Below are positions 1 to 64,000 of a DNA stretch of 64,000 nucleotides, in pieces. Each line of letters starts with the position of its first letter. The stretch's first letter is position 1. The notes beneath the pieces are model-generated. The model made no database searches. It was not told the DNA's origin and saw nothing but the letters and a program-made list of their open reading frames with translations. Both the position numbers and the translations under genes were made by a program. Source of the DNA: an uncultured Bacteroidia bacterium (GTDB lineage: Bacteria > Bacteroidota > Bacteroidia > Bacteroidales > F082); contig CADBZW010000012.1 of assembly GCA_902799345.1 (NCBI GenBank), positions 29,914-93,913 of the forward strand, given 5' to 3'.

Positions 1-1
1 T

Positions 2-973
2 GCCATGCCACAACTCGATGAAGTCATCATGCGCTCATCGGGTGATGTGTTAGGCAGAGGCCTGATTAAGGGCAAGAACCTCAACCTCGTCGTGTTGGGC
101 TCTGGCGACCTGAAGATGAATGTGGACTACGACACCATCCGTGTTCGGATAAACGGCTCGGGCGATGTCACGCTTATGGGAAACTGTAAGGTGCTGTATG
201 CGGACTTGACTGGCTCAGGCGACTTGAGAATAAATGACTTGAACTGCGACGAAACCTATACCAACGCCACCGGCTCGGGCGACGTGTTGGTGAATAAGTA
301 TGGCAAGGTGATTTCCTACCAATACCAACGGGAACAACGCTTAGGCAAGCAAAGCCGTCTCCTCAACCCGCATTGGAACGGCTTCGAGGCGGGCTTGAAT
401 ATGCTCATCGACCCGTTTGCGGCGAATGTCTATACAGGCCCGCATGAATCGATGGCCATCCGCCCGTTGCGCAGTTGGTATTTCGGTTTCAACCTCGCGG
501 ATATTGGCATCGCTTTCGACCGCAAGAAAATGGTGGGTGTGTTTACGGGCATCGGCCTCGGTTGGAACAACTACAGCTGGAAAAACTATATTAGTATGAC
601 GGTGGAAAACAATGAGTTGGTCAACACATTGCTGCCCGACGACCGCCCCGTGAAAAACAGCAAATTCGGCTTGCTCTACGTCCAAGTTCCGCTGATGATA
701 GAAGTACGCCCCACGCGCCATCTCTATATCGACTTCGGCGTTACGGGTGGTATCCGTGTCGCTGCATGGAATCGCATCAAGTTTTGCGATGGCGAGAACA
801 GGAAGACCTATTCGAACTATCTGACGAACCTGTTCAAATGCGATGCATCGCTGCGCATTGGTGGCGATAACTTGGGATTTTTTGTCAGCTACGCTCTCGT
901 CCCCACCTTTGTCAAGGGGCGTGATGCGGCCAAGGCCCATCCGCTTATGTTAGGGCTTAGCATCAATCTCTGA
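2..973 (+). CDS. GSGD-repeat (DUF2807-like) surface protein with C-terminal beta-barrel, 5' partial
   Basis: The reading frame is open from the first base of the window, so the N-terminus, including any signal peptide, is missing. The first ~100 residues hold at least five short units beginning SGD or GSGD followed by a beta-strand, spaced about 20 residues apart. This is the pattern of the DUF2807 (head GIN) beta-helix. From about residue 120 the chain changes to aromatic-rich alternating strands (WYFGFNLADIGIAF, FGLLYVQVPLMIEV, LYIDFGVTGGIRV) and ends GLSINL, as PorT/OmpA-like outer-membrane barrels do. Inferred role: cell-envelope protein. It is convergent with the ECF sigma/anti-sigma pair; whether that pair controls it cannot be seen. 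The in-frame ATG at 5 is probably internal. Confidence 0.7.
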   Translation, partial: AMPQLDEVIMRSSGDVLGRGLIKGKNLNLVVLGSGDLKMNVDYDTIRVRINGSGDVTLMGNCKVLYADLTGSGDLRINDLNCDETYTNATGSGDVLVNKYGKVISYQYQREQRLGKQSRLLNPHWNGFEAGLNMLIDPFAANVYTGPHESMAIRPLRSWYFGFNLADIGIAFDRKKMVGVFTGIGLGWNNYSWKNYISMTVENNELVNTLLPDDRPVKNSKFGLLYVQVPLMIEVRPTRHLYIDFGVTGGIRVAAWNRIKFCDGENRKTYSNYLTNLFKCDASLRIGGDNLGFFVSYALVPTFVKGRDAAKAHPLMLGLSINL

Positions 974-996
974 TTTTTATATTGCGTGTTTCGTGC

Positions 997-1084
997 CGCT
1001 TTGCGTCATTGCGAGGAGGAACGACGAAGCAATCCAGAGAGATGGTTCCCTGGACTGCTTCGTTCCTCGCAGTGACGCGAAGCG
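997..1084. repeat. Extragenic palindrome, family A, full copy
   Basis: An 88-base imperfect inverted repeat with arms of about 40 bases (997-1037 and 1050-1084) around a short loop. The left arm is identical over 41 bases to 33843-33883. Related copies lie at 18003-18031 and 36379-36492. It sits between the stop codons of two convergent genes, so it may also act as a terminator hairpin, though no T-tract follows. The repeated, palindromic, strictly intergenic form is that of a REP/MITE-type non-autonomous element. No transposase for it is visible in the window. Confidence 0.8.
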
Positions 1085-1159
1085 TGTTAGCGCAATGCGA
1101 CTACAACTTCATTTCATTCTGCGATTTCTGCGTGCCTGATTCTTTCCACGTGCCACAAT

Positions 1160-1969
1160 TCACTCCCCTTGTTTCTCCTGCCAGTGCTCCTTGGCTCCTT
1201 CGAAGTGCTCTTCCGCACGGTAATAGGTCGCCAATGCAGCATCGGCAGAGGCTTTTTTGATTTCCTTCTTGGCAAGATGAAGCCCTGCATTGATGAGGTC
1301 GCCGATGCTTGCATGTCGGCCTTCGGTCATCCGATAGATGCCTCTCCCGATGAGCGAGGTGGGCATCTCTTCTTCAAATGCCGACTCAAAGGCAAGGCTG
1401 GCCAGGGTCGCTTCGCTCTCTAACCTATATCGCAACAATTCAATGTCGGACGTAAGGGCAAAATCGGACGCTTCAAAAGCAGCGATCTCTTGTGCTTTCA
1501 TGGGCGACAATGCCGCAATGGCTTCTATCTCCATTCTTGTCGGCTGGCTTTTGGCCTCTTTCTTTTCGCTTTGGCTTTCGGTGAACGATACCATCCTTTT
1601 GGGCACAATTCGTAATGGGTCTTCCTTTATGGTTAGATGGGGTTGGATGGCCTGCAGCTCGGCAATCGGCTCCACCTTGGGCAATGACTTCTCAGGCCAA
1701 AGCCCGATGGTGAGTAGCAAGCCTGCGGCAGCGGCAGCCGAGGCGATTTTGACATAGAGAGGAATGACTGTGCTTTTTTTCTTCAGACTTTCCTTGCCAT
1801 TGTAAGTGATGGCAGGAGCCGTTACTTGTGGCAGCCCTTCGGTGAGTTCGGCCCAGTCCAAGCCTTGAGCGGCAACGAATTGTTTCAGTTGCTCCGTTTC
1901 GTCGGCGCTGAGGTTGCCGTCGAGGTAGTCGGTGAGATAGGCTTCGTAGTTGTCGGTTGTGATGTTCAT
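1160..1969 (-). CDS. Anti-sigma factor, single-pass membrane protein
   Basis: The 269-residue product begins with a short acidic helical domain (YLTDYLDGNLS at 11-21) of the kind found at the N-terminus of Bacteroidota anti-sigma factors. One hydrophobic segment follows at about 69-91, then a long Lys/Glu/Ala-rich extracytoplasmic region. It starts within the end of the ECF sigma gene (4-base ATGA overlap at 1966-1969), so the two are translationally coupled. This gene order, sigma then membrane protein, is the usual sigma/anti-sigma module. No HxxxCxxC zinc motif is present, so it is not a classic ZAS protein. The role is inferred from position and topology; the signal sensed is unknown. Confidence 0.7.
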   Translation of the reverse strand: MNITTDNYEAYLTDYLDGNLSADETEQLKQFVAAQGLDWAELTEGLPQVTAPAITYNGKESLKKKSTVIPLYVKIASAAAAAGLLLTIGLWPEKSLPKVEPIAELQAIQPHLTIKEDPLRIVPKRMVSFTESQSEKKEAKSQPTRMEIEAIAALSPMKAQEIAAFEASDFALTSDIELLRYRLESEATLASLAFESAFEEEMPTSLIGRGIYRMTEGRHASIGDLINAGLHLAKKEIKKASADAALATYYRAEEHFEGAKEHWQEKQGE

Positions 1970-2463
1970 GGCTCTATGTCGATTAGGTTGTCGATGCTTT
2001 TCAGTTTGCTTTTCAGTGCGGTGCGGGCGCGAAAGATGTTGACTTTCACTTGCGCCTCACTCATCCCCGTGATGTCGCCGATTTCCTGGTAGCTGTAGCC
2101 CTCGTAGTCGCGCAAGAGCAAGGCATGACGCTGCGACTCGGGCAAGGTGGCTAAGGCCTTGTGCAGAATGTCGTTGACATCAGGGTAGGGGATGCTTTTG
2201 GGGTCGGTGAGGGCCGCAAGGTCGTTGAGGTCGCTGGTCTGCATCCGTTGCCTGACTTCGTCAACCATGGCGTGGTGGGCGGTGGTGAAGAGGTAGGATT
2301 TCGCCTTGGCAAAGTCCACCGTCTTGCGCTTCTCCCAAACACGGGCAAAGCTCTCCTGCACCACGTCCTCGGCCTGCTCGCGGTTGCGGAGGCTCGAGAA
2401 CGCGAAGCGGAAGAGCCTGTCGGCATATTGCTCCACGCACTGGTTGAATTGTTCCGCGTTCAC
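1966..2463 (-). CDS. ECF-type RNA polymerase sigma factor
   Basis: Sigma-70 region 2 occupies roughly residues 10-72 (FRFAFSSLRNREQAEDVVQE, then RVWEKR) and region 4 roughly 107-155 (LPESQRHALLLRDYEGYSYQEIG, then MSEAQVKVNIFRARTALKSKL). These direct core RNA polymerase to -10 and -35 elements. The frame is open to 2538, but an ECF-like promoter lies at 2495-2520 inside that extension. The most likely start is therefore the GTG at 2463, giving 165 residues with a normal region 2 immediately at the N-terminus. The gene overlaps the anti-sigma gene by 4 bases. Autoregulation is inferred from the promoter's resemblance to ECF promoters. Confidence 0.85.
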   Translation of the reverse strand: MNAEQFNQCVEQYADRLFRFAFSSLRNREQAEDVVQESFARVWEKRKTVDFAKAKSYLFTTAHHAMVDEVRQRMQTSDLNDLAALTDPKSIPYPDVNDILHKALATLPESQRHALLLRDYEGYSYQEIGDITGMSEAQVKVNIFRARTALKSKLKSIDNLIDIEP

Positions 2464-2494
2464 GGAATGAAGTTTTTCTTTTGTTATGTATGTA

Positions 2495-2520
2495 TTACGG
2501 AGAAATGCGGAAAAAGTTAC
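2495..2520 (-). promoter_or_regulatory. Putative ECF (autoregulatory) promoter
   Basis: Read on the minus strand, GTAAC is followed by 16 bases and then CGTAA. The -35 motif containing AAC and the -10 motif CGT are characteristic of ECF promoters. A start of transcription near 2485-2490 would place the ATG at 2538 upstream of the mRNA and supports the GTG at 2463. This is inferred from motif and spacing. Confidence 0.45.
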
Positions 2521-2534
2521 ACTTGGACAAAAAA

Positions 2535-2580
2535 ACAATCCAACAATTCAACAATTAAACAATCAACACTTCAACAATAA
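2535..2580 (+). repeat. CAACAATTAAAC-type low-complexity leader upstream of lgt
   Basis: A C/A/T-only stretch built from CAACAATTC, AACAATTAAAC and AATCAACA words. Similar stretches precede nusA (7712-7752), the transporter (25188-25240) and the DUF4956 gene (41681-41718), each ending shortly before a start codon. Confidence 0.6.
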
Positions 2581-2584
2581 TCTT

Positions 2585-2592
2585 TACTTTTG
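2585..2592 (+). promoter_or_regulatory. -7 element of lgt
   Basis: TACTTTTG matches the Bacteroidota -7 consensus TAnnTTTG and lies 16 bases before the lgt ATG. No clear -33 TTTG is seen. Confidence 0.5.
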
Positions 2593-2608
2593 CCGAAAAT
2601 TTTAGACT

Positions 2609-3523
2609 ATGTTATTGAACTACATCACTTGGAACGTCGATCCCGTGCTGTTTTCCATCGGGAGCCTCTCTGTCCGTTGGTACGGCTTGCTGTGGGCCTT
2701 GGGCTTTCTCTTTGGTTACTTCATCATGCGCAAAATCTACCGTCGCGAGAAGGTCAGCGACGACTGGCTCGACAGGCTGCTGATTTACATGCTGGTGTTC
2801 ACGGTTTTGGGCGCCCGCTTGGGCCACTGCCTGTTTTATGAGCCGGCGTATTACCTCTCGCATCCGCTGAAGATGTTGGCCATCTGGGAAGGCGGTCTCG
2901 CCAGCCATGGCGGCGCCATCGGCATCCTGTTTTGCCTGTGGCTGTATGTGCGCAATTACAACAAGTCAACTAAAAAAACGAAAGAAGAGAAGCAAAGCAT
3001 CAGCTACCTCTGGATCCTCGACCGTATCGTGGTGGCGGTATGCCTCGTCGGCGCCTTGATTCGTGTGGGCAACGTGATGAACCATGAGATCTATGGCACG
3101 CCAACGTCATTGCCATGGGGCTTCGTTTTCTTGCGCGGCGCGGAGCAGTTTTGCGGCACTGTCGACGACTACACCGCCTGCAACGCGTGGGAGGCGCCTT
3201 GTCCCCCGAGCGAGTGGTTGCCTTGCCACCCGACGGGACTTTACGAGGCCTTCTTCTGCCTCGTGGCGATGGGCATTCTCTTGTGGATGTACTACAAGCG
3301 CGACCTTGGCAACAAGCAGCCCGGCCTGATGTTTGGCACCTTCCTCGTCATCATCTTCGGCTCGCGCATCGGCATCGAGTTTCTGAAGAATGTCCAAGTC
3401 GACTTCGAGCGCAACATGACCTTCGACATGGGGCAGTGGCTTAGCATTCCTTTTGTGCTTGTCGGCATCGGGATGATTGTATGGAGCTTCGTGAATAGGA
3501 AGAAAGCAGAAAGCCAAGCCTGA
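2609..3523 (+). CDS. lgt: Phosphatidylglycerol-prolipoprotein diacylglyceryl transferase
   Basis: Transfers diacylglycerol from phosphatidylglycerol to the lipobox cysteine of prolipoproteins in the inner membrane. This is the first step in maturing lipoproteins such as those at 12028, 39560, 43395 and 57418. The 304-residue protein is multi-spanning and holds the Lgt signatures: GARLGH at 68-73, EGGLASHGGA at 94-103 with the conserved His100, and the RVGNVMNHEIYG segment at 152-163. A hydrophilic insert rich in Lys/Glu/Thr at about 118-130 makes it slightly longer than the E. coli enzyme, as is common in Bacteroidota. The gene stands alone, with a terminator shared with the convergent downstream gene. 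Confidence 0.96.
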   Translation: MLLNYITWNVDPVLFSIGSLSVRWYGLLWALGFLFGYFIMRKIYRREKVSDDWLDRLLIYMLVFTVLGARLGHCLFYEPAYYLSHPLKMLAIWEGGLASHGGAIGILFCLWLYVRNYNKSTKKTKEEKQSISYLWILDRIVVAVCLVGALIRVGNVMNHEIYGTPTSLPWGFVFLRGAEQFCGTVDDYTACNAWEAPCPPSEWLPCHPTGLYEAFFCLVAMGILLWMYYKRDLGNKQPGLMFGTFLVIIFGSRIGIEFLKNVQVDFERNMTFDMGQWLSIPFVLVGIGMIVWSFVNRKKAESQA

Positions 3524-3542
3524 GTTTGTCTTGATAATGCAA

Positions 3543-3581
3543 AAAAAATCAGCGTCCGGAATCTTCCGAACGCTGATTTTT
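3543..3581. terminator. Bidirectional intrinsic terminator between lgt and the DUF2723 gene
   Basis: AAAATCAGCGT and ACGCTGATTTTT form a long stem, with an inner CGGAA/TTCCG pair, flanked by A-tract and T-tract. It can terminate both convergent genes. Confidence 0.85.
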
Positions 3582-3598
3582 CGTTTAGCGTAGTTGGA

Positions 3599-6500
3599 TT
3601 ATTCATCCAAATAGTAGCTGCTGAGGAAACCGTTCAACCGGTCGGTGATCAGCCCTTCCATCTCGGTGCGCTTGTATTTGGTGGCAACCTTTTGGAAATG
3701 GTGGAGCAGACTGATGCCTTCTTCCAGATCTTCATTGTAATACTCCCTGAACTTCGGCTTCATGTTTCCATAATACTGCACCTTGTCGCTGTAGTTGTTG
3801 ACCAGCTTCATCATATATTCGTCGCCCTTCAGCGTGTCGCCGCAGACGTAGTACATCTCGGGGAACTGATAGGTGCGGATTTCGGCGGGGAACTTCTTGT
3901 CGGGGAAGAACTCCTGGAACTTGTCCATCACGATGACGGCCGAGTCGTATTGTTGGTGGTTGACCAAAGCCTGCGCCAAGCGTGAATAGGCCAACTGCGC
4001 ATATTGGATTTCGCGCACACTCTCACGGTCGGGCACCACGCCGTCCTGGTTCATGCTGCCCCAGTTGACGATGCCCTCGTTGGCCTTGTTGACCAATAGG
4101 TCGTAGCTGCCTTTGCGATACACGCCGCCTCGGTAGCCTTTTACGTAGTCCTCGGCTTCGACAGGCATGAAACGGTAGGCCAAGCCTTCCATGTGCAAGT
4201 ATTTTTCGATGCCCAAGGAACTCGACATATCACTGAACGAGGTGAAATACACGGGGCGTTCCCAATTGTTGGTGGCCATGAAGTCGAGGAGCATGAGCGC
4301 GTTCTTATAGATGGCTCTGCTGTCCTTGATGTCCCAATCAATTTCGTCGACGATGCGGTCGGCCAGCTCGGGTGGCACGATGCCGTTGCGCAGGCAGGCT
4401 TCCTTGTCGACGGTGATTTTCACGCTACGGCAAGGGATGTAGTTGTAGGAGCCGCCTGGATAGCGTTTCACGGCCTTGGGGTTGTGGATGAAGTCGATGA
4501 CTTGCTTGAGTTCCACACGTTTGCCTTTGAAGTATTCTTCTTCCTCGATGAGCACTTGCTCATTGACGCCATTGTCGTATTCCTTAGCAGTCAGCGTGAG
4601 CGGCAATGGGTCGGATTCATACACCTTGCGGTCCATCTGGTGGACGTACCAATAGCCGCTCGACAGCATGAAGTTGCACACGCGCACGTCGGTGCGGAAG
4701 CCTTCCACCTCTTGCACGTACCACAAGGGGAAGGTGTCGTTGTCGCCACGGGTGAAGATAACCGAGTTGGGCGGCAGCTGTGCGAGGTAGTTTCTTGCCC
4801 AGTCGCGTGCCGAGGTCTTGCCAGAGCGGTTGTGCTCTTCCCAGCCATTGGCGGCCAACACGCAGGGCACTGCAAGGAAGCAGAGCGCCCCCACCAAGAT
4901 GGTGGTAATCATGCTTTGTTTCTTTGTCAACTTGTTGATGCCATCAATAATGGCGATGACACCGAAGCCAATCCAGATAGCGAAGGCGTAGAACGAGCCG
5001 GCGTATGAATAGTCACGTTCACGCGGCTGGTTGGGTGTTTGGTTCAGGTAGATGATGATGGCCAAACCGGTGAGGAAGAATAGCAGGAAAATAATCCAGC
5101 TCTGCTTCAGGTCGTTTTTGAGAAGCCAGAACAAGCCAATCAAGCCGAGGATGAGGGGCAGGAAGTAGTATGTCGTACGTCCTGGGTTCTGCAAGCAGGC
5201 AGGGATGTTGTCCTGGTCGCCGAGTCGGGCATTGTCGATGAAGCTGATGCCGCTCAGCCAGTTGCCGTGGTTCAGCTCGCCTTGGCTCTCAATGTCGTTC
5301 TGACGGCCCACAAAGTTCCACATGAAATAGCGCCAATACATCCAGTTGCATTGGTAGCTGATGAAGAATTTGAGGTTTTGCCCGAAGGTGGGCTTGCTGA
5401 CGTTGACCGTTTCGCCCAAGTAGTTCCTGACGCGCAGGTTTTCGCCCTCGATGTTGCCGTTCGGGCCCTTGCGATAGTTCTCGTATGTCTTTTTGTGTGA
5501 GCCACCTGGTTGCATACTCCACATGCGCGGGAAGAGGGTTTTCATCTCGTCGGCATACTCGGGCTTGCTGCGTTTTCCGTCGTCGGTGATGACGTAACGA
5601 CCGGCTTCTTTGTCCTTGACGTATGTCGGGGCATTGTCGACCCAGTCGGAAATCGGGGCGTTGTAGTAAGGCCCATAAAGCAACGGCCAACTGCCATATT
5701 GGTCGCGGTTGATGTACGACAGCATCGAAAGGGCTTCCTTGGGCTCGTTCTCGTTGATGGGCGTGTTGGTGTTGGCGCGGATGATCAGCATGAAGAACGA
5801 GGAATAGCCAATCAGGATGAACATGAAGGCGAGGATGGCGGTGTTCCAAATCACCTTGCCGCGTTTGGCCGTGTACCAAAGTCCCCAAATGATGAGGCCG
5901 ATGATGATGGCGAAATACACGATGGAGCCGAGGTTGAACGGTGCGCCGAGGGTGTTCACGAAGAACAGCTCCGTCTTACCCGCCAGGTTGATGATTTGCG
6001 GCACGAGGAACATGTTGAGGAACCACAGCAGCACCAATGAGACCACGCCAGCCAGCAAGAAGCCGCCAAACGAGGTCTTCTTCCACTTCTTGAAATACAC
6101 CACGTAAACAATGGCGGGCACGCACAGCAAGTTGAGCAGGTGGACACCGATGGACAAGCCGACGAGGAACGCGATGAAGATAAACCATCGGTAGCTCTTC
6201 GGGTCGTCGGCCACTTGTTCCCACTTCAGGATGGCCCAGAAGGTGACAGCGGTGAAGAACGACGACATGGCATAGACCTCGCCTTCCACGGCGTTGAACC
6301 AAAACGACTCGGTGAAGGTGTAAGCCACGGCGCCGATGAATCCGGCCAGCAGCACACCTATTTTATTAACCCATGGAGCATCTTCGCCTTCCTTCATCCA
6401 CACTTTGCGAGCCATCATCGTGATGGTCCAGAAGAGGAAGACGATGGTGAGGCCGCTGCAGATGGCCGACATCACGTTGACCATCATGGCTACCTTGGTG

Positions 6501-6712
6501 ACGTCGCCACCGGCAAAGAGCGTGAAGAAACGCCCAATCATCTGGAACAAAGGTGCCCCAGGCGGGTGACCCACTTGAAGTTTGTAAGCCGTTGAGATGT
6601 ACTCGCCGCAGTCCCACCAACTCACGGTAGGCTCAAGCGTGAGGAAATACACGACGGTGGCGATGATGCCTGCCAACCATCCTGTAATGTTGTTTAACCT
6701 TTTGAAAGTCAT
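3599..6712 (-). CDS. DUF2723 family membrane protein (GT117, protein O-mannosyltransferase-like)
   Basis: The 1037-residue protein starts with the conserved DUF2723 block: LTEP-like LEPTVSWWDCGEYI at about 25-39, then QVGHPPGAPLF at about 47-57. Acidic residues in the first extracytoplasmic loop are typical of GT-C fold glycosyltransferases. Roughly ten or more hydrophobic segments fill residues 10-620. The C-terminal ~400 residues are soluble and end in a helical, TPR-like region (YSRLAQALVNHQQYDSAVIV). The family is broad in Bacteroidota and related to TMEM260 and protein O-mannosyltransferases. Transfer of a sugar to secreted proteins is inferred, not proven for bacterial members. The gene is monocistronic between the terminator at 3543-3581 and a -7 element at 6769-6776. 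Confidence 0.88.
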   Translation of the reverse strand: MTFKRLNNITGWLAGIIATVVYFLTLEPTVSWWDCGEYISTAYKLQVGHPPGAPLFQMIGRFFTLFAGGDVTKVAMMVNVMSAICSGLTIVFLFWTITMMARKVWMKEGEDAPWVNKIGVLLAGFIGAVAYTFTESFWFNAVEGEVYAMSSFFTAVTFWAILKWEQVADDPKSYRWFIFIAFLVGLSIGVHLLNLLCVPAIVYVVYFKKWKKTSFGGFLLAGVVSLVLLWFLNMFLVPQIINLAGKTELFFVNTLGAPFNLGSIVYFAIIIGLIIWGLWYTAKRGKVIWNTAILAFMFILIGYSSFFMLIIRANTNTPINENEPKEALSMLSYINRDQYGSWPLLYGPYYNAPISDWVDNAPTYVKDKEAGRYVITDDGKRSKPEYADEMKTLFPRMWSMQPGGSHKKTYENYRKGPNGNIEGENLRVRNYLGETVNVSKPTFGQNLKFFISYQCNWMYWRYFMWNFVGRQNDIESQGELNHGNWLSGISFIDNARLGDQDNIPACLQNPGRTTYYFLPLILGLIGLFWLLKNDLKQSWIIFLLFFLTGLAIIIYLNQTPNQPRERDYSYAGSFYAFAIWIGFGVIAIIDGINKLTKKQSMITTILVGALCFLAVPCVLAANGWEEHNRSGKTSARDWARNYLAQLPPNSVIFTRGDNDTFPLWYVQEVEGFRTDVRVCNFMLSSGYWYVHQMDRKVYESDPLPLTLTAKEYDNGVNEQVLIEEEEYFKGKRVELKQVIDFIHNPKAVKRYPGGSYNYIPCRSVKITVDKEACLRNGIVPPELADRIVDEIDWDIKDSRAIYKNALMLLDFMATNNWERPVYFTSFSDMSSSLGIEKYLHMEGLAYRFMPVEAEDYVKGYRGGVYRKGSYDLLVNKANEGIVNWGSMNQDGVVPDRESVREIQYAQLAYSRLAQALVNHQQYDSAVIVMDKFQEFFPDKKFPAEIRTYQFPEMYYVCGDTLKGDEYMMKLVNNYSDKVQYYGNMKPKFREYYNEDLEEGISLLHHFQKVATKYKRTEMEGLITDRLNGFLSSYYLDE

Positions 6713-6768
6713 AACGATATAAGAACTTTTTGTTGATTTTTTGCTTTAAAATGGTCTTGACCAAACTG

Positions 6769-6776
6769 CAAAAATA
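6769..6776 (-). promoter_or_regulatory. -7 element of the DUF2723 gene
   Basis: On the minus strand this reads TATTTTTG, matching TAnnTTTG, about 57 bases before the ATG. Confidence 0.5.
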
Positions 6777-6869
6777 CGGATTTTTGTCTTACCTTTATGG
6801 AAAAAACGGCAAAATCGGCTTTTGCAGTATCTGATAGGAACTTTTTTTTCAAAAAAATGAAAAAAACTC

Positions 6870-6899
6870 TTGCTTGTAACAAAATTAGTTGTACTTTTG
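6870..6899 (+). promoter_or_regulatory. Promoter of tRNA-Gln
   Basis: TTG at 6870-6872, a 19-base spacer and TACTTTTG at 6892-6899 match the Bacteroidota -33/-7 promoter. The predicted start falls about 17 bases before the mature tRNA. Confidence 0.65.
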
Positions 6900-6922
6900 C
6901 AGCCGCATTCGGGAACGAATGA

Positions 6923-6993
6923 TGTCGAGTGGTGTAATGGCAGCACTGCAGATTTTGGTTCTGCCTGTCAAGGTTCGAATCCTTGCTCGACAA
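6923..6993 (+). tRNA. tRNA-Gln (anticodon TTG)
   Basis: The 7-bp acceptor stem pairs TGTCGAG (6923-6929) with CTCGACA (6986-6992), followed by discriminator A. The anticodon stem is GCAGA/TCTGC around loop TTTTGGT, with anticodon TTG at 6955-6957. The T-arm contains GGTTCGAATCC. The CCA end is not encoded. The gene has its own promoter and is followed by a terminator. Confidence 0.95.
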
Positions 6994-6995
6994 CT

Positions 6996-7029
6996 TAAGG
7001 TGGAAGAAAAGATAAGGTGGAAGAAAAGA
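6996..7029 (+). repeat. Perfect 17-bp tandem duplication
   Basis: The word TAAGGTGGAAGAAAAGA occurs at 6996-7012 and again at 7013-7029, directly after the tRNA. The second copy forms part of the 5' side of the terminator stem. Confidence 0.8.
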
Positions 7030-7057
7030 CCTGCTACTTTGAGTAACAGGTCTTTTT
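7024..7057 (+). terminator. Intrinsic terminator after tRNA-Gln
   Basis: AAAAGACCTG pairs with CAGGTCTTTT, with a further TACT/AGTA pairing inside the loop, and runs into a T-tract. Confidence 0.85.
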
Positions 7058-7092
7058 GTTGTTGAAAAGGACATGAGGCTTGTCTTCTTGGT

Positions 7093-7176
7093 GTCATTGC
7101 GGACTTGATCCGCAATCTCCTGAAAAAGAAGAGAAACCGATAAGGCAGGAGATGGCGGATGTTCCTCCGCCATGAC
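7093..7176. repeat. Extragenic palindrome, family B, in the rimP leader
   Basis: An 84-base imperfect inverted repeat whose ~30-base arms begin GTCATTGCGGAC and end CCGCCATGAC. The second copy, in the opposite orientation, is at 37514-37598. Each arm itself contains a small palindrome (TTGCGGACTTGATCCGCAA), so the RNA could fold as two short or one long hairpin. Confidence 0.8.
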
Positions 7177-7217
7177 GACCAAGAGAGTATATAAACGATG
7201 TATCAACATAAACAATA

Positions 7218-7673
7218 ATGATAGCGAAAGAACAAATAACCGTCTTGTGTGAAGAAGCCCTTGCTGGCACCGACCGCTTCCTAGTGGAAGTGAAGGTGAA
7301 ACCTAACAACGTGATTGAGGTCTATGTGGACTCCGACACGGCTGTCAACATAGACCATTGCGCCGAGTTGAGTCGCTTTATCAACGAGAAACTCGACCGC
7401 GATGTGGAAGACTACGAGTTGAGCGTGCTGTCTTGGGGTCTCTCGGGTGCCTTGAAGATGGACCGCCAACTGCAGAAATATGTGGGCAAGGACGTGGAAG
7501 TGAAGACGAAGGAGACGGGCAAGATGCAAGGCAAGCTGGTGAGCTTCGATGCAGAGAAAGTGGAATTTGCTCCTGCACCCAAGAAAACCTCCAGGAAGAG
7601 AACCGTCGAGGAACCTGTCAACCTGTTCTTTGAACGCAATAAAGTGGAAATCAAACCCGCAATAATCTTTTAG
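7218..7673 (+). CDS. rimP: Ribosome maturation factor RimP
   Basis: Assists assembly of the 30S subunit. The 151-residue length and the position directly before nusA-infB are standard for rimP. The N-terminal domain ends in the family block NIDHCAELSRFINEKLDRD, followed by the L-S-W-G-L-S-G-A-L-K segment (usually SSPGL) at about 74-83. The C-terminal domain is a small SH3-like barrel (VGKDVEVKTKETGKMQGKL). The Pro of the usual SSPGL motif is replaced by Trp here, a divergence rather than a defect. No own -7 box is seen; transcription may come from upstream through the palindrome. Confidence 0.9.
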   Translation: MIAKEQITVLCEEALAGTDRFLVEVKVKPNNVIEVYVDSDTAVNIDHCAELSRFINEKLDRDVEDYELSVLSWGLSGALKMDRQLQKYVGKDVEVKTKETGKMQGKLVSFDAEKVEFAPAPKKTSRKRTVEEPVNLFFERNKVEIKPAIIF

Positions 7674-7680
7674 CCATAAA

Positions 7681-7752
7681 AGTCCCGCGTCCCGCAGTCC
7701 CGCGTCTCGCGTCAACAATCAACGATTAAACAATCAACAATCAACAACATAA
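7681..7752 (+). repeat. 15-bp tandem repeat plus CAACAATTAAAC-type leader before nusA
   Basis: AGTCCCGCGTCCCGC (7681-7695) is followed by a copy with one change (7696-7710). Then comes a C/A/T-rich stretch of CAACAATCAACGATTAAAC-like words up to nusA. Both lie between rimP and nusA. Confidence 0.65.
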
Positions 7753-7753
7753 A

Positions 7754-9013
7754 ATGGATAACTACAAATTAGTAGAAACTTTCTCAGAATTCAAGGAATT
7801 CAAGAACATTGACCGCGAAGCCATGATGCGCATCATCGAAGATGTGTTTAGAGGCATGTTGAACAAGAAGTTCGAAACCGAGACTGACGACTTCATCGAC
7901 ATCATCGTGAACGTCGACAAAGGCGACTTCGAGATTTACCACAACCGCACGGTTGTTGAGGACGACGAACTGACCGACCCGCTGCGCCAAATCAAGCTGT
8001 CGGACGCCATCAAGATCGAGCCTGACTTCGAGGTGGGTGAGGAAGTGAACGAAGAACTCCGCATCGAGAGTTTCGGTCGCCGCGACATCCTTGCACTGCG
8101 TCAGAACCTGCAGACCAAAGTCTCTGAGTATGAGAAGGAAAATATCTTCCAGAAGTACAAGGAAAAGGTCGGTGAGATCATCACTGCTGAGGTGATGCAC
8201 GTGTGGAAACGTGAAATCGTGGTCGTCGACGACGAGAACATCGAACTGATCCTGCCCAAGGCGGAACAGATTCCGAGCGACATTTATAAAAAAGGTGATA
8301 CGCTCCGCGCCATCGTGAAGAGCGTCGATAGCGTTAACGGCTCGCCCGTGGTCACCTTGTCGCGTACCTCCGAGATTTTCCTGCAACGTCTGCTCGAAGC
8401 CGAAGTGCCCGAAATCTACGACGGCCTCATCACCATCAAGAAGATTGTTCGCGAGCCTGGTCAGCGCGCCAAGATTGCCGTGGAGTCATACGACGACCGC
8501 ATCGACCCCGTTGGCGCTTGCGTCGGCATGAAGGGAACGCGTATCCATGGCATTGTCCGTGAGTTGCGCAACGAGAATATCGACGTCATCAACTGGACCA
8601 CCAACCCCGTGTTGCTTATCACCCGTGCCCTTAGCCCGGCCAAGATCACGAACATCGTACTGAGCAGCGACAACACTATGGCCAATGTATACATGGAGAA
8701 CGACCAAATCAGCCTCGCCATCGGTAAGGGCGGCTACAACATCAAACTCGCTGGCAAGTTGACGGGCTACGAAATCGACGTCTACCGTAACAGCGAAGCC
8801 AACAACGCCGAAGAGGATGTCGACCTGCAAGAGTTCTCCGACGAAATCGACCAGTGGGTCATTGACTCGCTGATCAAGATGGGCTGCGACACCGCCAAGA
8901 ACGTGCTGTCGTACACTCCCGAAGAGGTGGCTTCACGCGCCGACCTTGAAATCGAGACCGTTAGGGATGTGTTCCGCATCCTGAGGGCTGAATTTGAACA
9001 AGATGCCGAATAA
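7754..9013 (+). CDS. nusA: Transcription termination/antitermination factor NusA
   Basis: Binds RNA polymerase and nascent RNA to modulate pausing, termination and antitermination. The 419 residues contain the N-terminal polymerase-binding domain (FSEFKEFKNIDREAMMRII), an S1 domain beginning near residue 134 (GEIITAEVMHVWKREIVVV) and tandem KH domains (SYDDRIDPVGACVGMKGTRI; later IGKGGYNIKLAGKLTGYEID near 325-345). A short helical C-terminus (WVIDSLIKMGCDTAKNVL) completes it. The length matches Bacteroidota NusA, which lacks the full proteobacterial AR repeats. It lies between rimP and infB in the conserved operon. Confidence 0.97.
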   Translation: MDNYKLVETFSEFKEFKNIDREAMMRIIEDVFRGMLNKKFETETDDFIDIIVNVDKGDFEIYHNRTVVEDDELTDPLRQIKLSDAIKIEPDFEVGEEVNEELRIESFGRRDILALRQNLQTKVSEYEKENIFQKYKEKVGEIITAEVMHVWKREIVVVDDENIELILPKAEQIPSDIYKKGDTLRAIVKSVDSVNGSPVVTLSRTSEIFLQRLLEAEVPEIYDGLITIKKIVREPGQRAKIAVESYDDRIDPVGACVGMKGTRIHGIVRELRNENIDVINWTTNPVLLITRALSPAKITNIVLSSDNTMANVYMENDQISLAIGKGGYNIKLAGKLTGYEIDVYRNSEANNAEEDVDLQEFSDEIDQWVIDSLIKMGCDTAKNVLSYTPEEVASRADLEIETVRDVFRILRAEFEQDAE

Positions 9014-9055
9014 GCATTGCAATAATCACAAACGAGAAACAAAGAGAAAGAAACT

Positions 9056-11974
9056 ATGTCCGAAGAAACTAATTTCACAATTCGATTATCGAAAGCGGTA
9101 AAAGAATTCAATGTGGGAAGGGACACCATTGTGGAATTCCTCGCCAAAAAGGGATTTCAGGTGGAAAACACTCCCAACACGAAGCTCACGGCAGACATGT
9201 ATGCGCTGCTCGTGAAGGAATATCAGGGCGAGAAGGAAGTGAAGAACGAGGCCATGAAATTGGGTAACCTCTCTTACAAGGGTGGTAGTGTTTCCGTTGA
9301 TTCGGCATTGCAATCGCCTAAGACTGTGGACGAAGAAGACCACGACGAGGTCATCATTCGCACTAACACGATATCATCGCCAACGAAGAAGACGGCAAAG
9401 CCTGCGGCCGAGCCTGAAAAAGTAGTGGCCAAAGAAGAGGCTCCCAAAGAGACCCCAAAAGAGGTCGAGCCTGAAACGAAGGCTCCCGAAAAAGTGGAGC
9501 CTGAGAAGAAACCTGAGACGAAGGAAGAGACTTCATCGGGCATCTCCCTGAATATTGTCGGTAAGATAGACCTGGAGCCTAAACCTCGTCAAGAGAAGAA
9601 ACAGGAAAAGAAGGCCGAAAAGCAACCTGCCCAACCTCAGGAGAAGAAGAAAGAGAAACTCCAGCAACCGAAGCCGGTGGAGAAGGAGAAAAAACAGGAA
9701 AATCCTGTCAAAGAGGCTCCTGTGAAGGAGGAAGAAAAGCCTGCCGAGCCAAGGGTCATCAAGCTAGAGGCTCCCAAACTGACAGGTCCTACGGTTTTGG
9801 GTACCTTGGAATTGCCCGTCGAGAAGAAAGGCGGCAGACCTGAAGACTCGAAGAAAAAGAAACGCAAACGCATCTCGGGCGCCAAGCCTGAAGGCTCGTC
9901 GGAGAACCCGACGGGTCCGAACGTGAATGCGGGTGGCAAGAAACAGGATGGCGGCAAGCAAGGCAAAGGCCAGAAACCCGCCGACCAAGGTGGGAAGAAA
10001 GGTCCCAAGGACAACCCGAAGCTTGGCAAGAAGGACAAGAAAGGCAAACGCGAAGAGAAGCCCGAACTGAGCGAAGAAGAGATCTCGAAGCAGATTAAGG
10101 ACACCTTGGCACGCCTCGCTCCGATGGGTAAGTCCAAGACCTCAAAGCACCGCCGTGAGAAGCGTCAAGCTGTGGCTGGTACCATGATGGAGGAGATGAT
10201 GCGTCAAGAGGCTGACCAGAAAGTGTTGAAGGTGACCGAGTTTGTCACCGCCAACGAGTTGGCGACCATGATGAACGTGCCTGTGGTGAAGGTCATCGGC
10301 ACCTGCATGAGCCTCGGTATGCCAGTATCCATCAACCAGCGTCTCGACGCCGAGGCCCTGACCGTGGTGGCCGAGGAGTTCGGCTTCCAAGTCGACTTCG
10401 TCAGCGCCGACGTGCAAGAGGCCATCGCTGAGACCGATGAGGTCGACAAGGAAGAGGATCTCGTGCCTCGCGCCCCCGTCGTCACCGTCATGGGTCACGT
10501 CGACCATGGTAAGACCAAGCTCTTGGACTACATCCGTAACACCAACGTGGTGGCTGGTGAGGCTGGTGGTATCACCCAGCACATCGGCGCCTATGAGGTG
10601 ACCACAGAGAGTGGCAAGAAGATCACCTTCTTGGACACCCCTGGTCACGAAGCCTTTACGGCTATGCGTGCCCGTGGTGCCAAGATCACCGACGTCGCTA
10701 TCATCGTCATCGCTACCGATGACAGCGTGATGCCGCAGACCGTTGAGGCCATCAACCACGCCCAAGCTGCTGGCGTACCTATCGTCTTCGCACTGAACAA
10801 AATCGATAAGCCCACTGCCAACCCCGACAAGATTCGTGAGCAGCTGGCCAATATGAACATCCTCGTCGAGAGCTGGGGCGGTAAGTACCAAGACCAGGAA
10901 ATCGCCGCTAAGATTGGCTTGAACGTTGACGCTCTGCTTGAAAAGGTGCTTCTCGAAGCCGAACTCCTCGACTTGAAGGCCAACCCCAACCGTCTCGCCA
11001 AGGGCACGGTCATCGAGTCTGCCTTGGACAAAGGTCGTGGCTATGTGGCCAAGATCTTGGTGCAGAACGGCACCTTGAAGATTGGTGACATGGTGCTGGC
11101 TGGCACCACCTACGGTAAGGTGAAGGCCATGTTCGACGACCACAACCGTCCTGTCAAGGAGGCTGGTCCTTCCACGCCGGTGCTGTTGCTGGGTCTGAAT
11201 GGTGCTCCTATGCCGGGCGACGCCTTCAACGTGATGACCGACGAGCGCGAGGTGAAAGCCATCGCCAATCGTCGTGAGCAGCTGCAACGCGAACAGACGC
11301 GTCGCACCAGCCCGCACATCACCTTGGACGAAATCGGCCGTCGTATCGCCATCGGCGACTTCAAGGAGTTGAACATCATCGTCAAGGCCGACGTGGATGG
11401 TTCCGTCGAGGCTCTGTCCGACAGCTTGCTGAAGCTCTCCACCGAAGAGGTGCAGGTCAACGTCATCCACAAGTCGGTGGGTGCCATCAGCGAGTCGGAC
11501 GTCATGCTGGCTTCGGCATCCAACGCCATCATCGTGGGCTTCAACGTGCGTCCTACCGCTCAAGCGCGTAAGATGGCTGAGAATGAGAAGATCGACATCC
11601 GTCTGTACTCCATCATCTATACCGCCATCGAAGAAATCAAAGCCGCTATCGAAGGTATGTTGGCTCCCGAAATCGAGGAGGTGGTCACCTGTAACCTCGA
11701 AATCCGTGAGACCTTCAAGATCAGCAAGGTCGGCACCATCGCCGGCTGTATGGTCTTGGACGGCAAGGTCACCCGCAATACCAAGGTGCGTGTCATCCGC
11801 GACGGCATCGTGATCTACACGGGCGTGCTCGGCTCCTTGAAGCGTTATAAGGACGACGTCAAGGAAGTCAGCGCCGGCATGGACTGCGGCTTGAACATCG
11901 AAAACTTCAACGACATCAAGGTCGGCGACATCATCGAGGGTTACACCGAGAAGGAAGTCGCAAGGAAGTTGTAA
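9056..11974 (+). CDS. infB: Translation initiation factor IF-2
   Basis: GTPase that brings initiator tRNA to the 30S subunit. The 972-residue protein has a short N-terminal helical domain (1-60) and a long Lys/Glu/Pro-rich linker (about 80-370). The G domain carries GHVDHGKTK near 480, DTPGHEAF near 527 and NKID near 581. Domains II-IV follow. The residue after the P-loop Thr is Lys where most IF-2 have Ser (GKTS), outside the essential GK[ST] core. The start at 9056 gives the expected N-terminus ([20 protein letters not shown]). It is the last gene of rimP-nusA-infB and is followed by a terminator. Confidence 0.97.
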
Positions 11975-11997
11975 TGCAGATTAAATGCAAAAACCTT

Positions 11998-12029
11998 GTA
12001 GAGACGCGATTTATCGCGTCTCTTTTTTT
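11998..12029 (+). terminator. Intrinsic terminator of the rimP-nusA-infB operon (GTAG-hairpin family)
   Basis: GAGACGCGA and TCGCGTCTC pair around a 4-base loop and are followed by seven T. The T-tract overlaps the stop codon of the convergent gene at 12028. The hairpin begins GTAGAGACG, as does the palindrome at 25161-25188. Confidence 0.85.
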
Positions 12030-14586
12030 ATTTCAACAAGGACAATATCTTCAACATCTGCTCGCCCAATCCGATAGTGTAGCCCTGTTTCATAAACACC
12101 ACCTCGCTGTTGGCGTTGGCGATGATGAAGACAGGCCTGTTGTCGGTGTTGATATGCAGGCCATCCGCAATCTCGTCACGGATGACGCCTTCGTCGTCGA
12201 GGCCGTAAACGATGCCATCAGGCAAGGCGTTGAAGTCTTTTAGTTGGAACTTGTCGTAGGATTCTTGGTCGCTGAAGACGAAGATGATCGGCAGGTTGCT
12301 GTCTTCAAAGTCCTTCCTAAAGGCGGCGATGTCCTGCATGGCGTGTGTCGTCGGCTCGCTGCCTTGGTCCAATAGGCCGAGGATGAAATAGTTGTCCTTG
12401 ATCAGCTGTTTCGGGTTGCATTCCTCACCCGTCTCCAGGTCGGTGAAATGGCTGTCGGCGAAGAAACTGCCGATGACGTGCAACTCGTTGTCGGGCTGGC
12501 GCAACACCAAGCTGACATCGGTGGTCTCACCCGCCTTGATGGTGAAGAACTCGCTGTGGGTCAGGGCTGTGCCGTCCTCCAAGCGGGTGCCTGCCGTGAG
12601 GATGTAATAGCCTTCGTCCAAGGGCGTGGGATGGTCGAAAGAGGAGAGCATCATGCCGTCGTCGATGCCAGGGTCCTTGGCGTCGTAGGCCAAGAGGTGG
12701 AAGCTGTTGCCGTCAAACTTTTTGATGCTGAAATGCGTGTAGTATTTCGGGTCGGCGACGGAGGCAGTGGGGTAGTAGTGGATGTCGACATAGCCTTGGG
12801 CTGCGTTTGTCGGTTCTGAAGCTTCGAAGTCAACGTTAACCCAGTCGTTATCGAAATACTGCACATTGCCGTTGACAGGGTTGATTTGTGCTGCAATGCC
12901 CAAACTGCGGGCCATGGCCACGAAGAAAATGTCGCGTGAATGACGGTCGGCCTTGCGGACTTTCAGCACGCCTAATGGCGAGATGGGATACCGCTGAGGA
13001 TTCAAGTCATCATTGGTGTTGATGTTGTTTTTCACCCAGTCGACGAGTAAAGCGGGGCTGTCGTGGTATTGCATCCACTCTGCCTTGGGGAAGAACTCGG
13101 TGAGGGTCTGACGCCACGGCACGAGCATCTCGTTGCTGATGCGAGGGCTGAGGATGTATTGTGCATAGTGCTCAACAGGCATCGAGACGGCCGACGAGGT
13201 GATGTCGGGCGTGTAGTCGAAGTGGTCTTTCAAGACATCTAGCGTGACGTCGCGCAGGTCTTTGTCGGAGATGTTTTGCAGCAGGTTCACACCCTTTGTC
13301 TCCTGTTGCTTGCTTTGGGCATATTCCACGAAGTCGGCAATGGTCTGGTAGTTGCCCCAGGTCTTCTCGTAGATACGGCACAGGCCTTTGTTGCCCGTGT
13401 TGAGGATGAGCTCGTCTTGTGCGGCCTTGCAGGCTTTGATGTAGGCATTGCGCAAGGCGTCTTCTTGGGCCACACGGCGGTCGTTTTCGGCACGCATCTC
13501 AGCCGTGATTTCGGGCAAGACGCTGGTTGGGGCGGGCGGCACCATGTCGAACTCGAAGGTGTCGCTTTGGCCTTGCTCATGGTCGAGGGTGATGGTGACA
13601 TTCTCTTGCTCGCCCGATTTGAAGACTTGGAAGCCGAACTTGCCGTCCTTGGCGGCGTAGGCCATCATGCAGCCCAAGCCGGCGGTGAGCCAGGTCTGGC
13701 CGTTCTCGTCCGTCGTCTTCTTGACCACGGTGCAGAACTCGGCGTAGTTGTAAATCTTGAACTCCACGGGCAGGTTGGCCTGTGGCTTGCCGTCCATGTC
13801 CACGACGGTGAAGGTGGTCTTGGCGGTCTTGCCGTAGTTGTCCACCACGTTGATTTCCGTGTAGTTGGCGCTGCGGCTGATGACCTCCTCTGGACCGTCG
13901 TAGTCGCCAAACACGCGCGTGTGTAATAATAAGGTGCGTGAGGCGGGCTCGTTGAACCAACCTAAGTCAAGCACAGGCTCCGGCTCGCAGGCGCCGAGGA
14001 AATGCCAATTTCCATCTACCCATGCTTCCACCCAGGCGTGGTTGTCGTCGCAGTGGGCCCAGCGGGGGGTATAGACCTGTCGTGCAGGGATGCCCACGGT
14101 GCGCAAGGCGGTCACCAGCAGTGTCGACTCCTCGCCGCAGCGACCCCACGAGGTCTTGATGGTGGCCATAGGTGCGCTGGTACGGCTGTCGCTGCCCTTG
14201 TAGTTGACGTGCTCGTGGCACCAGTGGTTCACTTCGAGGACGGCGTCATATAAAGAGAGGTCTTTCACACGCGCTTTCAGCTCCTCGTAGTAGGTGGCAC
14301 GGAAACGGTCGAGGTTCTCGTTGTTGACGCGAACGGGCACCACGAAATGCTTGAACTCGCGCTCGGGGACGCTGGCGCCCCAAGGCATCTCTTCTTTGGC
14401 CAGGAAGGCATAGTGGATGCACTCGCGGTAATAGTCTTCGGTGTAGTCCACACTGTCGCCGAGCGGCATATATTGGTAGAGGAACTGTAAGGCTTGTTTT
14501 TCGTTGAAGGACGTTTCCTTTTCCGACGAGCAGGCCGAGAAGAACACTGCTGAAAGGATGGCAAAGGTAAGGATGATGTTTTTCAT
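12028..14586 (-). CDS. Lipoprotein with transglutaminase-like domain and thioredoxin-fold C-terminus
   Basis: The 852-residue precursor has a lipoprotein signal ending FFSAC (Cys19). A transglutaminase-like core follows, with the Cys-His-Asp triad visible as GRCGEES (Cys150), DDNHAW (His183) and VDGNW (Asp191). The family includes peptidases and amidases as well as cross-linking enzymes. The middle region (about 240-340) resembles an Ig-like beta-sandwich. A second helical/transglutaminase-like stretch spans roughly 400-640. The last ~115 residues (SNLPIIFVFSDQESYDKF and following) look like a thioredoxin/peroxiredoxin fold without a CxxC. The substrate is unknown; envelope location is inferred. 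The gene is monocistronic, ending in the infB terminator. Confidence 0.8.
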   Translation of the reverse strand: MKNIILTFAILSAVFFSACSSEKETSFNEKQALQFLYQYMPLGDSVDYTEDYYRECIHYAFLAKEEMPWGASVPEREFKHFVVPVRVNNENLDRFRATYYEELKARVKDLSLYDAVLEVNHWCHEHVNYKGSDSRTSAPMATIKTSWGRCGEESTLLVTALRTVGIPARQVYTPRWAHCDDNHAWVEAWVDGNWHFLGACEPEPVLDLGWFNEPASRTLLLHTRVFGDYDGPEEVISRSANYTEINVVDNYGKTAKTTFTVVDMDGKPQANLPVEFKIYNYAEFCTVVKKTTDENGQTWLTAGLGCMMAYAAKDGKFGFQVFKSGEQENVTITLDHEQGQSDTFEFDMVPPAPTSVLPEITAEMRAENDRRVAQEDALRNAYIKACKAAQDELILNTGNKGLCRIYEKTWGNYQTIADFVEYAQSKQQETKGVNLLQNISDKDLRDVTLDVLKDHFDYTPDITSSAVSMPVEHYAQYILSPRISNEMLVPWRQTLTEFFPKAEWMQYHDSPALLVDWVKNNINTNDDLNPQRYPISPLGVLKVRKADRHSRDIFFVAMARSLGIAAQINPVNGNVQYFDNDWVNVDFEASEPTNAAQGYVDIHYYPTASVADPKYYTHFSIKKFDGNSFHLLAYDAKDPGIDDGMMLSSFDHPTPLDEGYYILTAGTRLEDGTALTHSEFFTIKAGETTDVSLVLRQPDNELHVIGSFFADSHFTDLETGEECNPKQLIKDNYFILGLLDQGSEPTTHAMQDIAAFRKDFEDSNLPIIFVFSDQESYDKFQLKDFNALPDGIVYGLDDEGVIRDEIADGLHINTDNRPVFIIANANSEVVFMKQGYTIGLGEQMLKILSLLK

Positions 14587-14615
14587 AGATGGATTATTTG
14601 CTGCAAAGATAGTGT

Positions 14616-15824
14616 TTATTTCAATCCTTCCGTCAGGAACTTCCGCAAATGGAGGTGGGTAATGCCGTTGTCATCGTTGCGGGTGACAAGAGGTGTCATA
14701 GAAATGACATATTTCGGATAGTTGTCCTTGATGGCACGTAGGTTGCCAAATTCACGTTCGCGGGTGGTTTCATCAGCAATGATGAATGCAGCTTGCACAT
14801 ATTTTCGTTGCCCACCTTTCGCTGTGCATACAAAATCGATTTCTCCGGCTTGTAACTGACCGACGGTCACTGTGTAGCCCAAATAGATAAGGTGTTGATA
14901 AATAATATTTTCAATCACTTTTTCAATGTCGCCTTCACGACTTTCTCCTGCCAATGCATTACGGATGCCATGATCCTCAAAATAAAACTTGTCATTGTTT
15001 TCGAACAGACGTTTGCCGTGGATATCGAATCGGTTCACTTGATGAATCATGTATGCCTCGGTCAGGTACTTGATGTAGTTGGAGACAACGGTCGAGGTCA
15101 CGTTCTCACCTTGTGACTTCATGAACTTTGCAATGCTGTTGGCTGAGATGAGTTTGCCAGCGTTGTCGGCAAGAAAACGCACTAAGTTTTCCAAGAAGGT
15201 CACGTTGCGGATTTGGTTGCGCATGACAACGTCTTTCAAAAGCACGGTATGATAAATGTCCATTTGGTATTCACGCGCATCGTCTTCGTCAAGACCGATT
15301 TTTACAAGGCCAGGCAAACCTCCAAATTGGATGTATTGTGACAAGGCATCGTCGCTGTCGGTAAGGTTGTGGAAAGTGAGGAACTCTTGGTAACTGAGCG
15401 ATTGGATGTAAATCTCTTTGTAACGCCCACCGATGAGCGTGCTCAATTCGTTGCTCAGCATTTTGGCGTTGCTTCCGGTGATGACAATTTCTGCATCGGG
15501 TTCTGTATGGAAACTTCTAACACTGCGCTCAAATTCCTCAATGTCTTGAATTTCATCAATAAAGATGTAGTTTTTCTTTCCTTTTTGATAAAGGTTTTCT
15601 ATGTAGTCGTTTAGCTCCCGATATGTTTGGATGGAGTCGAACTCCCGTTTTTCTTTGTCGATATAAATCACGTTGCTGTTAGCCTCGTTCTGCTTTTGGT
15701 CGCGCAATTGCTTCAATAGATAGCTCTTCCCAACCCGTCTTTGCCCTGTCAGGACGATAATCGTGTTTTTTCCGAAATACCTTTCCACCTTGTTGAGGTA
15801 GTGTTGCCGAATGATGTTTTCCAT
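14616..15824 (-). CDS. AAA family ATPase with DUF4143 C-terminal domain
   Basis: Residues 27-34 form a Walker A motif (GQRRVGKS). YIFIDEIQD with Asp90/Glu91 is the Walker B, and VITGSNAKMLS is the sensor-1 region, all AAA_14 signatures. A winged-helix-like segment follows, then DUF4143 with a nuclease-like core near the C-terminus (GEIDFVCTA). The full PD-(D/E)xK triad is not evident because Gln stands where a Lys would be expected. The start at 15824 (MENIIRQHYL) is preferred: the in-frame ATG at 15857 lies on the predicted -7 element inside the upstream 40-bp repeats. The biological role of this widespread family is unknown. It borders an AT-rich accessory island. Confidence 0.88.
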   Translation of the reverse strand: MENIIRQHYLNKVERYFGKNTIIVLTGQRRVGKSYLLKQLRDQKQNEANSNVIYIDKEKREFDSIQTYRELNDYIENLYQKGKKNYIFIDEIQDIEEFERSVRSFHTEPDAEIVITGSNAKMLSNELSTLIGGRYKEIYIQSLSYQEFLTFHNLTDSDDALSQYIQFGGLPGLVKIGLDEDDAREYQMDIYHTVLLKDVVMRNQIRNVTFLENLVRFLADNAGKLISANSIAKFMKSQGENVTSTVVSNYIKYLTEAYMIHQVNRFDIHGKRLFENNDKFYFEDHGIRNALAGESREGDIEKVIENIIYQHLIYLGYTVTVGQLQAGEIDFVCTAKGGQRKYVQAAFIIADETTREREFGNLRAIKDNYPKYVISMTPLVTRNDDNGITHLHLRKFLTEGLK

Positions 15825-15830
15825 GATTTT

Positions 15831-15976
15831 TTCTTTTATAGAAGAAATTTTCTGCAAAAATATGAAATATTTCTTTTATAGAAGAAATTTATAGCAAAAA
15901 CTTGAAACATTTCTTTTATAGAAGAAATTTTCTTGAAAAAGTTGAAATTCTTCTTTTATGGAATTCAAGTTTAGCA
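15831..15976 (-). repeat. 40-bp-period tandem array forming the promoter region of the AAA ATPase
   Basis: Three full units begin at 15831, 15871 and 15911, and a decayed fourth at 15951, with an exact 40-base period. Each unit starts with the quasi-palindrome TTCTTTTATAGAAGAA (TTCTT/AAGAA arms), followed by a variable A-rich half containing GCAAAAA or GAAAAAG. The unit nearest the gene ends 7 bases before the start codon. The units are tandem without unique spacers, so this is not a CRISPR array. Iterated protein-binding sites are a reasonable inference. Confidence 0.85.
15855..15862 (-). promoter_or_regulatory. -7 element of the ATPase gene within the repeat array
   Basis: The minus strand reads TATTTTTG (TAnnTTTG). 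Transcription would begin about 15848, so the quasi-palindrome of the first unit lies within the first ~20 bases of the mRNA and directly before the ATG at 15824. Confidence 0.5.
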
Positions 15977-16163
15977 AATCCCTAATTGGGTGAAAAGATT
16001 GATTACTACTATTTTTCAAGGCGGCCTTTTCGTTGAACTTCTTTGGCTTAATTTTTCCTGTGTGGCTTGAGAACAGCAGAGCGAAGAAAGCTAAACAACT
16101 AAATAATAAGATAATAATAGTATTTGTGGCAATAATAGAAATTTTCCGTTTTTCATCTTGCAT
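15876..16163 (-). CDS. Possible small single-pass membrane protein
   Basis: A 95-codon frame starting ATG at 16163 (MQDEKRKISI). It has a charged N-terminus, one strong hydrophobic segment (about residues 9-29) and a basic tail. The last third is encoded by the 40-bp repeats, so that part is probably fortuitous. The frame can be extended to a GTG at 16265, but without support. It lies in an AT-rich region and I recognise no family. It could be a genuine small ORF or chance; no promoter with a good consensus is seen on this strand. Confidence 0.2.
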   Translation of the reverse strand: MQDEKRKISIIATNTIIILLFSCLAFFALLFSSHTGKIKPKKFNEKAALKNSSNQSFHPIRDLLNLNSIKEEFQLFQENFFYKRNVSSFCYKFLL

Positions 16164-16188
16164 GTTCTGAAAATATGCTATTTTTGCC

Positions 16189-16196
16189 TTGTCAAT
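16189..16196 (+). promoter_or_regulatory. Candidate -7 element upstream of the zinc-ribbon gene
   Basis: TATTTTTG with a TTG 18 bases upstream. It lies about 290 bases before the ATG at 16484, so it implies a long leader. The 16200-16483 stretch otherwise contains only short doubtful frames and no recognised RNA. Confidence 0.35.
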
Positions 16197-16483
16197 CCGA
16201 GAGAAAACGGGTTGATGAAGAAAGCGCGTTTTTCGCTTTATTCTGCGATTGGTAAACTTGGACACTTAACTTAATGATGCAAGAATGAGTGAAAGAGGAT
16301 GCTTCCTTGGAGTGTTGTATTACTACGATGCTACAAGTGGAGTAATTCTATTTCCTTATCTGCATCATGGGAGTCCAAGCCCAACCAATCGAGATAGGGC
16401 AAAGATGAATGGCTCCACTCTCTTCTATTGCAAGTTGTTCCCATTTGAGCCGTTTTTGGGGAAATGGTTGATCATTTGAAACT

Positions 16484-17287
16484 ATGGGGTATAAACGAGT
16501 GTTTTGTTCTGGTTGTGGGGCCAATGTTGAATTGGATGATAGTAGGGAATTCGGTTTTTGCCGTTATTGCGGAGCACAAATTGCTTTAGATAAAGTGATT
16601 GTTGAGCATCGCGGGACTGTCAATGTTAATGGAATTGCTGATACAAGCGCTTTGCTCGAAAGAGCAAAAATGCACCTTGAAGTCAATCGATACGCAGATG
16701 CTTTGCAATGTTGTGACCGGTCTCTTGATATTAATCCTAGAAATACGGAAGCCTACATATTAAAGCTGATGGCAGAAACACACTCAACTTCTCGAGATAT
16801 GCTAGGGAAGAGTATTAAGCCTTTAGAAAAGTATGATAGTTACAAAAAAGCCGTGCGATTTGCCATGCCTGATGTGCAAAAAGAATTGTCTGTCTATAAT
16901 CAGCAATCAATTGCCCAATTTCAAGCTGAAAAGAACAGAAGAATTGCAGAATTGGAACAGAAGGGAACAGATTTAAATCTACAATACAAAGAGTTGGATG
17001 AACGTAGAAATAGAGCAGAAAGTACACATTTTTGGGTTAGTATGCACATTTTTTTCATTATTTTGGTTGTGGTTTTTAGTATTCTTTTAGCGAAAGAGTT
17101 GAAAGTAGGATCTGTTTTGTTCATAGTCGTCGGTGTTTTGCTTTTAAGGTTGTTTCGGAAACGTGCTTTGGAGAATGAATCGTTTGCATACAATTATTCT
17201 CATACTGTTCAGGAATCAGAAAGCGTCTATGAACAAAGTAAAAAGGAATTCGATGAATGGATGCGTGAAATGAATAGTGATTGTTGA
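16484..17287 (+). CDS. Zinc-ribbon, TPR-like, two-pass membrane protein of unknown function
   Basis: The 267-residue protein opens with a double CxxC zinc ribbon (Cys8, Cys11, Cys26, Cys29). A TPR-like segment follows (ALLERAKMHLEVNRYADALQ, about 55-95), then a coiled coil (about 140-180). Two adjacent hydrophobic helices (about 183-203 and 208-224) and a charged tail end it. The architecture is known from proteins of unknown function, mostly in Firmicutes. The AT-rich codon choice (ATA, TTA, AAA) is clearly unlike the GC-rich neighbours, suggesting horizontal acquisition. No partner gene is evident. Membrane association is supported; the function is unknown. Confidence 0.75.
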   Translation: MGYKRVFCSGCGANVELDDSREFGFCRYCGAQIALDKVIVEHRGTVNVNGIADTSALLERAKMHLEVNRYADALQCCDRSLDINPRNTEAYILKLMAETHSTSRDMLGKSIKPLEKYDSYKKAVRFAMPDVQKELSVYNQQSIAQFQAEKNRRIAELEQKGTDLNLQYKELDERRNRAESTHFWVSMHIFFIILVVVFSILLAKELKVGSVLFIVVGVLLLRLFRKRALENESFAYNYSHTVQESESVYEQSKKEFDEWMREMNSDC

Positions 17288-17343
17288 TTTCTCTTTTCTT
17301 TCCTTGTCATAGAAAAACTTTTCAAGCAAAAAGCATAATCTCT

Positions 17344-17646
17344 TTATAGATGTCTCCCCAAATCCATTCGCTCGTGAAGGATGCGGATGATTCTTGGCTT
17401 GCCGTTTTTCAGTATCCGATAGAAGATGATATGCCTTCCGGAACGTAATCCTCTATACCCAACGCGCACTTTTTCATAGGAGCGCCCAACAGAGTTTGGA
17501 TCGTCGGCAATGGAATCAAGGGATTGGATCAAATTATGGAAATAGATGTCCGCTTGCTTCTCCGACCAGGCATCAACGGTGTAATACCAAATCTTGCGAA
17601 GGTCTTCCTGTGCCTTTTTGGAAAGGATGTAGTTAGCCATTGGCAT
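17344..17646 (-). CDS. parE: ParE/RelE-family toxin
   Basis: The 100-residue product (98 if ATG 17640 is used) shows the ParE plan: N-terminal helices (LSKKAQEDLRKIWYYT), then strands containing YRGLRSGRHIIFYRI and the final IIRILHERMD. ParE toxins inhibit DNA gyrase, while RelE relatives cleave mRNA. The sequence favours ParE. Its start overlaps the end of the antitoxin gene by 14 bases, so the pair is co-translated antitoxin first, the standard type II arrangement. Confidence 0.88.
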   Translation of the reverse strand: MPMANYILSKKAQEDLRKIWYYTVDAWSEKQADIYFHNLIQSLDSIADDPNSVGRSYEKVRVGYRGLRSGRHIIFYRILKNGKPRIIRILHERMDLGRHL

Positions 17647-17884
17647 TCCGTTTAGCTTTCATCTCCAAAAGAAAAGCCTCGGGGTCAAAGTCCTCTACAT
17701 CAGGACTAGCCTCGCCTTCATCTAAAGCAGCTCTAAGTGCTGCCAAGCGTGCTTCATCTTCTTCCAAACGGCGAAGACCTTCCCGGATGACTTCACTGGC
17801 ATTGTTATATCTGCCACTGAGGATGCTATTACGAATGAAATCCTCATAATGAGGACCAATAGATGCGGTTACTGTTCTGCCCAT
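17633..17884 (-). CDS. parD: ParD-family antitoxin
   Basis: The 83-residue protein from ATG 17884 (MGRTVTASIG) has a ribbon-helix-helix N-terminus (FIRNSILSGRYNNASEVIRE) and an acidic C-terminal tail (ASPDVEDFDPEAFLLEM) that would wrap the toxin. The frame is open for 31 more codons, but that part covers the operator palindrome and promoter, so it is excluded. ParD dimers normally repress their own operon, consistent with the palindrome just upstream. Confidence 0.88.
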   Translation of the reverse strand: MGRTVTASIGPHYEDFIRNSILSGRYNNASEVIREGLRRLEEDEARLAALRAALDEGEASPDVEDFDPEAFLLEMKAKRNANG

Positions 17885-17889
17885 AGTAG

Positions 17890-17938
17890 TACGTTTTAAT
17901 GCTGCAAATGTAAGAATATTTCTTACAATGTTTAACGT
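17890..17938 (-). promoter_or_regulatory. parDE promoter/operator with nested palindromes
   Basis: A perfect 19-base palindrome TGTAAGAATATTTCTTACA lies at 17909-17927. An outer inverted repeat (TACGTTTTAA and TTTAACGTA) flanks it. The minus-strand -7 element TACATTTG overlaps the inner palindrome, the expected layout for repression by the RHH antitoxin. Confidence 0.6.
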
Positions 17939-17956
17939 ATTTTGAAAAAAATGACA

Positions 17957-17982
17957 AAAAGGTGGTAATCTTACCACCTTTT
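17957..17982 (-). terminator. Terminator downstream of the ATP-grasp gene
   Basis: AAAAGGTGGTAA and TTACCACCTTTT form a near-perfect hairpin with a 2-base centre. On the minus strand it ends in a T-run, so it separates the ATP-grasp gene from parDE. Confidence 0.75.
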
Positions 17983-18002
17983 AGCCAATATTATTTCTGG
18001 TT

Positions 18003-18031
18003 CGCTTCGTGCCTCGCGATGACGCGAAGCG
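18003..18031. repeat. Extragenic palindrome, family A, short copy
   Basis: A 29-base segment, CGCTTCGTGCCTCGCGATGA followed by CGCGAAGCG, equivalent to one arm of family A. It lies between the ATP-grasp stop and its terminator. Confidence 0.6.
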
Positions 18032-18043
18032 ACGACAAGCCAA

Positions 18044-19195
18044 CTAAACCATAAACTCTTCCAAAGAGGAGAACAATATCTCTTTGAGTTCCTCTTTGTG
18101 CTCGGGCGTGGTCTGCGTGAACAGGAAGCCCCACACACTCATGGCGGGGTTCATGATGTCGCGGGTCTCCAACACGCCATGGAAGTGCCGCTTGATGCGC
18201 TCGAAGTCGAGCTTGCGGTTGGTGTCGTAAGGCTTGTCTAAGACGATGAAGCTGAACACGTCGTTCTCGATGCCGTCCCACATTGTGGCGTAGTCGGGGT
18301 GGATGCCCTCGAAATAGCACTGTACAGGCAGCAGGTGGCAGGTGTGACGCGTCAGGTCGTTGAGGCACATGCCGGCGAAACGCAGCGGGTTGACCTCGAT
18401 CGGGATGGCACGACCCGAGTTCTTGTCGACGCGGAACTCCACGTGCATCGGGAAGTTTTTCAGTCCGAGCACGCCGTTCAGGTCGATGCAGAACTGGTTG
18501 AAAGCCGGATAGTTGGCCTCGAAGATCTGCTTGCTCATGCAGTAGAGGCGGTCGCTGACATCGGTCTCGTCCTTGAAGATATGGTGGAAGATGTTGATGA
18601 TGTTGGGCTTGCCCTCGGCATCATAGTAGGCATCCACGGCATATTCCTCGCCTTCGATGAACTGTTCAAGCACAAACTTCTCGCTGCGCACCACGGTCTC
18701 GGGGAACACGGCGCACTGCTTGGCGAAGTTGTGGTCGATGTCGTCCAAAGCGGCCTGCCATTCAGCCTTGTTGCGGACGATGTACACGCCCACGCTGAGG
18801 AAGCCAACTGCGGGTTTCAGCACCAAAGGCAGCGGCAACTCGTCGGGGTTGAGGCTGCGCAAGGCTTTCATCTCCACCTCCTTGTAATAGAAGTCGGGAT
18901 AGATTTGCTGGCAGATGCGACGGAAAGCGGCCTTGTCCTTCAGGATCTTGACCTTTTTCACCAACTCCGACTCGGGCAGCTGGGCATAGAGCCACACCAA
19001 GGCATTCTCGGAGACGGCATAGAGTTGGTTGGTTTGGTTGTATCTTTCAACGAACTGTTTGTCGTCCAAAAGGTTGAGTTGGTGGCCTTGGTGTTTCAGC
19101 ACCTCGGCCATGTCGTTATGCAAAACGGGGATTTGTTTCTCTTCCAGATAGGCCACCAAAGGGGCGGAAACGTATGGTTTTTCTAAAATGATCAT
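18044..19195 (-). CDS. ATP-grasp domain protein, orphan, coupled to purA
   Basis: The 383-residue protein has an N-terminal Rossmann-like part, then an ATP-grasp core. ELPLPLVLKPAVGFLSVGVY is the ATP-binding loop with its Lys, FVLEQFIEGEEYAVDAYY is the central strand pair, and MHVEFRVD with IPIEVNPLRFAG is the metal-binding Glu/Asn pair. Such enzymes join a carboxylate to an amine or thiol with ATP. Its ATG (19195) overlaps the stop of the full-length purA frame (19192-19194) by ATGA, so it is translationally coupled to purine synthesis or simply co-transcribed. The substrate cannot be inferred. It is not purK, purD or carB, whose signatures and lengths differ. Confidence 0.8.
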   Translation of the reverse strand: MIILEKPYVSAPLVAYLEEKQIPVLHNDMAEVLKHQGHQLNLLDDKQFVERYNQTNQLYAVSENALVWLYAQLPESELVKKVKILKDKAAFRRICQQIYPDFYYKEVEMKALRSLNPDELPLPLVLKPAVGFLSVGVYIVRNKAEWQAALDDIDHNFAKQCAVFPETVVRSEKFVLEQFIEGEEYAVDAYYDAEGKPNIINIFHHIFKDETDVSDRLYCMSKQIFEANYPAFNQFCIDLNGVLGLKNFPMHVEFRVDKNSGRAIPIEVNPLRFAGMCLNDLTRHTCHLLPVQCYFEGIHPDYATMWDGIENDVFSFIVLDKPYDTNRKLDFERIKRHFHGVLETRDIMNPAMSVWGFLFTQTTPEHKEELKEILFSSLEEFMV

Positions 19196-20469
19196 CTCAA
19201 AATGTTTTGTGTTCTGTCAGGGCCGTACGAAACGAATTTGATCGGCACGCCGACGTAGTTTTCAATGAATTTGATGTAGTCTTCCAGCTTCTGCGGAATC
19301 TTGCCTTCGATTTTCTGCTGCCAGCCGGGGAGTTCCGTGTAGACAGGTTCCATGGTCTCGGTGCAGGCGGCGAAGGGCAGATGCTTGGTCTCTTATCCGT
19401 TGTAGCGGTAGGCGGTGGCGACTTTCAGGGTGGCGAAGTCGTCCATCACGTCGCTCTTCATCATCATCAGGTCGGTGACGCCGCTGAGCATGACGGCATA
19501 TTTCAGCGCAGGTAGGTCGAGCCAGCCGCAACGACGTGGACGACCCGTGGTGGCACCAAACTCGTGACCGTTTTGGCGGAGCATCTCGCCCGTCTCGTCA
19601 AACAACTCGGTGGGGAAGGGGCCTGTGCCCACGCGGGTGCAGTAGGCCTTGAAGATGCCGTACACTTTGCCGACTCTGCTTGGAGCAACGCCCAAGCCAG
19701 AGCAAACACCCGCAGCGATGACATTCGACGAGGTCACGAAAGGATAGCTGCCGAAGTCCACATCGAGCATGGAGCCCTGGGCGCCTTCGGCCAGCACTTT
19801 CTTGCCGTTGTCGAGGGCCTCGTTGATGAAGTATTCGCCGTCGACGAACTGATATTGCTTCAGGTATTCGATGCCTTCGAACCACAGCTTCTCGTACTCG
19901 GCGAAGTCGAGACCGTCGAGTTGGAAGCCTTGCATTTCGAAGCCGAGGCCGGCAATTTGCTGCAGGTGGGCTTTCTTCAGGCTCTCGTATTTCTCACGGA
20001 AGTCGGGCGCGTTGATGTCGCCGATGCGGAGACCCCTGCGGGCGGTCTTGTCGGTGTAGGTGGGGCCGATGCCTTTCAGCGTGGTGCCGACTTTCATCTT
20101 ACCTAAGGCCTTCTCGTTGGCGGCGTCCATGGCGCGGTGGGTGGGCAGGATGAGGTGGGCGCGGTTGGCGATCATCAAAGTCTGACGCAGATCGAAGCCA
20201 GCTTCGCGCAGACCTTCGATCTCACCTTTTAATATATGTGGCTCGATGATGACGCCGTTGCCGATGAGGTTGATGCAGCCAGGGGTGAGCACGCCCGAAG
20301 GGATGTTGTGCAGCACAAACTTTCTGCCTTCAAACTCGATGGTGTGACCGGCATTGGGCCCGCCTTGGAAACGGCAGACGATGTCATAGTTCGGGGTGAG
20401 GGCATCGACGACCTTGCCTTTGCCTTCGTCGCCCCATTGTAAGCCTAAAAGTATGTCTATTTTGTTCAT
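19192..20469 (-). CDS. purA: Adenylosuccinate synthetase with an in-frame premature stop
   Basis: Converts IMP, aspartate and GTP to adenylosuccinate in AMP synthesis. The N-terminus has the GDEGKGK loop (13-19, catalytic Asp14) and GGPNAGHT with His42. The frame is stopped by TAA at 19393-19395 after 358 residues. In the same frame, without any shift, it continues for 66 conserved codons (YTELPGW, then VSYGPDRTQN) to TGA at 19192-19194, giving 425 codon positions, the normal family length. The lost part contains the conserved GPDR segment that helps bind GTP. The stop could be a nonsense mutation, an assembly error or a readthrough site. All other genes here use TAA as a normal stop, so a recoded genome is excluded. 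Confidence 0.92.
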
Positions 20470-20485
20470 ATTTTCTTTGTTTTGC

Positions 20486-20554
20486 TTTCAGCTCTCAGCA
20501 ATCAGCTTTCAGCAGGCTAAACCTAGCTGATAGCTGACTGCTGATGGCTGACTG
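20486..20554. repeat. TCAGC-array, copy 1 (inverted)
   Basis: The left half repeats CAGC words (TTTCAGCTCTCAGCAATCAG) and the right half repeats their complements (GCTGATAGCTGACTGCTGAT), so the whole can fold on itself. It lies between fur and purA. A second copy is at 41608-41680. Confidence 0.65.
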
Positions 20555-20568
20555 CCAATTATAAACTT

Positions 20569-21012
20569 TCAACTTTTCTTATGTCCATAAAATATCAACG
20601 AATGATGCGTAATCTCCACCCCCAGTTGCTCTTCTATCGATTTTTGGATCTCCAAAAGGCGCGGGTCGCAAAACTCCATGACGGTTTCGGTCTCCAGGTC
20701 GATGAAGTGGTCGTGCTGGCGGAACTTGTAGGAGCGTTCGTACTGAGCGCAGTTGTGCCCAAACTGGTGCTTGATGACCAAGCCGCAGTCGAGCAGCAAC
20801 TCGATGGTATTATATAAGGTGGCCCTGCTGACGCGGTACTTGTTGTCTTTCATCTGGTTGTACAGCGAGTCGATGTCGAAGTGCCCGTTGGTCGAGTAAA
20901 TCTCCTTGAGGATGGCGAATCGCTCGGGGGTCTTGCGCAACTTCCTCCGCTGCAGGTAGTCGATGAATAACTTCTTGACGGCCAGATAGGTATTGTCAAA
21001 TGAGTCTTTCAT
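20569..21012 (-). CDS. Fur-family metal-responsive transcriptional regulator
   Basis: The 147-residue protein has the Fur winged helix (LRKTPERFAILKEIY, VSRATLYNTIELLLDCGLV) and a C-terminal dimer domain. Candidate metal ligands are His44, His100-Asp101-His102, Glu113 and His136/137. The structural-zinc CxxC pairs are absent; only one Cys (Cys115) remains there. It could sense iron, peroxide (PerR-like) or zinc, and sequence alone does not decide. A minus-strand -7 box TATCTTTG at 21035-21042 gives it its own promoter after the RelA/SpoT gene. Confidence 0.88.
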   Translation of the reverse strand: MKDSFDNTYLAVKKLFIDYLQRRKLRKTPERFAILKEIYSTNGHFDIDSLYNQMKDNKYRVSRATLYNTIELLLDCGLVIKHQFGHNCAQYERSYKFRQHDHFIDLETETVMEFCDPRLLEIQKSIEEQLGVEITHHSLIFYGHKKS

Positions 21013-21034
21013 TTTTCAGGTCGTGATGTTGGCG

Positions 21035-21042
21035 CAAAGATA
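21035..21042 (-). promoter_or_regulatory. -7 element of the fur-family gene
   Basis: Minus strand TATCTTTG, 22 bases before the ATG at 21012, with no convincing -33. Confidence 0.5.
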
Positions 21043-21082
21043 AGTGTTTTTTCAGAACAATTCTAAATAATTCACATTATTT

Positions 21083-23287
21083 TTAATTGCTCTTACGCAC
21101 CACTTTTTGGATCTCCTTGAGCTGGTTCAGTTTGGCGATGAGGTCGTCGAGTTCCTTGGTGTTATGCACGTAGATAGAGATGGTGGCTTCCACCACGTCT
21201 TGCTTGGCCTCCATGTGGAGCGAGTGCAGGTTGAGCTGCAATTCGTTGGAGAGCAGGTTGGTCATGCGGTTGAGCAGGCCCTTGGTGTCCAAGGCGGTGA
21301 TTTTCAACTCGGCGAGGAAGGCGATTTCGCTCTTGGGTTGCCATTTGGCCTTCACGATGTTGTTGCCGAAACGCGACGAGAGCTGGATGGCCTTGGGGCA
21401 GTTGCTCCTGTGGATTTGCAGCGGCTCCCCGGGGAAGCTGAAGGCGATGACGTCGTCGCCAGGGATGGGGTTGCAGCAGGTCGACACATTGAAGTCGAAC
21501 TCGCCCGAGGTGGTGATGGACGGCGTCTCGTCTTTTTCCTTGTTGTTGCCCAGCAGGCCGAAAGTGATGTAACGCACGAAACTGCTGCCGTTTGTTTGTG
21601 GCTTGAGCACGCTGCGGATGAGGCGCTCGTCGATTTTGCCCGTGGCCACCTGGTAGTAGAAGTCAATGGTACTGGTCAGCTTTTCGGCCGCCATCACCTC
21701 GTTACGGTTGGCTTTGGAAGGCTCAAGGGAGAGTTTGCGCATGATTCCCTCGAACTTCTGCTCGCCTTCTTCGCGGAAGCCACGGCGGTATTCCTTGATG
21801 CCGCTCTTGAGTCGCGACTTGGCCGTGGCGGTGGCCAAAAACTCAAACCATTTCTCCTGGGGATGCTGCGACTCGGAGGTGATGATCTCCACCTGGTCGC
21901 CCTTGGTGAGTTTGCGGTCGAGTTGCGACAGCTGGCTGTTGACGTTGGCGGCGATGCTGTGGTCGCCGATTTCGCTGTGGATGTTATAGGCGAAGTCGAG
22001 CACGGTGGAGCCTTTGGGCAGCGTGATCATCTTGCCCTGCGGGGTGAACACGTATATCTCGTCGGAGAAGAGGTCGAGCTTGAAGTTGTCGACGAATTCG
22101 ATGGCGTTTTCGGCTTTGTTGTTGATGAGGTCTTGCGCCTTCTTCAGCCATTCGTCGAAGCCGCTTTCGGTCTTGTCGTCGTCAGTCTTGTATTTCCAAT
22201 AGGCGGCAAAGCCTTTTTCGGCGATTTCTTCCATGCGTTGGCTGCGGATTTGCACCTCCACCCAGTTACCCGTCGGTCCCATCACCACGGCGTGTAGGCT
22301 TTCGTAGCCGTTGGCTTTCGGGAACGAGATCCAGTCTTTCAACTTGCGGGTATAGGGACGATAACAGTCGGTCAGCACGGCATAGATTTTCCAGCATTCC
22401 ATGCGTTCCTGCTCCTTCGGACAGTCGGCAATCAGACGGACGATGAACGATCCGTAGAGTTCTTCGAAGGCCAACTCCTTGTCCATCATGCGTTTCCATA
22501 CAGAGTTGACCGAGCGTTCCTTGATTTCAGCCCTAGCCTTGATGCCGTTTTTCTCCAATTCGGCCTTGATGGGGGTGATGAAGTCGCGCAGCTCGCCCAT
22601 GCGTTTGCCGCGCACGTCGTCCATGCGCTTGCGGATGTTGTAATAGATGGTGGGGTTGGTGTATTTCAGCGATAGGTCTTCCAACTCGATTTCGATGGCA
22701 TGGAGGCCGAGGCGATAGGCGAGGGGAGCATAGATATAGGTCGTCTCCGAGGCGATTTTCAGCTGCTTATGCTTGGGCATCGAGTCCAAGGTGCGCATGT
22801 TGTGGAGGCGGTCGGAGAGCTTGATGAGCACCACGCGGATGTCGTACGACAGCGACGAGATGACCTTCCTGAAGTTCTCGGCCTGTGCACTCTCGGCGCC
22901 TTCCAGGTTTTCGAATTTGGTGAGGCCGTCCACCACGCGTTCCACCTTCTCGCCAAACATCTCACGGATGTCGTCAAGGGTGTATTGCGTGTCTTCCACC
23001 ACGTCGTGCAGCAGGGCACAGATGATGGAGGTGCGGCCCAGACCGATGTCGTGGGCAGCGATGGTGGCCACCTCGATGGGATGGTAGATGTAAGGCTCGC
23101 CCGAGCGGCGACGTTGGTCCTTGTGGGCCTCCACGGCAAAGTAGAACGCCTTGTCGACCATCTCCAGGTCAGCGGCTTCCTTACGCGTCTGCCAAGCGTC
23201 GATGAGGCGTTGGTGCCGTCGTTCGATTTCCTCTTTCTCTTCTTTGGAATAGGTGTCGGGTAAAGCTGGTGTCATAGGTATTTGCAT
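21083..23287 (-). CDS. relA: RelA/SpoT-family (p)ppGpp synthetase/hydrolase
   Basis: Controls the stringent-response alarmone (p)ppGpp. The 734 residues carry, in order: an HD hydrolase domain ([20 protein letters not shown] with His94-Asp95), a synthetase domain ([24 protein letters not shown] near 330), a TGS domain (about 400-465), a helical/zinc-finger region with CC at CCNPIPGDD, and a C-terminal ACT domain. The intact HDxxED motif indicates hydrolase activity, so it is likely bifunctional. Start at 23287 or the second ATG at 23275: the -7 box at 23298-23305 implies a start of transcription very near 23290, slightly favouring 23275. Confidence 0.95.
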
Positions 23288-23297
23288 TTTTAGACCG

Positions 23298-23328
23298 CAA
23301 AGTTAGGGATAATCTTTTTTATCCAAGG
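23298..23328 (-). promoter_or_regulatory. Promoter of the RelA/SpoT gene
   Basis: Minus strand TTG, 18-base spacer and TAACTTTG (23298-23305) match the -33/-7 consensus. It is divergent from the lepA promoter. Confidence 0.55.
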
Positions 23329-23351
23329 TGTTTTGGAGGGGAATTTTTTCT

Positions 23352-23359
23352 TATTTTTG
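23352..23359 (+). promoter_or_regulatory. -7 element of lepA
   Basis: TATTTTTG, 8 bases before the ATG at 23368. The expected transcription start is within a few bases of the start codon, so the mRNA is nearly or fully leaderless. Confidence 0.5.
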
Positions 23360-23367
23360 CGCCCATA

Positions 23368-25155
23368 ATGAAAAACATCCGTAATTTTTGCATCATCGCC
23401 CATATCGACCACGGCAAATCGACCCTGGCCGACAGGCTTTTGGAACTTACCCATACGCTCAATGACAAAGAACTCGTCGACCAGGTTTTGGACGACATGG
23501 ACCTTGAGCGCGAGCGCGGCATCACCATCAAGAGCCACGCCATCCAGATGAAATACAACTACAAGGGCGAGGAGTACACCCTCAACCTCATCGATACTCC
23601 CGGTCACGTCGACTTCTCCTATGAGGTGTCGCGCAGCATCGCGGCCTGCGAAGGCGCCTTGCTCGTGGTGGATGCCACGCAAGGCATTCAGGCCCAGACC
23701 ATCGCCAACCTTTATTCTGCCCTCGAACACGACCTTGAGATCATCCCCGTGATGAACAAAATCGACATGGACAGCGCCATGGTCGACATCGTGGAGGACC
23801 AGATGGTGGACCTCTTGGGCTGCGACCCTTCGGAAATCCTGAAGGTCAGCGCCCGCACGGGAGAAGGCGTGCCCGCCGTGCTCGATGCCATCGTGGAACG
23901 TGTTCCCTGCCCGAAGGGCGACCCCGAAGCACCGCTGCAAGCCCTCATCTTCGACTCAGTGTTCAACTCGTTCCGAGGCATCATCGCCTATTTCCGCATC
24001 ATGAACGGCACCATGCACACCAACGATTTGGTGAAGTTCTTCGCCACGGGCAAGGAATACAACGCTGATGAGATTGGCGTGTTGCAGCTGAAGCAGGTGC
24101 CTAAGAAAGAGCTTTCTGCGGGCGATGTGGGTTACATCATCTCGGGCATCAAGACCTCGAAAGAGGTCAAGGTGGGCGATACCATCACGCATGTCGAAAG
24201 GCCTTGCGCCGAGCCGGTGGCGGGCTTCGAGAACGTGAAACCTATGCTGTTTGCGGGTATCTACCCCGTCGATGCAGATGACTATGAAGAGTTGCGTGCT
24301 TCGTTGGAGAAGTTGCAACTCAACGACGCTTCCTTGGTTTGGGAGCCTGAGTCGTCGGCGGCCTTGGGTTTCGGTTTCCGCTGCGGCTTTTTGGGCCTCT
24401 TGCACATGGAAATCGTCCAGGAACGCCTCGATCGCGAGTTCGACATGGACGTCATCACCACGGTGCCCAACGTCTCGTTCAAATGTTTCAAGACCGATGG
24501 CGAGATGATCGAGGTGCACAACCCCAGCGGCTTGCCTGAGGTGACGAAGATCGACCACATCGAGGAGCCGTATATCATCGCGCAAATCATCTCGAAGAAC
24601 GAGTTCACGGGTCCCATCATGACGCTCTGCATCGACCGTCGTGGCGTGCTGAAGAACCAGGTCTATCTCTCCACCGACCGCGTGGAGCTGACCTTCCAGA
24701 TGCCTCTGAGTGAAATCGTTTTCGACTTCTACGACAAGCTGAAATCCATCTCGAAGGGCTATGCCTCCTTCGACTACCATATCGCCGGCTATCAGGATGC
24801 CGACTTGGTGAAACTCGACATCATGCTCAACGGCGAGTCCGTCGATGCCCTCTCCACCTTGATACACCGTGGCCATGCCTATGACTTCGGTCGTCGCATG
24901 TGCGAGAAGCTGAAGGAATTGATACCTCGTCACCAGTTCGACATCGCCATCCAGGCGGCCATCGGAGCGAAGATCATCGCTCGCGAGACGGTGCGCCAGG
25001 TGCGTAAGGACGTGACGGCGAAGTGCTACGGCGGCGACGTCTCCCGTAAGCGCAAGCTGTTGGAGAAACAGAAGGCTGGTAAGAAACGCATGAGGCAAAT
25101 CGGCAATGTCGAGGTGCCGCAGTCGGCGTTCCTCGCTGTCTTGAAATTAGATTAA
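23368..25155 (+). CDS. lepA: Elongation factor 4 (ribosomal back-translocase LepA)
   Basis: Translational GTPase of the EF-G-like family. The 595-residue length is typical. The G domain shows [15 protein letters not shown] (G1), RGITI (G2), [12 protein letters not shown] (G3), NKIDMD (G4) and a SAR-type G5. The LepA-specific C-terminal domain ends with [21 protein letters not shown]. Divergent from the RelA/SpoT gene. Confidence 0.97.
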
Positions 25156-25160
25156 AATTG

Positions 25161-25188
25161 GTAGAGACGGTGTGCACACCGTCTCTAC
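25161..25188. repeat. Perfect 28-bp palindrome (GTAG-hairpin family)
   Basis: GTAGAGACGGTGTG followed by its exact reverse complement. It lies 5 bases after the lepA stop and is followed by an A/C-rich stretch, not a T-tract, so termination is uncertain. It shares the GTAGAGACG ends with 11998-12022. Confidence 0.8.
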
Positions 25189-25240
25189 AACAATCAACGA
25201 TAAACAATTCAACAATTCAACAATCAACAAATAAACAACA
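25188..25240 (+). repeat. CAACAATTAAAC-type leader before the transporter gene
   Basis: C/A/T-rich stretch of CAACAATC, AACGATAAAC and AATTCAACAATTCAAC words that runs directly to the ATG at 25241. Confidence 0.6.
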
Positions 25241-26539
25241 ATGGAACACCTTATCCCTGCATGGATGTTAATCCCCTTCGTCGTGATGCTCCTCTGCATT
25301 GCGGTCTTGCCATTGCTGCCCAAGGTGGGCGAGTGGTGGGAACACAACCTTCACAAACTGTATGTGTCGCTCATCCTCGGCGTGCCCGTGGGCATTTGGC
25401 TTTGCGTGAACGGCATGAGTCACGAACTGATTCATCAGATGATCTTCGACTATGTGCCCTTCATCTTGCTGTTGATGGCCCTGTTCGTCACCACGGGCGG
25501 CATCTGCATCAAGGGTGACCTTGTGGCAAAGCCAATCACCAACACCATCATCCTTGGCATCGGCTGGCTTCTGGCCTCGTTTATGGGTACCACGGGAGCG
25601 GCCATGCTGCTGATACGCTTGGTGTTGCAGACCATCTCGCAGCGTAAGTACAAGATGCACACAGTCCTCTTCTTCATTGCTATCGTGGCCAACTGCGGCG
25701 GTCTGCTGTCGCCCCTCGGCGACCCGCCCTTGTTCCTGCTGTTCCAGAAAGGCGCCAGCTTTGGATGGTGGATGCAGAATATGTTCCTCGAATGGCTCGT
25801 CACGGGTATCTTGCTGCTGGTTGTCTATTTCTTGGTTGATACTTATTTCTACCGCAAGGAGCCTAAGGAAAACCTCGCAGCCGACGAAGCCCAACAAGTG
25901 TCGCTGCAGTTCTCTGGACTCATCAATATCGTGTGGTTGCTCTGCATCATCGCCAGCACCATGTTTATCAACAAGACCTACATCCCTGCCATGGGAGGCG
26001 AACATGCCCCGTGGTATTTGAGACTCTTGCGCGAGTGGGTGTTTATCGCCATCATCGTGTGCTCGTGGCTGACCACGAAGAAGAAAGCCCGCACCGACAA
26101 CAACTACTCGTGGGTGCCTATCCTCGAAGTGGCTTGTGTGTTCGTCGGCATCTTCGCCACGATGACACCTGCCCTGATGTTCCTCGAACAGATGAAAGAG
26201 ACCATCCAAGGCTTCATCAGCCAGCCTTGGCAGTATGTCTATTGCACCGGTGTGCTGTCGGCCTTCCTCGACAATGCGCCTACTGCAATGGTGTTCAACT
26301 CCATGGCTCCTTATGGCGACATCGTGGGTCTGGCTGCCGACCCGTTCCTGAAAGCCATCTCGATGGGTGCCGTGTTCTTCGGCGCTCTGACCTATATCGG
26401 CAACGGCCCCAACTTTATGGTGAAGTCCATCGCCGAGCAGGAAGGCATCAAGATGCCGTCGTTCTTCGGCTATATGGCCAAGTTCTCGCTCGTCGTGTGC
26501 CTGCCCATCTACGTGATTGTGCAACTCATATTCATCTAA
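25241..26539 (+). CDS. CitMHS/NhaD-type ion transporter (putative sodium:proton antiporter)
   Basis: The 432-residue, strongly hydrophobic protein has about 11 predicted membrane helices. The two family re-entrant signatures are visible: the first near ILGIGWLLASFMGTTGAAMLL and the second near VLSAFLDNAPTAMVF followed by GALTYIGNGPNFMVKSIAE. These are hallmarks of the ion-transporter superfamily that includes NhaD, ArsB and CitM, with NAPT/GNGPN lining the transport site. Bacteroidota homologues are usually named sodium:proton antiporters, but the substrate is unproven. It starts 12 bases ahead of dprA's gene pair as the first gene of a rightward run. Confidence 0.82.
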   Translation: MEHLIPAWMLIPFVVMLLCIAVLPLLPKVGEWWEHNLHKLYVSLILGVPVGIWLCVNGMSHELIHQMIFDYVPFILLLMALFVTTGGICIKGDLVAKPITNTIILGIGWLLASFMGTTGAAMLLIRLVLQTISQRKYKMHTVLFFIAIVANCGGLLSPLGDPPLFLLFQKGASFGWWMQNMFLEWLVTGILLLVVYFLVDTYFYRKEPKENLAADEAQQVSLQFSGLINIVWLLCIIASTMFINKTYIPAMGGEHAPWYLRLLREWVFIAIIVCSWLTTKKKARTDNNYSWVPILEVACVFVGIFATMTPALMFLEQMKETIQGFISQPWQYVYCTGVLSAFLDNAPTAMVFNSMAPYGDIVGLAADPFLKAISMGAVFFGALTYIGNGPNFMVKSIAEQEGIKMPSFFGYMAKFSLVVCLPIYVIVQLIFI

Positions 26540-26551
26540 TAGCACAAAAGC

Positions 26552-27652
26552 ATGTCCGACGGTATTCTCTATGAGATTGCAATGACGCAACTGCCTGGTA
26601 TCGGTGATATCAGCGGCAAGAAGTTCGTGCAGTATTGCGGCAGCGCCGAGGCCGTCTTCAAAGAGACACGCAAGTCGTTGGAGAAGATTACGGGCATGAG
26701 GGAGGCTTCCATCGACGCCATCTGCAAGCCGAAGGAATACATGAGAAGGGCGGAGGAAGAGATTGCCTTCATGGAGAAAAACGCCATACAGCCCTTGTTC
26801 TTCCTCGACTCCGACTACCCGCGCCGCCTCTTGCAGTGCGACGACGGCCCGATGATGTTGTACTACAAAGGCAAGGCCAATCTCAATGCCAACCGTGTGG
26901 TGGCCATCGTCGGCACGCGCAACATCACCGAATATGGCAAGGAGAACTGCAACCAGCTGGTGGAAGACTTGAAAGACGACAATGTCTTGATTGTGAGTGG
27001 TTTGGCATATGGTGTCGACACCTGCGCCCATAAGGCATCGGTGAAAAACGGCATCCCGACGGTCGGCGTGATGGGCAGCGGAATGCAGCAGATTTATCCC
27101 GCGCCGAATAAGAAATTGGCGTCCGACATGGTGCAGCAGGGTGGCGGCATCCTCACGGAATGTATCAGCGGCACTTTGCCCGACCGGGAGAACTTCCCGC
27201 GTCGTAACCGTATCATCGCTGGCATGGCCGATGCCGTGGTCGTCATCGAGTCGGCGATGAAAGGTGGCTCGTTGATCACTGCCGACCTGGCCAACTCCTA
27301 CAGCCGCGACGTGTTCGCCTATCCTGGCCGCGTCATGGACCTCTACAGTCAGGGATGCAACTACCTCATCCGCACCAACCGCGCCCATCTCATGGAGAGC
27401 GTGCTCAACCTGCGTTATATCATGCGCTGGGACTCGGAGTCGAAGACGGAGAAGCAAACGGCCTTGTTCCGTGAGTTCACGCCTGAGGAGAAGTTGGTGA
27501 TGGACTGCTTCGGTGCCAATGCCGTCATCAACCTCGACGACATCATCGTGAAGACGGAGCTGCCGACGACGAAGATTGCGGCCATCCTGTTGACTTTGGA
27601 ATTTGACGGCGTGCTGATGGCATTGCCCGGAAAACGTTACCAGAAATGTTAG
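26552..27652 (+). CDS. dprA: DNA-processing protein DprA
   Basis: Binds incoming single-stranded DNA and loads RecA in natural transformation; it is also kept in species without known competence. The 366 residues show an N-terminal helix-hairpin-helix/SAM-like region (LPGIGDISGKKFVQYCG). The Rossmann-like DprA core follows with VAIVGTRNITEYG, IVSGLAYGVDTCAHKA, and the signature SGTLPDRENFPRRNRIIAG with MKGGSLITA. A C-terminal winged helix completes it. It begins 12 bases after the transporter gene and overlaps rsgA by 7 bases. Confidence 0.96.
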   Translation: MSDGILYEIAMTQLPGIGDISGKKFVQYCGSAEAVFKETRKSLEKITGMREASIDAICKPKEYMRRAEEEIAFMEKNAIQPLFFLDSDYPRRLLQCDDGPMMLYYKGKANLNANRVVAIVGTRNITEYGKENCNQLVEDLKDDNVLIVSGLAYGVDTCAHKASVKNGIPTVGVMGSGMQQIYPAPNKKLASDMVQQGGGILTECISGTLPDRENFPRRNRIIAGMADAVVVIESAMKGGSLITADLANSYSRDVFAYPGRVMDLYSQGCNYLIRTNRAHLMESVLNLRYIMRWDSESKTEKQTALFREFTPEEKLVMDCFGANAVINLDDIIVKTELPTTKIAAILLTLEFDGVLMALPGKRYQKC

Positions 27653-28584
27653 GCAAGGTCATCAAATCGACGGGCAGCTGGTACATCGTCCTCGACGAGA
27701 CAGGACGGCAGTGGGAGTGCCGTTTGCGTGGCAAAATCCGCTTGGATGGCATCCGTAGCACCAACCCTGTTGCCGTGGGCGACAACGTGCAGTTTGAGCA
27801 GGAGCCTGGTAAGGAGACCGGCGTCATCAAGAAGATCGAGCCGCGCGACAATGTGATTGTCCGCCAGTCGGTCAACCTGAGCAAAGCCTCGCATATCATC
27901 GCCGCCAATGTGGATTTGGCCATCGTGGTGGCCACCATCGCCCAGCCCCGCACCTCGACGGGCTTCATCGACCGTTTTCTGGTCACCGCCGAAGCCTACC
28001 ACATCCCCGCCGCCTTGATTTTCAACAAGTGCGACCTCTACACCGACGAGCAAATAGGGGAGATGTGCGTGCTGATGGAATACTACCAAAGCCTCGGCTA
28101 CACCTCGTTCGGCGTGTCAGCCAAAACGGGCTTCCAAGTCGACCAACTGAAGGATTTGATGAAGGGTAAGATTTGCTTGTTCTCCGGCCATTCCGGTGTG
28201 GGCAAGTCGGCCCTCGTGAACGCCCTTGACCCCTCGTTGAATGTCCGTATCGGCGAGATTTCGGACTACCATGAGAAAGGCAAGCACACCACCACCTTTG
28301 CAGAGATGCATCGTCTAGGATTCGGTGGATGGATTGTCGATACGCCTGGTATCAAGGAATTTGTGCTGTACGACCTTGAGAAAGAGACGCTGGCGCAGCG
28401 TTTCCCCGAGATGCGTAACCTGATGAGCGAATGCCGTTTCGCCAACTGCACCCACACACACGAACCCGGTTGTGCGGTGAAAGCCGCTGTCGAAAACGGT
28501 GACATCGCCGACTGGCGTTATGTGAATTACATCCGGATGATGACCGACGAAAGCCATGAATCTGTGAAAGAAGAAGGATTGTAG
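27646..28584 (+). CDS. rsgA: Ribosome small-subunit-dependent GTPase A
   Basis: Circularly permuted GTPase that acts late in 30S assembly. An N-terminal OB fold (about 1-75) precedes the permuted motifs: NKCD (127-130) comes before the P-loop GHSGVGKS (181-188) and DTPGIKEF. A C-terminal zinc site is formed by Cys263, Cys268, His270 and Cys276. Its 312 residues match the family. It overlaps dprA and is followed by nadK. Confidence 0.96.
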   Translation: MLGKVIKSTGSWYIVLDETGRQWECRLRGKIRLDGIRSTNPVAVGDNVQFEQEPGKETGVIKKIEPRDNVIVRQSVNLSKASHIIAANVDLAIVVATIAQPRTSTGFIDRFLVTAEAYHIPAALIFNKCDLYTDEQIGEMCVLMEYYQSLGYTSFGVSAKTGFQVDQLKDLMKGKICLFSGHSGVGKSALVNALDPSLNVRIGEISDYHEKGKHTTTFAEMHRLGFGGWIVDTPGIKEFVLYDLEKETLAQRFPEMRNLMSECRFANCTHTHEPGCAVKAAVENGDIADWRYVNYIRMMTDESHESVKEEGL

Positions 28585-28604
28585 GGACGCATCGCATGCG
28601 CCCG
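28581..28604 (+). repeat. GTAG-hairpin at the rsgA stop
   Basis: GTAGGGACGCATCGCATGCG then CCCG: GGG-CGCAT pairs with ATGCG-CCC around a small centre. The rsgA stop codon TAG (28582-28584) is part of the element. Confidence 0.6.
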
Positions 28605-28620
28605 TAAAAACGCAAGGAAT

Positions 28621-29493
28621 ATGAAAATCGCCTTATTTGGAAAGACCATTGCCTCCGAAAACGGGGAATATATGCGGCAATTGTTTAAGGAACTGGCCGA
28701 TAATGAAGTAGATATTGTTGTCTACCAGCCTTTTGCCGATATCGTCGCTGCCTTCATCCCGCAAGGCCTACACTATGATGTCTTCACCTCTCATGACGAC
28801 TTAAACGCCGACCTGTTGTTCTCCATCGGCGGCGACGGCACCATCCTCGACACGGTGCCTTTCGTCCTCGACTCGGGCATCCCCGTGGCGGGCATCAACA
28901 TGGGCCGCTTGGGTTTCCTCTCTGGCATCTCGAAAAACGAAATCGCCATGGCGGTAAAGAGCGTCATTACAGGCGATTATGCCGTTGAGCAACGCACCTT
29001 GTTGGAGCTGGTCTCGCCCGAGAAAGTCTTCGACGACGTGAAATATGCCCTCAATGAGCTGAACGTCATCCGCAATCCAGAACATAGTCTTTTGGCTATC
29101 AAGGTGTTTGTCGACGATGTCTACCTCAACACCTATTGGGGTGACGGCATTTTGTTGGCCACCCCGACGGGCTCCACGGCCTATTCGTTGAGCGCCGGCG
29201 GCCCCATCATTGCGCCGAATGCGAAAAACTTCGTCATTACGCCTATCGCCACGCATAATTTGACGGTGCGTCCCGTCGTCATCCCCGACGACAGCACCAT
29301 CCGTATCCAGGTGGAAGGACGTGAGAAGAAATTCGTCTTCAGCATGGACTCAAGGAGCTGTACCTTAGACACTTCCGTTCAACTCGAGGTGCGCAAGGCC
29401 GACTTCTGTCTCAACCTGGTCAGGATGCGCGGTGAGGACTTTTTCAGCACTATTCGTAACAAATTGATGTGGGGAAAAGACAATAGAAACTGA
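28621..29493 (+). CDS. nadK: NAD kinase
   Basis: Phosphorylates NAD to NADP. The 290-residue protein has the GGDGTILD motif (Asp72 region, 70-77), the NMGRLGFLSG segment and the family Gly/Ser motif TPTGSTAYSLSAGGPII. The length is normal. It follows rsgA by 36 bases, likely in one transcript, the spacer being the GTAG-hairpin. Confidence 0.96.
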   Translation: MKIALFGKTIASENGEYMRQLFKELADNEVDIVVYQPFADIVAAFIPQGLHYDVFTSHDDLNADLLFSIGGDGTILDTVPFVLDSGIPVAGINMGRLGFLSGISKNEIAMAVKSVITGDYAVEQRTLLELVSPEKVFDDVKYALNELNVIRNPEHSLLAIKVFVDDVYLNTYWGDGILLATPTGSTAYSLSAGGPIIAPNAKNFVITPIATHNLTVRPVVIPDDSTIRIQVEGREKKFVFSMDSRSCTLDTSVQLEVRKADFCLNLVRMRGEDFFSTIRNKLMWGKDNRN

Positions 29494-29521
29494 TTTCTGT
29501 CGTTTTCATTGGAAAAATTCG

Positions 29522-29529
29522 TATTTTTG
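29522..29529 (+). promoter_or_regulatory. -7 element of the outer-membrane assembly run
   Basis: TATTTTTG, 9 bases before the ATG at 29539. Confidence 0.5.
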
Positions 29530-29538
29530 CAGTTTTGA

Positions 29539-30390
29539 ATGACTATGTATAGAAAAATTCGTTTCTTATTGATAATGAGTTTCTTGGCTGTTTTTTCGCA
29601 AGTCAAGGCTCAGTTTAACGACCCCCAAACCTTGGAGATCGGGCCGCATGTCGGTGCCAGTTATTACATGGGCGACCTCAACCCGATGTATCCTTTCGCC
29701 CAGTCGAGATTGCAATATGGTGGTTTGGTGCGTTTTAACTACGACAACCGTTGGACGTTCCGTTTTACCTATTCCCATGCCACGGTGACGGCATCCGACG
29801 AGGTCATCAAATGGCGCCCTGAACGCGGATTGAATTTCACCTCGAAAATCAACGACTTCAGCATTGTGGCCGAGTTTAATTTCATCGAATACTACACAGG
29901 AAACCCGAAAAAGAACGTGTCGCCTTACATCTTCGGTGGCATTTCGGTGTTCCATTACAAGACTTTCGCAACTGTCGGCGACCAATTGGTCGACCTGCGC
30001 GATTACGATACGGAAGGCCCGCAAGACCCTGATGCGAAGTGGTACGACAAGATGTTTGGCAAGGGCGTCCCTGTCGGCGTGTCCATCCCCTTCGGCTTTG
30101 GCGTGAAGTTCTCATTGTCGCGTCACATGGCCGCAGCGGTGGAATGGAGCATGCATAAGACCTTCACCGATTATCTCGACGATGTCGCCAAAGTGTACCC
30201 CGAGGTGCATGCCATTTACACTACAGAGGATGGCACGTCATACGACTTGACAGACCCGACGGGCAACTATATCGCAGGCCATCAGCGTGGCAACTCATCG
30301 TTCAAAGACTGGTACGGCATGGCTCGCGTGTCGTTGACCTGGAAATTCAACCTGCCCGACGGCAGAGGCTGTAACCTTAGCAAATTCTGA
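29539..30390 (+). CDS. DUF6089-type outer-membrane beta-barrel protein
   Basis: The 283-residue precursor has a signal peptide ending about residue 25 (SQVKAQ) and aromatic beta-strands (IGPHVGASYYMGDLNP, WTFRFTYSHATVTASDE, VSPYIFGGISVFHY). A terminal strand ending LTWKFN lies near the C-terminus. Bacteroidota commonly place this family before uppS and bamA, as here, with 2 bases to uppS. The start is either 29539 or the next ATG at 29545. The role in envelope assembly is inferred from the neighbours. Confidence 0.82.
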   Translation: MTMYRKIRFLLIMSFLAVFSQVKAQFNDPQTLEIGPHVGASYYMGDLNPMYPFAQSRLQYGGLVRFNYDNRWTFRFTYSHATVTASDEVIKWRPERGLNFTSKINDFSIVAEFNFIEYYTGNPKKNVSPYIFGGISVFHYKTFATVGDQLVDLRDYDTEGPQDPDAKWYDKMFGKGVPVGVSIPFGFGVKFSLSRHMAAAVEWSMHKTFTDYLDDVAKVYPEVHAIYTTEDGTSYDLTDPTGNYIAGHQRGNSSFKDWYGMARVSLTWKFNLPDGRGCNLSKF

Positions 30391-30392
30391 CC

Positions 30393-31151
30393 ATGGAACT
30401 GAAAGACCAACTGATGCAACAAATCGACCGTGAGCGTCTGCCGCAGCACATCGCCATCATCATGGACGGCAATGGCCGTTGGGCCAAGGAACGTGGCAAG
30501 CAACGTCTCTTTGGCCACCAAAGCGCCATCCAGTCGGTGCGGGAGGTGAGCGAGGCCTCAGCGGAGATTGGCGTACCCTACCTGACTTTGTATGCCTTCT
30601 CCACCGAGAACTGGAACCGTCCCCTGGCCGAAGTCACTGGACTGATGTCGCTGCTGGCGACGACCATCACCAAAGAGGTCAGTACGATGAACAAAAACAG
30701 CATCAAGTTGAACGCCATCGGTGACTTGAAGAGTCTACCCAAGGCCAACTATGAACAGCTGATGCAAGCCATCGCCGACACGAGCCACAACACAAGGATG
30801 ACTTTGACTTTGGCTTTGAGCTATTCGGGCCGTTGGGACTTGAAACAGGCAGCACAGCATATGGCACAGGACGTCGCGCAAGGAAAACTGCTGCCCGACG
30901 CTATCGACGACGCCGTCATTTCTTCGTACCTCTCCACGGCAGGCATGCCTGACCCTGAACTGCTCATCCGCACCAGCGGTGAGGAACGCATCAGCAACTT
31001 CCTGCTGTGGCAGTTGGCTTATTCCGAATTGTATTTCACTCCAAAATATTGGCCCGACTTCCGCAAGGCCGACCTTTACGAAGCGATTCTCAACTATCAG
31101 CATCGTGAACGCCGCTTCGGGAAGACCAGCGAACAAGTGACCGCCAAATGA
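30393..31151 (+). CDS. uppS: Isoprenyl transferase (undecaprenyl diphosphate synthase)
   Basis: Cis-prenyltransferase that builds the C55 lipid carrier for peptidoglycan and O-antigen. The 252 residues carry IIMDGNGRWAKERG (MDGNGRW at 24-30, catalytic Asp25) followed by GHQSAIQSV, TLYAFSTENWNRP and the C-terminal LIRTSGEERISNFLLWQLAYSE. It overlaps bamA by 4 bases (ATGA at 31148-31151). Confidence 0.97.
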   Translation: MELKDQLMQQIDRERLPQHIAIIMDGNGRWAKERGKQRLFGHQSAIQSVREVSEASAEIGVPYLTLYAFSTENWNRPLAEVTGLMSLLATTITKEVSTMNKNSIKLNAIGDLKSLPKANYEQLMQAIADTSHNTRMTLTLALSYSGRWDLKQAAQHMAQDVAQGKLLPDAIDDAVISSYLSTAGMPDPELLIRTSGEERISNFLLWQLAYSELYFTPKYWPDFRKADLYEAILNYQHRERRFGKTSEQVTAK

Positions 31152-33799
31152 ATATTAGAGCTATGCGATTGAGATATTTACCTATACTACTGTTCCTTAC
31201 GATGCTCCTGGGCCTCGGGAGCGGTGCATTTGCACAAATCCAAATTGGCGACGACCTGTCGGAGATCGACTATGCGCATCCGCAGAAGTACGAAATCGGC
31301 GGCATCGTCGTGGATGGCGCCAAGTATGTCGACGGCTCAATGCTGAGCATGATTGCCGGCTTGAGGGTGGGAGAGACCATCACCATCCCGGGTGACGAGA
31401 TTGCCACGGGCATCCGCAAGATATGGGAACAGGGCCTCTTCGAGGATGTGGCCATCAACGCCACCGAATTTGTGGGCAACAAAGTCTTCCTTCAAATCGT
31501 CATCAAGGAAAAACCTCGTGTGTCCAAGTTCTCCCTAAAGGGCATCAAGAAAAGCGAGGCTGACGACATCCGCAACAAGATCAACCTGTCGAGAGGCGAC
31601 ATTGCCACCGAGCATTTGTTGACCAAGACAACGCGCATCATCGAGGATTTCTACTACGAAAAGGGCTTCTATAATGTGGCTATTGACATCCAACAAGTGC
31701 CCGATACCGTCCGTGAGAACTATATCGATATGGTCATCAACATTGACAAGGGACAAAAGGTGAAGATTGGCAAAATCAATGTGATTGGTAACGAGAACCT
31801 CTCTGACGGACAGATATATACGGCGATGAAGGAGACCAAGCAAAGGGGCAATTTCGACCCCTTGAATCCCTTGGGACCATTGGTGATAAACACCCTAGCC
31901 GATGTGTTTACCTTGCATCCTTTGAGAGCCATCAATGGTGTGGAAGAGTATTTCTACGACAATTACCGCCCTCGCATCTTCAAAAGCTCGAAATATCTGG
32001 AAAAGAACTACGAGGAGGATAAGAAACACATCATCGAGAAGTACAATGCCAAAGGCTACCGTGACGCCCGTATCGTCAGAGATTCGGTGTATCGTATTGA
32101 TGAAAACAACCTCGGTATCGACCTCGTCATCGATGAGGGCAATAAATACCACTACCGCAACATCTCTTGGACAGGCAATACCAAATATACCGACGAGACC
32201 CTAAATGCTATCTTGGGCATCAAGAAAGGCGACGTTTATAATAAGGAGTTGCTCGACAAGAACTTGAACTACAGCGAGACCAATTTGGATATCAGCTCGT
32301 TGTATATGGACGATGGCTACCTCTTCTTCCGCGTCGACCCTGTGGAAGTGGCTGTAGAAAACGACTCGATCGACCTTGAAATACGTCTTACCGAAGGCAA
32401 GCAGGCCCGCATCAGCAACGTGACGCTGTCGGGCAACACCAAGACTTATGACCATGTGGTTTTGCGTGAGCTTTATACCCGTCCTGGACAGCTGTTCAGC
32501 CGAAGCGATGTGGTGCGCTCCGTCCGTGAGTTGGCCACGCTCGGCTTCTTCAATCAGGAGTCCATCAACCCCGATGTGCAGCCTAATCCTTCCGACAACA
32601 CCGTCGACATCGGCTATTCTGTTGAGGAAGCCGCCGCCGACCAAATCCGATTCTCGGCGGGTTTCGCCGCTGGCTATCTGATGTTGGAGGCAGGCCTTCA
32701 GTTCTCCAACTTCTCGATGCGTAACATCTTCAACAAGAAAGCTTGGAAGCCTCTGCCGATGGGCGACGGACAGAAACTCGCCTTGACCGTGAGTACCTTG
32801 GGCAGAAGATACATTACCTATAGCATTTCGTTTACCGAGCCATGGTTGGGTGGTCGCAAGCCCAACGCTTTTTCGGTTTCGTTTTACCAAGCGTTCTATA
32901 CTAACAACTACGAGAGGACGGATGAAAAATATGGTTGGTTCAACATGACGGGTGGTACCATCGGCTTGGGCCGGCGCTTGACCTGGCCTGACGACTACTT
33001 CTCGCTGTTCCAAGGACTCAACTTTAAGCGTTACAAGCTGAACAACTATCTGTCGTCGTTCCTTTCCGTGGGTGATGGCAATGGAGCCTTCAACCTCATC
33101 AGTTATAGCTTTGTGCTGTCACGTAACTCGGTAAGCCAGCCCCTCTATCCGCGCAGTGGCTCCGAGTTCCAGCTGGGATTGGAAATCACACCTCCCTATT
33201 CGCTGTTCACCAATAAGGATTACACCAACCTTTCTGACAACGAAAAATACAAATGGATCGAGATGCACCGCTGGACCTTTAAGGCTGTATGGTACACCGA
33301 ACTCTATGAGAAACTCGTGATGATGACCCGCGTGCGCTTCGGCTATTTGGGCCACTATAACAAGCAGATTGGGCCTACGCCCTTCCATCGTTACTTCATG
33401 GGCGGCGATGGCTTGAGCGGCTATTCCATGGACAGCCGCGAGCTGGTGGGTATGCGTGGTTATGCCAACAACTCGCTGACGCCTGGTGCCTATAACAATT
33501 CCAACCAAGGTGGCGACATGTTCACGAAATACACCTTGGAGCTGCGTTATCCGCTCTCTTTGAATCCGCAGGCCACAATCTATGCATTGACCTTCCTCGA
33601 AGCTGGTAACTGCTGGCTCGGGTTCAAGGACTTCAACCCCTTTGACGTGAAGCGTTCGGCAGGCCTTGGCGTGCGTATCTATCTGCCTATGTTCGGCTTG
33701 CTTGGCCTCGACTGGGGCTATGGCTTCGACGATGTCTATGGCACGACAGGTAATAACCACAGCCAGTTCCACTTCTCTATTGGAGGATCGATTGATTAG
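31148..33799 (+). CDS. bamA: Outer membrane protein assembly factor BamA
   Basis: Central subunit of the BAM complex that inserts beta-barrels into the outer membrane. The 883 residues have a signal peptide (ending GAFAQ about residue 30), five POTRA-like repeats (about 45-475; for example IDLVIDEGNKYHYRNISWTG and VTLSGNTKTYDHVVLREL) and a 16-strand Omp85 barrel from about 490. The substrate-loop region contains MGGDGLSGY near 756, corresponding to the usual VRGF/VRGY area. It overlaps uppS and is followed by two Skp-like chaperone genes that serve the same pathway. Confidence 0.96.
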   Translation: MNIRAMRLRYLPILLFLTMLLGLGSGAFAQIQIGDDLSEIDYAHPQKYEIGGIVVDGAKYVDGSMLSMIAGLRVGETITIPGDEIATGIRKIWEQGLFEDVAINATEFVGNKVFLQIVIKEKPRVSKFSLKGIKKSEADDIRNKINLSRGDIATEHLLTKTTRIIEDFYYEKGFYNVAIDIQQVPDTVRENYIDMVINIDKGQKVKIGKINVIGNENLSDGQIYTAMKETKQRGNFDPLNPLGPLVINTLADVFTLHPLRAINGVEEYFYDNYRPRIFKSSKYLEKNYEEDKKHIIEKYNAKGYRDARIVRDSVYRIDENNLGIDLVIDEGNKYHYRNISWTGNTKYTDETLNAILGIKKGDVYNKELLDKNLNYSETNLDISSLYMDDGYLFFRVDPVEVAVENDSIDLEIRLTEGKQARISNVTLSGNTKTYDHVVLRELYTRPGQLFSRSDVVRSVRELATLGFFNQESINPDVQPNPSDNTVDIGYSVEEAAADQIRFSAGFAAGYLMLEAGLQFSNFSMRNIFNKKAWKPLPMGDGQKLALTVSTLGRRYITYSISFTEPWLGGRKPNAFSVSFYQAFYTNNYERTDEKYGWFNMTGGTIGLGRRLTWPDDYFSLFQGLNFKRYKLNNYLSSFLSVGDGNGAFNLISYSFVLSRNSVSQPLYPRSGSEFQLGLEITPPYSLFTNKDYTNLSDNEKYKWIEMHRWTFKAVWYTELYEKLVMMTRVRFGYLGHYNKQIGPTPFHRYFMGGDGLSGYSMDSRELVGMRGYANNSLTPGAYNNSNQGGDMFTKYTLELRYPLSLNPQATIYALTFLEAGNCWLGFKDFNPFDVKRSAGLGVRIYLPMFGLLGLDWGYGFDDVYGTTGNNHSQFHFSIGGSID

Positions 33800-33800
33800 T

Positions 33801-33840
33801 TGAGAGTTTAGAGTTTAGAGTTTAGAGTTGAGAGTTTGGA
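33801..33840 (+). repeat. GAGTTTA-type short tandem repeat
   Basis: A 7-base period (GAGTTTA) repeated with a few changes, directly after the bamA stop. Confidence 0.6.
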
Positions 33841-33842
33841 GA

Positions 33843-33883
33843 CGCTTTGCGTCATTGCGAGGAGGAACGACGAAGCAATCCAG
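33843..33883. repeat. Extragenic palindrome, family A, half copy
   Basis: 41 bases identical to 997-1037, without the complementary arm. An AT-rich TTGAATTTTTGAATC stretch follows. Confidence 0.8.
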
Positions 33884-33962
33884 TTTTGAATTTTTGAATC
33901 TTGAATTCGTTTTTGGAACGATTATTGATAACTAAGAGAACAAACAACAACAAAATACGACA

Positions 33963-34625
33963 ATGAAAGCATTTAAAACCTTGATTTTGACCGCTGCCTT
34001 GGTTTGTGGCGGCATGATGACCACTCAAGCACAGATATTGGGTGGCGCACAGAAGATCGTCTATGTCGATTCCGAATACATCATGGAAAACATTCCGGAA
34101 TATGGTGATGCTCAGGAAGAGTTGAACTCCCTTTCAACGAAATGGCAGAATGAAGTGAAAGCCATTTACGACAAGGTCTCGGAGATGTACAACAAGTACC
34201 AAACGGAGATGCTGCTTCTTTCTGAAGACCAGAAGCGCGCCCGTGAGCAGGCCATCATCGACAAGGAACAGGAAGCCAAGAACCTGCAGATGCAGTACTT
34301 TGGCTCGGAAGGCCAACTCTATCAAAAACGTAACGAGTTGGTGCAACCTATTCAAGAAAAGGTCTATACGGCCATGAAAGAAGTGGCTCAAACAAGAAAC
34401 TATGCTTTTATCCTTGACCTGGCCTCTGGCACATCGGTGCTTTATGCCAATGAAAAGAACGACGTCAGCGACGAGGTGCTCGACCAACTCGGCAACGTGA
34501 TGCAGACCGTTCGTCGCGAGGACCGTCGCAAGGCTAACACGGGCAATGTGGGTGGCACCACGGGTGGCACTTCAAAAACCAGCAAAAGTGGCAATACCGT
34601 AAAGCCTGGCAAATCCAAGAATTAA
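33963..34625 (+). CDS. OmpH/Skp-family periplasmic chaperone, first copy
   Basis: The 220-residue precursor has a signal peptide ending TTQAQ (about 24). The Skp-like domain follows: KIVYVDSEYIMENIPEY at the start, a long charged coiled coil (about 55-135), then YAFILDLASGTSVLYAN. A Gly/Thr/Lys-rich tail (about 195-220) is low-complexity. Skp homotrimers hold unfolded outer-membrane proteins for BamA, encoded just upstream. The tail is absent from the second copy. Confidence 0.9.
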   Translation: MKAFKTLILTAALVCGGMMTTQAQILGGAQKIVYVDSEYIMENIPEYGDAQEELNSLSTKWQNEVKAIYDKVSEMYNKYQTEMLLLSEDQKRAREQAIIDKEQEAKNLQMQYFGSEGQLYQKRNELVQPIQEKVYTAMKEVAQTRNYAFILDLASGTSVLYANEKNDVSDEVLDQLGNVMQTVRREDRRKANTGNVGGTTGGTSKTSKSGNTVKPGKSKN

Positions 34626-34658
34626 TGGAATAAACGGCAAACGAACGTAAATTCTTTG

Positions 34659-34666
34659 TATCTTTG
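34659..34666 (+). promoter_or_regulatory. -7 element of the second ompH gene
   Basis: TATCTTTG, 49 bases before the ATG at 34716, suggesting the second copy can be transcribed separately. Confidence 0.5.
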
Positions 34667-34715
34667 CCGCTCCAATGTCAAATAAAAAAGAGTTAAATTA
34701 TTAAATGTCAATAAA

Positions 34716-35234
34716 ATGAAGAAAGTATTCAGCGTATTGTTTTTGGGTATCGCCCTCTTCGTGATGAGCGGAGTGGCTCAAGCCCAGGTGAAGATTGCCC
34801 ATGTCAACACGGCCGAAGTCCTCGATGCCATGCCCGAAAAGGCCAAGGCTGAGAAAGACTTGGAGAAGTACTATGGCGAGCTGCAGAACCAGCTGCAAAA
34901 CATGGCCAAGGAGTATCAAACCAAGTTGCAGGACTACGAAGCCAACCAAGGTACGATGTCGAATCTGGTGAAGCAGTCGAAGGAAAAGGAAATCGTTGAC
35001 CTTCAGACCCGCATCCAGCAGTTCCAATCCAGCGCCGAGCAGGAGTTCGAAGGCAAGCGCGCCGAGTTGCTCGCCCCGATTTTGGACAAGATCCAAAATG
35101 CCATCAACACCGTGGGTAAGGAAAAGGGTTATACCTATATCCTCGACCTGGCGACGGGTGCAGCCGTCTACGTCGGCACCGATGCCGTTGACTGCACTCC
35201 CGCAGTGAAAGCCAAGTTGGGTGTCACCAAATAA
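34716..35234 (+). CDS. OmpH/Skp-family periplasmic chaperone, second copy
   Basis: The 172-residue precursor has a clear signal peptide (MKKVFSVLFL to AQAQ, about 1-23), KIAHVNTAEVLDAMPE, a coiled coil (about 45-125) and YTYILDLATGAAVYVG. It is a compact Skp paralogue of the preceding gene. The two-copy arrangement after bamA is typical for Bacteroidales. It ends in a strong terminator. Confidence 0.92.
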   Translation: MKKVFSVLFLGIALFVMSGVAQAQVKIAHVNTAEVLDAMPEKAKAEKDLEKYYGELQNQLQNMAKEYQTKLQDYEANQGTMSNLVKQSKEKEIVDLQTRIQQFQSSAEQEFEGKRAELLAPILDKIQNAINTVGKEKGYTYILDLATGAAVYVGTDAVDCTPAVKAKLGVTK

Positions 35235-35258
35235 GGATAGTAGTAATTTGAATAAGCA

Positions 35259-35290
35259 AACAGCCGGCTCAACGAGTCGGCTGTTTTTTT
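35259..35290. terminator. Terminator between ompH and the VOC gene
   Basis: AACAGCCGGCTC and GAGTCGGCTGTT form a 12-bp stem around AAC, followed by seven T. On the minus strand it lies just past the convergent stop codon and may act there too. Confidence 0.85.
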
Positions 35291-36359
35291 ATTTGATGTT
35301 CTCGCGTTTCACCTTGGCGAAGCGCAGCAACTTGAGGATGCCCAAGGGCTTGTGGTCGTCTTTGTTGGCAAGGTTGAGGTAAAGCCCAAGCTTCTTCACA
35401 ATGGGTATCTTGAAGGTCTCGACGAACTCGATGAGGGTACCGTCAGGGTCTTCCACGTAGGTGAAGTGTCCGTTGGCATCGCCCATGTCGAAGTCGACGC
35501 CGCTGTCGCACACGAACGGATGTCCCATGGCCTCGGCCTCTTGTTGGACGGCGTCCATGTTGCGCACGTCGAAGCAGAGGTGGATGTAACCCGGGTCGCC
35601 CCAATAGCGTCCTTCGTAGAGTTTCTTGCCAGGACCGTCGACGCATTGTATCAGCTCGAGGTGTGAGGTGCCCATGATGCGGCACAACGGTCCTTCGATA
35701 GGCTTGCTGCGTTCCAGAACCACACGGCGCAAAGTGCTCTTGCCGCCTTCGAGGGCTTCGAGGTCCTCAAAGACGCCCGTCTGGTCGAACACCACCTTGT
35801 CATAGCCCAACAGCTGTGTGTAGAAGGGCAGGGAGCGGTCGATGTCGCTCACGCCGATGACGGCGCCGTTGGCACCACCCGTAATCAATGTCTTGTCGTC
35901 GATGAAGATGTAGTCGTCCTGCTCCAATTGGAAGAGGTTGCCGTAGGGGTCTTTCATGAAGAACTCCTTCTGTCCAGTGGGCGAGGTCATCAGTTTGCTG
36001 ATCACGTCGAGGCCTTTATTAATAAAGGTGTTGTAGACCACTTCGATGTCAGGGGTCTTGACCTTGGCGATGAGGATGCCGAGGTCGCCCAACTTGACGG
36101 GTCCTTTCAGGTAGTTGAGTTCACGCCCTTTGGGTTGCCAGATCTCGAAGCCGCCGCCGCCACGGATGTTGATGGCGATGCCCGAACGACGCGGTTGGGG
36201 CTTGCCGCCCGTGTAGGGGAGCATGCGCTCCGCCACGCCTTCGTCGTCGACGATCTTGATTTGGAAGCCGAAGTTGTCGTAGTACCATCTCCAGGCTTCG
36301 ACGAAGTTGTTGACGCCGATGCCCACTTGTTGTATACCGCAGATGATTTTTGGTTTCAT
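35289..36359 (-). CDS. VOC-superfamily protein with two glyoxalase-like domains
   Basis: The 356-residue protein has two vicinal-oxygen-chelate halves. The first (about 8-150: QQVGIGVNNFVEAWRWYYDN to DPYGNLFQLEQ) lacks the usual His at the start of its first strand. The second (about 163-315: GAVIGVSDIDRSLPFYTQLL to DPDGTLIEFVE) offers His233, His260 and Glu311 as a metal site. It resembles 4-hydroxyphenylpyruvate dioxygenase in layout but lacks that enzyme's C-terminal signature, so I do not call it hppD. The substrate is unknown. It lies downstream of the SDR gene on the same strand, separated by a family A palindrome. Confidence 0.75.
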   Translation of the reverse strand: MKPKIICGIQQVGIGVNNFVEAWRWYYDNFGFQIKIVDDEGVAERMLPYTGGKPQPRRSGIAINIRGGGGFEIWQPKGRELNYLKGPVKLGDLGILIAKVKTPDIEVVYNTFINKGLDVISKLMTSPTGQKEFFMKDPYGNLFQLEQDDYIFIDDKTLITGGANGAVIGVSDIDRSLPFYTQLLGYDKVVFDQTGVFEDLEALEGGKSTLRRVVLERSKPIEGPLCRIMGTSHLELIQCVDGPGKKLYEGRYWGDPGYIHLCFDVRNMDAVQQEAEAMGHPFVCDSGVDFDMGDANGHFTYVEDPDGTLIEFVETFKIPIVKKLGLYLNLANKDDHKPLGILKLLRFAKVKRENIK

Positions 36360-36378
36360 GGTGGTAGGTTTTTGTTGT

Positions 36379-36492
36379 CGCTTCGCGTCATTGCGAGGAG
36401 GAACGACGAAGCAAATCGAAGATTCAACGGAGTTAATCTAGGGAATGAGCATTATGTCTAGACCGCTTCGTGCCTCGCAGTGACGCTTTGCG
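36379..36492. repeat. Extragenic palindrome, family A, long copy
   Basis: Left arm 36379-36414 is almost identical to the family A arm. The right arm 36465-36492 is its diverged complement, and the ~50-base centre is unrelated to that of copy 1. It lies between the SDR and VOC genes. Confidence 0.75.
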
Positions 36493-37284
36493 TCATGTCG
36501 CTGATATTTTTCTAGATAGTTTATAATACAAAGGTAAGCAATATTTGTGAATATGAGCCATCAGAAGCTCGGTTTTTCCGATGAGTTTCCTGTGTTTCTG
36601 CCGTTTGATGGCACGCACGGCGATGGCGCCGCACTTGTCGACGTCGAGGCCGTTGGCCTGGCCGGCATCCATCTTGGCGTGGGCCGTGCCGTCGCCATGG
36701 AGGGCGCTCTTGCTGATTTGCGTGTTGATGCGTCCCGGGATGAGGAAGGTGACGCCGATGTTGTCGTATTCCAGCTCCAGTGACTCGTAGAAGCCGAACA
36801 AGGCGTGCTTGGCAGCACAGTAGGCCGAGCGCAGCGGGAAGCCGAACAAGCCCGATAGGGAAGTGGTCACGCTGAACTGCACATGCTCCTTGGCGAGAAT
36901 CATCTCCTTGAACTTCTTGACGAGATACACCCCGCTGAGAAAGTCGATTTTCAGGATTTTCTCGTCCACGCTGATGTCGGTGTCGAAGGCTTTCTCGCGT
37001 TGCGAGATGCCTGCATTGAGCACGAAGAGGTCGATGCTCAGGCCTTGCTCGATGACGTAGTCGTGGAGCCGGTCGATGGAACTGTAGTCGTCGAGTTGGG
37101 TCTCTATGGACCAAGCCTTTACGCCATATTGTTCGCACATCTCTTTCGTCTTGTTGAGGTCGTTGATGCCGAGGCCAGTGAGGACGAGGTGGCAGCCTTC
37201 TTGTGCCAGGTGCAGCGCGATGCTCTGCCCGATGCCGGTTCCGCCGCCCGTGACGAGGGCCGTTTTGTTTTTGAGGTTTAGCAT
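36493..37284 (-). CDS. Short-chain dehydrogenase/reductase, candidate 3-ketosphinganine reductase
   Basis: The 263-residue SDR has the cofactor motif TGGGTGIG (12-19), NAGIS, the catalytic Ser (SLSGLFG) and YCAAK (YxxxK). The long C-terminal basic helix region (YYKLSRKI) resembles membrane-associated SDRs such as DHRS7 and 3-ketodihydrosphingosine reductase. It is divergent from a serine palmitoyltransferase homologue 376 bases away, which makes the second step of sphingolipid synthesis a plausible role. This is inference from context: many SDRs share the fold. Its leader carries a 107-base palindrome. Confidence 0.8.
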   Translation of the reverse strand: MLNLKNKTALVTGGGTGIGQSIALHLAQEGCHLVLTGLGINDLNKTKEMCEQYGVKAWSIETQLDDYSSIDRLHDYVIEQGLSIDLFVLNAGISQREKAFDTDISVDEKILKIDFLSGVYLVKKFKEMILAKEHVQFSVTTSLSGLFGFPLRSAYCAAKHALFGFYESLELEYDNIGVTFLIPGRINTQISKSALHGDGTAHAKMDAGQANGLDVDKCGAIAVRAIKRQKHRKLIGKTELLMAHIHKYCLPLYYKLSRKISAT

Positions 37285-37300
37285 GGTTCTTTTTTGTCTT

Positions 37301-37407
37301 GCCTGCGAGCCATAGATTCGCTTCAGGCTTTATCGGCATGTCATACCGAACCTTCAGGTGAGCGTATCTATGCCGATAAAGCCTTCGGAATGACATGGCT
37401 CGCAGGC
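37301..37407. repeat. 107-bp palindrome, family C, in the SDR leader
   Basis: Outer arms GCCTGCGAGCCAT/ATGGCTCGCAGGC and inner arms AGGCTTTATCGGCAT/ATGCCGATAAAGCCT are nested. It lies between the SDR start codon and its -7 box, so it would be transcribed as a large hairpin. One copy only in this window. Confidence 0.75.
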
Positions 37408-37421
37408 ATCTTTCTCGGCTG

Positions 37422-37429
37422 CAAAGATA
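37422..37429 (-). promoter_or_regulatory. -7 element of the SDR gene
   Basis: Minus strand TATCTTTG, upstream of the family C palindrome. Confidence 0.5.
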
Positions 37430-37468
37430 AAAATAATTCCTTCATGCTGGGATAATCAATATATTTAC

Positions 37469-37476
37469 TAATTTTG
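37469..37476 (+). promoter_or_regulatory. Candidate -7 element of the serine palmitoyltransferase gene
   Basis: TAATTTTG, about 185 bases before the ATG. The family B palindrome would lie in the resulting leader. Confidence 0.4.
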
Positions 37477-37513
37477 TGGTCGCTTTTGGTAGGGACGCTT
37501 TTTCCCTATTGCC

Positions 37514-37598
37514 GTCATGGCGGAGGCACATCCGCCATCTCCTGAATCAAAGGATTCTCCTTTCTTATCAGGAGATTGCGGATCAAGTCCGCAATGAC
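37514..37598. repeat. Extragenic palindrome, family B, second copy
   Basis: An 85-base inverted repeat. Its right arm is the reverse complement of the left arm of 7093-7176, so the two copies are in opposite orientation. Confidence 0.8.
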
Positions 37599-37660
37599 GG
37601 TTGCGGTAATAGCACTAGATACATTTTTGAACTTGAGTTTTCATCTTTAAACCTAAAATA

Positions 37661-38920
37661 ATGGACATTTTCGAAAGAATATCAAAGGATTCCGGTGGTC
37701 CGATTGGTCAATACCGTGAACGCGCCGATGGTTACTTCGCATTTCCGCGTCTGGAAGGCGAGTTGGGACCGCGCATGACCTTTAACGGCAGGGAAGTGCT
37801 CTGCTGGAGTTTGAACAACTATTTGGGCTTGGCCAACCACCCCGAGATTCGTCGTGTGGACGCCGAAGCTGCCGCCAAATACGGCCTCGCTGCCCCTATG
37901 GGCGCCCGTATGATGACGGGTCACACCCGCATGCATGAGCATTTTGAGAAGGAGTTGGCCGACTTCGAGAAGAAGGAAGCCGCCTACCTCTTCAACTTCG
38001 GCTATCAAGGCATCGTGTCGACCATCGACACCCTGACCAGCCCGCATGACGTCATCGTCTACGACAACGAGGCCCATGCCTGCCTGCTCGACGGTATCCG
38101 TCTCCACATCGGCAACAAGTATAAGTACCGCCACAACGACATGGCCGACCTCGAGAAGAAACTGAAGGTCGCCACTGAGGTCGTCGCCAAGACCAACGGC
38201 GGCATCCTCGTCATCACCGAGGGCGTGTATGGCATGACGGGCGCTTTGGGCGACCTCGCCGGCATCGTGGCCTTGAAGAAGAAATACAACTTCCGCATCC
38301 TCATCGACGATGCCCACGGCTTCGGCGTGATGGGTCCCAACGGCCGCGGCACCTCTGAACATTTCGGCGTGATGGACGACATCGACATCTACATCGGTGC
38401 CTATGCCAAGGCCATGGCCATCATCGGCGGCTTCGTGGCTGGTCCGAATTATGTGATTGAATATCTGCGTTATAACATGCGTTCGCAGATGTACGCCAAG
38501 AGCCTGCCGCTGGCCATCGTGGAAGGCTGCGAGAAGCGTCTCGAGATCATCCGCAGTGCCGAGGGCGACGCCTTGCGTGCCCAGCTGTGGAAGGTCACCC
38601 GTGCCTTGCAGAAGGGCTTCCGCGACCTAGGCTTTGACATCGGTCCCGCCGAGGCTTGCGTGACGCCCGTACACGTGCAGGGCGACTTGGTGCAGGCCAC
38701 CAACATCGCCATGGATTTGCGCGAGAACTACCGCATCTTCTGCTCGGTCATCACCTATCCCGTCATCCCCAAGGGCATGATCATCTTCCGCATCATCCCG
38801 ACGGCGGCCCACACGATGGACGACGTCAACTACACGTTGAACGCCTTCGCCGAGGTGCGCCAGAAGCTCGACAAGGGCTACTACGACGGCACCGAAGTGC
38901 CGAACATGAGGATTGAATAA
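37661..38920 (+). CDS. spt: Serine palmitoyltransferase-type alpha-oxoamine synthase
   Basis: PLP enzyme of the alpha-oxoamine synthase family, which condenses an amino acid with an acyl-CoA. The 419 residues show the SLNNYLGLANHPEI entry motif, the cofactor-stacking NEAHAC region (about 136-141), IDDAHGFGVMG (215-225) and YAKAMAIIGG with the PLP-binding Lys250. The N-terminus (IGQYRERADGYFAFPRLEG) and the lack of biotin genes nearby favour serine palmitoyltransferase over KBL or BioF. Bacteroidales use SPT to make dihydroceramide lipids. Divergent from the SDR gene, followed by a terminator. Confidence 0.85.
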   Translation: MDIFERISKDSGGPIGQYRERADGYFAFPRLEGELGPRMTFNGREVLCWSLNNYLGLANHPEIRRVDAEAAAKYGLAAPMGARMMTGHTRMHEHFEKELADFEKKEAAYLFNFGYQGIVSTIDTLTSPHDVIVYDNEAHACLLDGIRLHIGNKYKYRHNDMADLEKKLKVATEVVAKTNGGILVITEGVYGMTGALGDLAGIVALKKKYNFRILIDDAHGFGVMGPNGRGTSEHFGVMDDIDIYIGAYAKAMAIIGGFVAGPNYVIEYLRYNMRSQMYAKSLPLAIVEGCEKRLEIIRSAEGDALRAQLWKVTRALQKGFRDLGFDIGPAEACVTPVHVQGDLVQATNIAMDLRENYRIFCSVITYPVIPKGMIIFRIIPTAAHTMDDVNYTLNAFAEVRQKLDKGYYDGTEVPNMRIE

Positions 38921-38941
38921 GCGAACGTCAATAGCAAGGTA

Positions 38942-38968
38942 AAGAGCGGCTATAGCCGCTCTTTTTTT
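38942..38968 (+). terminator. Terminator after spt
   Basis: AGAGCGGC-TATA-GCCGCTCT plus a T7 tract. The T-tract also carries the -33 element of the next gene. Confidence 0.88.
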
Positions 38969-38997
38969 GTATTATTCAAACATTTTCCCTATCTTTG
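38966..38997 (+). promoter_or_regulatory. marR promoter
   Basis: TTTG (38966-38969), 20-base spacer and TATCTTTG (38990-38997) make the best full match to the Bacteroidota -33/-7 promoter in the window. Confidence 0.75.
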
Positions 38998-39036
38998 CAC
39001 TTTCATAAAACAAGACGGTCACAAAAATAGGATAAT

Positions 39037-39459
39037 ATGATTCTCATCAAGCAAGCTGGCGTTTACGTCAACATTTTGAATTGCAAACTCAAAAAGCACC
39101 TTTCGGAGGTGTTCAAGAAAAACGGCGTCAACCTGACGGCGGAGCAGTACCTCGTCATGGACACGCTCTGGAACGAAGGCACACTCACCCAACAGGCCAT
39201 CGCCTTCATCATCCAAAAGGACAAGAACTCGGTGACACAGTTCATCGACAACCTGGAGAAGAAAGGTCTCGTCGCCCGCTCGGTGTCGAAGGACGACCGC
39301 CGTGTGAACAATATCGTCGTGACCAAGGAAGGCATGGCTTTGAAAGACTCCACCAAACAGCTGGCCATCAAGACGATGGAAAAGGCCCTCGAAGGCATCC
39401 CAGAACAAGATGTGCTGACCTTCGTGGACGTGCTGAAGAAGGTGTGCGCCAATATTTGA
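39037..39459 (+). CDS. MarR-family transcriptional regulator
   Basis: The 140-residue protein has the MarR winged helix: LTAEQYLVMDTLWNEGTLTQ, the recognition region KDKNSVTQFIDNLEKKGLV and the wing SKDDRRVNNIVVTKEG, with flanking dimerisation helices. MarR proteins usually repress neighbouring genes and respond to small phenolic or lipid-like ligands. It lies between spt and a secreted-protein gene with its own promoter, so its targets are not evident. Confidence 0.9.
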   Translation: MILIKQAGVYVNILNCKLKKHLSEVFKKNGVNLTAEQYLVMDTLWNEGTLTQQAIAFIIQKDKNSVTQFIDNLEKKGLVARSVSKDDRRVNNIVVTKEGMALKDSTKQLAIKTMEKALEGIPEQDVLTFVDVLKKVCANI

Positions 39460-39530
39460 CATTTTTCAAGTTTTTTATGTTTATTGGTACGATAATTGAA
39501 AGAAACACTACGTTTTAAGACTAAAAAAGA

Positions 39531-39538
39531 TATTTTTG
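39531..39538 (+). promoter_or_regulatory. -7 element of the lipoprotein gene at 39560
   Basis: TATTTTTG, 21 bases before the ATG. Confidence 0.5.
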
Positions 39539-39559
39539 CATCCTTAATATTTTAATGTA

Positions 39560-40276
39560 ATGAACAGAATGACAAGATTTTTGATGGCACTCCTCGCTCT
39601 GGCTTTGGTCATGCCCTCGTGCAATAAAGGCCCTGGCGAGGGCGGCACGGGCACGGTGCAAGGCACAGTGATGTTGGTGCATCATCCCGACGATAACTAT
39701 ACCTTGGCGTCCGACACCATGGTGGCGGCCAAGACCGACGTCTTCATCGTCTATGGCGACGAGAACTACTTCGGCAACGATGTGGAGACCGGCGCCGACG
39801 GCGGCTATCAGTTCGAATACCTGCTCCCCGGCGAATATACGGTGTATGCCTATTCCATCCTGCCTTCGGGCGAGAAGGTGGCGGTGAGCGAGACGGTCAC
39901 CTTGGCGCGTGGCGCCGTGGCGAAGGTGCCTACCCTCTACATCCACGACGGCAAGGCCTATGGCACCTCCATCGTGAAAGGCCGTGTGCATGCCTCCTAT
40001 TGGCACAACGGCACCTACCGCGGCGAAGGTTGGGCCTGCGAGCATCGCGTCTACATCCGCAGGGTGGGAGAGGACGTCCCCTTCGACGACACCCGCGTGG
40101 GCCCCGACGGTTACTTCGCCTTCCAGAAACTGCAGCCTGGCAACTATGAGGTCTTTACCGTTTCCGACAACGTCAACACGGAGATTCCCGAGTTCGTCTT
40201 CCAAAGCATCACGGTGGACGAAGTGGGACAAATCTATGAACTGCCGGAACAGTTTGAAGTGGCAATCAATGTGTGA
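39560..40276 (+). CDS. Lipoprotein with two carboxypeptidase-regulatory/Cna-B-like domains
   Basis: The 238-residue precursor has a lipobox (VMPSC, Cys21) after a short hydrophobic signal. Two beta-sandwich repeats follow (about 35-115 and 120-235), each ending with a phrase like GGYQFEYLLPGEYTVYAYS or GYFAFQKLQPGNYEVFTVS. That is the carboxypeptidase-regulatory/SdrD-B-like pattern. Such modules are structural or adhesive, and no enzyme domain is attached. Start at 39560 or 39569. Confidence 0.75.
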   Translation: MNRMTRFLMALLALALVMPSCNKGPGEGGTGTVQGTVMLVHHPDDNYTLASDTMVAAKTDVFIVYGDENYFGNDVETGADGGYQFEYLLPGEYTVYAYSILPSGEKVAVSETVTLARGAVAKVPTLYIHDGKAYGTSIVKGRVHASYWHNGTYRGEGWACEHRVYIRRVGEDVPFDDTRVGPDGYFAFQKLQPGNYEVFTVSDNVNTEIPEFVFQSITVDEVGQIYELPEQFEVAINV

Positions 40277-40282
40277 GGTAGG

Positions 40283-40340
40283 AATTGATAATTGAGAATT
40301 GATAATTGAGAATTGTAGGGCTGTCACAGTGTGGCAGCCG
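40283..40340 (+). repeat. 14-bp tandem repeat followed by a GTAG-hairpin
   Basis: AATTGATAATTGAG-type units with a 14-base period (40283-40315). A hairpin GTAGGGCTGTCAC-AGT-GTGGCAGCC follows (40315-40340). Confidence 0.6.
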
Positions 40341-40351
40341 AAAAATGACGG

Positions 40352-40407
40352 TTGAATCTTGAAATCTTGAAATTAGAAATCTTGAAATCTTTGAATCTTT
40401 GAATCTA
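40352..40407 (+). repeat. TTGAATCT-type short repeat
   Basis: Repeated words TTGAATCTT, GAAATCTT and TTTGAATC, ending 14 bases before the next ATG. A shorter relative lies at 33884-33910. Confidence 0.55.
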
Positions 40408-40421
40408 AAATCCATCTGATT

Positions 40422-40850
40422 ATGAAACGATTATTGATATTATTGGCCTTCTTTGCCTTGTGCTTCGGCGCCGTGGCGCAGTCGGTTTCCGACGCCACCA
40501 TCGCCAAGCGTGAGAACCGCAAGGGTATGGTGCTGAAGGAATGGAACACGCCTGCCGGCGACAAGCGTGCCTTCCTCGACCGCAAGACGACCTACGACGA
40601 GTATGGCCGTAAGATCGAGGAAATCGAGTATGCCAGCTACGGCCAGAAGTGGCGCGTGGTGAGTGAATATCCCGCCAACAGCGACATCAGCGCCAAGGTG
40701 CTGCGCGAAATCGAGTACAACGACCGCGACAAGGTGGTGCGCATCCGCAAGTACGAGTACGACGAGGATGGCTCCAAGGTGCGCCAGCTCAACTATTACC
40801 CGAACGGCAAGCTGGAGTCGGTGAAGACCTTCGAATACGTGCCCAAATAA
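40422..40850 (+). CDS. Secreted protein with YD/toxin_RHS-like short beta repeats
   Basis: The 142-residue precursor has a signal peptide (MKRLLILLAF to AVAQ, about 1-20). Repeating beta-hairpin phrases follow (TYDEYGRKIEEIEY, EIEYNDRDKVVRIRKYEYDE, YYPNGKLESVKTFEY), like YD or MORN-type repeats in short Bacteroidota secreted proteins. There is no enzyme motif and the function is unknown. It sits 6 bases before the VTC gene, so the two are likely co-transcribed. Confidence 0.7.
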   Translation: MKRLLILLAFFALCFGAVAQSVSDATIAKRENRKGMVLKEWNTPAGDKRAFLDRKTTYDEYGRKIEEIEYASYGQKWRVVSEYPANSDISAKVLREIEYNDRDKVVRIRKYEYDEDGSKVRQLNYYPNGKLESVKTFEYVPK

Positions 40851-40856
40851 GACTTC

Positions 40857-41669
40857 ATGGAGGAAATTATCGGCATAGTGCAAGGCATGGCGCCCATCAC
40901 GCTCGACGAGATGAGCGGCGTGAAGCTGATGAACCGCATCGACACGAAGTATGTGGTGACGGAGACGCAGCTGCGCGACATCCTCATGCGCATCCGCGAC
41001 GCCTACTATGCCCAGGAGGTGGAAGGGAACCGACTCTCGCCCTATAACACCGTGTACTACGACACGCCCGAGCTGACGATGTACCTCATCCACCACGACC
41101 GCCATCTGGTGCGCGACAAGGTGCGAGTGCGTACCTACGTCGACTCCCACCTGACCTTCTGCGAGGTGAAGCACAAGAACAACAAAGGGCGCACGAAGAA
41201 GAAACGCATCGAGGTGGAACCCATCGCCAACATCCTCGACAACCCCGAGGCAGCGGCCTTCCTGGCAGAGAAGCAGCCTTATCCCATCGACACTTTGAGT
41301 CCGCACCTCGTCACCATCTTCGACCGTTTCACCCTGGTGAACTACGACAAGACCGAACGCCTCACCATCGACTGCAACCTGCGCTTCGAGAACCTCCGTA
41401 GCGGCAACACCGCCTCGATGGCGCCCCTCGCCGTGATGGAACTCAAGCAAGACGGTCGCGCCCACTCGCTGCTGAAAGACGTGCTCTTCGACATGAGAAT
41501 CAGGCCGTTCAAGGTAAGCAAATACTGCATCGGCACCTGCCTGACCCAACCCTCGGTGAAGCAGAACCGGTTTAAGAAGAAACTGAGGAGGATGGAGAAG
41601 CTTAAAGCCGTCAGCTATCAGCCGTCAGCCGTCAGCTTGGTAGCACCTGAGCTGATTGCTGAAGGCTGA
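40857..41669 (+). CDS. VTC-domain protein (polyphosphate polymerase-like)
   Basis: The 270-residue protein matches the VTC catalytic tunnel family. RIDTKYVV (27-34), VYYDTPE, basic strands VRVRTY and EVKHKNNKGRTKKKR, DRFTLVNYDKTERLTID and the acidic VMELKQDGR are all present. These provide the Lys/Arg tunnel and metal-binding Glu. In yeast Vtc4 this domain makes polyphosphate from ATP, and the bacterial role is inferred. The last 21 residues (from KAVSYQPS) are encoded by an inverted TCAGC-repeat, so the natural C-terminus has been replaced or extended. It is paired with DUF4956. Confidence 0.85.
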   Translation: MEEIIGIVQGMAPITLDEMSGVKLMNRIDTKYVVTETQLRDILMRIRDAYYAQEVEGNRLSPYNTVYYDTPELTMYLIHHDRHLVRDKVRVRTYVDSHLTFCEVKHKNNKGRTKKKRIEVEPIANILDNPEAAAFLAEKQPYPIDTLSPHLVTIFDRFTLVNYDKTERLTIDCNLRFENLRSGNTASMAPLAVMELKQDGRAHSLLKDVLFDMRIRPFKVSKYCIGTCLTQPSVKQNRFKKKLRRMEKLKAVSYQPSAVSLVAPELIAEG

Positions 41670-41680
41670 ATGCTGATAGC
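41608..41680. repeat. TCAGC-array, copy 2, overlapping the VTC stop codon
   Basis: Left half GTCAGCTATCAGCCGTCAGC, right half GCTGATTGCTGAAGGCTGAA, so the halves pair. It supplies the end of the VTC coding sequence, including the TGA at 41667-41669. Confidence 0.7.
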
Positions 41681-41718
41681 CAACAATTAAACAGTTAAAC
41701 AATCAACAATTCAACAAT
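41681..41718 (+). repeat. CAACAATTAAAC-type leader before the DUF4956 gene
   Basis: CAACAATTAAACAGTTAAAC-like words running to the ATG at 41719. Confidence 0.6.
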
Positions 41719-42447
41719 ATGAACTTATTGCAAATCAACCTACAGGACTTCGACCCTGACATCGCGCGCGAGTTTGGCGCCGGTGCCACGGGAATGGATT
41801 TCCTCGGCGTGTCGCTCTTCGACGGGCAGAGCCTATTGACGACCTTGATCCGCTTCGTGTTCAACCTCCTCGTCTGCTGGGTCATCATCCACTTCTTCTA
41901 TTACAAGAAGGCCAACCGCAAGGACTATTACTTCACCTTCCTCATGTTTGCCGTGGTCATCTTCCTCATCATCTCGCTGATGGAGAACATGAAGATGAAC
42001 ATCGCCTACGCCTTGGGTCTCTTCGCCATCTTCGGCATGATACGTTACCGGACGGAGACCATCAAGATCCGTGAGATGACCTACCTCTTCGTGGTGATGG
42101 GCCTCAGCATCGTCAACGGCATGGCACTCTCGACGAGTTATGCCGAGCTGCTTATGGTCAACCTGCTGACGGTGCTCGTCGTCTGGATTTTGGACGGCAC
42201 CAAGCTGTTGAAGCACACGGCTACGAAGATCGTCCTTTACGATCGTATCGAGAACACCAAACACGGCAAGGAGGAAGACCTGAAAGCCGACCTCATCGAG
42301 CGTACGGGATTGGATATCAGCAAGGTGGAAGTCGGCCATATCGACTACCTGCGCGACGTGGCGTATGTGAAGGTGTATTACAAGCCTATCGACGGCGAGG
42401 TGAATACCATCGACACGATTACGAAACTGAAAGATTTCGAGGTTTGA
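41719..42447 (+). CDS. DUF4956 family membrane protein
   Basis: The 242-residue protein has an acidic N-terminus, four hydrophobic helices between about 38 and 160 and a soluble ferredoxin-like C-terminus (KVEVGHIDYLRDVAYVKVYY). The family-conserved block is FGMIRYRTETIKIREMTYLF. DUF4956 genes are repeatedly found next to VTC-domain genes, and the same pairing is seen here. A membrane partner for polyphosphate synthesis or export is an inference. Confidence 0.85.
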   Translation: MNLLQINLQDFDPDIAREFGAGATGMDFLGVSLFDGQSLLTTLIRFVFNLLVCWVIIHFFYYKKANRKDYYFTFLMFAVVIFLIISLMENMKMNIAYALGLFAIFGMIRYRTETIKIREMTYLFVVMGLSIVNGMALSTSYAELLMVNLLTVLVVWILDGTKLLKHTATKIVLYDRIENTKHGKEEDLKADLIERTGLDISKVEVGHIDYLRDVAYVKVYYKPIDGEVNTIDTITKLKDFEV

Positions 42448-42450
42448 TGT

Positions 42451-42587
42451 CACAAAACAGACAAAACCTTCAAAACTCTTTTGGCTAAGGATAGCGGCGC
42501 GCAACTGCGTCGCCGCTGGAAAGCGGGCCGGTTGGCCGCTTTCCAATCAAGCATATATGGTTTTGTGAGTTTTGTAGGTTTTGTGAG
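42451..42587. repeat. MITE-like inverted element with two internal hairpins
   Basis: The flanks are arrays of ACAAAAC (42451-42477) and its complement GTTTTGT (42559-42587). Between them lie two hairpins: AGCGGCG/CGCCGCT (42493-42517) and GGAAAGCGG/CCGCTTTCC (42518-42544). The whole 137 bases fill the gap between two genes. Confidence 0.65.
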
Positions 42588-42596
42588 AAATAGAAT

Positions 42597-43274
42597 ATGA
42601 AGAGGTTATTACTCATATTATTAGTGTTACTCACGGTTGGGGCCTTCGCGCAGAGCGAAAGGACGACCGACTTCGGCGGCATCGTCTCGGCTGAAGGCGA
42701 AGTGGCCTTGGGCGGTCCGTGGGGCCTGTCGGTGGAGGAGGAGCTGCGTTTCGACCACAACTTCACCCAGTTCGACCGTTGGCTCAACTCGGTGGGGGTG
42801 GACTACACCTGCCTGCACAACCGCATGAACATCGGCCTCACCGGCGACTACATCCGTCGTCACAACGACCGCGGCTACTATGAGAACCGTGGGAGATTGG
42901 GCCTGCAAGTGACCTACACCGAGGAATACCGCCGTTTTAAGTTTCAGGTGCGCAGCAAGGCCATGGCTACCTTCTTCGACGAACGCACGGGCGAGCATCG
43001 GGTCAACCCAAGAATCTATTGGCGCAACCGTTTCAAGGTGACCTATCAACCGATGAACAGCCGTTGGAAATATGCGCTTTCCACCGAACTGTTTTGGCTC
43101 ACCAACGACCCCAAGAAAGGCGGTGTCGACAACCTGCGGACGGTGCTTTCGGTCGACTATCGGCTCTCGCGGAGGCATTATATTTCGGCTTTTGCCCGTG
43201 TCGACAACGAACTCGGCGTGAAAGCCCCAGTCGATTTGTTCTATATCGGCTTGACCTTCAAGGCGAAATACTGA
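42597..43274 (+). CDS. DUF2490 outer-membrane protein
   Basis: The 225-residue precursor has a signal peptide (to GAFAQ, about 19). Amphipathic strands follow with typical DUF2490 phrases: EEELRFDHNFTQFDRWLNSVGVDY, YWRNRFKVTYQPMNSRWKY and a terminal DLFYIGLTFKAKY. Barrel topology is inferred. It follows DUF4956 and ends the VTC cluster with a terminator. Confidence 0.82.
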   Translation: MKRLLLILLVLLTVGAFAQSERTTDFGGIVSAEGEVALGGPWGLSVEEELRFDHNFTQFDRWLNSVGVDYTCLHNRMNIGLTGDYIRRHNDRGYYENRGRLGLQVTYTEEYRRFKFQVRSKAMATFFDERTGEHRVNPRIYWRNRFKVTYQPMNSRWKYALSTELFWLTNDPKKGGVDNLRTVLSVDYRLSRRHYISAFARVDNELGVKAPVDLFYIGLTFKAKY

Positions 43275-43302
43275 TTTCGGTCATAATAATCAACCATTTT
43301 TA

Positions 43303-43344
43303 CAACAAAAGCTGTTTTTCTTTGAAAAATGGCTTTTTTGTTTT
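43303..43344 (+). terminator. Terminator after the DUF2490 gene
   Basis: ACAAAAGC and GCTTTTTTGT, with an inner TTTTT/AAAAA pairing, form an AT-rich hairpin ending in T-rich sequence. Confidence 0.55.
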
Positions 43345-43355
43345 CAATAAGTTTC

Positions 43356-43363
43356 TATTTTTG
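43356..43363 (+). promoter_or_regulatory. -7 element of the alpha-2-macroglobulin gene
   Basis: TATTTTTG, 31 bases before the ATG. Confidence 0.5.
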
Positions 43364-43394
43364 TAGTCTGGAAACCAATTAAAACTTTTACGAT

Positions 43395-46300
43395 ATGAGT
43401 ACAAGACTAAGAATGAGAAAAATCTGCTGCATCAGCCTGGTTTTAGGCGTGTTGCTGCTTGCCTTCATGCCTTCATGCGGCAAGAAAGGCGCAACAGGTG
43501 GTGGTGCGACGACCTTCGTCGAACGCATCAAACCCCTTGACGAGAGCCTTCTTATGTTTTTGGACAGCTACACCTCGGGTGTCATCGCCAACGGCGAGCC
43601 CATCGTGGTGCGTTTCAGCAACCCCGAGGCGCTCAAGGTAAAGTATGGTGAGGACATCTCCGCCAAGGCATTCAGTTTCTCGCCCTCGTTGAAGGGTAAG
43701 GCCGTGTGGATCGACGAGAACACCGTCGGTTTCCAGTACGACAACATCGACAAGAACCAGAACTACGTCTGTAAGTTCAAGATGTCGGACTTCGTGGATG
43801 TGCCCGCCGACCAGACTCTTGAGTTCGGCTTCGGTGTGCGCCGCCAGAACTTCAGCCTCGTCACGGCGCAGCCCATCTGCACCTCCAACGAGTCGATGAA
43901 CTACCTGCTGCGTGTGGCGTTTGCCGTGCCCGTCGACCAAGACGAGGTCGTCAACCTGTTTGTCGACGCGTTCCGCAAGAGCCATCCCGTGCAGGTGACT
44001 GCTACCGGCAACAACGTCTACGACTTTGAAGTGCAGAACTTCGAGCGTAAGAACAACGCCTATGAGGTGCCTGTCGTCCTCGACGGCAAGGCCTTGGACT
44101 GCAAGGCTAAGATGGAACGCAACTTGACCATCTACGCCAAAGACAGCTTCGAGCCCGTGATGTTCGACGTCGACAAGACGGCCAGCAAGGGCACGCTGCT
44201 CTTCACTCAGCCGCTGAAAGAGAGCCAAAACCTCGCCGGCTTCGTGAGCTTCAACAAAAAGCTGGGCTATAAGGCTGATATCAGGGGCAACAAGATCGAC
44301 TTCTATTTCGACAAGTCTTCCTTGTATCGCTATGAGCTGGAGGACCTGAATATGTCGGTGGGCAGCGGCATCCGTGCCGACAATGGCATGCTGCTGCAAG
44401 GCGACTATGACTACCCCTTCGACCTCACCGACAACCTGCCCAAGGTGCGTTGGACCGATGACGGCGTCATCATCCCCAATGTGGACGAGACCACGGTGTA
44501 TTTCGACGCCATCTGCCTGAACTCGGTGACGTTGAGGATCATCCGCATCTATGACGACAACATCCTCTCGTTCTTGCAGGACAACGAGATCACCGAGACC
44601 TACGGCGTGCGTAAGGCGGGCCGTCTGGAGAAGAAGGTGCGCCTCGCCATCGACAACCCGTATGCCAACCAATGGAAGACCTTCCCCATCGTGCTCTCCG
44701 ATTATATCAAGGTAGAGCCCGGCGCGATGTATCAGCTGAGCCTCAACTTCGGCCCCGCCGACTACACCTTTGCCTCTGAGGAGATGAAGAAAGCCGTGGT
44801 CGACAACGACGTCATGGAAGCTGACTACTGGGACGGCGAGAGCTACGACTATAAGGAATACAACTACGAAGGCGAGTGGGGCGACCCCAACGGCTACTAT
44901 TATTACAACTATGTGGAGACGAAGAAGAACATCGTTGTCAGCGACCTCGCCGTGACCGCCAAGATGGGCCGCAATGATATTGTTGACGTGTATGTCTATC
45001 AGATCTCGGATGCCAAGCCCGCCACAGGCGCCCAAGTCAAGGCTTACAACTTCCAGAGACAAGAGCTGGCCAAAGGCAGTGTCGATGCCCAAGGCCATGT
45101 GCAGCTGCAATGCCCCAACCGTCCTGCCTTCGTGGTGGCCACCGACAAGAAAGGCAGCAAGTCGGTCATCAAGCTGAGTGACGGCAACGCCTTGTCATAC
45201 AGTCGTTTCAATATCAATGGCGAGGCCATCGAGAAAGGCGTCTCCGCTTTTGCCTACTCCAACCGTGGCGTGTGGCGTCCGGGCGATGACCTGCAACTCA
45301 ACCTCATGCTCAACGACTTCGAGTCGAGCATACCCGCCGATTACCCCGTTGTCCTTGAGGTGTTGGATGCCACAGGACGTCTCTATGCCAAGCAGGTGAA
45401 CACCAAGCCCTTGAACGACATCTACTGCTTCACGGTGCCGACCAACGTCGCTGACGAGACTGGTCTCTGGACGGCACGTTTCAAGGTGGGTACGAGCACC
45501 ATCACCAAGAACCTCCGCGTCGAGACCGTGAAACCCAACCGCCTGGAAATCAAGTTTGAGCTGCCCGAGGTGGTGAGCCTCAGCAAGAACGAACGTGTCA
45601 ACCTCGTGTCGAGATGGCTCAACGGCATGAAAGCCAATGGCTTGAAGGCCGAGGTGGACGCCAAGGTGCGCGAAGGCGTGACCTCATTCAAGAACTTCGC
45701 CAACTACACCTTCGTCAACGAGACGCAGAGCTTCGAGACGCAGGAGCTGGCCTTGTTCAGTGGCAACCTCAACTCGGAGGGTGTCGCCAACGTCGGCTTC
45801 GGTCCTCTGAACGACCTCTATGCCGCGCAGATGATGAACGGCACCTTCACTGTGAAGGTCTTCGAGCAGGGCGGCGACTTCAGCATCGCTTCCTTCCAGA
45901 CCAAACTCTCGCCCTACCAGCGTTATGTGGGCGTGGAGCTCCCCGAAGTCACGGCCAAATACGGAAGCTACTACGACACCGGCAAGGACTGGAAGTTCAA
46001 CATCGCCATGGTGAGTGAGAACGGCACAGCTTACAACTCGGCCGTCGCTTTGGAATACGCCCTCTATAAGATGGATTCCTACTGGTGGTGGTCGAGCGAG
46101 GACGAATGGTCCTTGCAACGCTATGCCTCAGGCACCTACAAGGCTCCCGTGCAGGGCGGCAACCTGACCTGCAGCGGCACGACGTCGGTCACCATCAACA
46201 TCCCTGACGAAAAGTGGGGCAACTACCTCCTCGTGGTCAACGACAGACAAGGCGGCAACATGTTCGCCAAGGTCATCAGCTTCGACTGGGGCTATGGCCA

Positions 46301-48911
46301 CAGCTCGTCAGAGTCGGGCGCTCCCGCACAACTGTCGATGAAGACCACGGCCGACAGCTATCAGGTGGGAGATAAGATCGTGGTGACCTTCCCCGCCAAC
46401 GACCAAGCCAAGGCCCTCGTCACGGTCGAAGCCAACGACCGCGTGCTGCAGACCCTGCTGGTGGAGAACCTCGGCAGTGAAGGCAAGGTGGAAATCACCG
46501 CCACCGAGGAGATGATACCGAACGTGTACGTCTACGTGGCCCTCATCCAGCCGCATGACGCCAACAACGACATGCCTATCCGCCTCTACGGCGTGGTGCC
46601 GGTGAAGGTGGAGAACAAGAAGCTGCAGCTGCAGCCCAACATCCAGGTGCCCGAGACCGCCAACACCAAGAAACAACTCGAAGTGAAGGTGAGCGAAGGC
46701 GCCGGACAAGCCATGACCTACACCTTGGCTGTCGTCGACGAAGGCATCCTCGGCCTGACCAACTTCTCGACGCCGAATCCTTACGGCTACTTCAACAGCA
46801 AGCAGGCGCTGAGCGTCCGCACTTGGGACAACTACGCCAACATCGTCGATGCGTTCAGCGGCGAGCTGGGCTCGGTCTATGCCATCGGTGGTGACGGCAT
46901 CCTCAACCAGGAGATCACCCTCGACAAGCGCTTCAAGGCCTACGCAGTGACCTTGGGACCCTTCGAGTTGAAGGCGGGTCAGACCAACACCCATAGCTTC
47001 GAGGTGCCGCAATGCTCTGGCGCCCTGCGCTTCATGGTGGTCGCCAAGGGCAACGGCAAGGCCTTCGGATCGGCCGAGAAACGTATGACGGTCGTCGACC
47101 CGATCAACCTCTATCCGTCGGCGCCGCGTGTGGTGGCACCTGGCGATGAACTCAGCCTCAAGGTGCAGGTGCAAGCCCCCACGATGAAGAACAAGACCTT
47201 GCAGGTGAAGTTCGACAACAAGAACCTCGAACCCGTTGGCGTCCTGCCCACCACGGTGCAGATCGACGGTAACGGCGAGGGCTTGATTGTCGTGAAGACC
47301 AACATCCCCAAGACCTTGGGCAATGCCGAGATGAAGGTGAGCGTGACGGGCGATGGCTACACCGCCGAGTCGCTGACCGAGATGCCGATACGCATGCCGT
47401 ATGCCGAGCGTCGCAACACCATCACCAAGGAGATCGAAGCGGGACAGACGGTCACCGTGCCGTTCAACCTCGCAGGCATGGCTGGCACGCAACAGGGCAA
47501 CATCACCGTGTCGTCGCTGCTGCCTGTCGACCTCTTCGGCCGTATCGACTACCTGATGGACTATCCGCACGGCTGCCTCGAACAGATGACCTCTAAGGCC
47601 TTCCCGCAGCTCTATCTCAACTACTTCATCGAACTCAGCGACAAGGAGAAGGACGACATGCGCAACAACATCGACATGGCCATCACCAACCTGAAGTCAT
47701 ACCAGAAGTCAGACAACTCCATGACCAACTGGGTGGGCGGTCGCTACACTGACCCGTGGACGGAGATCTACGCCTTGCATTTCTTGGTCGAAGCCAACAA
47801 GGAAGGCTACAACGTGCCGCAGTACTTCCTCGACGGCCTGTTGGGCTATCAGGCCAACCGCGCCAAGCAATGGAAGAACAACCCCGACTACAAGCAGGGC
47901 GAGACCATCCAGGCCTACCGTCTCTTCGTGCTGGCTCTGGCCGGCAAGGCTGAGATGGGCGCCATGAACCGCTTCAAGGAGCTCGAGATGAACTACGACC
48001 TCACCAAGGCCTTGACCGCTGGCGCCTTCGCCCTGACGGGTAAGACCAACATCGCACAGAACCTGCTGCCCGTCATGGAGGAAGGCAAGATGATGTCGGA
48101 CTACTACACCTCGTTCGGCTCTCGCACGCGCGACCTCGCCTTCTACACCTACGTGCAGATGCTCTGCGACGTCGACCAAGCCACGGTGCAAAACAACATC
48201 AACAGTGTCTGCCGCATGATCAGCGGCGACCGCTGGATGGACACCCAGTCGACGTCCTTCTCGCTCTTCGTCTTGGGCAAGTACGCCGAGAAGATGAACG
48301 TCGCCAACAGCCACCTCTCCGCCACCGTCAAGGTGAATGGCGAGGAACGCACGCTCAACAGCAACATGGCCTCCGTGGGCTATACCTTCGTGCCTAAGGT
48401 GGGCAGCAACGCGGTCGAGATCAAGAACAACGGCGACCAGAAGATGATTGCCAATATCTTCACCAAGACCTCGGTCGCCGAATACGACATGAACGAAGGC
48501 GGCAACCTCATCAAGATGTCGGTGAACTACTACGACAAGAGCGGCGCTCCCGCCAACCTGGCGGCCTTGAATGCTGGCACCGACCTGCGTGTGCAGATCA
48601 CGGTGCAGAACCCGAGCGAGTATCAAGTCACCGAGCTTGCGCTCTCGTACTACCTGCCTTCGGGCTGGGAGTTGGTCAACGAACGCGTGAACGGCGAGAT
48701 GACGGGCAACGAAGGCGTCAAGCACCTCGACCTGCGTGACGACCGCGCCTACTTCTACTTCGACCTGATGCCAGGACAGAAGAAGACCTTCACCCTCAAG
48801 GCCAATGCCACTTACGAGGGCAACTACATGATCCCCGCCGTCCGCTGCGAAGACATGTATAATGCCGAGATCTATTACCAGATTCCGGCCCGTGGGTGTG
48901 TGGTGAAGTAA
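43395..48911 (+). CDS. Alpha-2-macroglobulin family lipoprotein
   Basis: The 1838-residue precursor has a lipobox (AFMPSC, Cys28). Multiple MG beta-sandwich domains occupy roughly 40-950, with the MG2 signature GVWRPGDDLQLNLML near 630. A bait/ANA region follows, then a thioester domain with YPHGCLEQ (Cys1394), matching the CxEQ thioester. The helical thioester-domain barrel runs to about 1650, with a C-terminal receptor-like sandwich. Bacterial A2M traps attacking proteases in the periplasm and is commonly paired with PBP1C to guard damaged peptidoglycan, exactly as here (15 bases between genes). Confidence 0.93.
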   Translation: MSTRLRMRKICCISLVLGVLLLAFMPSCGKKGATGGGATTFVERIKPLDESLLMFLDSYTSGVIANGEPIVVRFSNPEALKVKYGEDISAKAFSFSPSLKGKAVWIDENTVGFQYDNIDKNQNYVCKFKMSDFVDVPADQTLEFGFGVRRQNFSLVTAQPICTSNESMNYLLRVAFAVPVDQDEVVNLFVDAFRKSHPVQVTATGNNVYDFEVQNFERKNNAYEVPVVLDGKALDCKAKMERNLTIYAKDSFEPVMFDVDKTASKGTLLFTQPLKESQNLAGFVSFNKKLGYKADIRGNKIDFYFDKSSLYRYELEDLNMSVGSGIRADNGMLLQGDYDYPFDLTDNLPKVRWTDDGVIIPNVDETTVYFDAICLNSVTLRIIRIYDDNILSFLQDNEITETYGVRKAGRLEKKVRLAIDNPYANQWKTFPIVLSDYIKVEPGAMYQLSLNFGPADYTFASEEMKKAVVDNDVMEADYWDGESYDYKEYNYEGEWGDPNGYYYYNYVETKKNIVVSDLAVTAKMGRNDIVDVYVYQISDAKPATGAQVKAYNFQRQELAKGSVDAQGHVQLQCPNRPAFVVATDKKGSKSVIKLSDGNALSYSRFNINGEAIEKGVSAFAYSNRGVWRPGDDLQLNLMLNDFESSIPADYPVVLEVLDATGRLYAKQVNTKPLNDIYCFTVPTNVADETGLWTARFKVGTSTITKNLRVETVKPNRLEIKFELPEVVSLSKNERVNLVSRWLNGMKANGLKAEVDAKVREGVTSFKNFANYTFVNETQSFETQELALFSGNLNSEGVANVGFGPLNDLYAAQMMNGTFTVKVFEQGGDFSIASFQTKLSPYQRYVGVELPEVTAKYGSYYDTGKDWKFNIAMVSENGTAYNSAVALEYALYKMDSYWWWSSEDEWSLQRYASGTYKAPVQGGNLTCSGTTSVTINIPDEKWGNYLLVVNDRQGGNMFAKVISFDWGYGHSSSESGAPAQLSMKTTADSYQVGDKIVVTFPANDQAKALVTVEANDRVLQTLLVENLGSEGKVEITATEEMIPNVYVYVALIQPHDANNDMPIRLYGVVPVKVENKKLQLQPNIQVPETANTKKQLEVKVSEGAGQAMTYTLAVVDEGILGLTNFSTPNPYGYFNSKQALSVRTWDNYANIVDAFSGELGSVYAIGGDGILNQEITLDKRFKAYAVTLGPFELKAGQTNTHSFEVPQCSGALRFMVVAKGNGKAFGSAEKRMTVVDPINLYPSAPRVVAPGDELSLKVQVQAPTMKNKTLQVKFDNKNLEPVGVLPTTVQIDGNGEGLIVVKTNIPKTLGNAEMKVSVTGDGYTAESLTEMPIRMPYAERRNTITKEIEAGQTVTVPFNLAGMAGTQQGNITVSSLLPVDLFGRIDYLMDYPHGCLEQMTSKAFPQLYLNYFIELSDKEKDDMRNNIDMAITNLKSYQKSDNSMTNWVGGRYTDPWTEIYALHFLVEANKEGYNVPQYFLDGLLGYQANRAKQWKNNPDYKQGETIQAYRLFVLALAGKAEMGAMNRFKELEMNYDLTKALTAGAFALTGKTNIAQNLLPVMEEGKMMSDYYTSFGSRTRDLAFYTYVQMLCDVDQATVQNNINSVCRMISGDRWMDTQSTSFSLFVLGKYAEKMNVANSHLSATVKVNGEERTLNSNMASVGYTFVPKVGSNAVEIKNNGDQKMIANIFTKTSVAEYDMNEGGNLIKMSVNYYDKSGAPANLAALNAGTDLRVQITVQNPSEYQVTELALSYYLPSGWELVNERVNGEMTGNEGVKHLDLRDDRAYFYFDLMPGQKKTFTLKANATYEGNYMIPAVRCEDMYNAEIYYQIPARGCVVK

Positions 48912-48925
48912 TTATTGCTTGAACG

Positions 48926-51241
48926 ATGAAAAGGCTCGCAAGACATAAGAAAACGAAAATCACGTTTCTGGTCCTTGCGGGCCTTTTCATCGCCTTCCTC
49001 TGCATCCCCGTGCCGCGCTTCGACAAGCCATATTCCACGGTGCTGACGGCGCGTGACGGCGACCTGCTCGGCGCGAAGATCGCTGACGACGGACAGTGGC
49101 GTTTCCCGGCTAGCAACGACTATTCCGCGAAATACATCGCCTGCCTGCTGGAGTACGAAGACCGTTGGTTTTTCTTCCACCCGGGCTTCAACCCCGTGTC
49201 GTTCGTCAAGTCGTTCATCGACAACATGAAGGCAGGGGAGGTGGTGCGAGGCGGCAGCACCCTCTCGATGCAGGTGGTGCGCATGTCGCGCGACAACCCG
49301 CCTCGCACCTACGGCGAGAAACTGTGGGAGGTCATCCTGGCCATGCGCCTCGAGCTGCGCTATTCCAAGCGGTCCATCCTTAACATGTATGCCGCCAACG
49401 CGCCCTTCGGAGGCAACGTGGTCGGCATCGACGCGGCGGCATGGCGTTATTTCCACACCACGCCCGACGAGCTCTCATGGGGTGAGGCGGCCACTCTCGC
49501 CGTGCTGCCCAACTCGCCAGCCTTGATCCACCCCGGCCGCTCGCGCGAGCGTCTGGCGCAGAAACGCGACGAGCTGCTGCAACGTCTCCCGCATTCCAGA
49601 GCCTTCATCCCGCGACGGTTCCACGCCCCGAGGCTCTCGGAGGAAGACGCCGAGCTGGCCATGATGGAAAGCATCCCCGACAAGCCTTACGACATGCCGA
49701 TGCTGGCTTACCATTACCTCAGCGACCAGGACAAACGCCACCACGGCGAGCAGATCGCCTCGACCATCGACTGCAACCTGCAACGTTCCATCATTGACAT
49801 CATGCACCGCCACCACGAGGCTAACGTGATGAATGGCATCGACAACGCGGCCGTGTATGTCGTGGATTACCTTAACGACGAACTCGTCGCCTACGTGGGC
49901 AACAACAGCGACGCTGAAGATGCCGCCATGGTCGACATGGTGAAGGCACAACGCTCCACAGGCAGCATCCTGAAGCCCTTCCTCTTCGCCGCCATGCTCG
50001 ACGAAGGCACCTTGCTGCCCGAGATGGTGCTGCCCGATGTCCCCATGAGCCTCTCGGGCTTCACGCCGAAGAACTACAGCGGCGAATACTGGGGCGCGGT
50101 GCCTGCCGACAAGGCCTTACAGAACTCGCTCAACGCGCCCTTCGTGCACCTGCTGCGCGAGTACGGCCAGCCCAGGTTCCACAACCTGCTGAAGCAGCTG
50201 CCCCTGCGCGGCATCGTCTTCGACGCCGAGCACTACGGCTTGGCGCTCATCGTGGGTGGCGCCGAGGCCTCGCTCTACGACATCACCAACGCCTACGCCA
50301 AGATGGGCCGCAAGCTGGCGACGTATGTGAACGAGAGCTACGACAAGAAAGTCGATAAGAAGGAGTCGCCCTTCTCGGCGGAGGCCATCGCCGAGACCTT
50401 CCATGTGATGCTCGGCCTCACGCGTCCCACGAGCCAGATAGGGTGGGGCGGCTTCGCCTCGTCGGCGCAGGTGGCCTGGAAGACGGGTACCAGCCATGGC
50501 TTCAAAGACGCCTGGGCGGTGGGCCTCACCGACCGTTACGTGGTGGGCGTCTGGGTGGGTAACTCCGACGGCGAGGGCCGACCGGGACTGACTGGCGTGG
50601 GCGTGGCGGCGCCGTTGCTCTTCGACGTCGTCGGCAAGCTCAACGACAGCTACCGCTATCCCGCCAACACCTCGGAGAGCGTCGAGATAGAGGTGTGCGC
50701 CGAGTCGGGCTACCCCAAGTCGGAATACTGCACGCACACCAAGAAAATCCGTGTCTGCAACGTGGAGAACCAGACGGGCGTGTGCCCCTATCATAAAAAG
50801 GTGTTTTTGGACGAGACGCGGCAGTACCGGGTGCTTCCCGACTGCTATCCCGTCGACCAGAAGAACTTCGAGGTGTACTATGTGTTGCCGCCTGTGATGG
50901 AGTGGTTCTACAAGAAACACTCGCCCTTGTTCCGCCCCTTGCCGGCCTTCTATCCAGGCTGTGGCACGGCGCACCCCGACGAGGTGATGGCCTTCGTTTA
51001 TCCCAAGAGCGACGCCAAGGTGAGCATCCCCATCGGCATCCGTGGCGACCGCCAGCAGGTGGTCTTCGAGATCGCCCACCGCAACCCGCAGAAGACCATC
51101 TATTGGACCTTGAATGACCAGTTCTTGGGCCAGACTCGCCTCAACCACCAGATGCCCATCGACGTGGAGAAAGGCGAATACCGCCTCCGTTGCGTCGATG
51201 AAGACGGGGTGGAGCTGAACAGGAGGATTGTGGTGCAGTGA
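48926..51241 (+). CDS. pbpC: Penicillin-binding protein 1C
   Basis: Bifunctional peptidoglycan glycosyltransferase/transpeptidase. The 771 residues have one N-terminal membrane anchor (about 13-28). The GT51 domain shows EDRWFFFHPG (Glu78) and GGSTLSMQVVR. The transpeptidase has SILK (Ser347-Lys350) after RSTG, SLN and KTGTS (Lys519). A BiPBP_C beta-domain (about 690-771) is characteristic of PBP1C. It follows the alpha-2-macroglobulin gene in the usual pair. Confidence 0.95.
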   Translation: MKRLARHKKTKITFLVLAGLFIAFLCIPVPRFDKPYSTVLTARDGDLLGAKIADDGQWRFPASNDYSAKYIACLLEYEDRWFFFHPGFNPVSFVKSFIDNMKAGEVVRGGSTLSMQVVRMSRDNPPRTYGEKLWEVILAMRLELRYSKRSILNMYAANAPFGGNVVGIDAAAWRYFHTTPDELSWGEAATLAVLPNSPALIHPGRSRERLAQKRDELLQRLPHSRAFIPRRFHAPRLSEEDAELAMMESIPDKPYDMPMLAYHYLSDQDKRHHGEQIASTIDCNLQRSIIDIMHRHHEANVMNGIDNAAVYVVDYLNDELVAYVGNNSDAEDAAMVDMVKAQRSTGSILKPFLFAAMLDEGTLLPEMVLPDVPMSLSGFTPKNYSGEYWGAVPADKALQNSLNAPFVHLLREYGQPRFHNLLKQLPLRGIVFDAEHYGLALIVGGAEASLYDITNAYAKMGRKLATYVNESYDKKVDKKESPFSAEAIAETFHVMLGLTRPTSQIGWGGFASSAQVAWKTGTSHGFKDAWAVGLTDRYVVGVWVGNSDGEGRPGLTGVGVAAPLLFDVVGKLNDSYRYPANTSESVEIEVCAESGYPKSEYCTHTKKIRVCNVENQTGVCPYHKKVFLDETRQYRVLPDCYPVDQKNFEVYYVLPPVMEWFYKKHSPLFRPLPAFYPGCGTAHPDEVMAFVYPKSDAKVSIPIGIRGDRQQVVFEIAHRNPQKTIYWTLNDQFLGQTRLNHQMPIDVEKGEYRLRCVDEDGVELNRRIVVQ

Positions 51242-51280
51242 ATCGGCTCTTCGACAGGCTCTGGGCTTAGGACCTTGCCT

Positions 51281-51802
51281 TTACCAGGCGTACGCCTCAG
51301 CCGTCATCCATTTGCCCTGCGCTTTGAGGGTGCGCTCGATGAGGTCGCGAACGGCACCTTTGCCGCCAGCCTTCTCGCTGACGAGCTTGCTGATGGCCTT
51401 CACCTCGGGCACGGCATCGGCAGGGCAGGCGGGGAGGCCCACCTCCTGCATCACGCGCAGGTCGGGGATGTCGTCGCCCATGAAGACGATCTCCTCGGGC
51501 TTCAAGCCCTTCTCCTGCATGTATTCCTTGAGCTTCAACACCTTGTCGGGGATGCCGGTGAATACGTCGGTCACGCCGAGGCTGTTCATGCGGACGATGG
51601 TCGAAGGACAGACCGCCCCCGAGATGACCGCCACATGGTAGCCCAACTTGGTGGCCAGCTGTATCGCATAGCCGTCCTTGACGTTGGTGGCACGCAAGGG
51701 ATGGCCCTCGAAGTCACAAAAGACGGTGCCGTCGGTCATCACGCCGTCGAAGTCGAAGATGAAGGTGGTGATGGGGGAGAATAGGAGATCATTATTACTC
51801 AT
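51281..51802 (-). CDS. KdsC-like HAD phosphatase
   Basis: The 173-residue protein is a C0-type HAD phosphatase: FDFDGVMTDG (Asp17 nucleophile, Asp19), ISGAVCP, KL-rich middle and FMGDDIPDL. This is the size and motif pattern of 3-deoxy-D-manno-octulosonate-8-phosphate phosphatase (LPS core Kdo synthesis). No other Kdo genes are adjacent, so a related sugar phosphatase (such as the CMP-acylneuraminate-type hydrolases) cannot be excluded. A minus-strand -7 box TATTTTTG lies at 51823-51830. Confidence 0.85.
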   Translation of the reverse strand: MSNNDLLFSPITTFIFDFDGVMTDGTVFCDFEGHPLRATNVKDGYAIQLATKLGYHVAVISGAVCPSTIVRMNSLGVTDVFTGIPDKVLKLKEYMQEKGLKPEEIVFMGDDIPDLRVMQEVGLPACPADAVPEVKAISKLVSEKAGGKGAVRDLIERTLKAQGKWMTAEAYAW

Positions 51803-51822
51803 GGTGTGCGTGTTTTATGCTC

Positions 51823-51830
51823 CAAAAATA
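51823..51830 (-). promoter_or_regulatory. -7 element of the kdsC-like gene
   Basis: Minus strand TATTTTTG, 20 bases before the ATG at 51802. Confidence 0.5.
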
Positions 51831-51871
51831 CGGTTTTTTTTGGAAAACGGCTTCCATAAAGTAAAAATGAC

Positions 51872-51879
51872 TAATTTTG
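51872..51879 (+). promoter_or_regulatory. -7 element of rsfS-ftsH-LUD
   Basis: TAATTTTG, 19 bases before the ATG at 51899. Divergent from the kdsC-like promoter. Confidence 0.5.
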
Positions 51880-51898
51880 CATTCTATTTTATATAATT

Positions 51899-52276
51899 AT
51901 GAGAGTTAGACACCAAACAGATAACGTTGAAGCTATCGTGGCCACCACCATTGAGGCCATGGAAGCCGTGAAAGGCAAGGAAATCGTCACCCTCGACCTG
52001 CGCGAAATCACCACCGCAGTGACCGACTATTTCGTCATCTGCCATGCACCCTCCAAGACCCAAGTCGACGCCATCGCCGACAAGGTGGAGGAACTGGTCT
52101 TCGAAAAGACCCACAACAAGCCCTATCACGTGGAAGGCCGCGACAACACGGAATGGATTTTGATAGACTTCGTGGATGTCGTCGTTCACGTGTTCCTCGA
52201 ATCGGCTCGTGGCTACTACAAGCTCGAGGAGCTTTGGGCCGATGCCGAGAGAATCGTGAAAGAGGCGGAAGAATAA
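51899..52276 (+). CDS. rsfS: Ribosomal silencing factor RsfS
   Basis: Binds L14 on the 50S subunit and blocks subunit joining when nutrients are short. The 125-residue length, VTLDLREITTAVTDYFVICHAPSKTQV near the middle, and EWILIDFVDVVVHVFLESARGYYKLEELW are the family signatures. The usual Bacteroidota order rsfS-ftsH is kept, with 24 bases between. Confidence 0.95.
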   Translation: MRVRHQTDNVEAIVATTIEAMEAVKGKEIVTLDLREITTAVTDYFVICHAPSKTQVDAIADKVEELVFEKTHNKPYHVEGRDNTEWILIDFVDVVVHVFLESARGYYKLEELWADAERIVKEAEE

Positions 52277-52300
52277 TCTTTTCAAAACCAGAATTTTACA

Positions 52301-54346
<2,046 letters not shown>

Positions 54347-54350
54347 CGCC

Positions 54351-55025
54351 ATGGCTTGGGACAACAAAGGAGAGAACAAGGACACCACCTTCAAGGAGCA
54401 GATGCTCGCCAAGGTGCGCAACGCCCTCATCGAGCGGCAGGAGGCCTTGTTTAAGGACATCGACAAGCGTACTGAGACATGGGTGCCCATCAAGGAGGAG
54501 GACGGCACCGCCATCACCTTCGTGCAGAACTTCAAGGAACACGGCGGCGTCTTTGTCTATCTCGAGAGCGAAGCCGAGTTTGCCGAGTGCATCAAGCAGC
54601 TGGCCCCCGAAAACGGCTGGGAACCGCTGTGGTGCACCAGCCCCGAGATGCAGCACCTGCTCGGCCGCTATGGCATTCCTTACACCGATAAAAAAGAACG
54701 TGAGCCCAAGCAGAAGCTCGTCAGCCTGACGGGTTGCGAGTGCCTGGTGGCACAGACGGGTAGCATCGTCCTCTCCGACATGCTGACGTTGACGCGTGAG
54801 GCTTATGCCTTGCCCGACGTCCTGCTGGTGTATGCCACCACCGAGCAAATCGTCCCCGGCATGCGCACCGCCTTCCAGACCGTGAAGCGGAAATACGCCA
54901 AAAACAAGCCCTCTCAGATGACCATCATCACTGGACCGAGCCGCACCTCCGACATCGAGCAGACGCTCGTCATCGGCGCCAGCGGCATCCGCCAGGTGGC
55001 GGTGTTTTTGGTGGATGAGGAATGA
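54351..55025 (+). CDS. LUD-domain (LutC/YkgG-like) protein
   Basis: The 224-residue protein matches the LUD fold: an N-terminal helix, VFVYLESEAEFAEC, the CECLVAQTGSIVLSD motif near 125, and ITGPSRTSDIEQTLVIGASGIRQVAVFLVDE at the C-terminus. In other bacteria LutC works with LutA and LutB in lactate oxidation. No lutA/lutB is in the window, and the gene starts 4 bases after ftsH, an association seen in Bacteroidota. Its function there is unknown. Confidence 0.88.
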   Translation: MAWDNKGENKDTTFKEQMLAKVRNALIERQEALFKDIDKRTETWVPIKEEDGTAITFVQNFKEHGGVFVYLESEAEFAECIKQLAPENGWEPLWCTSPEMQHLLGRYGIPYTDKKEREPKQKLVSLTGCECLVAQTGSIVLSDMLTLTREAYALPDVLLVYATTEQIVPGMRTAFQTVKRKYAKNKPSQMTIITGPSRTSDIEQTLVIGASGIRQVAVFLVDEE

Positions 55026-55026
55026 A

Positions 55027-55062
55027 AAAAAGAAGGGCTGCCGTGGCAGCCCTTCTTTCTTA
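55027..55062. terminator. Bidirectional terminator between the LUD and MoxR genes
   Basis: AAAGAAGGGCTGCC and GGCAGCCCTTCTTT pair around GT. A- and T-rich flanks on both sides serve both convergent operons. Confidence 0.88.
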
Positions 55063-56025
55063 TTTCAATGTATCAATAATTTGTTCAATGGAAACGCCTT
55101 CGGCCTCAGCCGTGTAGTTCCTGATGATGCGGTGGCGCAAAATCGGGATGGCGACGCGCTGCACGTCTTCGATGTCGGGCGAGTATTTGCCTGTGAGTAG
55201 GGCGTTGGCCTTGGCACCGACGATGAGGTATTGCGAGGCACGCGGACCGGCACCCCAGCTGAGGTAACGGTTGGCCCAGTCGTGGGCTTTCTCCGTATGC
55301 GGACGGGTCTTGGCGACTAGGTTCACCGCATATTCGTAGACGTTGTCGGGCACGGGCACGCGGCGCACGAGCTGCTGGAAATACAAGATCTCCTCGGGTG
55401 ACAACACCGCGTTCACTTCGGCGACATGGCCCACGGTGGTGTTCTTCACGATGTCGATCTCCTCATCGTAGGAGGGGTAGTCGAGCATGAGGTTGAACAT
55501 GAAACGGTCGAGCTGTGCCTCGGGCAGGGGATAGGTGCCTTCCTGCTCGATGGGGTTCTGCGTGGCCAGCACGAAGAACGGCTCCTGCAGCTTATAGGTC
55601 TTGCCCGACACGGTGATGCTCTTCTCCTGCATGGCTTCGAGCAGGGCGGCCTGCGTCTTGGGCGGGGTACGGTTGATTTCGTCGGCCAGGACGATGTTGG
55701 CGAAGACGGGGCCTTTGATGAACTTGAACTGTCGCGTCTCGTCCAGGATCTCGGTACCGACGATGTCGGAAGGCATCAGGTCGGGGGTGAACTGGATGCG
55801 GCTGAAGCTCAAGCCCAAGGCCTTTCCGATAGTGTTGACCAACAAGGTCTTGGCCAAGCCCGGCACGCCCACGAGCAGCACATGGCCTTGGCAGAAGATG
55901 GACAGGATGGTGTCGTGGATGATGTCATGCTGTCCGACGATGACTTTTCCTATTTCCTTGCGGAGGGTATCATATTTCTCGACCAGTGCCTTGGCGCCGT
56001 CGACATCAGAAGCGTAGTTTGTCAT
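55060..56025 (-). CDS. MoxR-family AAA+ ATPase
   Basis: The 321 residues from ATG 56025 (4-base overlap with the upstream SurA gene, so preferred over 56037) show Walker A GVPGLAKT (53-60), Walker B IVLADEINR, the MoxR block QNPIEQEGTYPLPEAQLDRF and a C-terminal lid. MoxR ATPases act as chaperones for VWA-domain proteins and normally precede DUF58 and VWA genes. Here it is the last gene of its operon, and the next gene is convergent. The partner must be elsewhere in the genome. Confidence 0.93.
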   Translation of the reverse strand: MTNYASDVDGAKALVEKYDTLRKEIGKVIVGQHDIIHDTILSIFCQGHVLLVGVPGLAKTLLVNTIGKALGLSFSRIQFTPDLMPSDIVGTEILDETRQFKFIKGPVFANIVLADEINRTPPKTQAALLEAMQEKSITVSGKTYKLQEPFFVLATQNPIEQEGTYPLPEAQLDRFMFNLMLDYPSYDEEIDIVKNTTVGHVAEVNAVLSPEEILYFQQLVRRVPVPDNVYEYAVNLVAKTRPHTEKAHDWANRYLSWGAGPRASQYLIVGAKANALLTGKYSPDIEDVQRVAIPILRHRIIRNYTAEAEGVSIEQIIDTLK

Positions 56026-57401
56026 TGAAAATTCCAATCGTAATAAAAATCACTGTTTTTGTAGGCATCGTCAAGGCGTATGTAAGCCTTGGCGGCTTTG
56101 TTGCTCACCCATTTGCCAATGGCTTCTTGACGTTTTTGCCCTATGGCCCAGTTTTGGATGAGGGTGTAGTCGTCCTTCAAGTTGGCCTGATGGACTTCGG
56201 TCTTGCGTTTCACCATGATGAGGCGAAAAGCGTCGTTGTTCTCGTTCGTGGTCATGGGCAAGGGGTCGCTGACTTCACCCACTTCGAGGCGGCTGACGAC
56301 GAAAGCCAGGTTCTTGTATTCGGGATACTCTGCTTCTAATTGCTGCATGTCCTTTAGGCTGAGCCAGTTGCCTCCCGTTCCGGCGTTGGTGAGGTAGCCA
56401 CCGTTGTTTTTCGAGTCGTCGTCGCTGAATTTCTTGCAGGCTTCCTCAAAGGTCATGTCGCCGTTGCGTATCAGTTGGGCCACCGAGTCGAGTTGGTTTT
56501 GGGCTTTCTCGAGGGCTTCTACGGGCACCTTGGCGGTGAGCAGGATATGACGGCAGTTGACGGTCTCGCCGCGGCGTTCAATCAGTTGGATGATATGAAA
56601 GCCGAACTGCGTCTCCACCACGTCTGAGATCTCACCGTCGTGGAGGTTGAAGGCCACGTTTTCAAACTCTGTGGCATACACGCCCTTGCCGGCGAAGCCG
56701 AGCTCGCCACCTTGACGCGCCGAGCCAGGGTCTTCGGAGTAAAGCACCGCCATGGTGGAGAAGCTGCTCTCTCCTTCGAGGATGCGCTTGCGGATTTGGT
56801 ACAGGCGGTCTTTCACCTGTAGCTTCTCGTCGATGCTGACGGGGGGACGCTTCACGATTTGCACGATCTCGTATTCGGGCTGTATCATCGGCAGGCTGTC
56901 GTTCGGGATGTTGTTGAAGAAGTCTTTCACCTCCTTCGGCGTCACCACCACGTTTTGCATGATTTTGGCCTGCACCTGCTCTTGCAGCATCTGGTCTTTC
57001 ACGGCCTGACGCACCTCTTCCTTAATCTCCGACATGCTCTTGCCGAACTGCTCTTCCAGCTTCTCCTGTGAGCCGAGACGGGTGACGAAGTAGCGAATGC
57101 GCTGGTCCATCTGCGCTTCCACCTGGTCGTCGGTGACGGTGATACTATCCATCTCAGCCTGGTTAAGCATGAGCTTCTGGAGGAGAAGGTCTTCCAAGAT
57201 GCGGGCGCGCACTTCCTTTCCCGTGCCGTCTGTCAAACCTTGCATACGGTATTGTATGTATTGGTTTTCGATATCGGATTGCAGGATGATGTTCTTTCCG
57301 ACTACGGCCACCACCTTGTCAATGACCTGGGGCTGACGGTTTTGTGCCATCATCGGCAAAGCCAGTAGCATGAGTGCTATGATTATCCAGTGTTTTTTCA
57401 T
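56022..57401 (-). CDS. surA: SurA-like periplasmic chaperone with two parvulin domains
   Basis: The 459-residue precursor has a signal peptide ending MMAQ (about 19) and a SurA N-terminal domain (VIDKVVAVVGKNIILQSDIE onwards, about 25-165). Two parvulin-type PPIase domains follow (about 172-275, ending FGFHIIQL, and about 279-380, beginning CRHILLTA), with a C-terminal helix. It aids folding of outer-membrane proteins in the periplasm. Third of three folding factors in this operon; overlaps the MoxR gene by 4 bases. Confidence 0.92.
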   Translation of the reverse strand: MKKHWIIIALMLLALPMMAQNRQPQVIDKVVAVVGKNIILQSDIENQYIQYRMQGLTDGTGKEVRARILEDLLLQKLMLNQAEMDSITVTDDQVEAQMDQRIRYFVTRLGSQEKLEEQFGKSMSEIKEEVRQAVKDQMLQEQVQAKIMQNVVVTPKEVKDFFNNIPNDSLPMIQPEYEIVQIVKRPPVSIDEKLQVKDRLYQIRKRILEGESSFSTMAVLYSEDPGSARQGGELGFAGKGVYATEFENVAFNLHDGEISDVVETQFGFHIIQLIERRGETVNCRHILLTAKVPVEALEKAQNQLDSVAQLIRNGDMTFEEACKKFSDDDSKNNGGYLTNAGTGGNWLSLKDMQQLEAEYPEYKNLAFVVSRLEVGEVSDPLPMTTNENNDAFRLIMVKRKTEVHQANLKDDYTLIQNWAIGQKRQEAIGKWVSNKAAKAYIRLDDAYKNSDFYYDWNFQ

Positions 57402-57417
57402 TATGTGTTAGTTGTTT

Positions 57418-58299
57418 TTAATCTGCATTATACAAAGTAGGCGAACCCACGTAGACTTCAAAGGCGCGGTCGCGCTTAGCTTTCTCGTAGACCGACGCCT
57501 GCATCTTGTCAAGCAGGGCCTTCTTGCGTTGGGCAAGAATGACGCTCTTGATGTTGGTGCGTACCATGTCCAAGGGCGAGATGCTTTCTTCCAACAGGTA
57601 TTCCACAAAACGCACCATATAGGTGTATTCGTTCATGTCGAAGCAGACGAACTTGTTCTTTTTCAAGAAGCTCTCTGCGTTGAAGATTTCAATCGGGATG
57701 ATGTTCGTCAGCTCGTCGAGTCGCATCCATTGGTCCACGTCCAAGTGGCTTTTCACGGCGTAATACGACGCTAAGACGTCGATGTTTTGCAGCAGCAAGG
57801 TGTCGGGGTCGCTCATGAGTTTCCTGAACATTTCTTCTTGCTTGTTGCCCTCGTCGAGGATGACGTAGGCCACCCTCACCATGGTGTTGCGCAGCTGGAA
57901 GTCTTCCTTGTTCTGCTCGTAATACTCGGCGATTTCGTCTTCAGTGACAATAGTGTCAAGTTTTTGGTTGATGAGTTGGCTTTCGTAGGCGTAGATGACC
58001 AACGAGTTACGGTATTCGTCCATCTGCTTCTTGAGGTCCAGCTCTTCCATGTTGAGGTTGTTCTCGGCCTGATGGATGAGCACCTGTCTTCTGACCCATG
58101 AGTCGATGAAGGTGCTGACCCGCTGTATGCTGTCCATGATAGTGGCGCCTTCGGGCACGATGCCTATGAGGTCCGACTCATAGAGGTATTTGCCATAGCA
58201 CTCGGCCACCACCACTTCCTTCGAGCTCTTCTGGAAGTAGTCGCAACCCGCCATTAGCAGGAGGAAAGTGATACCGATAAGCGCGCCTATCTTCTTCAT
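57418..58299 (-). CDS. SurA_N-type lipoprotein, putative peptidyl-prolyl isomerase relative
   Basis: The 293-residue precursor has a lipobox (LLMAGC, Cys19). A helical region follows with the SurA/PpiC phrases YESDLIGIVPEG, FIDSWVRRQVLIHQAENNL and TEDEIAEYYEQNKEDFQLRNTMVRV. After that point the sequence does not show a clear parvulin active site (no GYHII-like segment). It may be a chaperone-only lipoprotein. It overlaps the PpiC gene by 4 bases and precedes surA by 16. Confidence 0.75.
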   Translation of the reverse strand: MKKIGALIGITFLLLMAGCDYFQKSSKEVVVAECYGKYLYESDLIGIVPEGATIMDSIQRVSTFIDSWVRRQVLIHQAENNLNMEELDLKKQMDEYRNSLVIYAYESQLINQKLDTIVTEDEIAEYYEQNKEDFQLRNTMVRVAYVILDEGNKQEEMFRKLMSDPDTLLLQNIDVLASYYAVKSHLDVDQWMRLDELTNIIPIEIFNAESFLKKNKFVCFDMNEYTYMVRFVEYLLEESISPLDMVRTNIKSVILAQRKKALLDKMQASVYEKAKRDRAFEVYVGSPTLYNAD

Positions 58300-60317
58300 T
58301 GATAGAGTTTTCTGACTTTATCCAGCACTTTCTCGTTGATCTTCACGGGATAGCGTTCCTTCAGCGACTTCACCCACTTTTGTTCCAGCTCCACCTGGTA
58401 GTCGGAGGTGACGAGGCCACGGGCTTCTTTGAGGGTCTTCTCTTCGGGTCCGCGTAGCTCTCTGATGCAGACGATAGTGGTCGACTGGTCGACGGTGGAG
58501 GGGATTTCGTTTCTCACGCCCACCTTCCATTCGGTTTGGTCGACATATTGGTTGTCGCCTCTCTGGTAGAAGCCCTTGCGCACGAAGGCATAATTGATGG
58601 AGTCGCGTAAGATGGCACCTCTCAGGCTGTCGAGTTCGATGCCGCTGTCGAGCAAGGCTTTCACCTTGGGAAGTGCTTCGGCACGCGTCACAGTGATGAC
58701 GGTGGCATAGACGCGGTCGTCCCACATGTATTTGGAGGCGTTGCGCTCATGGAACTCCTGCAGTCCTGTGGTGTCTTTCACGGCTTTGTTCCACACCTCA
58801 CGGTCCATGAGGTCGAAGAGCAGGATGCCGTCGCGGTATTCCTGCACCAAGGCCTTGAACTCGGGATATTTATCTTCGAGGTGGGCGTCGCCATATTCCA
58901 TCACGGTTTCGTTGCTGAAGTTTTCATACAGCTGATAGGCGTAGGTGGCAGGGGAGACGTAGCGTTGCGGTCCCATGTGCGCTTTGATGTAGTCCACGAA
59001 GTCGCTCACTTTGGCTTGCTTGTCGCCGATGCTGAACAGCGTGGCATTCATATCAAGCTTTTCGGCAGGCTTATACATGCCGCGGATGAGGCTGCTGTCG
59101 ACGCTAGCCATGAAGGTCTCCAGGTTCTTGTCGTTCTGCTTGAACTTGTATTCGTTCTTCACCTGCTTGATGACGAGCTCTTCCGACTTCTTGGAACGCA
59201 TGTCCTTTTCGATACGTTCGGTCAAGGCCTTCTTTTCCTTTTCGAAGGTGCCTACACCCGAATAGTCGATGAGTTTGATGATATGGTAGCCATACATGGT
59301 GCGGACGGGCTTGGCGATTTGTCCCTTTTCCAGCGACTTGCAGGCTTCGATGAACTCGGGTACGATGCGGCTGACGGTGAAGGTGCTCAAGGTGCCGTCG
59401 CGTTGGACGGTGCCTTTGTCGTCGGAGTATTTCCTGACGAGCTCACCCCAGTTTTTGCCATCCTTATCCGTCAGTTCTTTGTAGATGTTGTCGGCTTTCA
59501 TCTTCATGGCAGCCTCGTCTTCTGCGTTGGCGTCGGAGGGCAGCTGCAGGAAGATGTGGGCGGCTTGAACGGCGCCTAAGGCGTCAGTGACGCTGTTCAC
59601 CTTGATGATATGGTAGCCGAAGTCGCTACGCACGGGCATGGAGATTTCGCCTTCCTTGGTGTTGTAGGCTCCCGTCTCGAAGGGATACACCATGTCGAAG
59701 ACAGAGAAATAGCCGAGGTCGCCGTGGTTGCCGGGACGTGCTGGGTTGTTCTCGGAGGCTTGCATGCCTTTAGCTGAGGGGTCGTCTGAATATTGGTCGG
59801 CGAGGGCACCAAAGTCGGCACCTTTGACCATCGCCTTCTTGCGGATCTCCATGGCTTTGTTGTAGGCCTTCAGCGTGTCCGAAGGCAAGGCGTTCTTGTC
59901 GCAGCGGACAAGGATGTGCGAGGCGCGGATGTCCTTCAGCTTGCGCTGATAGGCTTCCTCTAAAAGCTCCTCGGTAATATCGTCGCTGCTCATGAAGGGC
60001 TTGGCCAGCTGCTTGCGGTAGCCTGCCAGTTCCTTCTGGAACTTGGCGCTGGTATCGAGTTGCAGGCGCTCGGCTTCCATCACCTTCATGCGGAAGGTGG
60101 TGAACAGGTCGAGGTATTCGTCAACGGATTTCTTCTCGATGACGTCGCTCTTGAGGTTGTTCTTATAATATACGTCGCAAAATTCCTTCACGGTGACGTC
60201 TTGGTCGCCAATGGTCATCAACACCTGCTTGTCGAGTTTCGACTGTGCATTGGCAAAAAAGGCTGGCATGACAAATGCTGCCAACAAAAACATTTTCAAA
60301 AAGTTACGTTTTTTCAT
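58296..60317 (-). CDS. Parvulin-type peptidyl-prolyl isomerase, secreted
   Basis: The 673 residues from ATG 60317 (MKKRNFLKMF) are preferred over the ATG at 60365 because a signal peptide (ending FFANAQ, about 25) then sits at the N-terminus. A SurA-like helical part is followed by two parvulin repeats: IRASHILVRCDKNAL to FGYHIIKV (about 115-235) and VQAAHIFLQLPSD to YGYHIIKLI (about 245-345). A long C-terminal helical/beta region has YMWDDRVYATVITVTRAEA. It acts on envelope proteins; substrates are unknown. Confidence 0.88.
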   Translation of the reverse strand: MKKRNFLKMFLLAAFVMPAFFANAQSKLDKQVLMTIGDQDVTVKEFCDVYYKNNLKSDVIEKKSVDEYLDLFTTFRMKVMEAERLQLDTSAKFQKELAGYRKQLAKPFMSSDDITEELLEEAYQRKLKDIRASHILVRCDKNALPSDTLKAYNKAMEIRKKAMVKGADFGALADQYSDDPSAKGMQASENNPARPGNHGDLGYFSVFDMVYPFETGAYNTKEGEISMPVRSDFGYHIIKVNSVTDALGAVQAAHIFLQLPSDANAEDEAAMKMKADNIYKELTDKDGKNWGELVRKYSDDKGTVQRDGTLSTFTVSRIVPEFIEACKSLEKGQIAKPVRTMYGYHIIKLIDYSGVGTFEKEKKALTERIEKDMRSKKSEELVIKQVKNEYKFKQNDKNLETFMASVDSSLIRGMYKPAEKLDMNATLFSIGDKQAKVSDFVDYIKAHMGPQRYVSPATYAYQLYENFSNETVMEYGDAHLEDKYPEFKALVQEYRDGILLFDLMDREVWNKAVKDTTGLQEFHERNASKYMWDDRVYATVITVTRAEALPKVKALLDSGIELDSLRGAILRDSINYAFVRKGFYQRGDNQYVDQTEWKVGVRNEIPSTVDQSTTIVCIRELRGPEEKTLKEARGLVTSDYQVELEQKWVKSLKERYPVKINEKVLDKVRKLYQ

Positions 60318-60368
60318 TGCTGATATTCGTTGTTTTCTTACTGTTTCTTTAACGAGAAATGACACGAT

Positions 60369-60776
60369 TTATTTCAGCCCGCCTTCCACTTCCAGACCTT
60401 CGGTGAGCACGTGGATGTCGTCAACTTGGATGGCATCGAAGACGGTCTTCACCTGCTCGATGGAGCCGAGGTGGAGCATCAGTTGCCGGTCGGGACGCTT
60501 CTCAATCAGGCCTTCCGGGAGCTTGTTGTGGAGCAGGCTGAGGACAGTATTCATCAAAGTGTCGGTGCCCATGCCGGCGTCCAGCTTGACGAGTAGGTCA
60601 CTGCCCACGATCTCGAGGATGGTGAGGTCGGCGGAGATGTCTTTCTTGATGATGCCTAAGTTGAGGGGATAGGTCACCTTCACGGTCTTGTCGTCGACGA
60701 AGGCGAACCCGATGTTTTGTTCGGTCTTTTCTTTTAGTATGTTTTGTAGCTCAGGGAATGATATGGATGCTTTCAT
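60369..60776 (-). CDS. Small conserved-looking protein of unknown function
   Basis: 135 residues, soluble, alpha/beta, with no signal peptide and no cysteine or obvious catalytic motif. Alternating strands and helices (VKVTYPLNLGIIKKDISADL, LLVKLDAGMGTDTLMNTVLS) suggest one compact domain. It lies 3 bases after guaB and 51 before the PpiC gene in the same operon, so it is expressed with them. I do not recognise the family. Confidence 0.75.
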   Translation of the reverse strand: MKASISFPELQNILKEKTEQNIGFAFVDDKTVKVTYPLNLGIIKKDISADLTILEIVGSDLLVKLDAGMGTDTLMNTVLSLLHNKLPEGLIEKRPDRQLMLHLGSIEQVKTVFDAIQVDDIHVLTEGLEVEGGLK

Positions 60777-60779
60777 GGG

Positions 60780-62264
<1,485 letters not shown>

Positions 62265-62276
62265 TTAATTAATCTG

Positions 62277-62284
62277 CAAAGATA
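62277..62284 (-). promoter_or_regulatory. -7 element of the guaB operon
   Basis: Minus strand TATCTTTG, 24 bases before the ATG at 62252. Confidence 0.55.
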
Positions 62285-62344
62285 CGAAAAATTTCAATAG
62301 GGTAGGAGAAGTAAGGCTAAAAAATGGCAAAAGTCCTCCGAAAC

Positions 62345-62376
62345 TTGGAGTTTGATGCGTTTTATGCTTACTTTTG
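62345..62376 (+). promoter_or_regulatory. Promoter of the gene at 62382
   Basis: TTG (62345-62347), 21-base spacer and TACTTTTG (62369-62376). The ATG at 62382 is 5 bases past the -7 box, so the transcript should be leaderless or nearly so. Confidence 0.55.
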
Positions 62377-62381
62377 CACCC

Positions 62382-63671
62382 ATGAACGGAAAGGACGAAA
62401 TACGCAAAAGGAGACTGTATTATGAAGGGCTGAAGCAGGCCATTGCGACGCCCGTCAAAAACGAGAGCATCAGTGTCGTGGACGAACTCATCCAGGATGA
62501 CGAAGTCGAACAAGACTTCAAGGATACATTGCGATTTTGGAAAGAGGTGAACGGACCTTTGGATAGTGCCATCACCTTCATCCACAACAACCGTTTCCTC
62601 GTCGAAGAGAAGGAATACATCATCAAAGAGGACTCTGATGCCGTCTTCATGAAGCCCGAGGAGATTTTCAATGTCTTGAAGAACCTGCTCGGTTCCACGG
62701 TCATGGAGTTTCTTTCCGTGCTCGAAATACCCTCGACCGAAAAGACCAAACTTCTTGACTATGTGGAGCATGGCGACAAGGACGGCTTCGTTTCGATGCT
62801 GGAGCAAGCCCAATGCGACCTGACGCCTTTGGCCAAGCTGTGTTCCTGTTGTTGGGACGCCTTGTCGACGGGTGCCGAGATGGAGGGCGACGACTTCTCC
62901 TTTTATCTCGACAGCATCGCGGGCCATCAGCCTCAGGAGGGCGATGCCGACGACGGCAAAATAGTGGAGGCCGTGAAGCGATGGCAGCCCTCAGTCGAGG
63001 TGCTTGACGATGACGACAGCGACGAAGCCTTGCGGCGATATTTCTCCGACTACCGCCATTTCCTCGAAACCGACCTGGCCGTGCGCCTGCATTACTATTG
63101 GGATTGGTACGACGACTTCACGCTGAAGGAACGCAACCTCATCAACCCGATTCTCGACAACCCCATGGCCAAAGACTTGATTGACAGGATATGGGAAGAA
63201 TACGAAAACCCCAAGCCGCAGCCCTCTGAGCCTTTCGTCCTGCCCGTCGACTTCTTCGACTGGCAGCACAAGTCCAACGCGCCGAAAGAGTTTTTCTACA
63301 TGGACGACACCTTAAAGAAAAGAGGCGTGGATACTTTGGTGGCCCTCATCGACTGGCTTGCCGACAAGGGCTTTATCGCCGACGACAACGCTGTGAAGGC
63401 CTTGTTGGCTTACCGCCTGACAGGACGATGCCGTCCCGAAGGGGAGGAGCTGCCCGTGATAGAATGGCATGGCAAAAACGGCAAGTCGTACGAGCTGATT
63501 TACCTTGTGCGTTGCCTCTCCGACCGTGCCGACTACAAGAAGATGCGCCGATTCTTCACCGGCCCCGAGTGGGTGAAAGACCGCGACAGCAGTTATGCCA
63601 ACTCGGCGGATTCGGAGTTCAGGAAGCAGATGTCGGAGTATTATCCTGAGGTTTGTGAGTTCAAAAAGTGA
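62382..63671 (+). CDS. Acidic protein of unknown function
   Basis: The 429 residues from ATG 62382 are preferred over the in-frame ATG at 62352, which lies upstream of the -7 box. The chain is acidic, mostly helical and rich in Asp/Glu and aromatic residues (for example LHYYWDWYDDFTLKERNLI), with no signal peptide or membrane segment. Patches such as IHNNRFLVEEKEYIIK, and the C-terminal part (YELIYLVRCLSDRADYKKMR), are faintly reminiscent of RteC-like Bacteroidota proteins. The match is too weak to claim. It stands alone, with repeat-rich DNA beyond it. Confidence 0.75.
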   Translation: MNGKDEIRKRRLYYEGLKQAIATPVKNESISVVDELIQDDEVEQDFKDTLRFWKEVNGPLDSAITFIHNNRFLVEEKEYIIKEDSDAVFMKPEEIFNVLKNLLGSTVMEFLSVLEIPSTEKTKLLDYVEHGDKDGFVSMLEQAQCDLTPLAKLCSCCWDALSTGAEMEGDDFSFYLDSIAGHQPQEGDADDGKIVEAVKRWQPSVEVLDDDDSDEALRRYFSDYRHFLETDLAVRLHYYWDWYDDFTLKERNLINPILDNPMAKDLIDRIWEEYENPKPQPSEPFVLPVDFFDWQHKSNAPKEFFYMDDTLKKRGVDTLVALIDWLADKGFIADDNAVKALLAYRLTGRCRPEGEELPVIEWHGKNGKSYELIYLVRCLSDRADYKKMRRFFTGPEWVKDRDSSYANSADSEFRKQMSEYYPEVCEFKK

Positions 63672-63692
63672 TGAAAAAGTCAAACATTTTGC

Positions 63693-63737
63693 GATTTTTG
63701 ACATTTTCGGCAAAACAAAAAGTGAGATTTTTGACAT
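63693..63737 (+). repeat. Direct repeat GATTTTTGACATT
   Basis: The 13-base word occurs at 63693-63705 and 63725-63737, 32 bases apart, in AT-rich sequence after the last gene. Confidence 0.6.
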
Positions 63738-63795
63738 TAAGAGAGAAAACGGGGTGCAATACTTGCCGTTTTTCATGACCATGTTTTTGTAGTTT

Positions 63796-63883
63796 TACCC
63801 TAGTCTAACCCTTGGGTAACCCAAGACTAACCCAAGACTAAGCCAAGACTAAGCCTTGGGTATCCCTTGGGTAAGCCTAGGCG
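63796..63883. repeat. 11-bp-period array of CCCTTGGGT / CCCAAGACT units
   Basis: About eight units of 11 bases, each starting AA or similar, in two forms: AACCCTTGGGT and AACCCAAGACT. Their order is mirror-like, so the whole array is partly self-complementary. The period is close to one helical turn. From 63884 to the window end I see nothing else. Confidence 0.75.
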
Positions 63884-64000
63884 GATAGATGCACTCTTTA
63901 CTGTAATTTGCTGATTTTGGTTGTCACTTTCGTGTCCTACGACTGAATCAAGTTGACGGGTTAATAATTTAAGACTGTTATGAGTTGTCAGCCGCTTTTT

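Follow-up and report, generated by a model that had tools for sequence, protein, structure and literature searches.

A close described counterpart of the locus presented here is the spurious pseudogene of assembled genomes. The portions of Cooley and Wright (2024; PMC11017572) drawn on here attribute many frameshift and internal-stop pseudogenes to assembly errors. They also put the share of internal-stop pseudogenes on which nearly identical genomes disagree at an average of only 8.2%, and this figure counts against reading the stop described below as an error. The gene concerned, purA, is named in an excerpt of PMC3547785 among those essential in vitro in Porphyromonas gingivalis.

In the window (the whole stretch of DNA analysed, 64,000 bases), purA is cut by an in-frame TAA after 358 codons, and PurA-like coding resumes in the same frame for 66 codons, up to a TGA that shares the motif ATGA with the start of the ATP-grasp gene (Table 1). 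All of this had been described in an earlier note on the same DNA, and its coordinates were confirmed. The segment past the TAA does hold, as that note had said, the GPDR element, which we take to be part of the GTP site. The two pieces match consecutive parts of the Pfam profile PF00709 separately (cut-off 27 bits), which is more than chance would give. If the stop is ignored, the whole gene scores 539.2 bits over profile positions 1–416, with a single internal TAA. Residues 11–64 of the tail align with residues 365–423 of the solved PDB chain 1ade_A, presumably the E. coli enzyme. In the assembly as written there is no uninterrupted frame that includes the C-terminal GPDR part.

Table 1. Features of the interrupted purA gene and its neighbours (positions in the window).
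Feature	Position	Strand	Evidence
purA, open front piece of 358 sense codons	19396..20469	-	PF00709, 473.2 bits, profile 1-345 of 416
In-frame TAA, codon 359 of purA	19393..19395	-	sense codon at 46/46 other genus loci
purA, last 66 codons, past the TAA, including GPDR	19195..19392	-	PF00709, 51.2 bits, profile 351-416
TGA, expected purA end, overlapping the next ATG as ATGA	19192..19194	-	
ATP-grasp gene, downstream of purA	18044..19195	-	PF13535, 195.4 bits; ATG at 19195-19193
Fur-family regulator, upstream of purA	20569..21012	-	PF01475, 86.5 bits

The coupling of purA to the ATP-grasp gene, which had been called intact, is real at this locus but is not conserved throughout. Among the eight nearest loci with gene ends shown, the ATGA junction is present at four (L199, L200, L207, L211), while at the other four (L202, L005, L209, L212) purA ends in TAA without the ATGA overlap.

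As the earlier note had proposed, a second purA was sought in the rest of the genome, and the codon at the stop was compared in related genomes. The genome (G000; 51 contigs totalling 3,126,171 bases; completeness 90.79%, contamination 1.01%) is probably a metagenome draft, and its named matches, the nearest at 65% identity, suggest the order Bacteroidales. It gave a single PF00709 match, the one carrying the internal TAA, and no second purA was found by this search. The codon-359 position of the 46 other purA loci of the genus that were read encodes Gln (35), Lys (8), Glu (2) or Val (1), so that most relatives differ from GAA, which had been offered as an example of the parent codon. Nor was a stop found at this position in any of 109 other loci of the genus, order and phylum, a set that takes in 23 of the 46 genus loci; since the alignment column is variable among these, the residue at codon 359 itself is not critical. 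The relatives set yields a purA match in 38 of its 40 genomes and the genus set in 98 of 99, the genome under study being included in both. Among the 97 other genomes of the genus set that match, 94 have an open frame of at least 402 codons (upstream open sequence may be included), and in the remaining three (G087, G095, G108) purA is partial or split. In G095 the purA frame is broken by a perfect tandem duplication of 17 bases (L229, 4338). The nearest relative of the interrupted gene is locus L199 of G091, at 95.5% DNA identity.

The stop is thus present in this assembly and absent from the relatives compared, while conservation persists in the tail. Most likely the TAA arose as an error of assembly or consensus, and we infer that the assembly, rather than the cell, carries it. 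A miscalled or minority base in the assembled consensus would have created the TAA, and the underlying gene would be a working, full-length purA of 425 codons encoding an ordinary adenylosuccinate synthetase. The three options named in the earlier note (error, recent nonsense mutation, readthrough) were the right set, left unranked there; the evidence given here and below now ranks them, with error favoured.

How old the stop can be is indicated by the state of the tail. In comparisons with the five nearest relatives of the first set, omega is 0.011–0.044 in the tail and 0.016–0.043 in the front piece. Comparisons with more distant relatives sometimes show weaker constraint in the tail than in the front piece (L024, 0.335 vs 0.100; L022, 0.226 vs 0.142), tail dS being computable for 16 of 23 pairs. 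As those relatives have no stop at codon 359, the laxer values are read as a tail that is probably more variable within the genus. On the branch leading to this genome since its split from L199, with changes assigned by the majority of 20 other loci, the front piece has acquired 25 silent and no amino-acid changes, and the 66-codon tail two silent changes and one amino-acid change, at which the same base is also present in 3 of the 20 other loci. By a hand estimate, a tail under no constraint over the whole branch would have gathered about 16 amino-acid changes, and the one seen would confine any such release to roughly the final third of that branch. An old pseudogene is ruled out by these omega values and branch counts, which reveal no relaxed constraint after the stop. 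The undecayed tail means that the stop is either young or not in the cell.

That the stop is a real and very recent nonsense mutation is accordingly possible, if on the whole doubtful. The strain would have lost PurA and would live on purine nucleosides or nucleotides supplied by its neighbours, or the allele would be a short-lived null in the population. An undecayed tail is predicted here too, though it permits a young event only, and the surrounding sequence is clean, with no frameshift and no excess of private amino-acid changes. Two genes of the deoxynucleoside kinase family exceed the Pfam cut-off in this genome, and their products could in principle phosphorylate adenine nucleosides. 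The other salvage routes are less accommodating. A hypoxanthine phosphoribosyltransferase lies over its cut-off, but this route leads to IMP, from which PurA is still required. Three PfkB proteins exceed the Pfam cut-off, and none of the three matches an adenosine kinase family in NCBIfam. No adenine phosphoribosyltransferase (apt) over the cut-off was found in the genome; this is a weak point against the mutation, and the absence of apt is only weakly shown, as the model passes in just 6 of 14 controls and the genome is 90.8% complete. Across 30 genus genomes, this one included, the apt model gave some match in 22 and a passing one in 5. The one weak match in the present genome (25.9 bits, cut-off 185.85) proved to be orotate phosphoribosyltransferase. 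A purB match over the cut-off has no internal stop. These salvage findings, together with the essentiality of purA in P. gingivalis, imply that a truncated PurA should be costly, and no natural purA nonsense allele in Bacteroidales was found among the literature matches listed.

It is very improbable that the stop is genuine and that a near-cognate or suppressor tRNA reads through it to yield full-length PurA in sufficient amount. The residue found in most relatives could be restored if a Gln tRNA read the stop as a near-cognate codon, and the conservation of the tail is what translation would leave, though error or a young mutation would predict it equally. No stop-reading tRNA occurs among the 41 tRNA genes found with Rfam in this 90.8% complete genome (40 typed by ARAGORN and the last, Asp, by eye from its sequence). 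The sequence downstream of the stop does not fold better than its shuffles (z -0.67; 53 of 200 fold as well), and none of the relatives compared retains the stop. The excerpt of PMC9481147 used here puts UAG readthrough in Pseudomonas putida at 0.01% and names only UAG and UGA reporters. TAA is also the final stop of 24 of the 47 greedy ORFs of the window, the cut purA being counted among the 24. The earlier note had ruled out genome-wide recoding on such use of TAA, and recoding of that kind is indeed unsupported. Scarcely credible is a PurA working as two separately translated pieces. There is an ATG 13 codons past the stop, and both pieces are conserved; re-initiation at that ATG would lose the first 13 codons of the tail, however, and none of the 46 genus loci is split at codon 359. 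We know of no split PurA.

Assembly or consensus error, the preferred reading, draws on what else is broken in the same assembly. The purA lesion is private to this one assembly, the frame being open in close relatives, and three other conserved genes are broken in about 494 kb of the genome (of 3126 kb; the whole of C12, 94 kb, plus 200 kb from each of contigs C4 and C5), by a type of lesion that differs from that of purA. These three genes favour error. That a sixth of a single draft genome contains four broken genes, including the sole enolase found, points to assembly faults. The finding was also picked for its stop, so that one such stop needs only a low error rate.

The sample was searched with a codon-usage detector of in-frame stops, which is blind to frameshifts and which recovered 363 of 1625 virtual stops at its strict setting and 929, 1159 and 1307 of 1625 at looser ones. 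Its candidates at the successive settings numbered 4, 8, 15 and 22; those lacking an ATG within 7 codons, namely 1, 2, 3 and 6, were the ones inspected. At the strict setting purA was the single candidate without a near ATG, and the next setting (929/1625) added one C4 gene. Among the six from the loosest setting, purA and a phosphohexomutase gene continue in frame past the stop, those at 28582 and 52274 are the ends of window ORFs, and the last two lie at C5 67439 and C4 37545. Within the window, a comparison of genes with seven relatives, covering 41,112 of the 64,000 bases, found no other broken gene among those compared. The other in-window stop matches were placed by hand comparison antisense to or upstream of window ORFs, except for a short minus-strand ORF at about 37617.

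The three further lesions are perfect tandem duplications. In the phosphohexomutase gene (C4, about 138321; L195, 18321) an 18-base duplication creates a TAG. The identity of this gene rests on matches below the NCBIfam cut-offs; an ortholog was found in 6 of the 10 other genomes searched and is open over 576–592 codons in all six, and two distant relatives in the same genome are both without stops. A NuoF-type gene (C4, about 1337; L189), examined within the sampled stretches of this genome, is shifted out of frame by a 76-base duplication. In the enolase gene (C4, about 65836; L192, 5836; also L252 and L255), a 32-base duplication shifts the frame. This is the only enolase found in the genome, and it lies in two pieces; it is 99% identical to the G021 protein on both sides of the break and so, like purA, is undecayed. 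In all, the 494 kb hold 15 perfect tandem duplications, of which three break a coding frame, and 588 kb of relatives scored in the same way hold 11, of which none does. These 588 kb were not a random sample, having been chosen around purA and the enolase region, and they do not include the broken enolase of G091 or the broken purA of G095, which came to light in other ways. Extra matching bases were absent at all five duplication joints, a weak observation because random joints would do the same about half the time each, by our estimate. Another perfect 17-base tandem duplication lies at window positions 6996–7029, just after a tRNA-Gln gene (6923–6994).

The pattern extends beyond this genome. 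In ten other genus genomes, enolase is whole in five, in two pieces in G091 and without a match in four (G093, G020, G064 and G003, listed as 99, 100, 80 and 71% complete, with G020 8% contaminated). The two pieces in G091 (L253, 2357) are in different frames because of a perfect 32-base duplication that is different from the one described above and elsewhere in the gene. The syntenic stretches read in G093 and G064 retain one side of the neighbourhood and lack the enolase block. Conserved genes are thus broken by perfect tandem duplications (17 to 76 bases) in this assembly, in G091 and in G095, which looks like an assembler fault. As 4 of 11 genus genomes show no enolase, a broken one here may be less absurd than it sounds, and this counts against the reading of error. 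It seems very improbable that the stop and the duplications in the enolase, NuoF-type and phosphohexomutase genes are all real, in which case members of the genus would carry fresh, possibly reversible knock-outs of central metabolism and would depend on cross-feeding. If the duplications were real, central metabolism would be switched off here in an unusual manner.

Three further points weaken the case for error. A single codon is affected in purA, whereas the other three lesions are duplications, which makes the link between them one of association. All three duplication-broken genes lie on contig C4, and none on C12 or C5. Lastly, the window has no raised rate of private amino-acid change: in the 15 of its 47 genes for which all five relatives were available, 12 nonsynonymous and 96 synonymous changes are private to this genome (ratio 0.125), and the five relatives range from 0.054 to 0.178. 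An error-rich window is therefore unsupported. Eight of the 12 private amino-acid changes fall in one gene (window 3599–6712).

In a draft genome, a solitary stop within a gene that looks essential offers weak support for recoding or for auxotrophy. The locus may be set beside three known systems. With programmed readthrough or recoding, as generally understood, it shares an in-frame stop with coding sequence conserved beyond it; it differs in that the stop is not kept in relatives and that neither a stop-reading tRNA nor a downstream structure was found. The spurious assembly pseudogenes of Cooley and Wright (2024; PMC11017572), in the portions of that study drawn on here, were recognised from nearly identical genomes and reassembled reads, whereas the present case is judged from the assembled sequence of a single genome of its species; the likeness lies in an internal stop, close relatives with an open frame, and other genes broken as well. 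From the PurA family (PF00709) the gene as written would depart through a product lacking its last 66 residues with the GPDR element. With the stop ignored it resembles that family in full, being a single-copy gene that covers the profile from 1 to 416.
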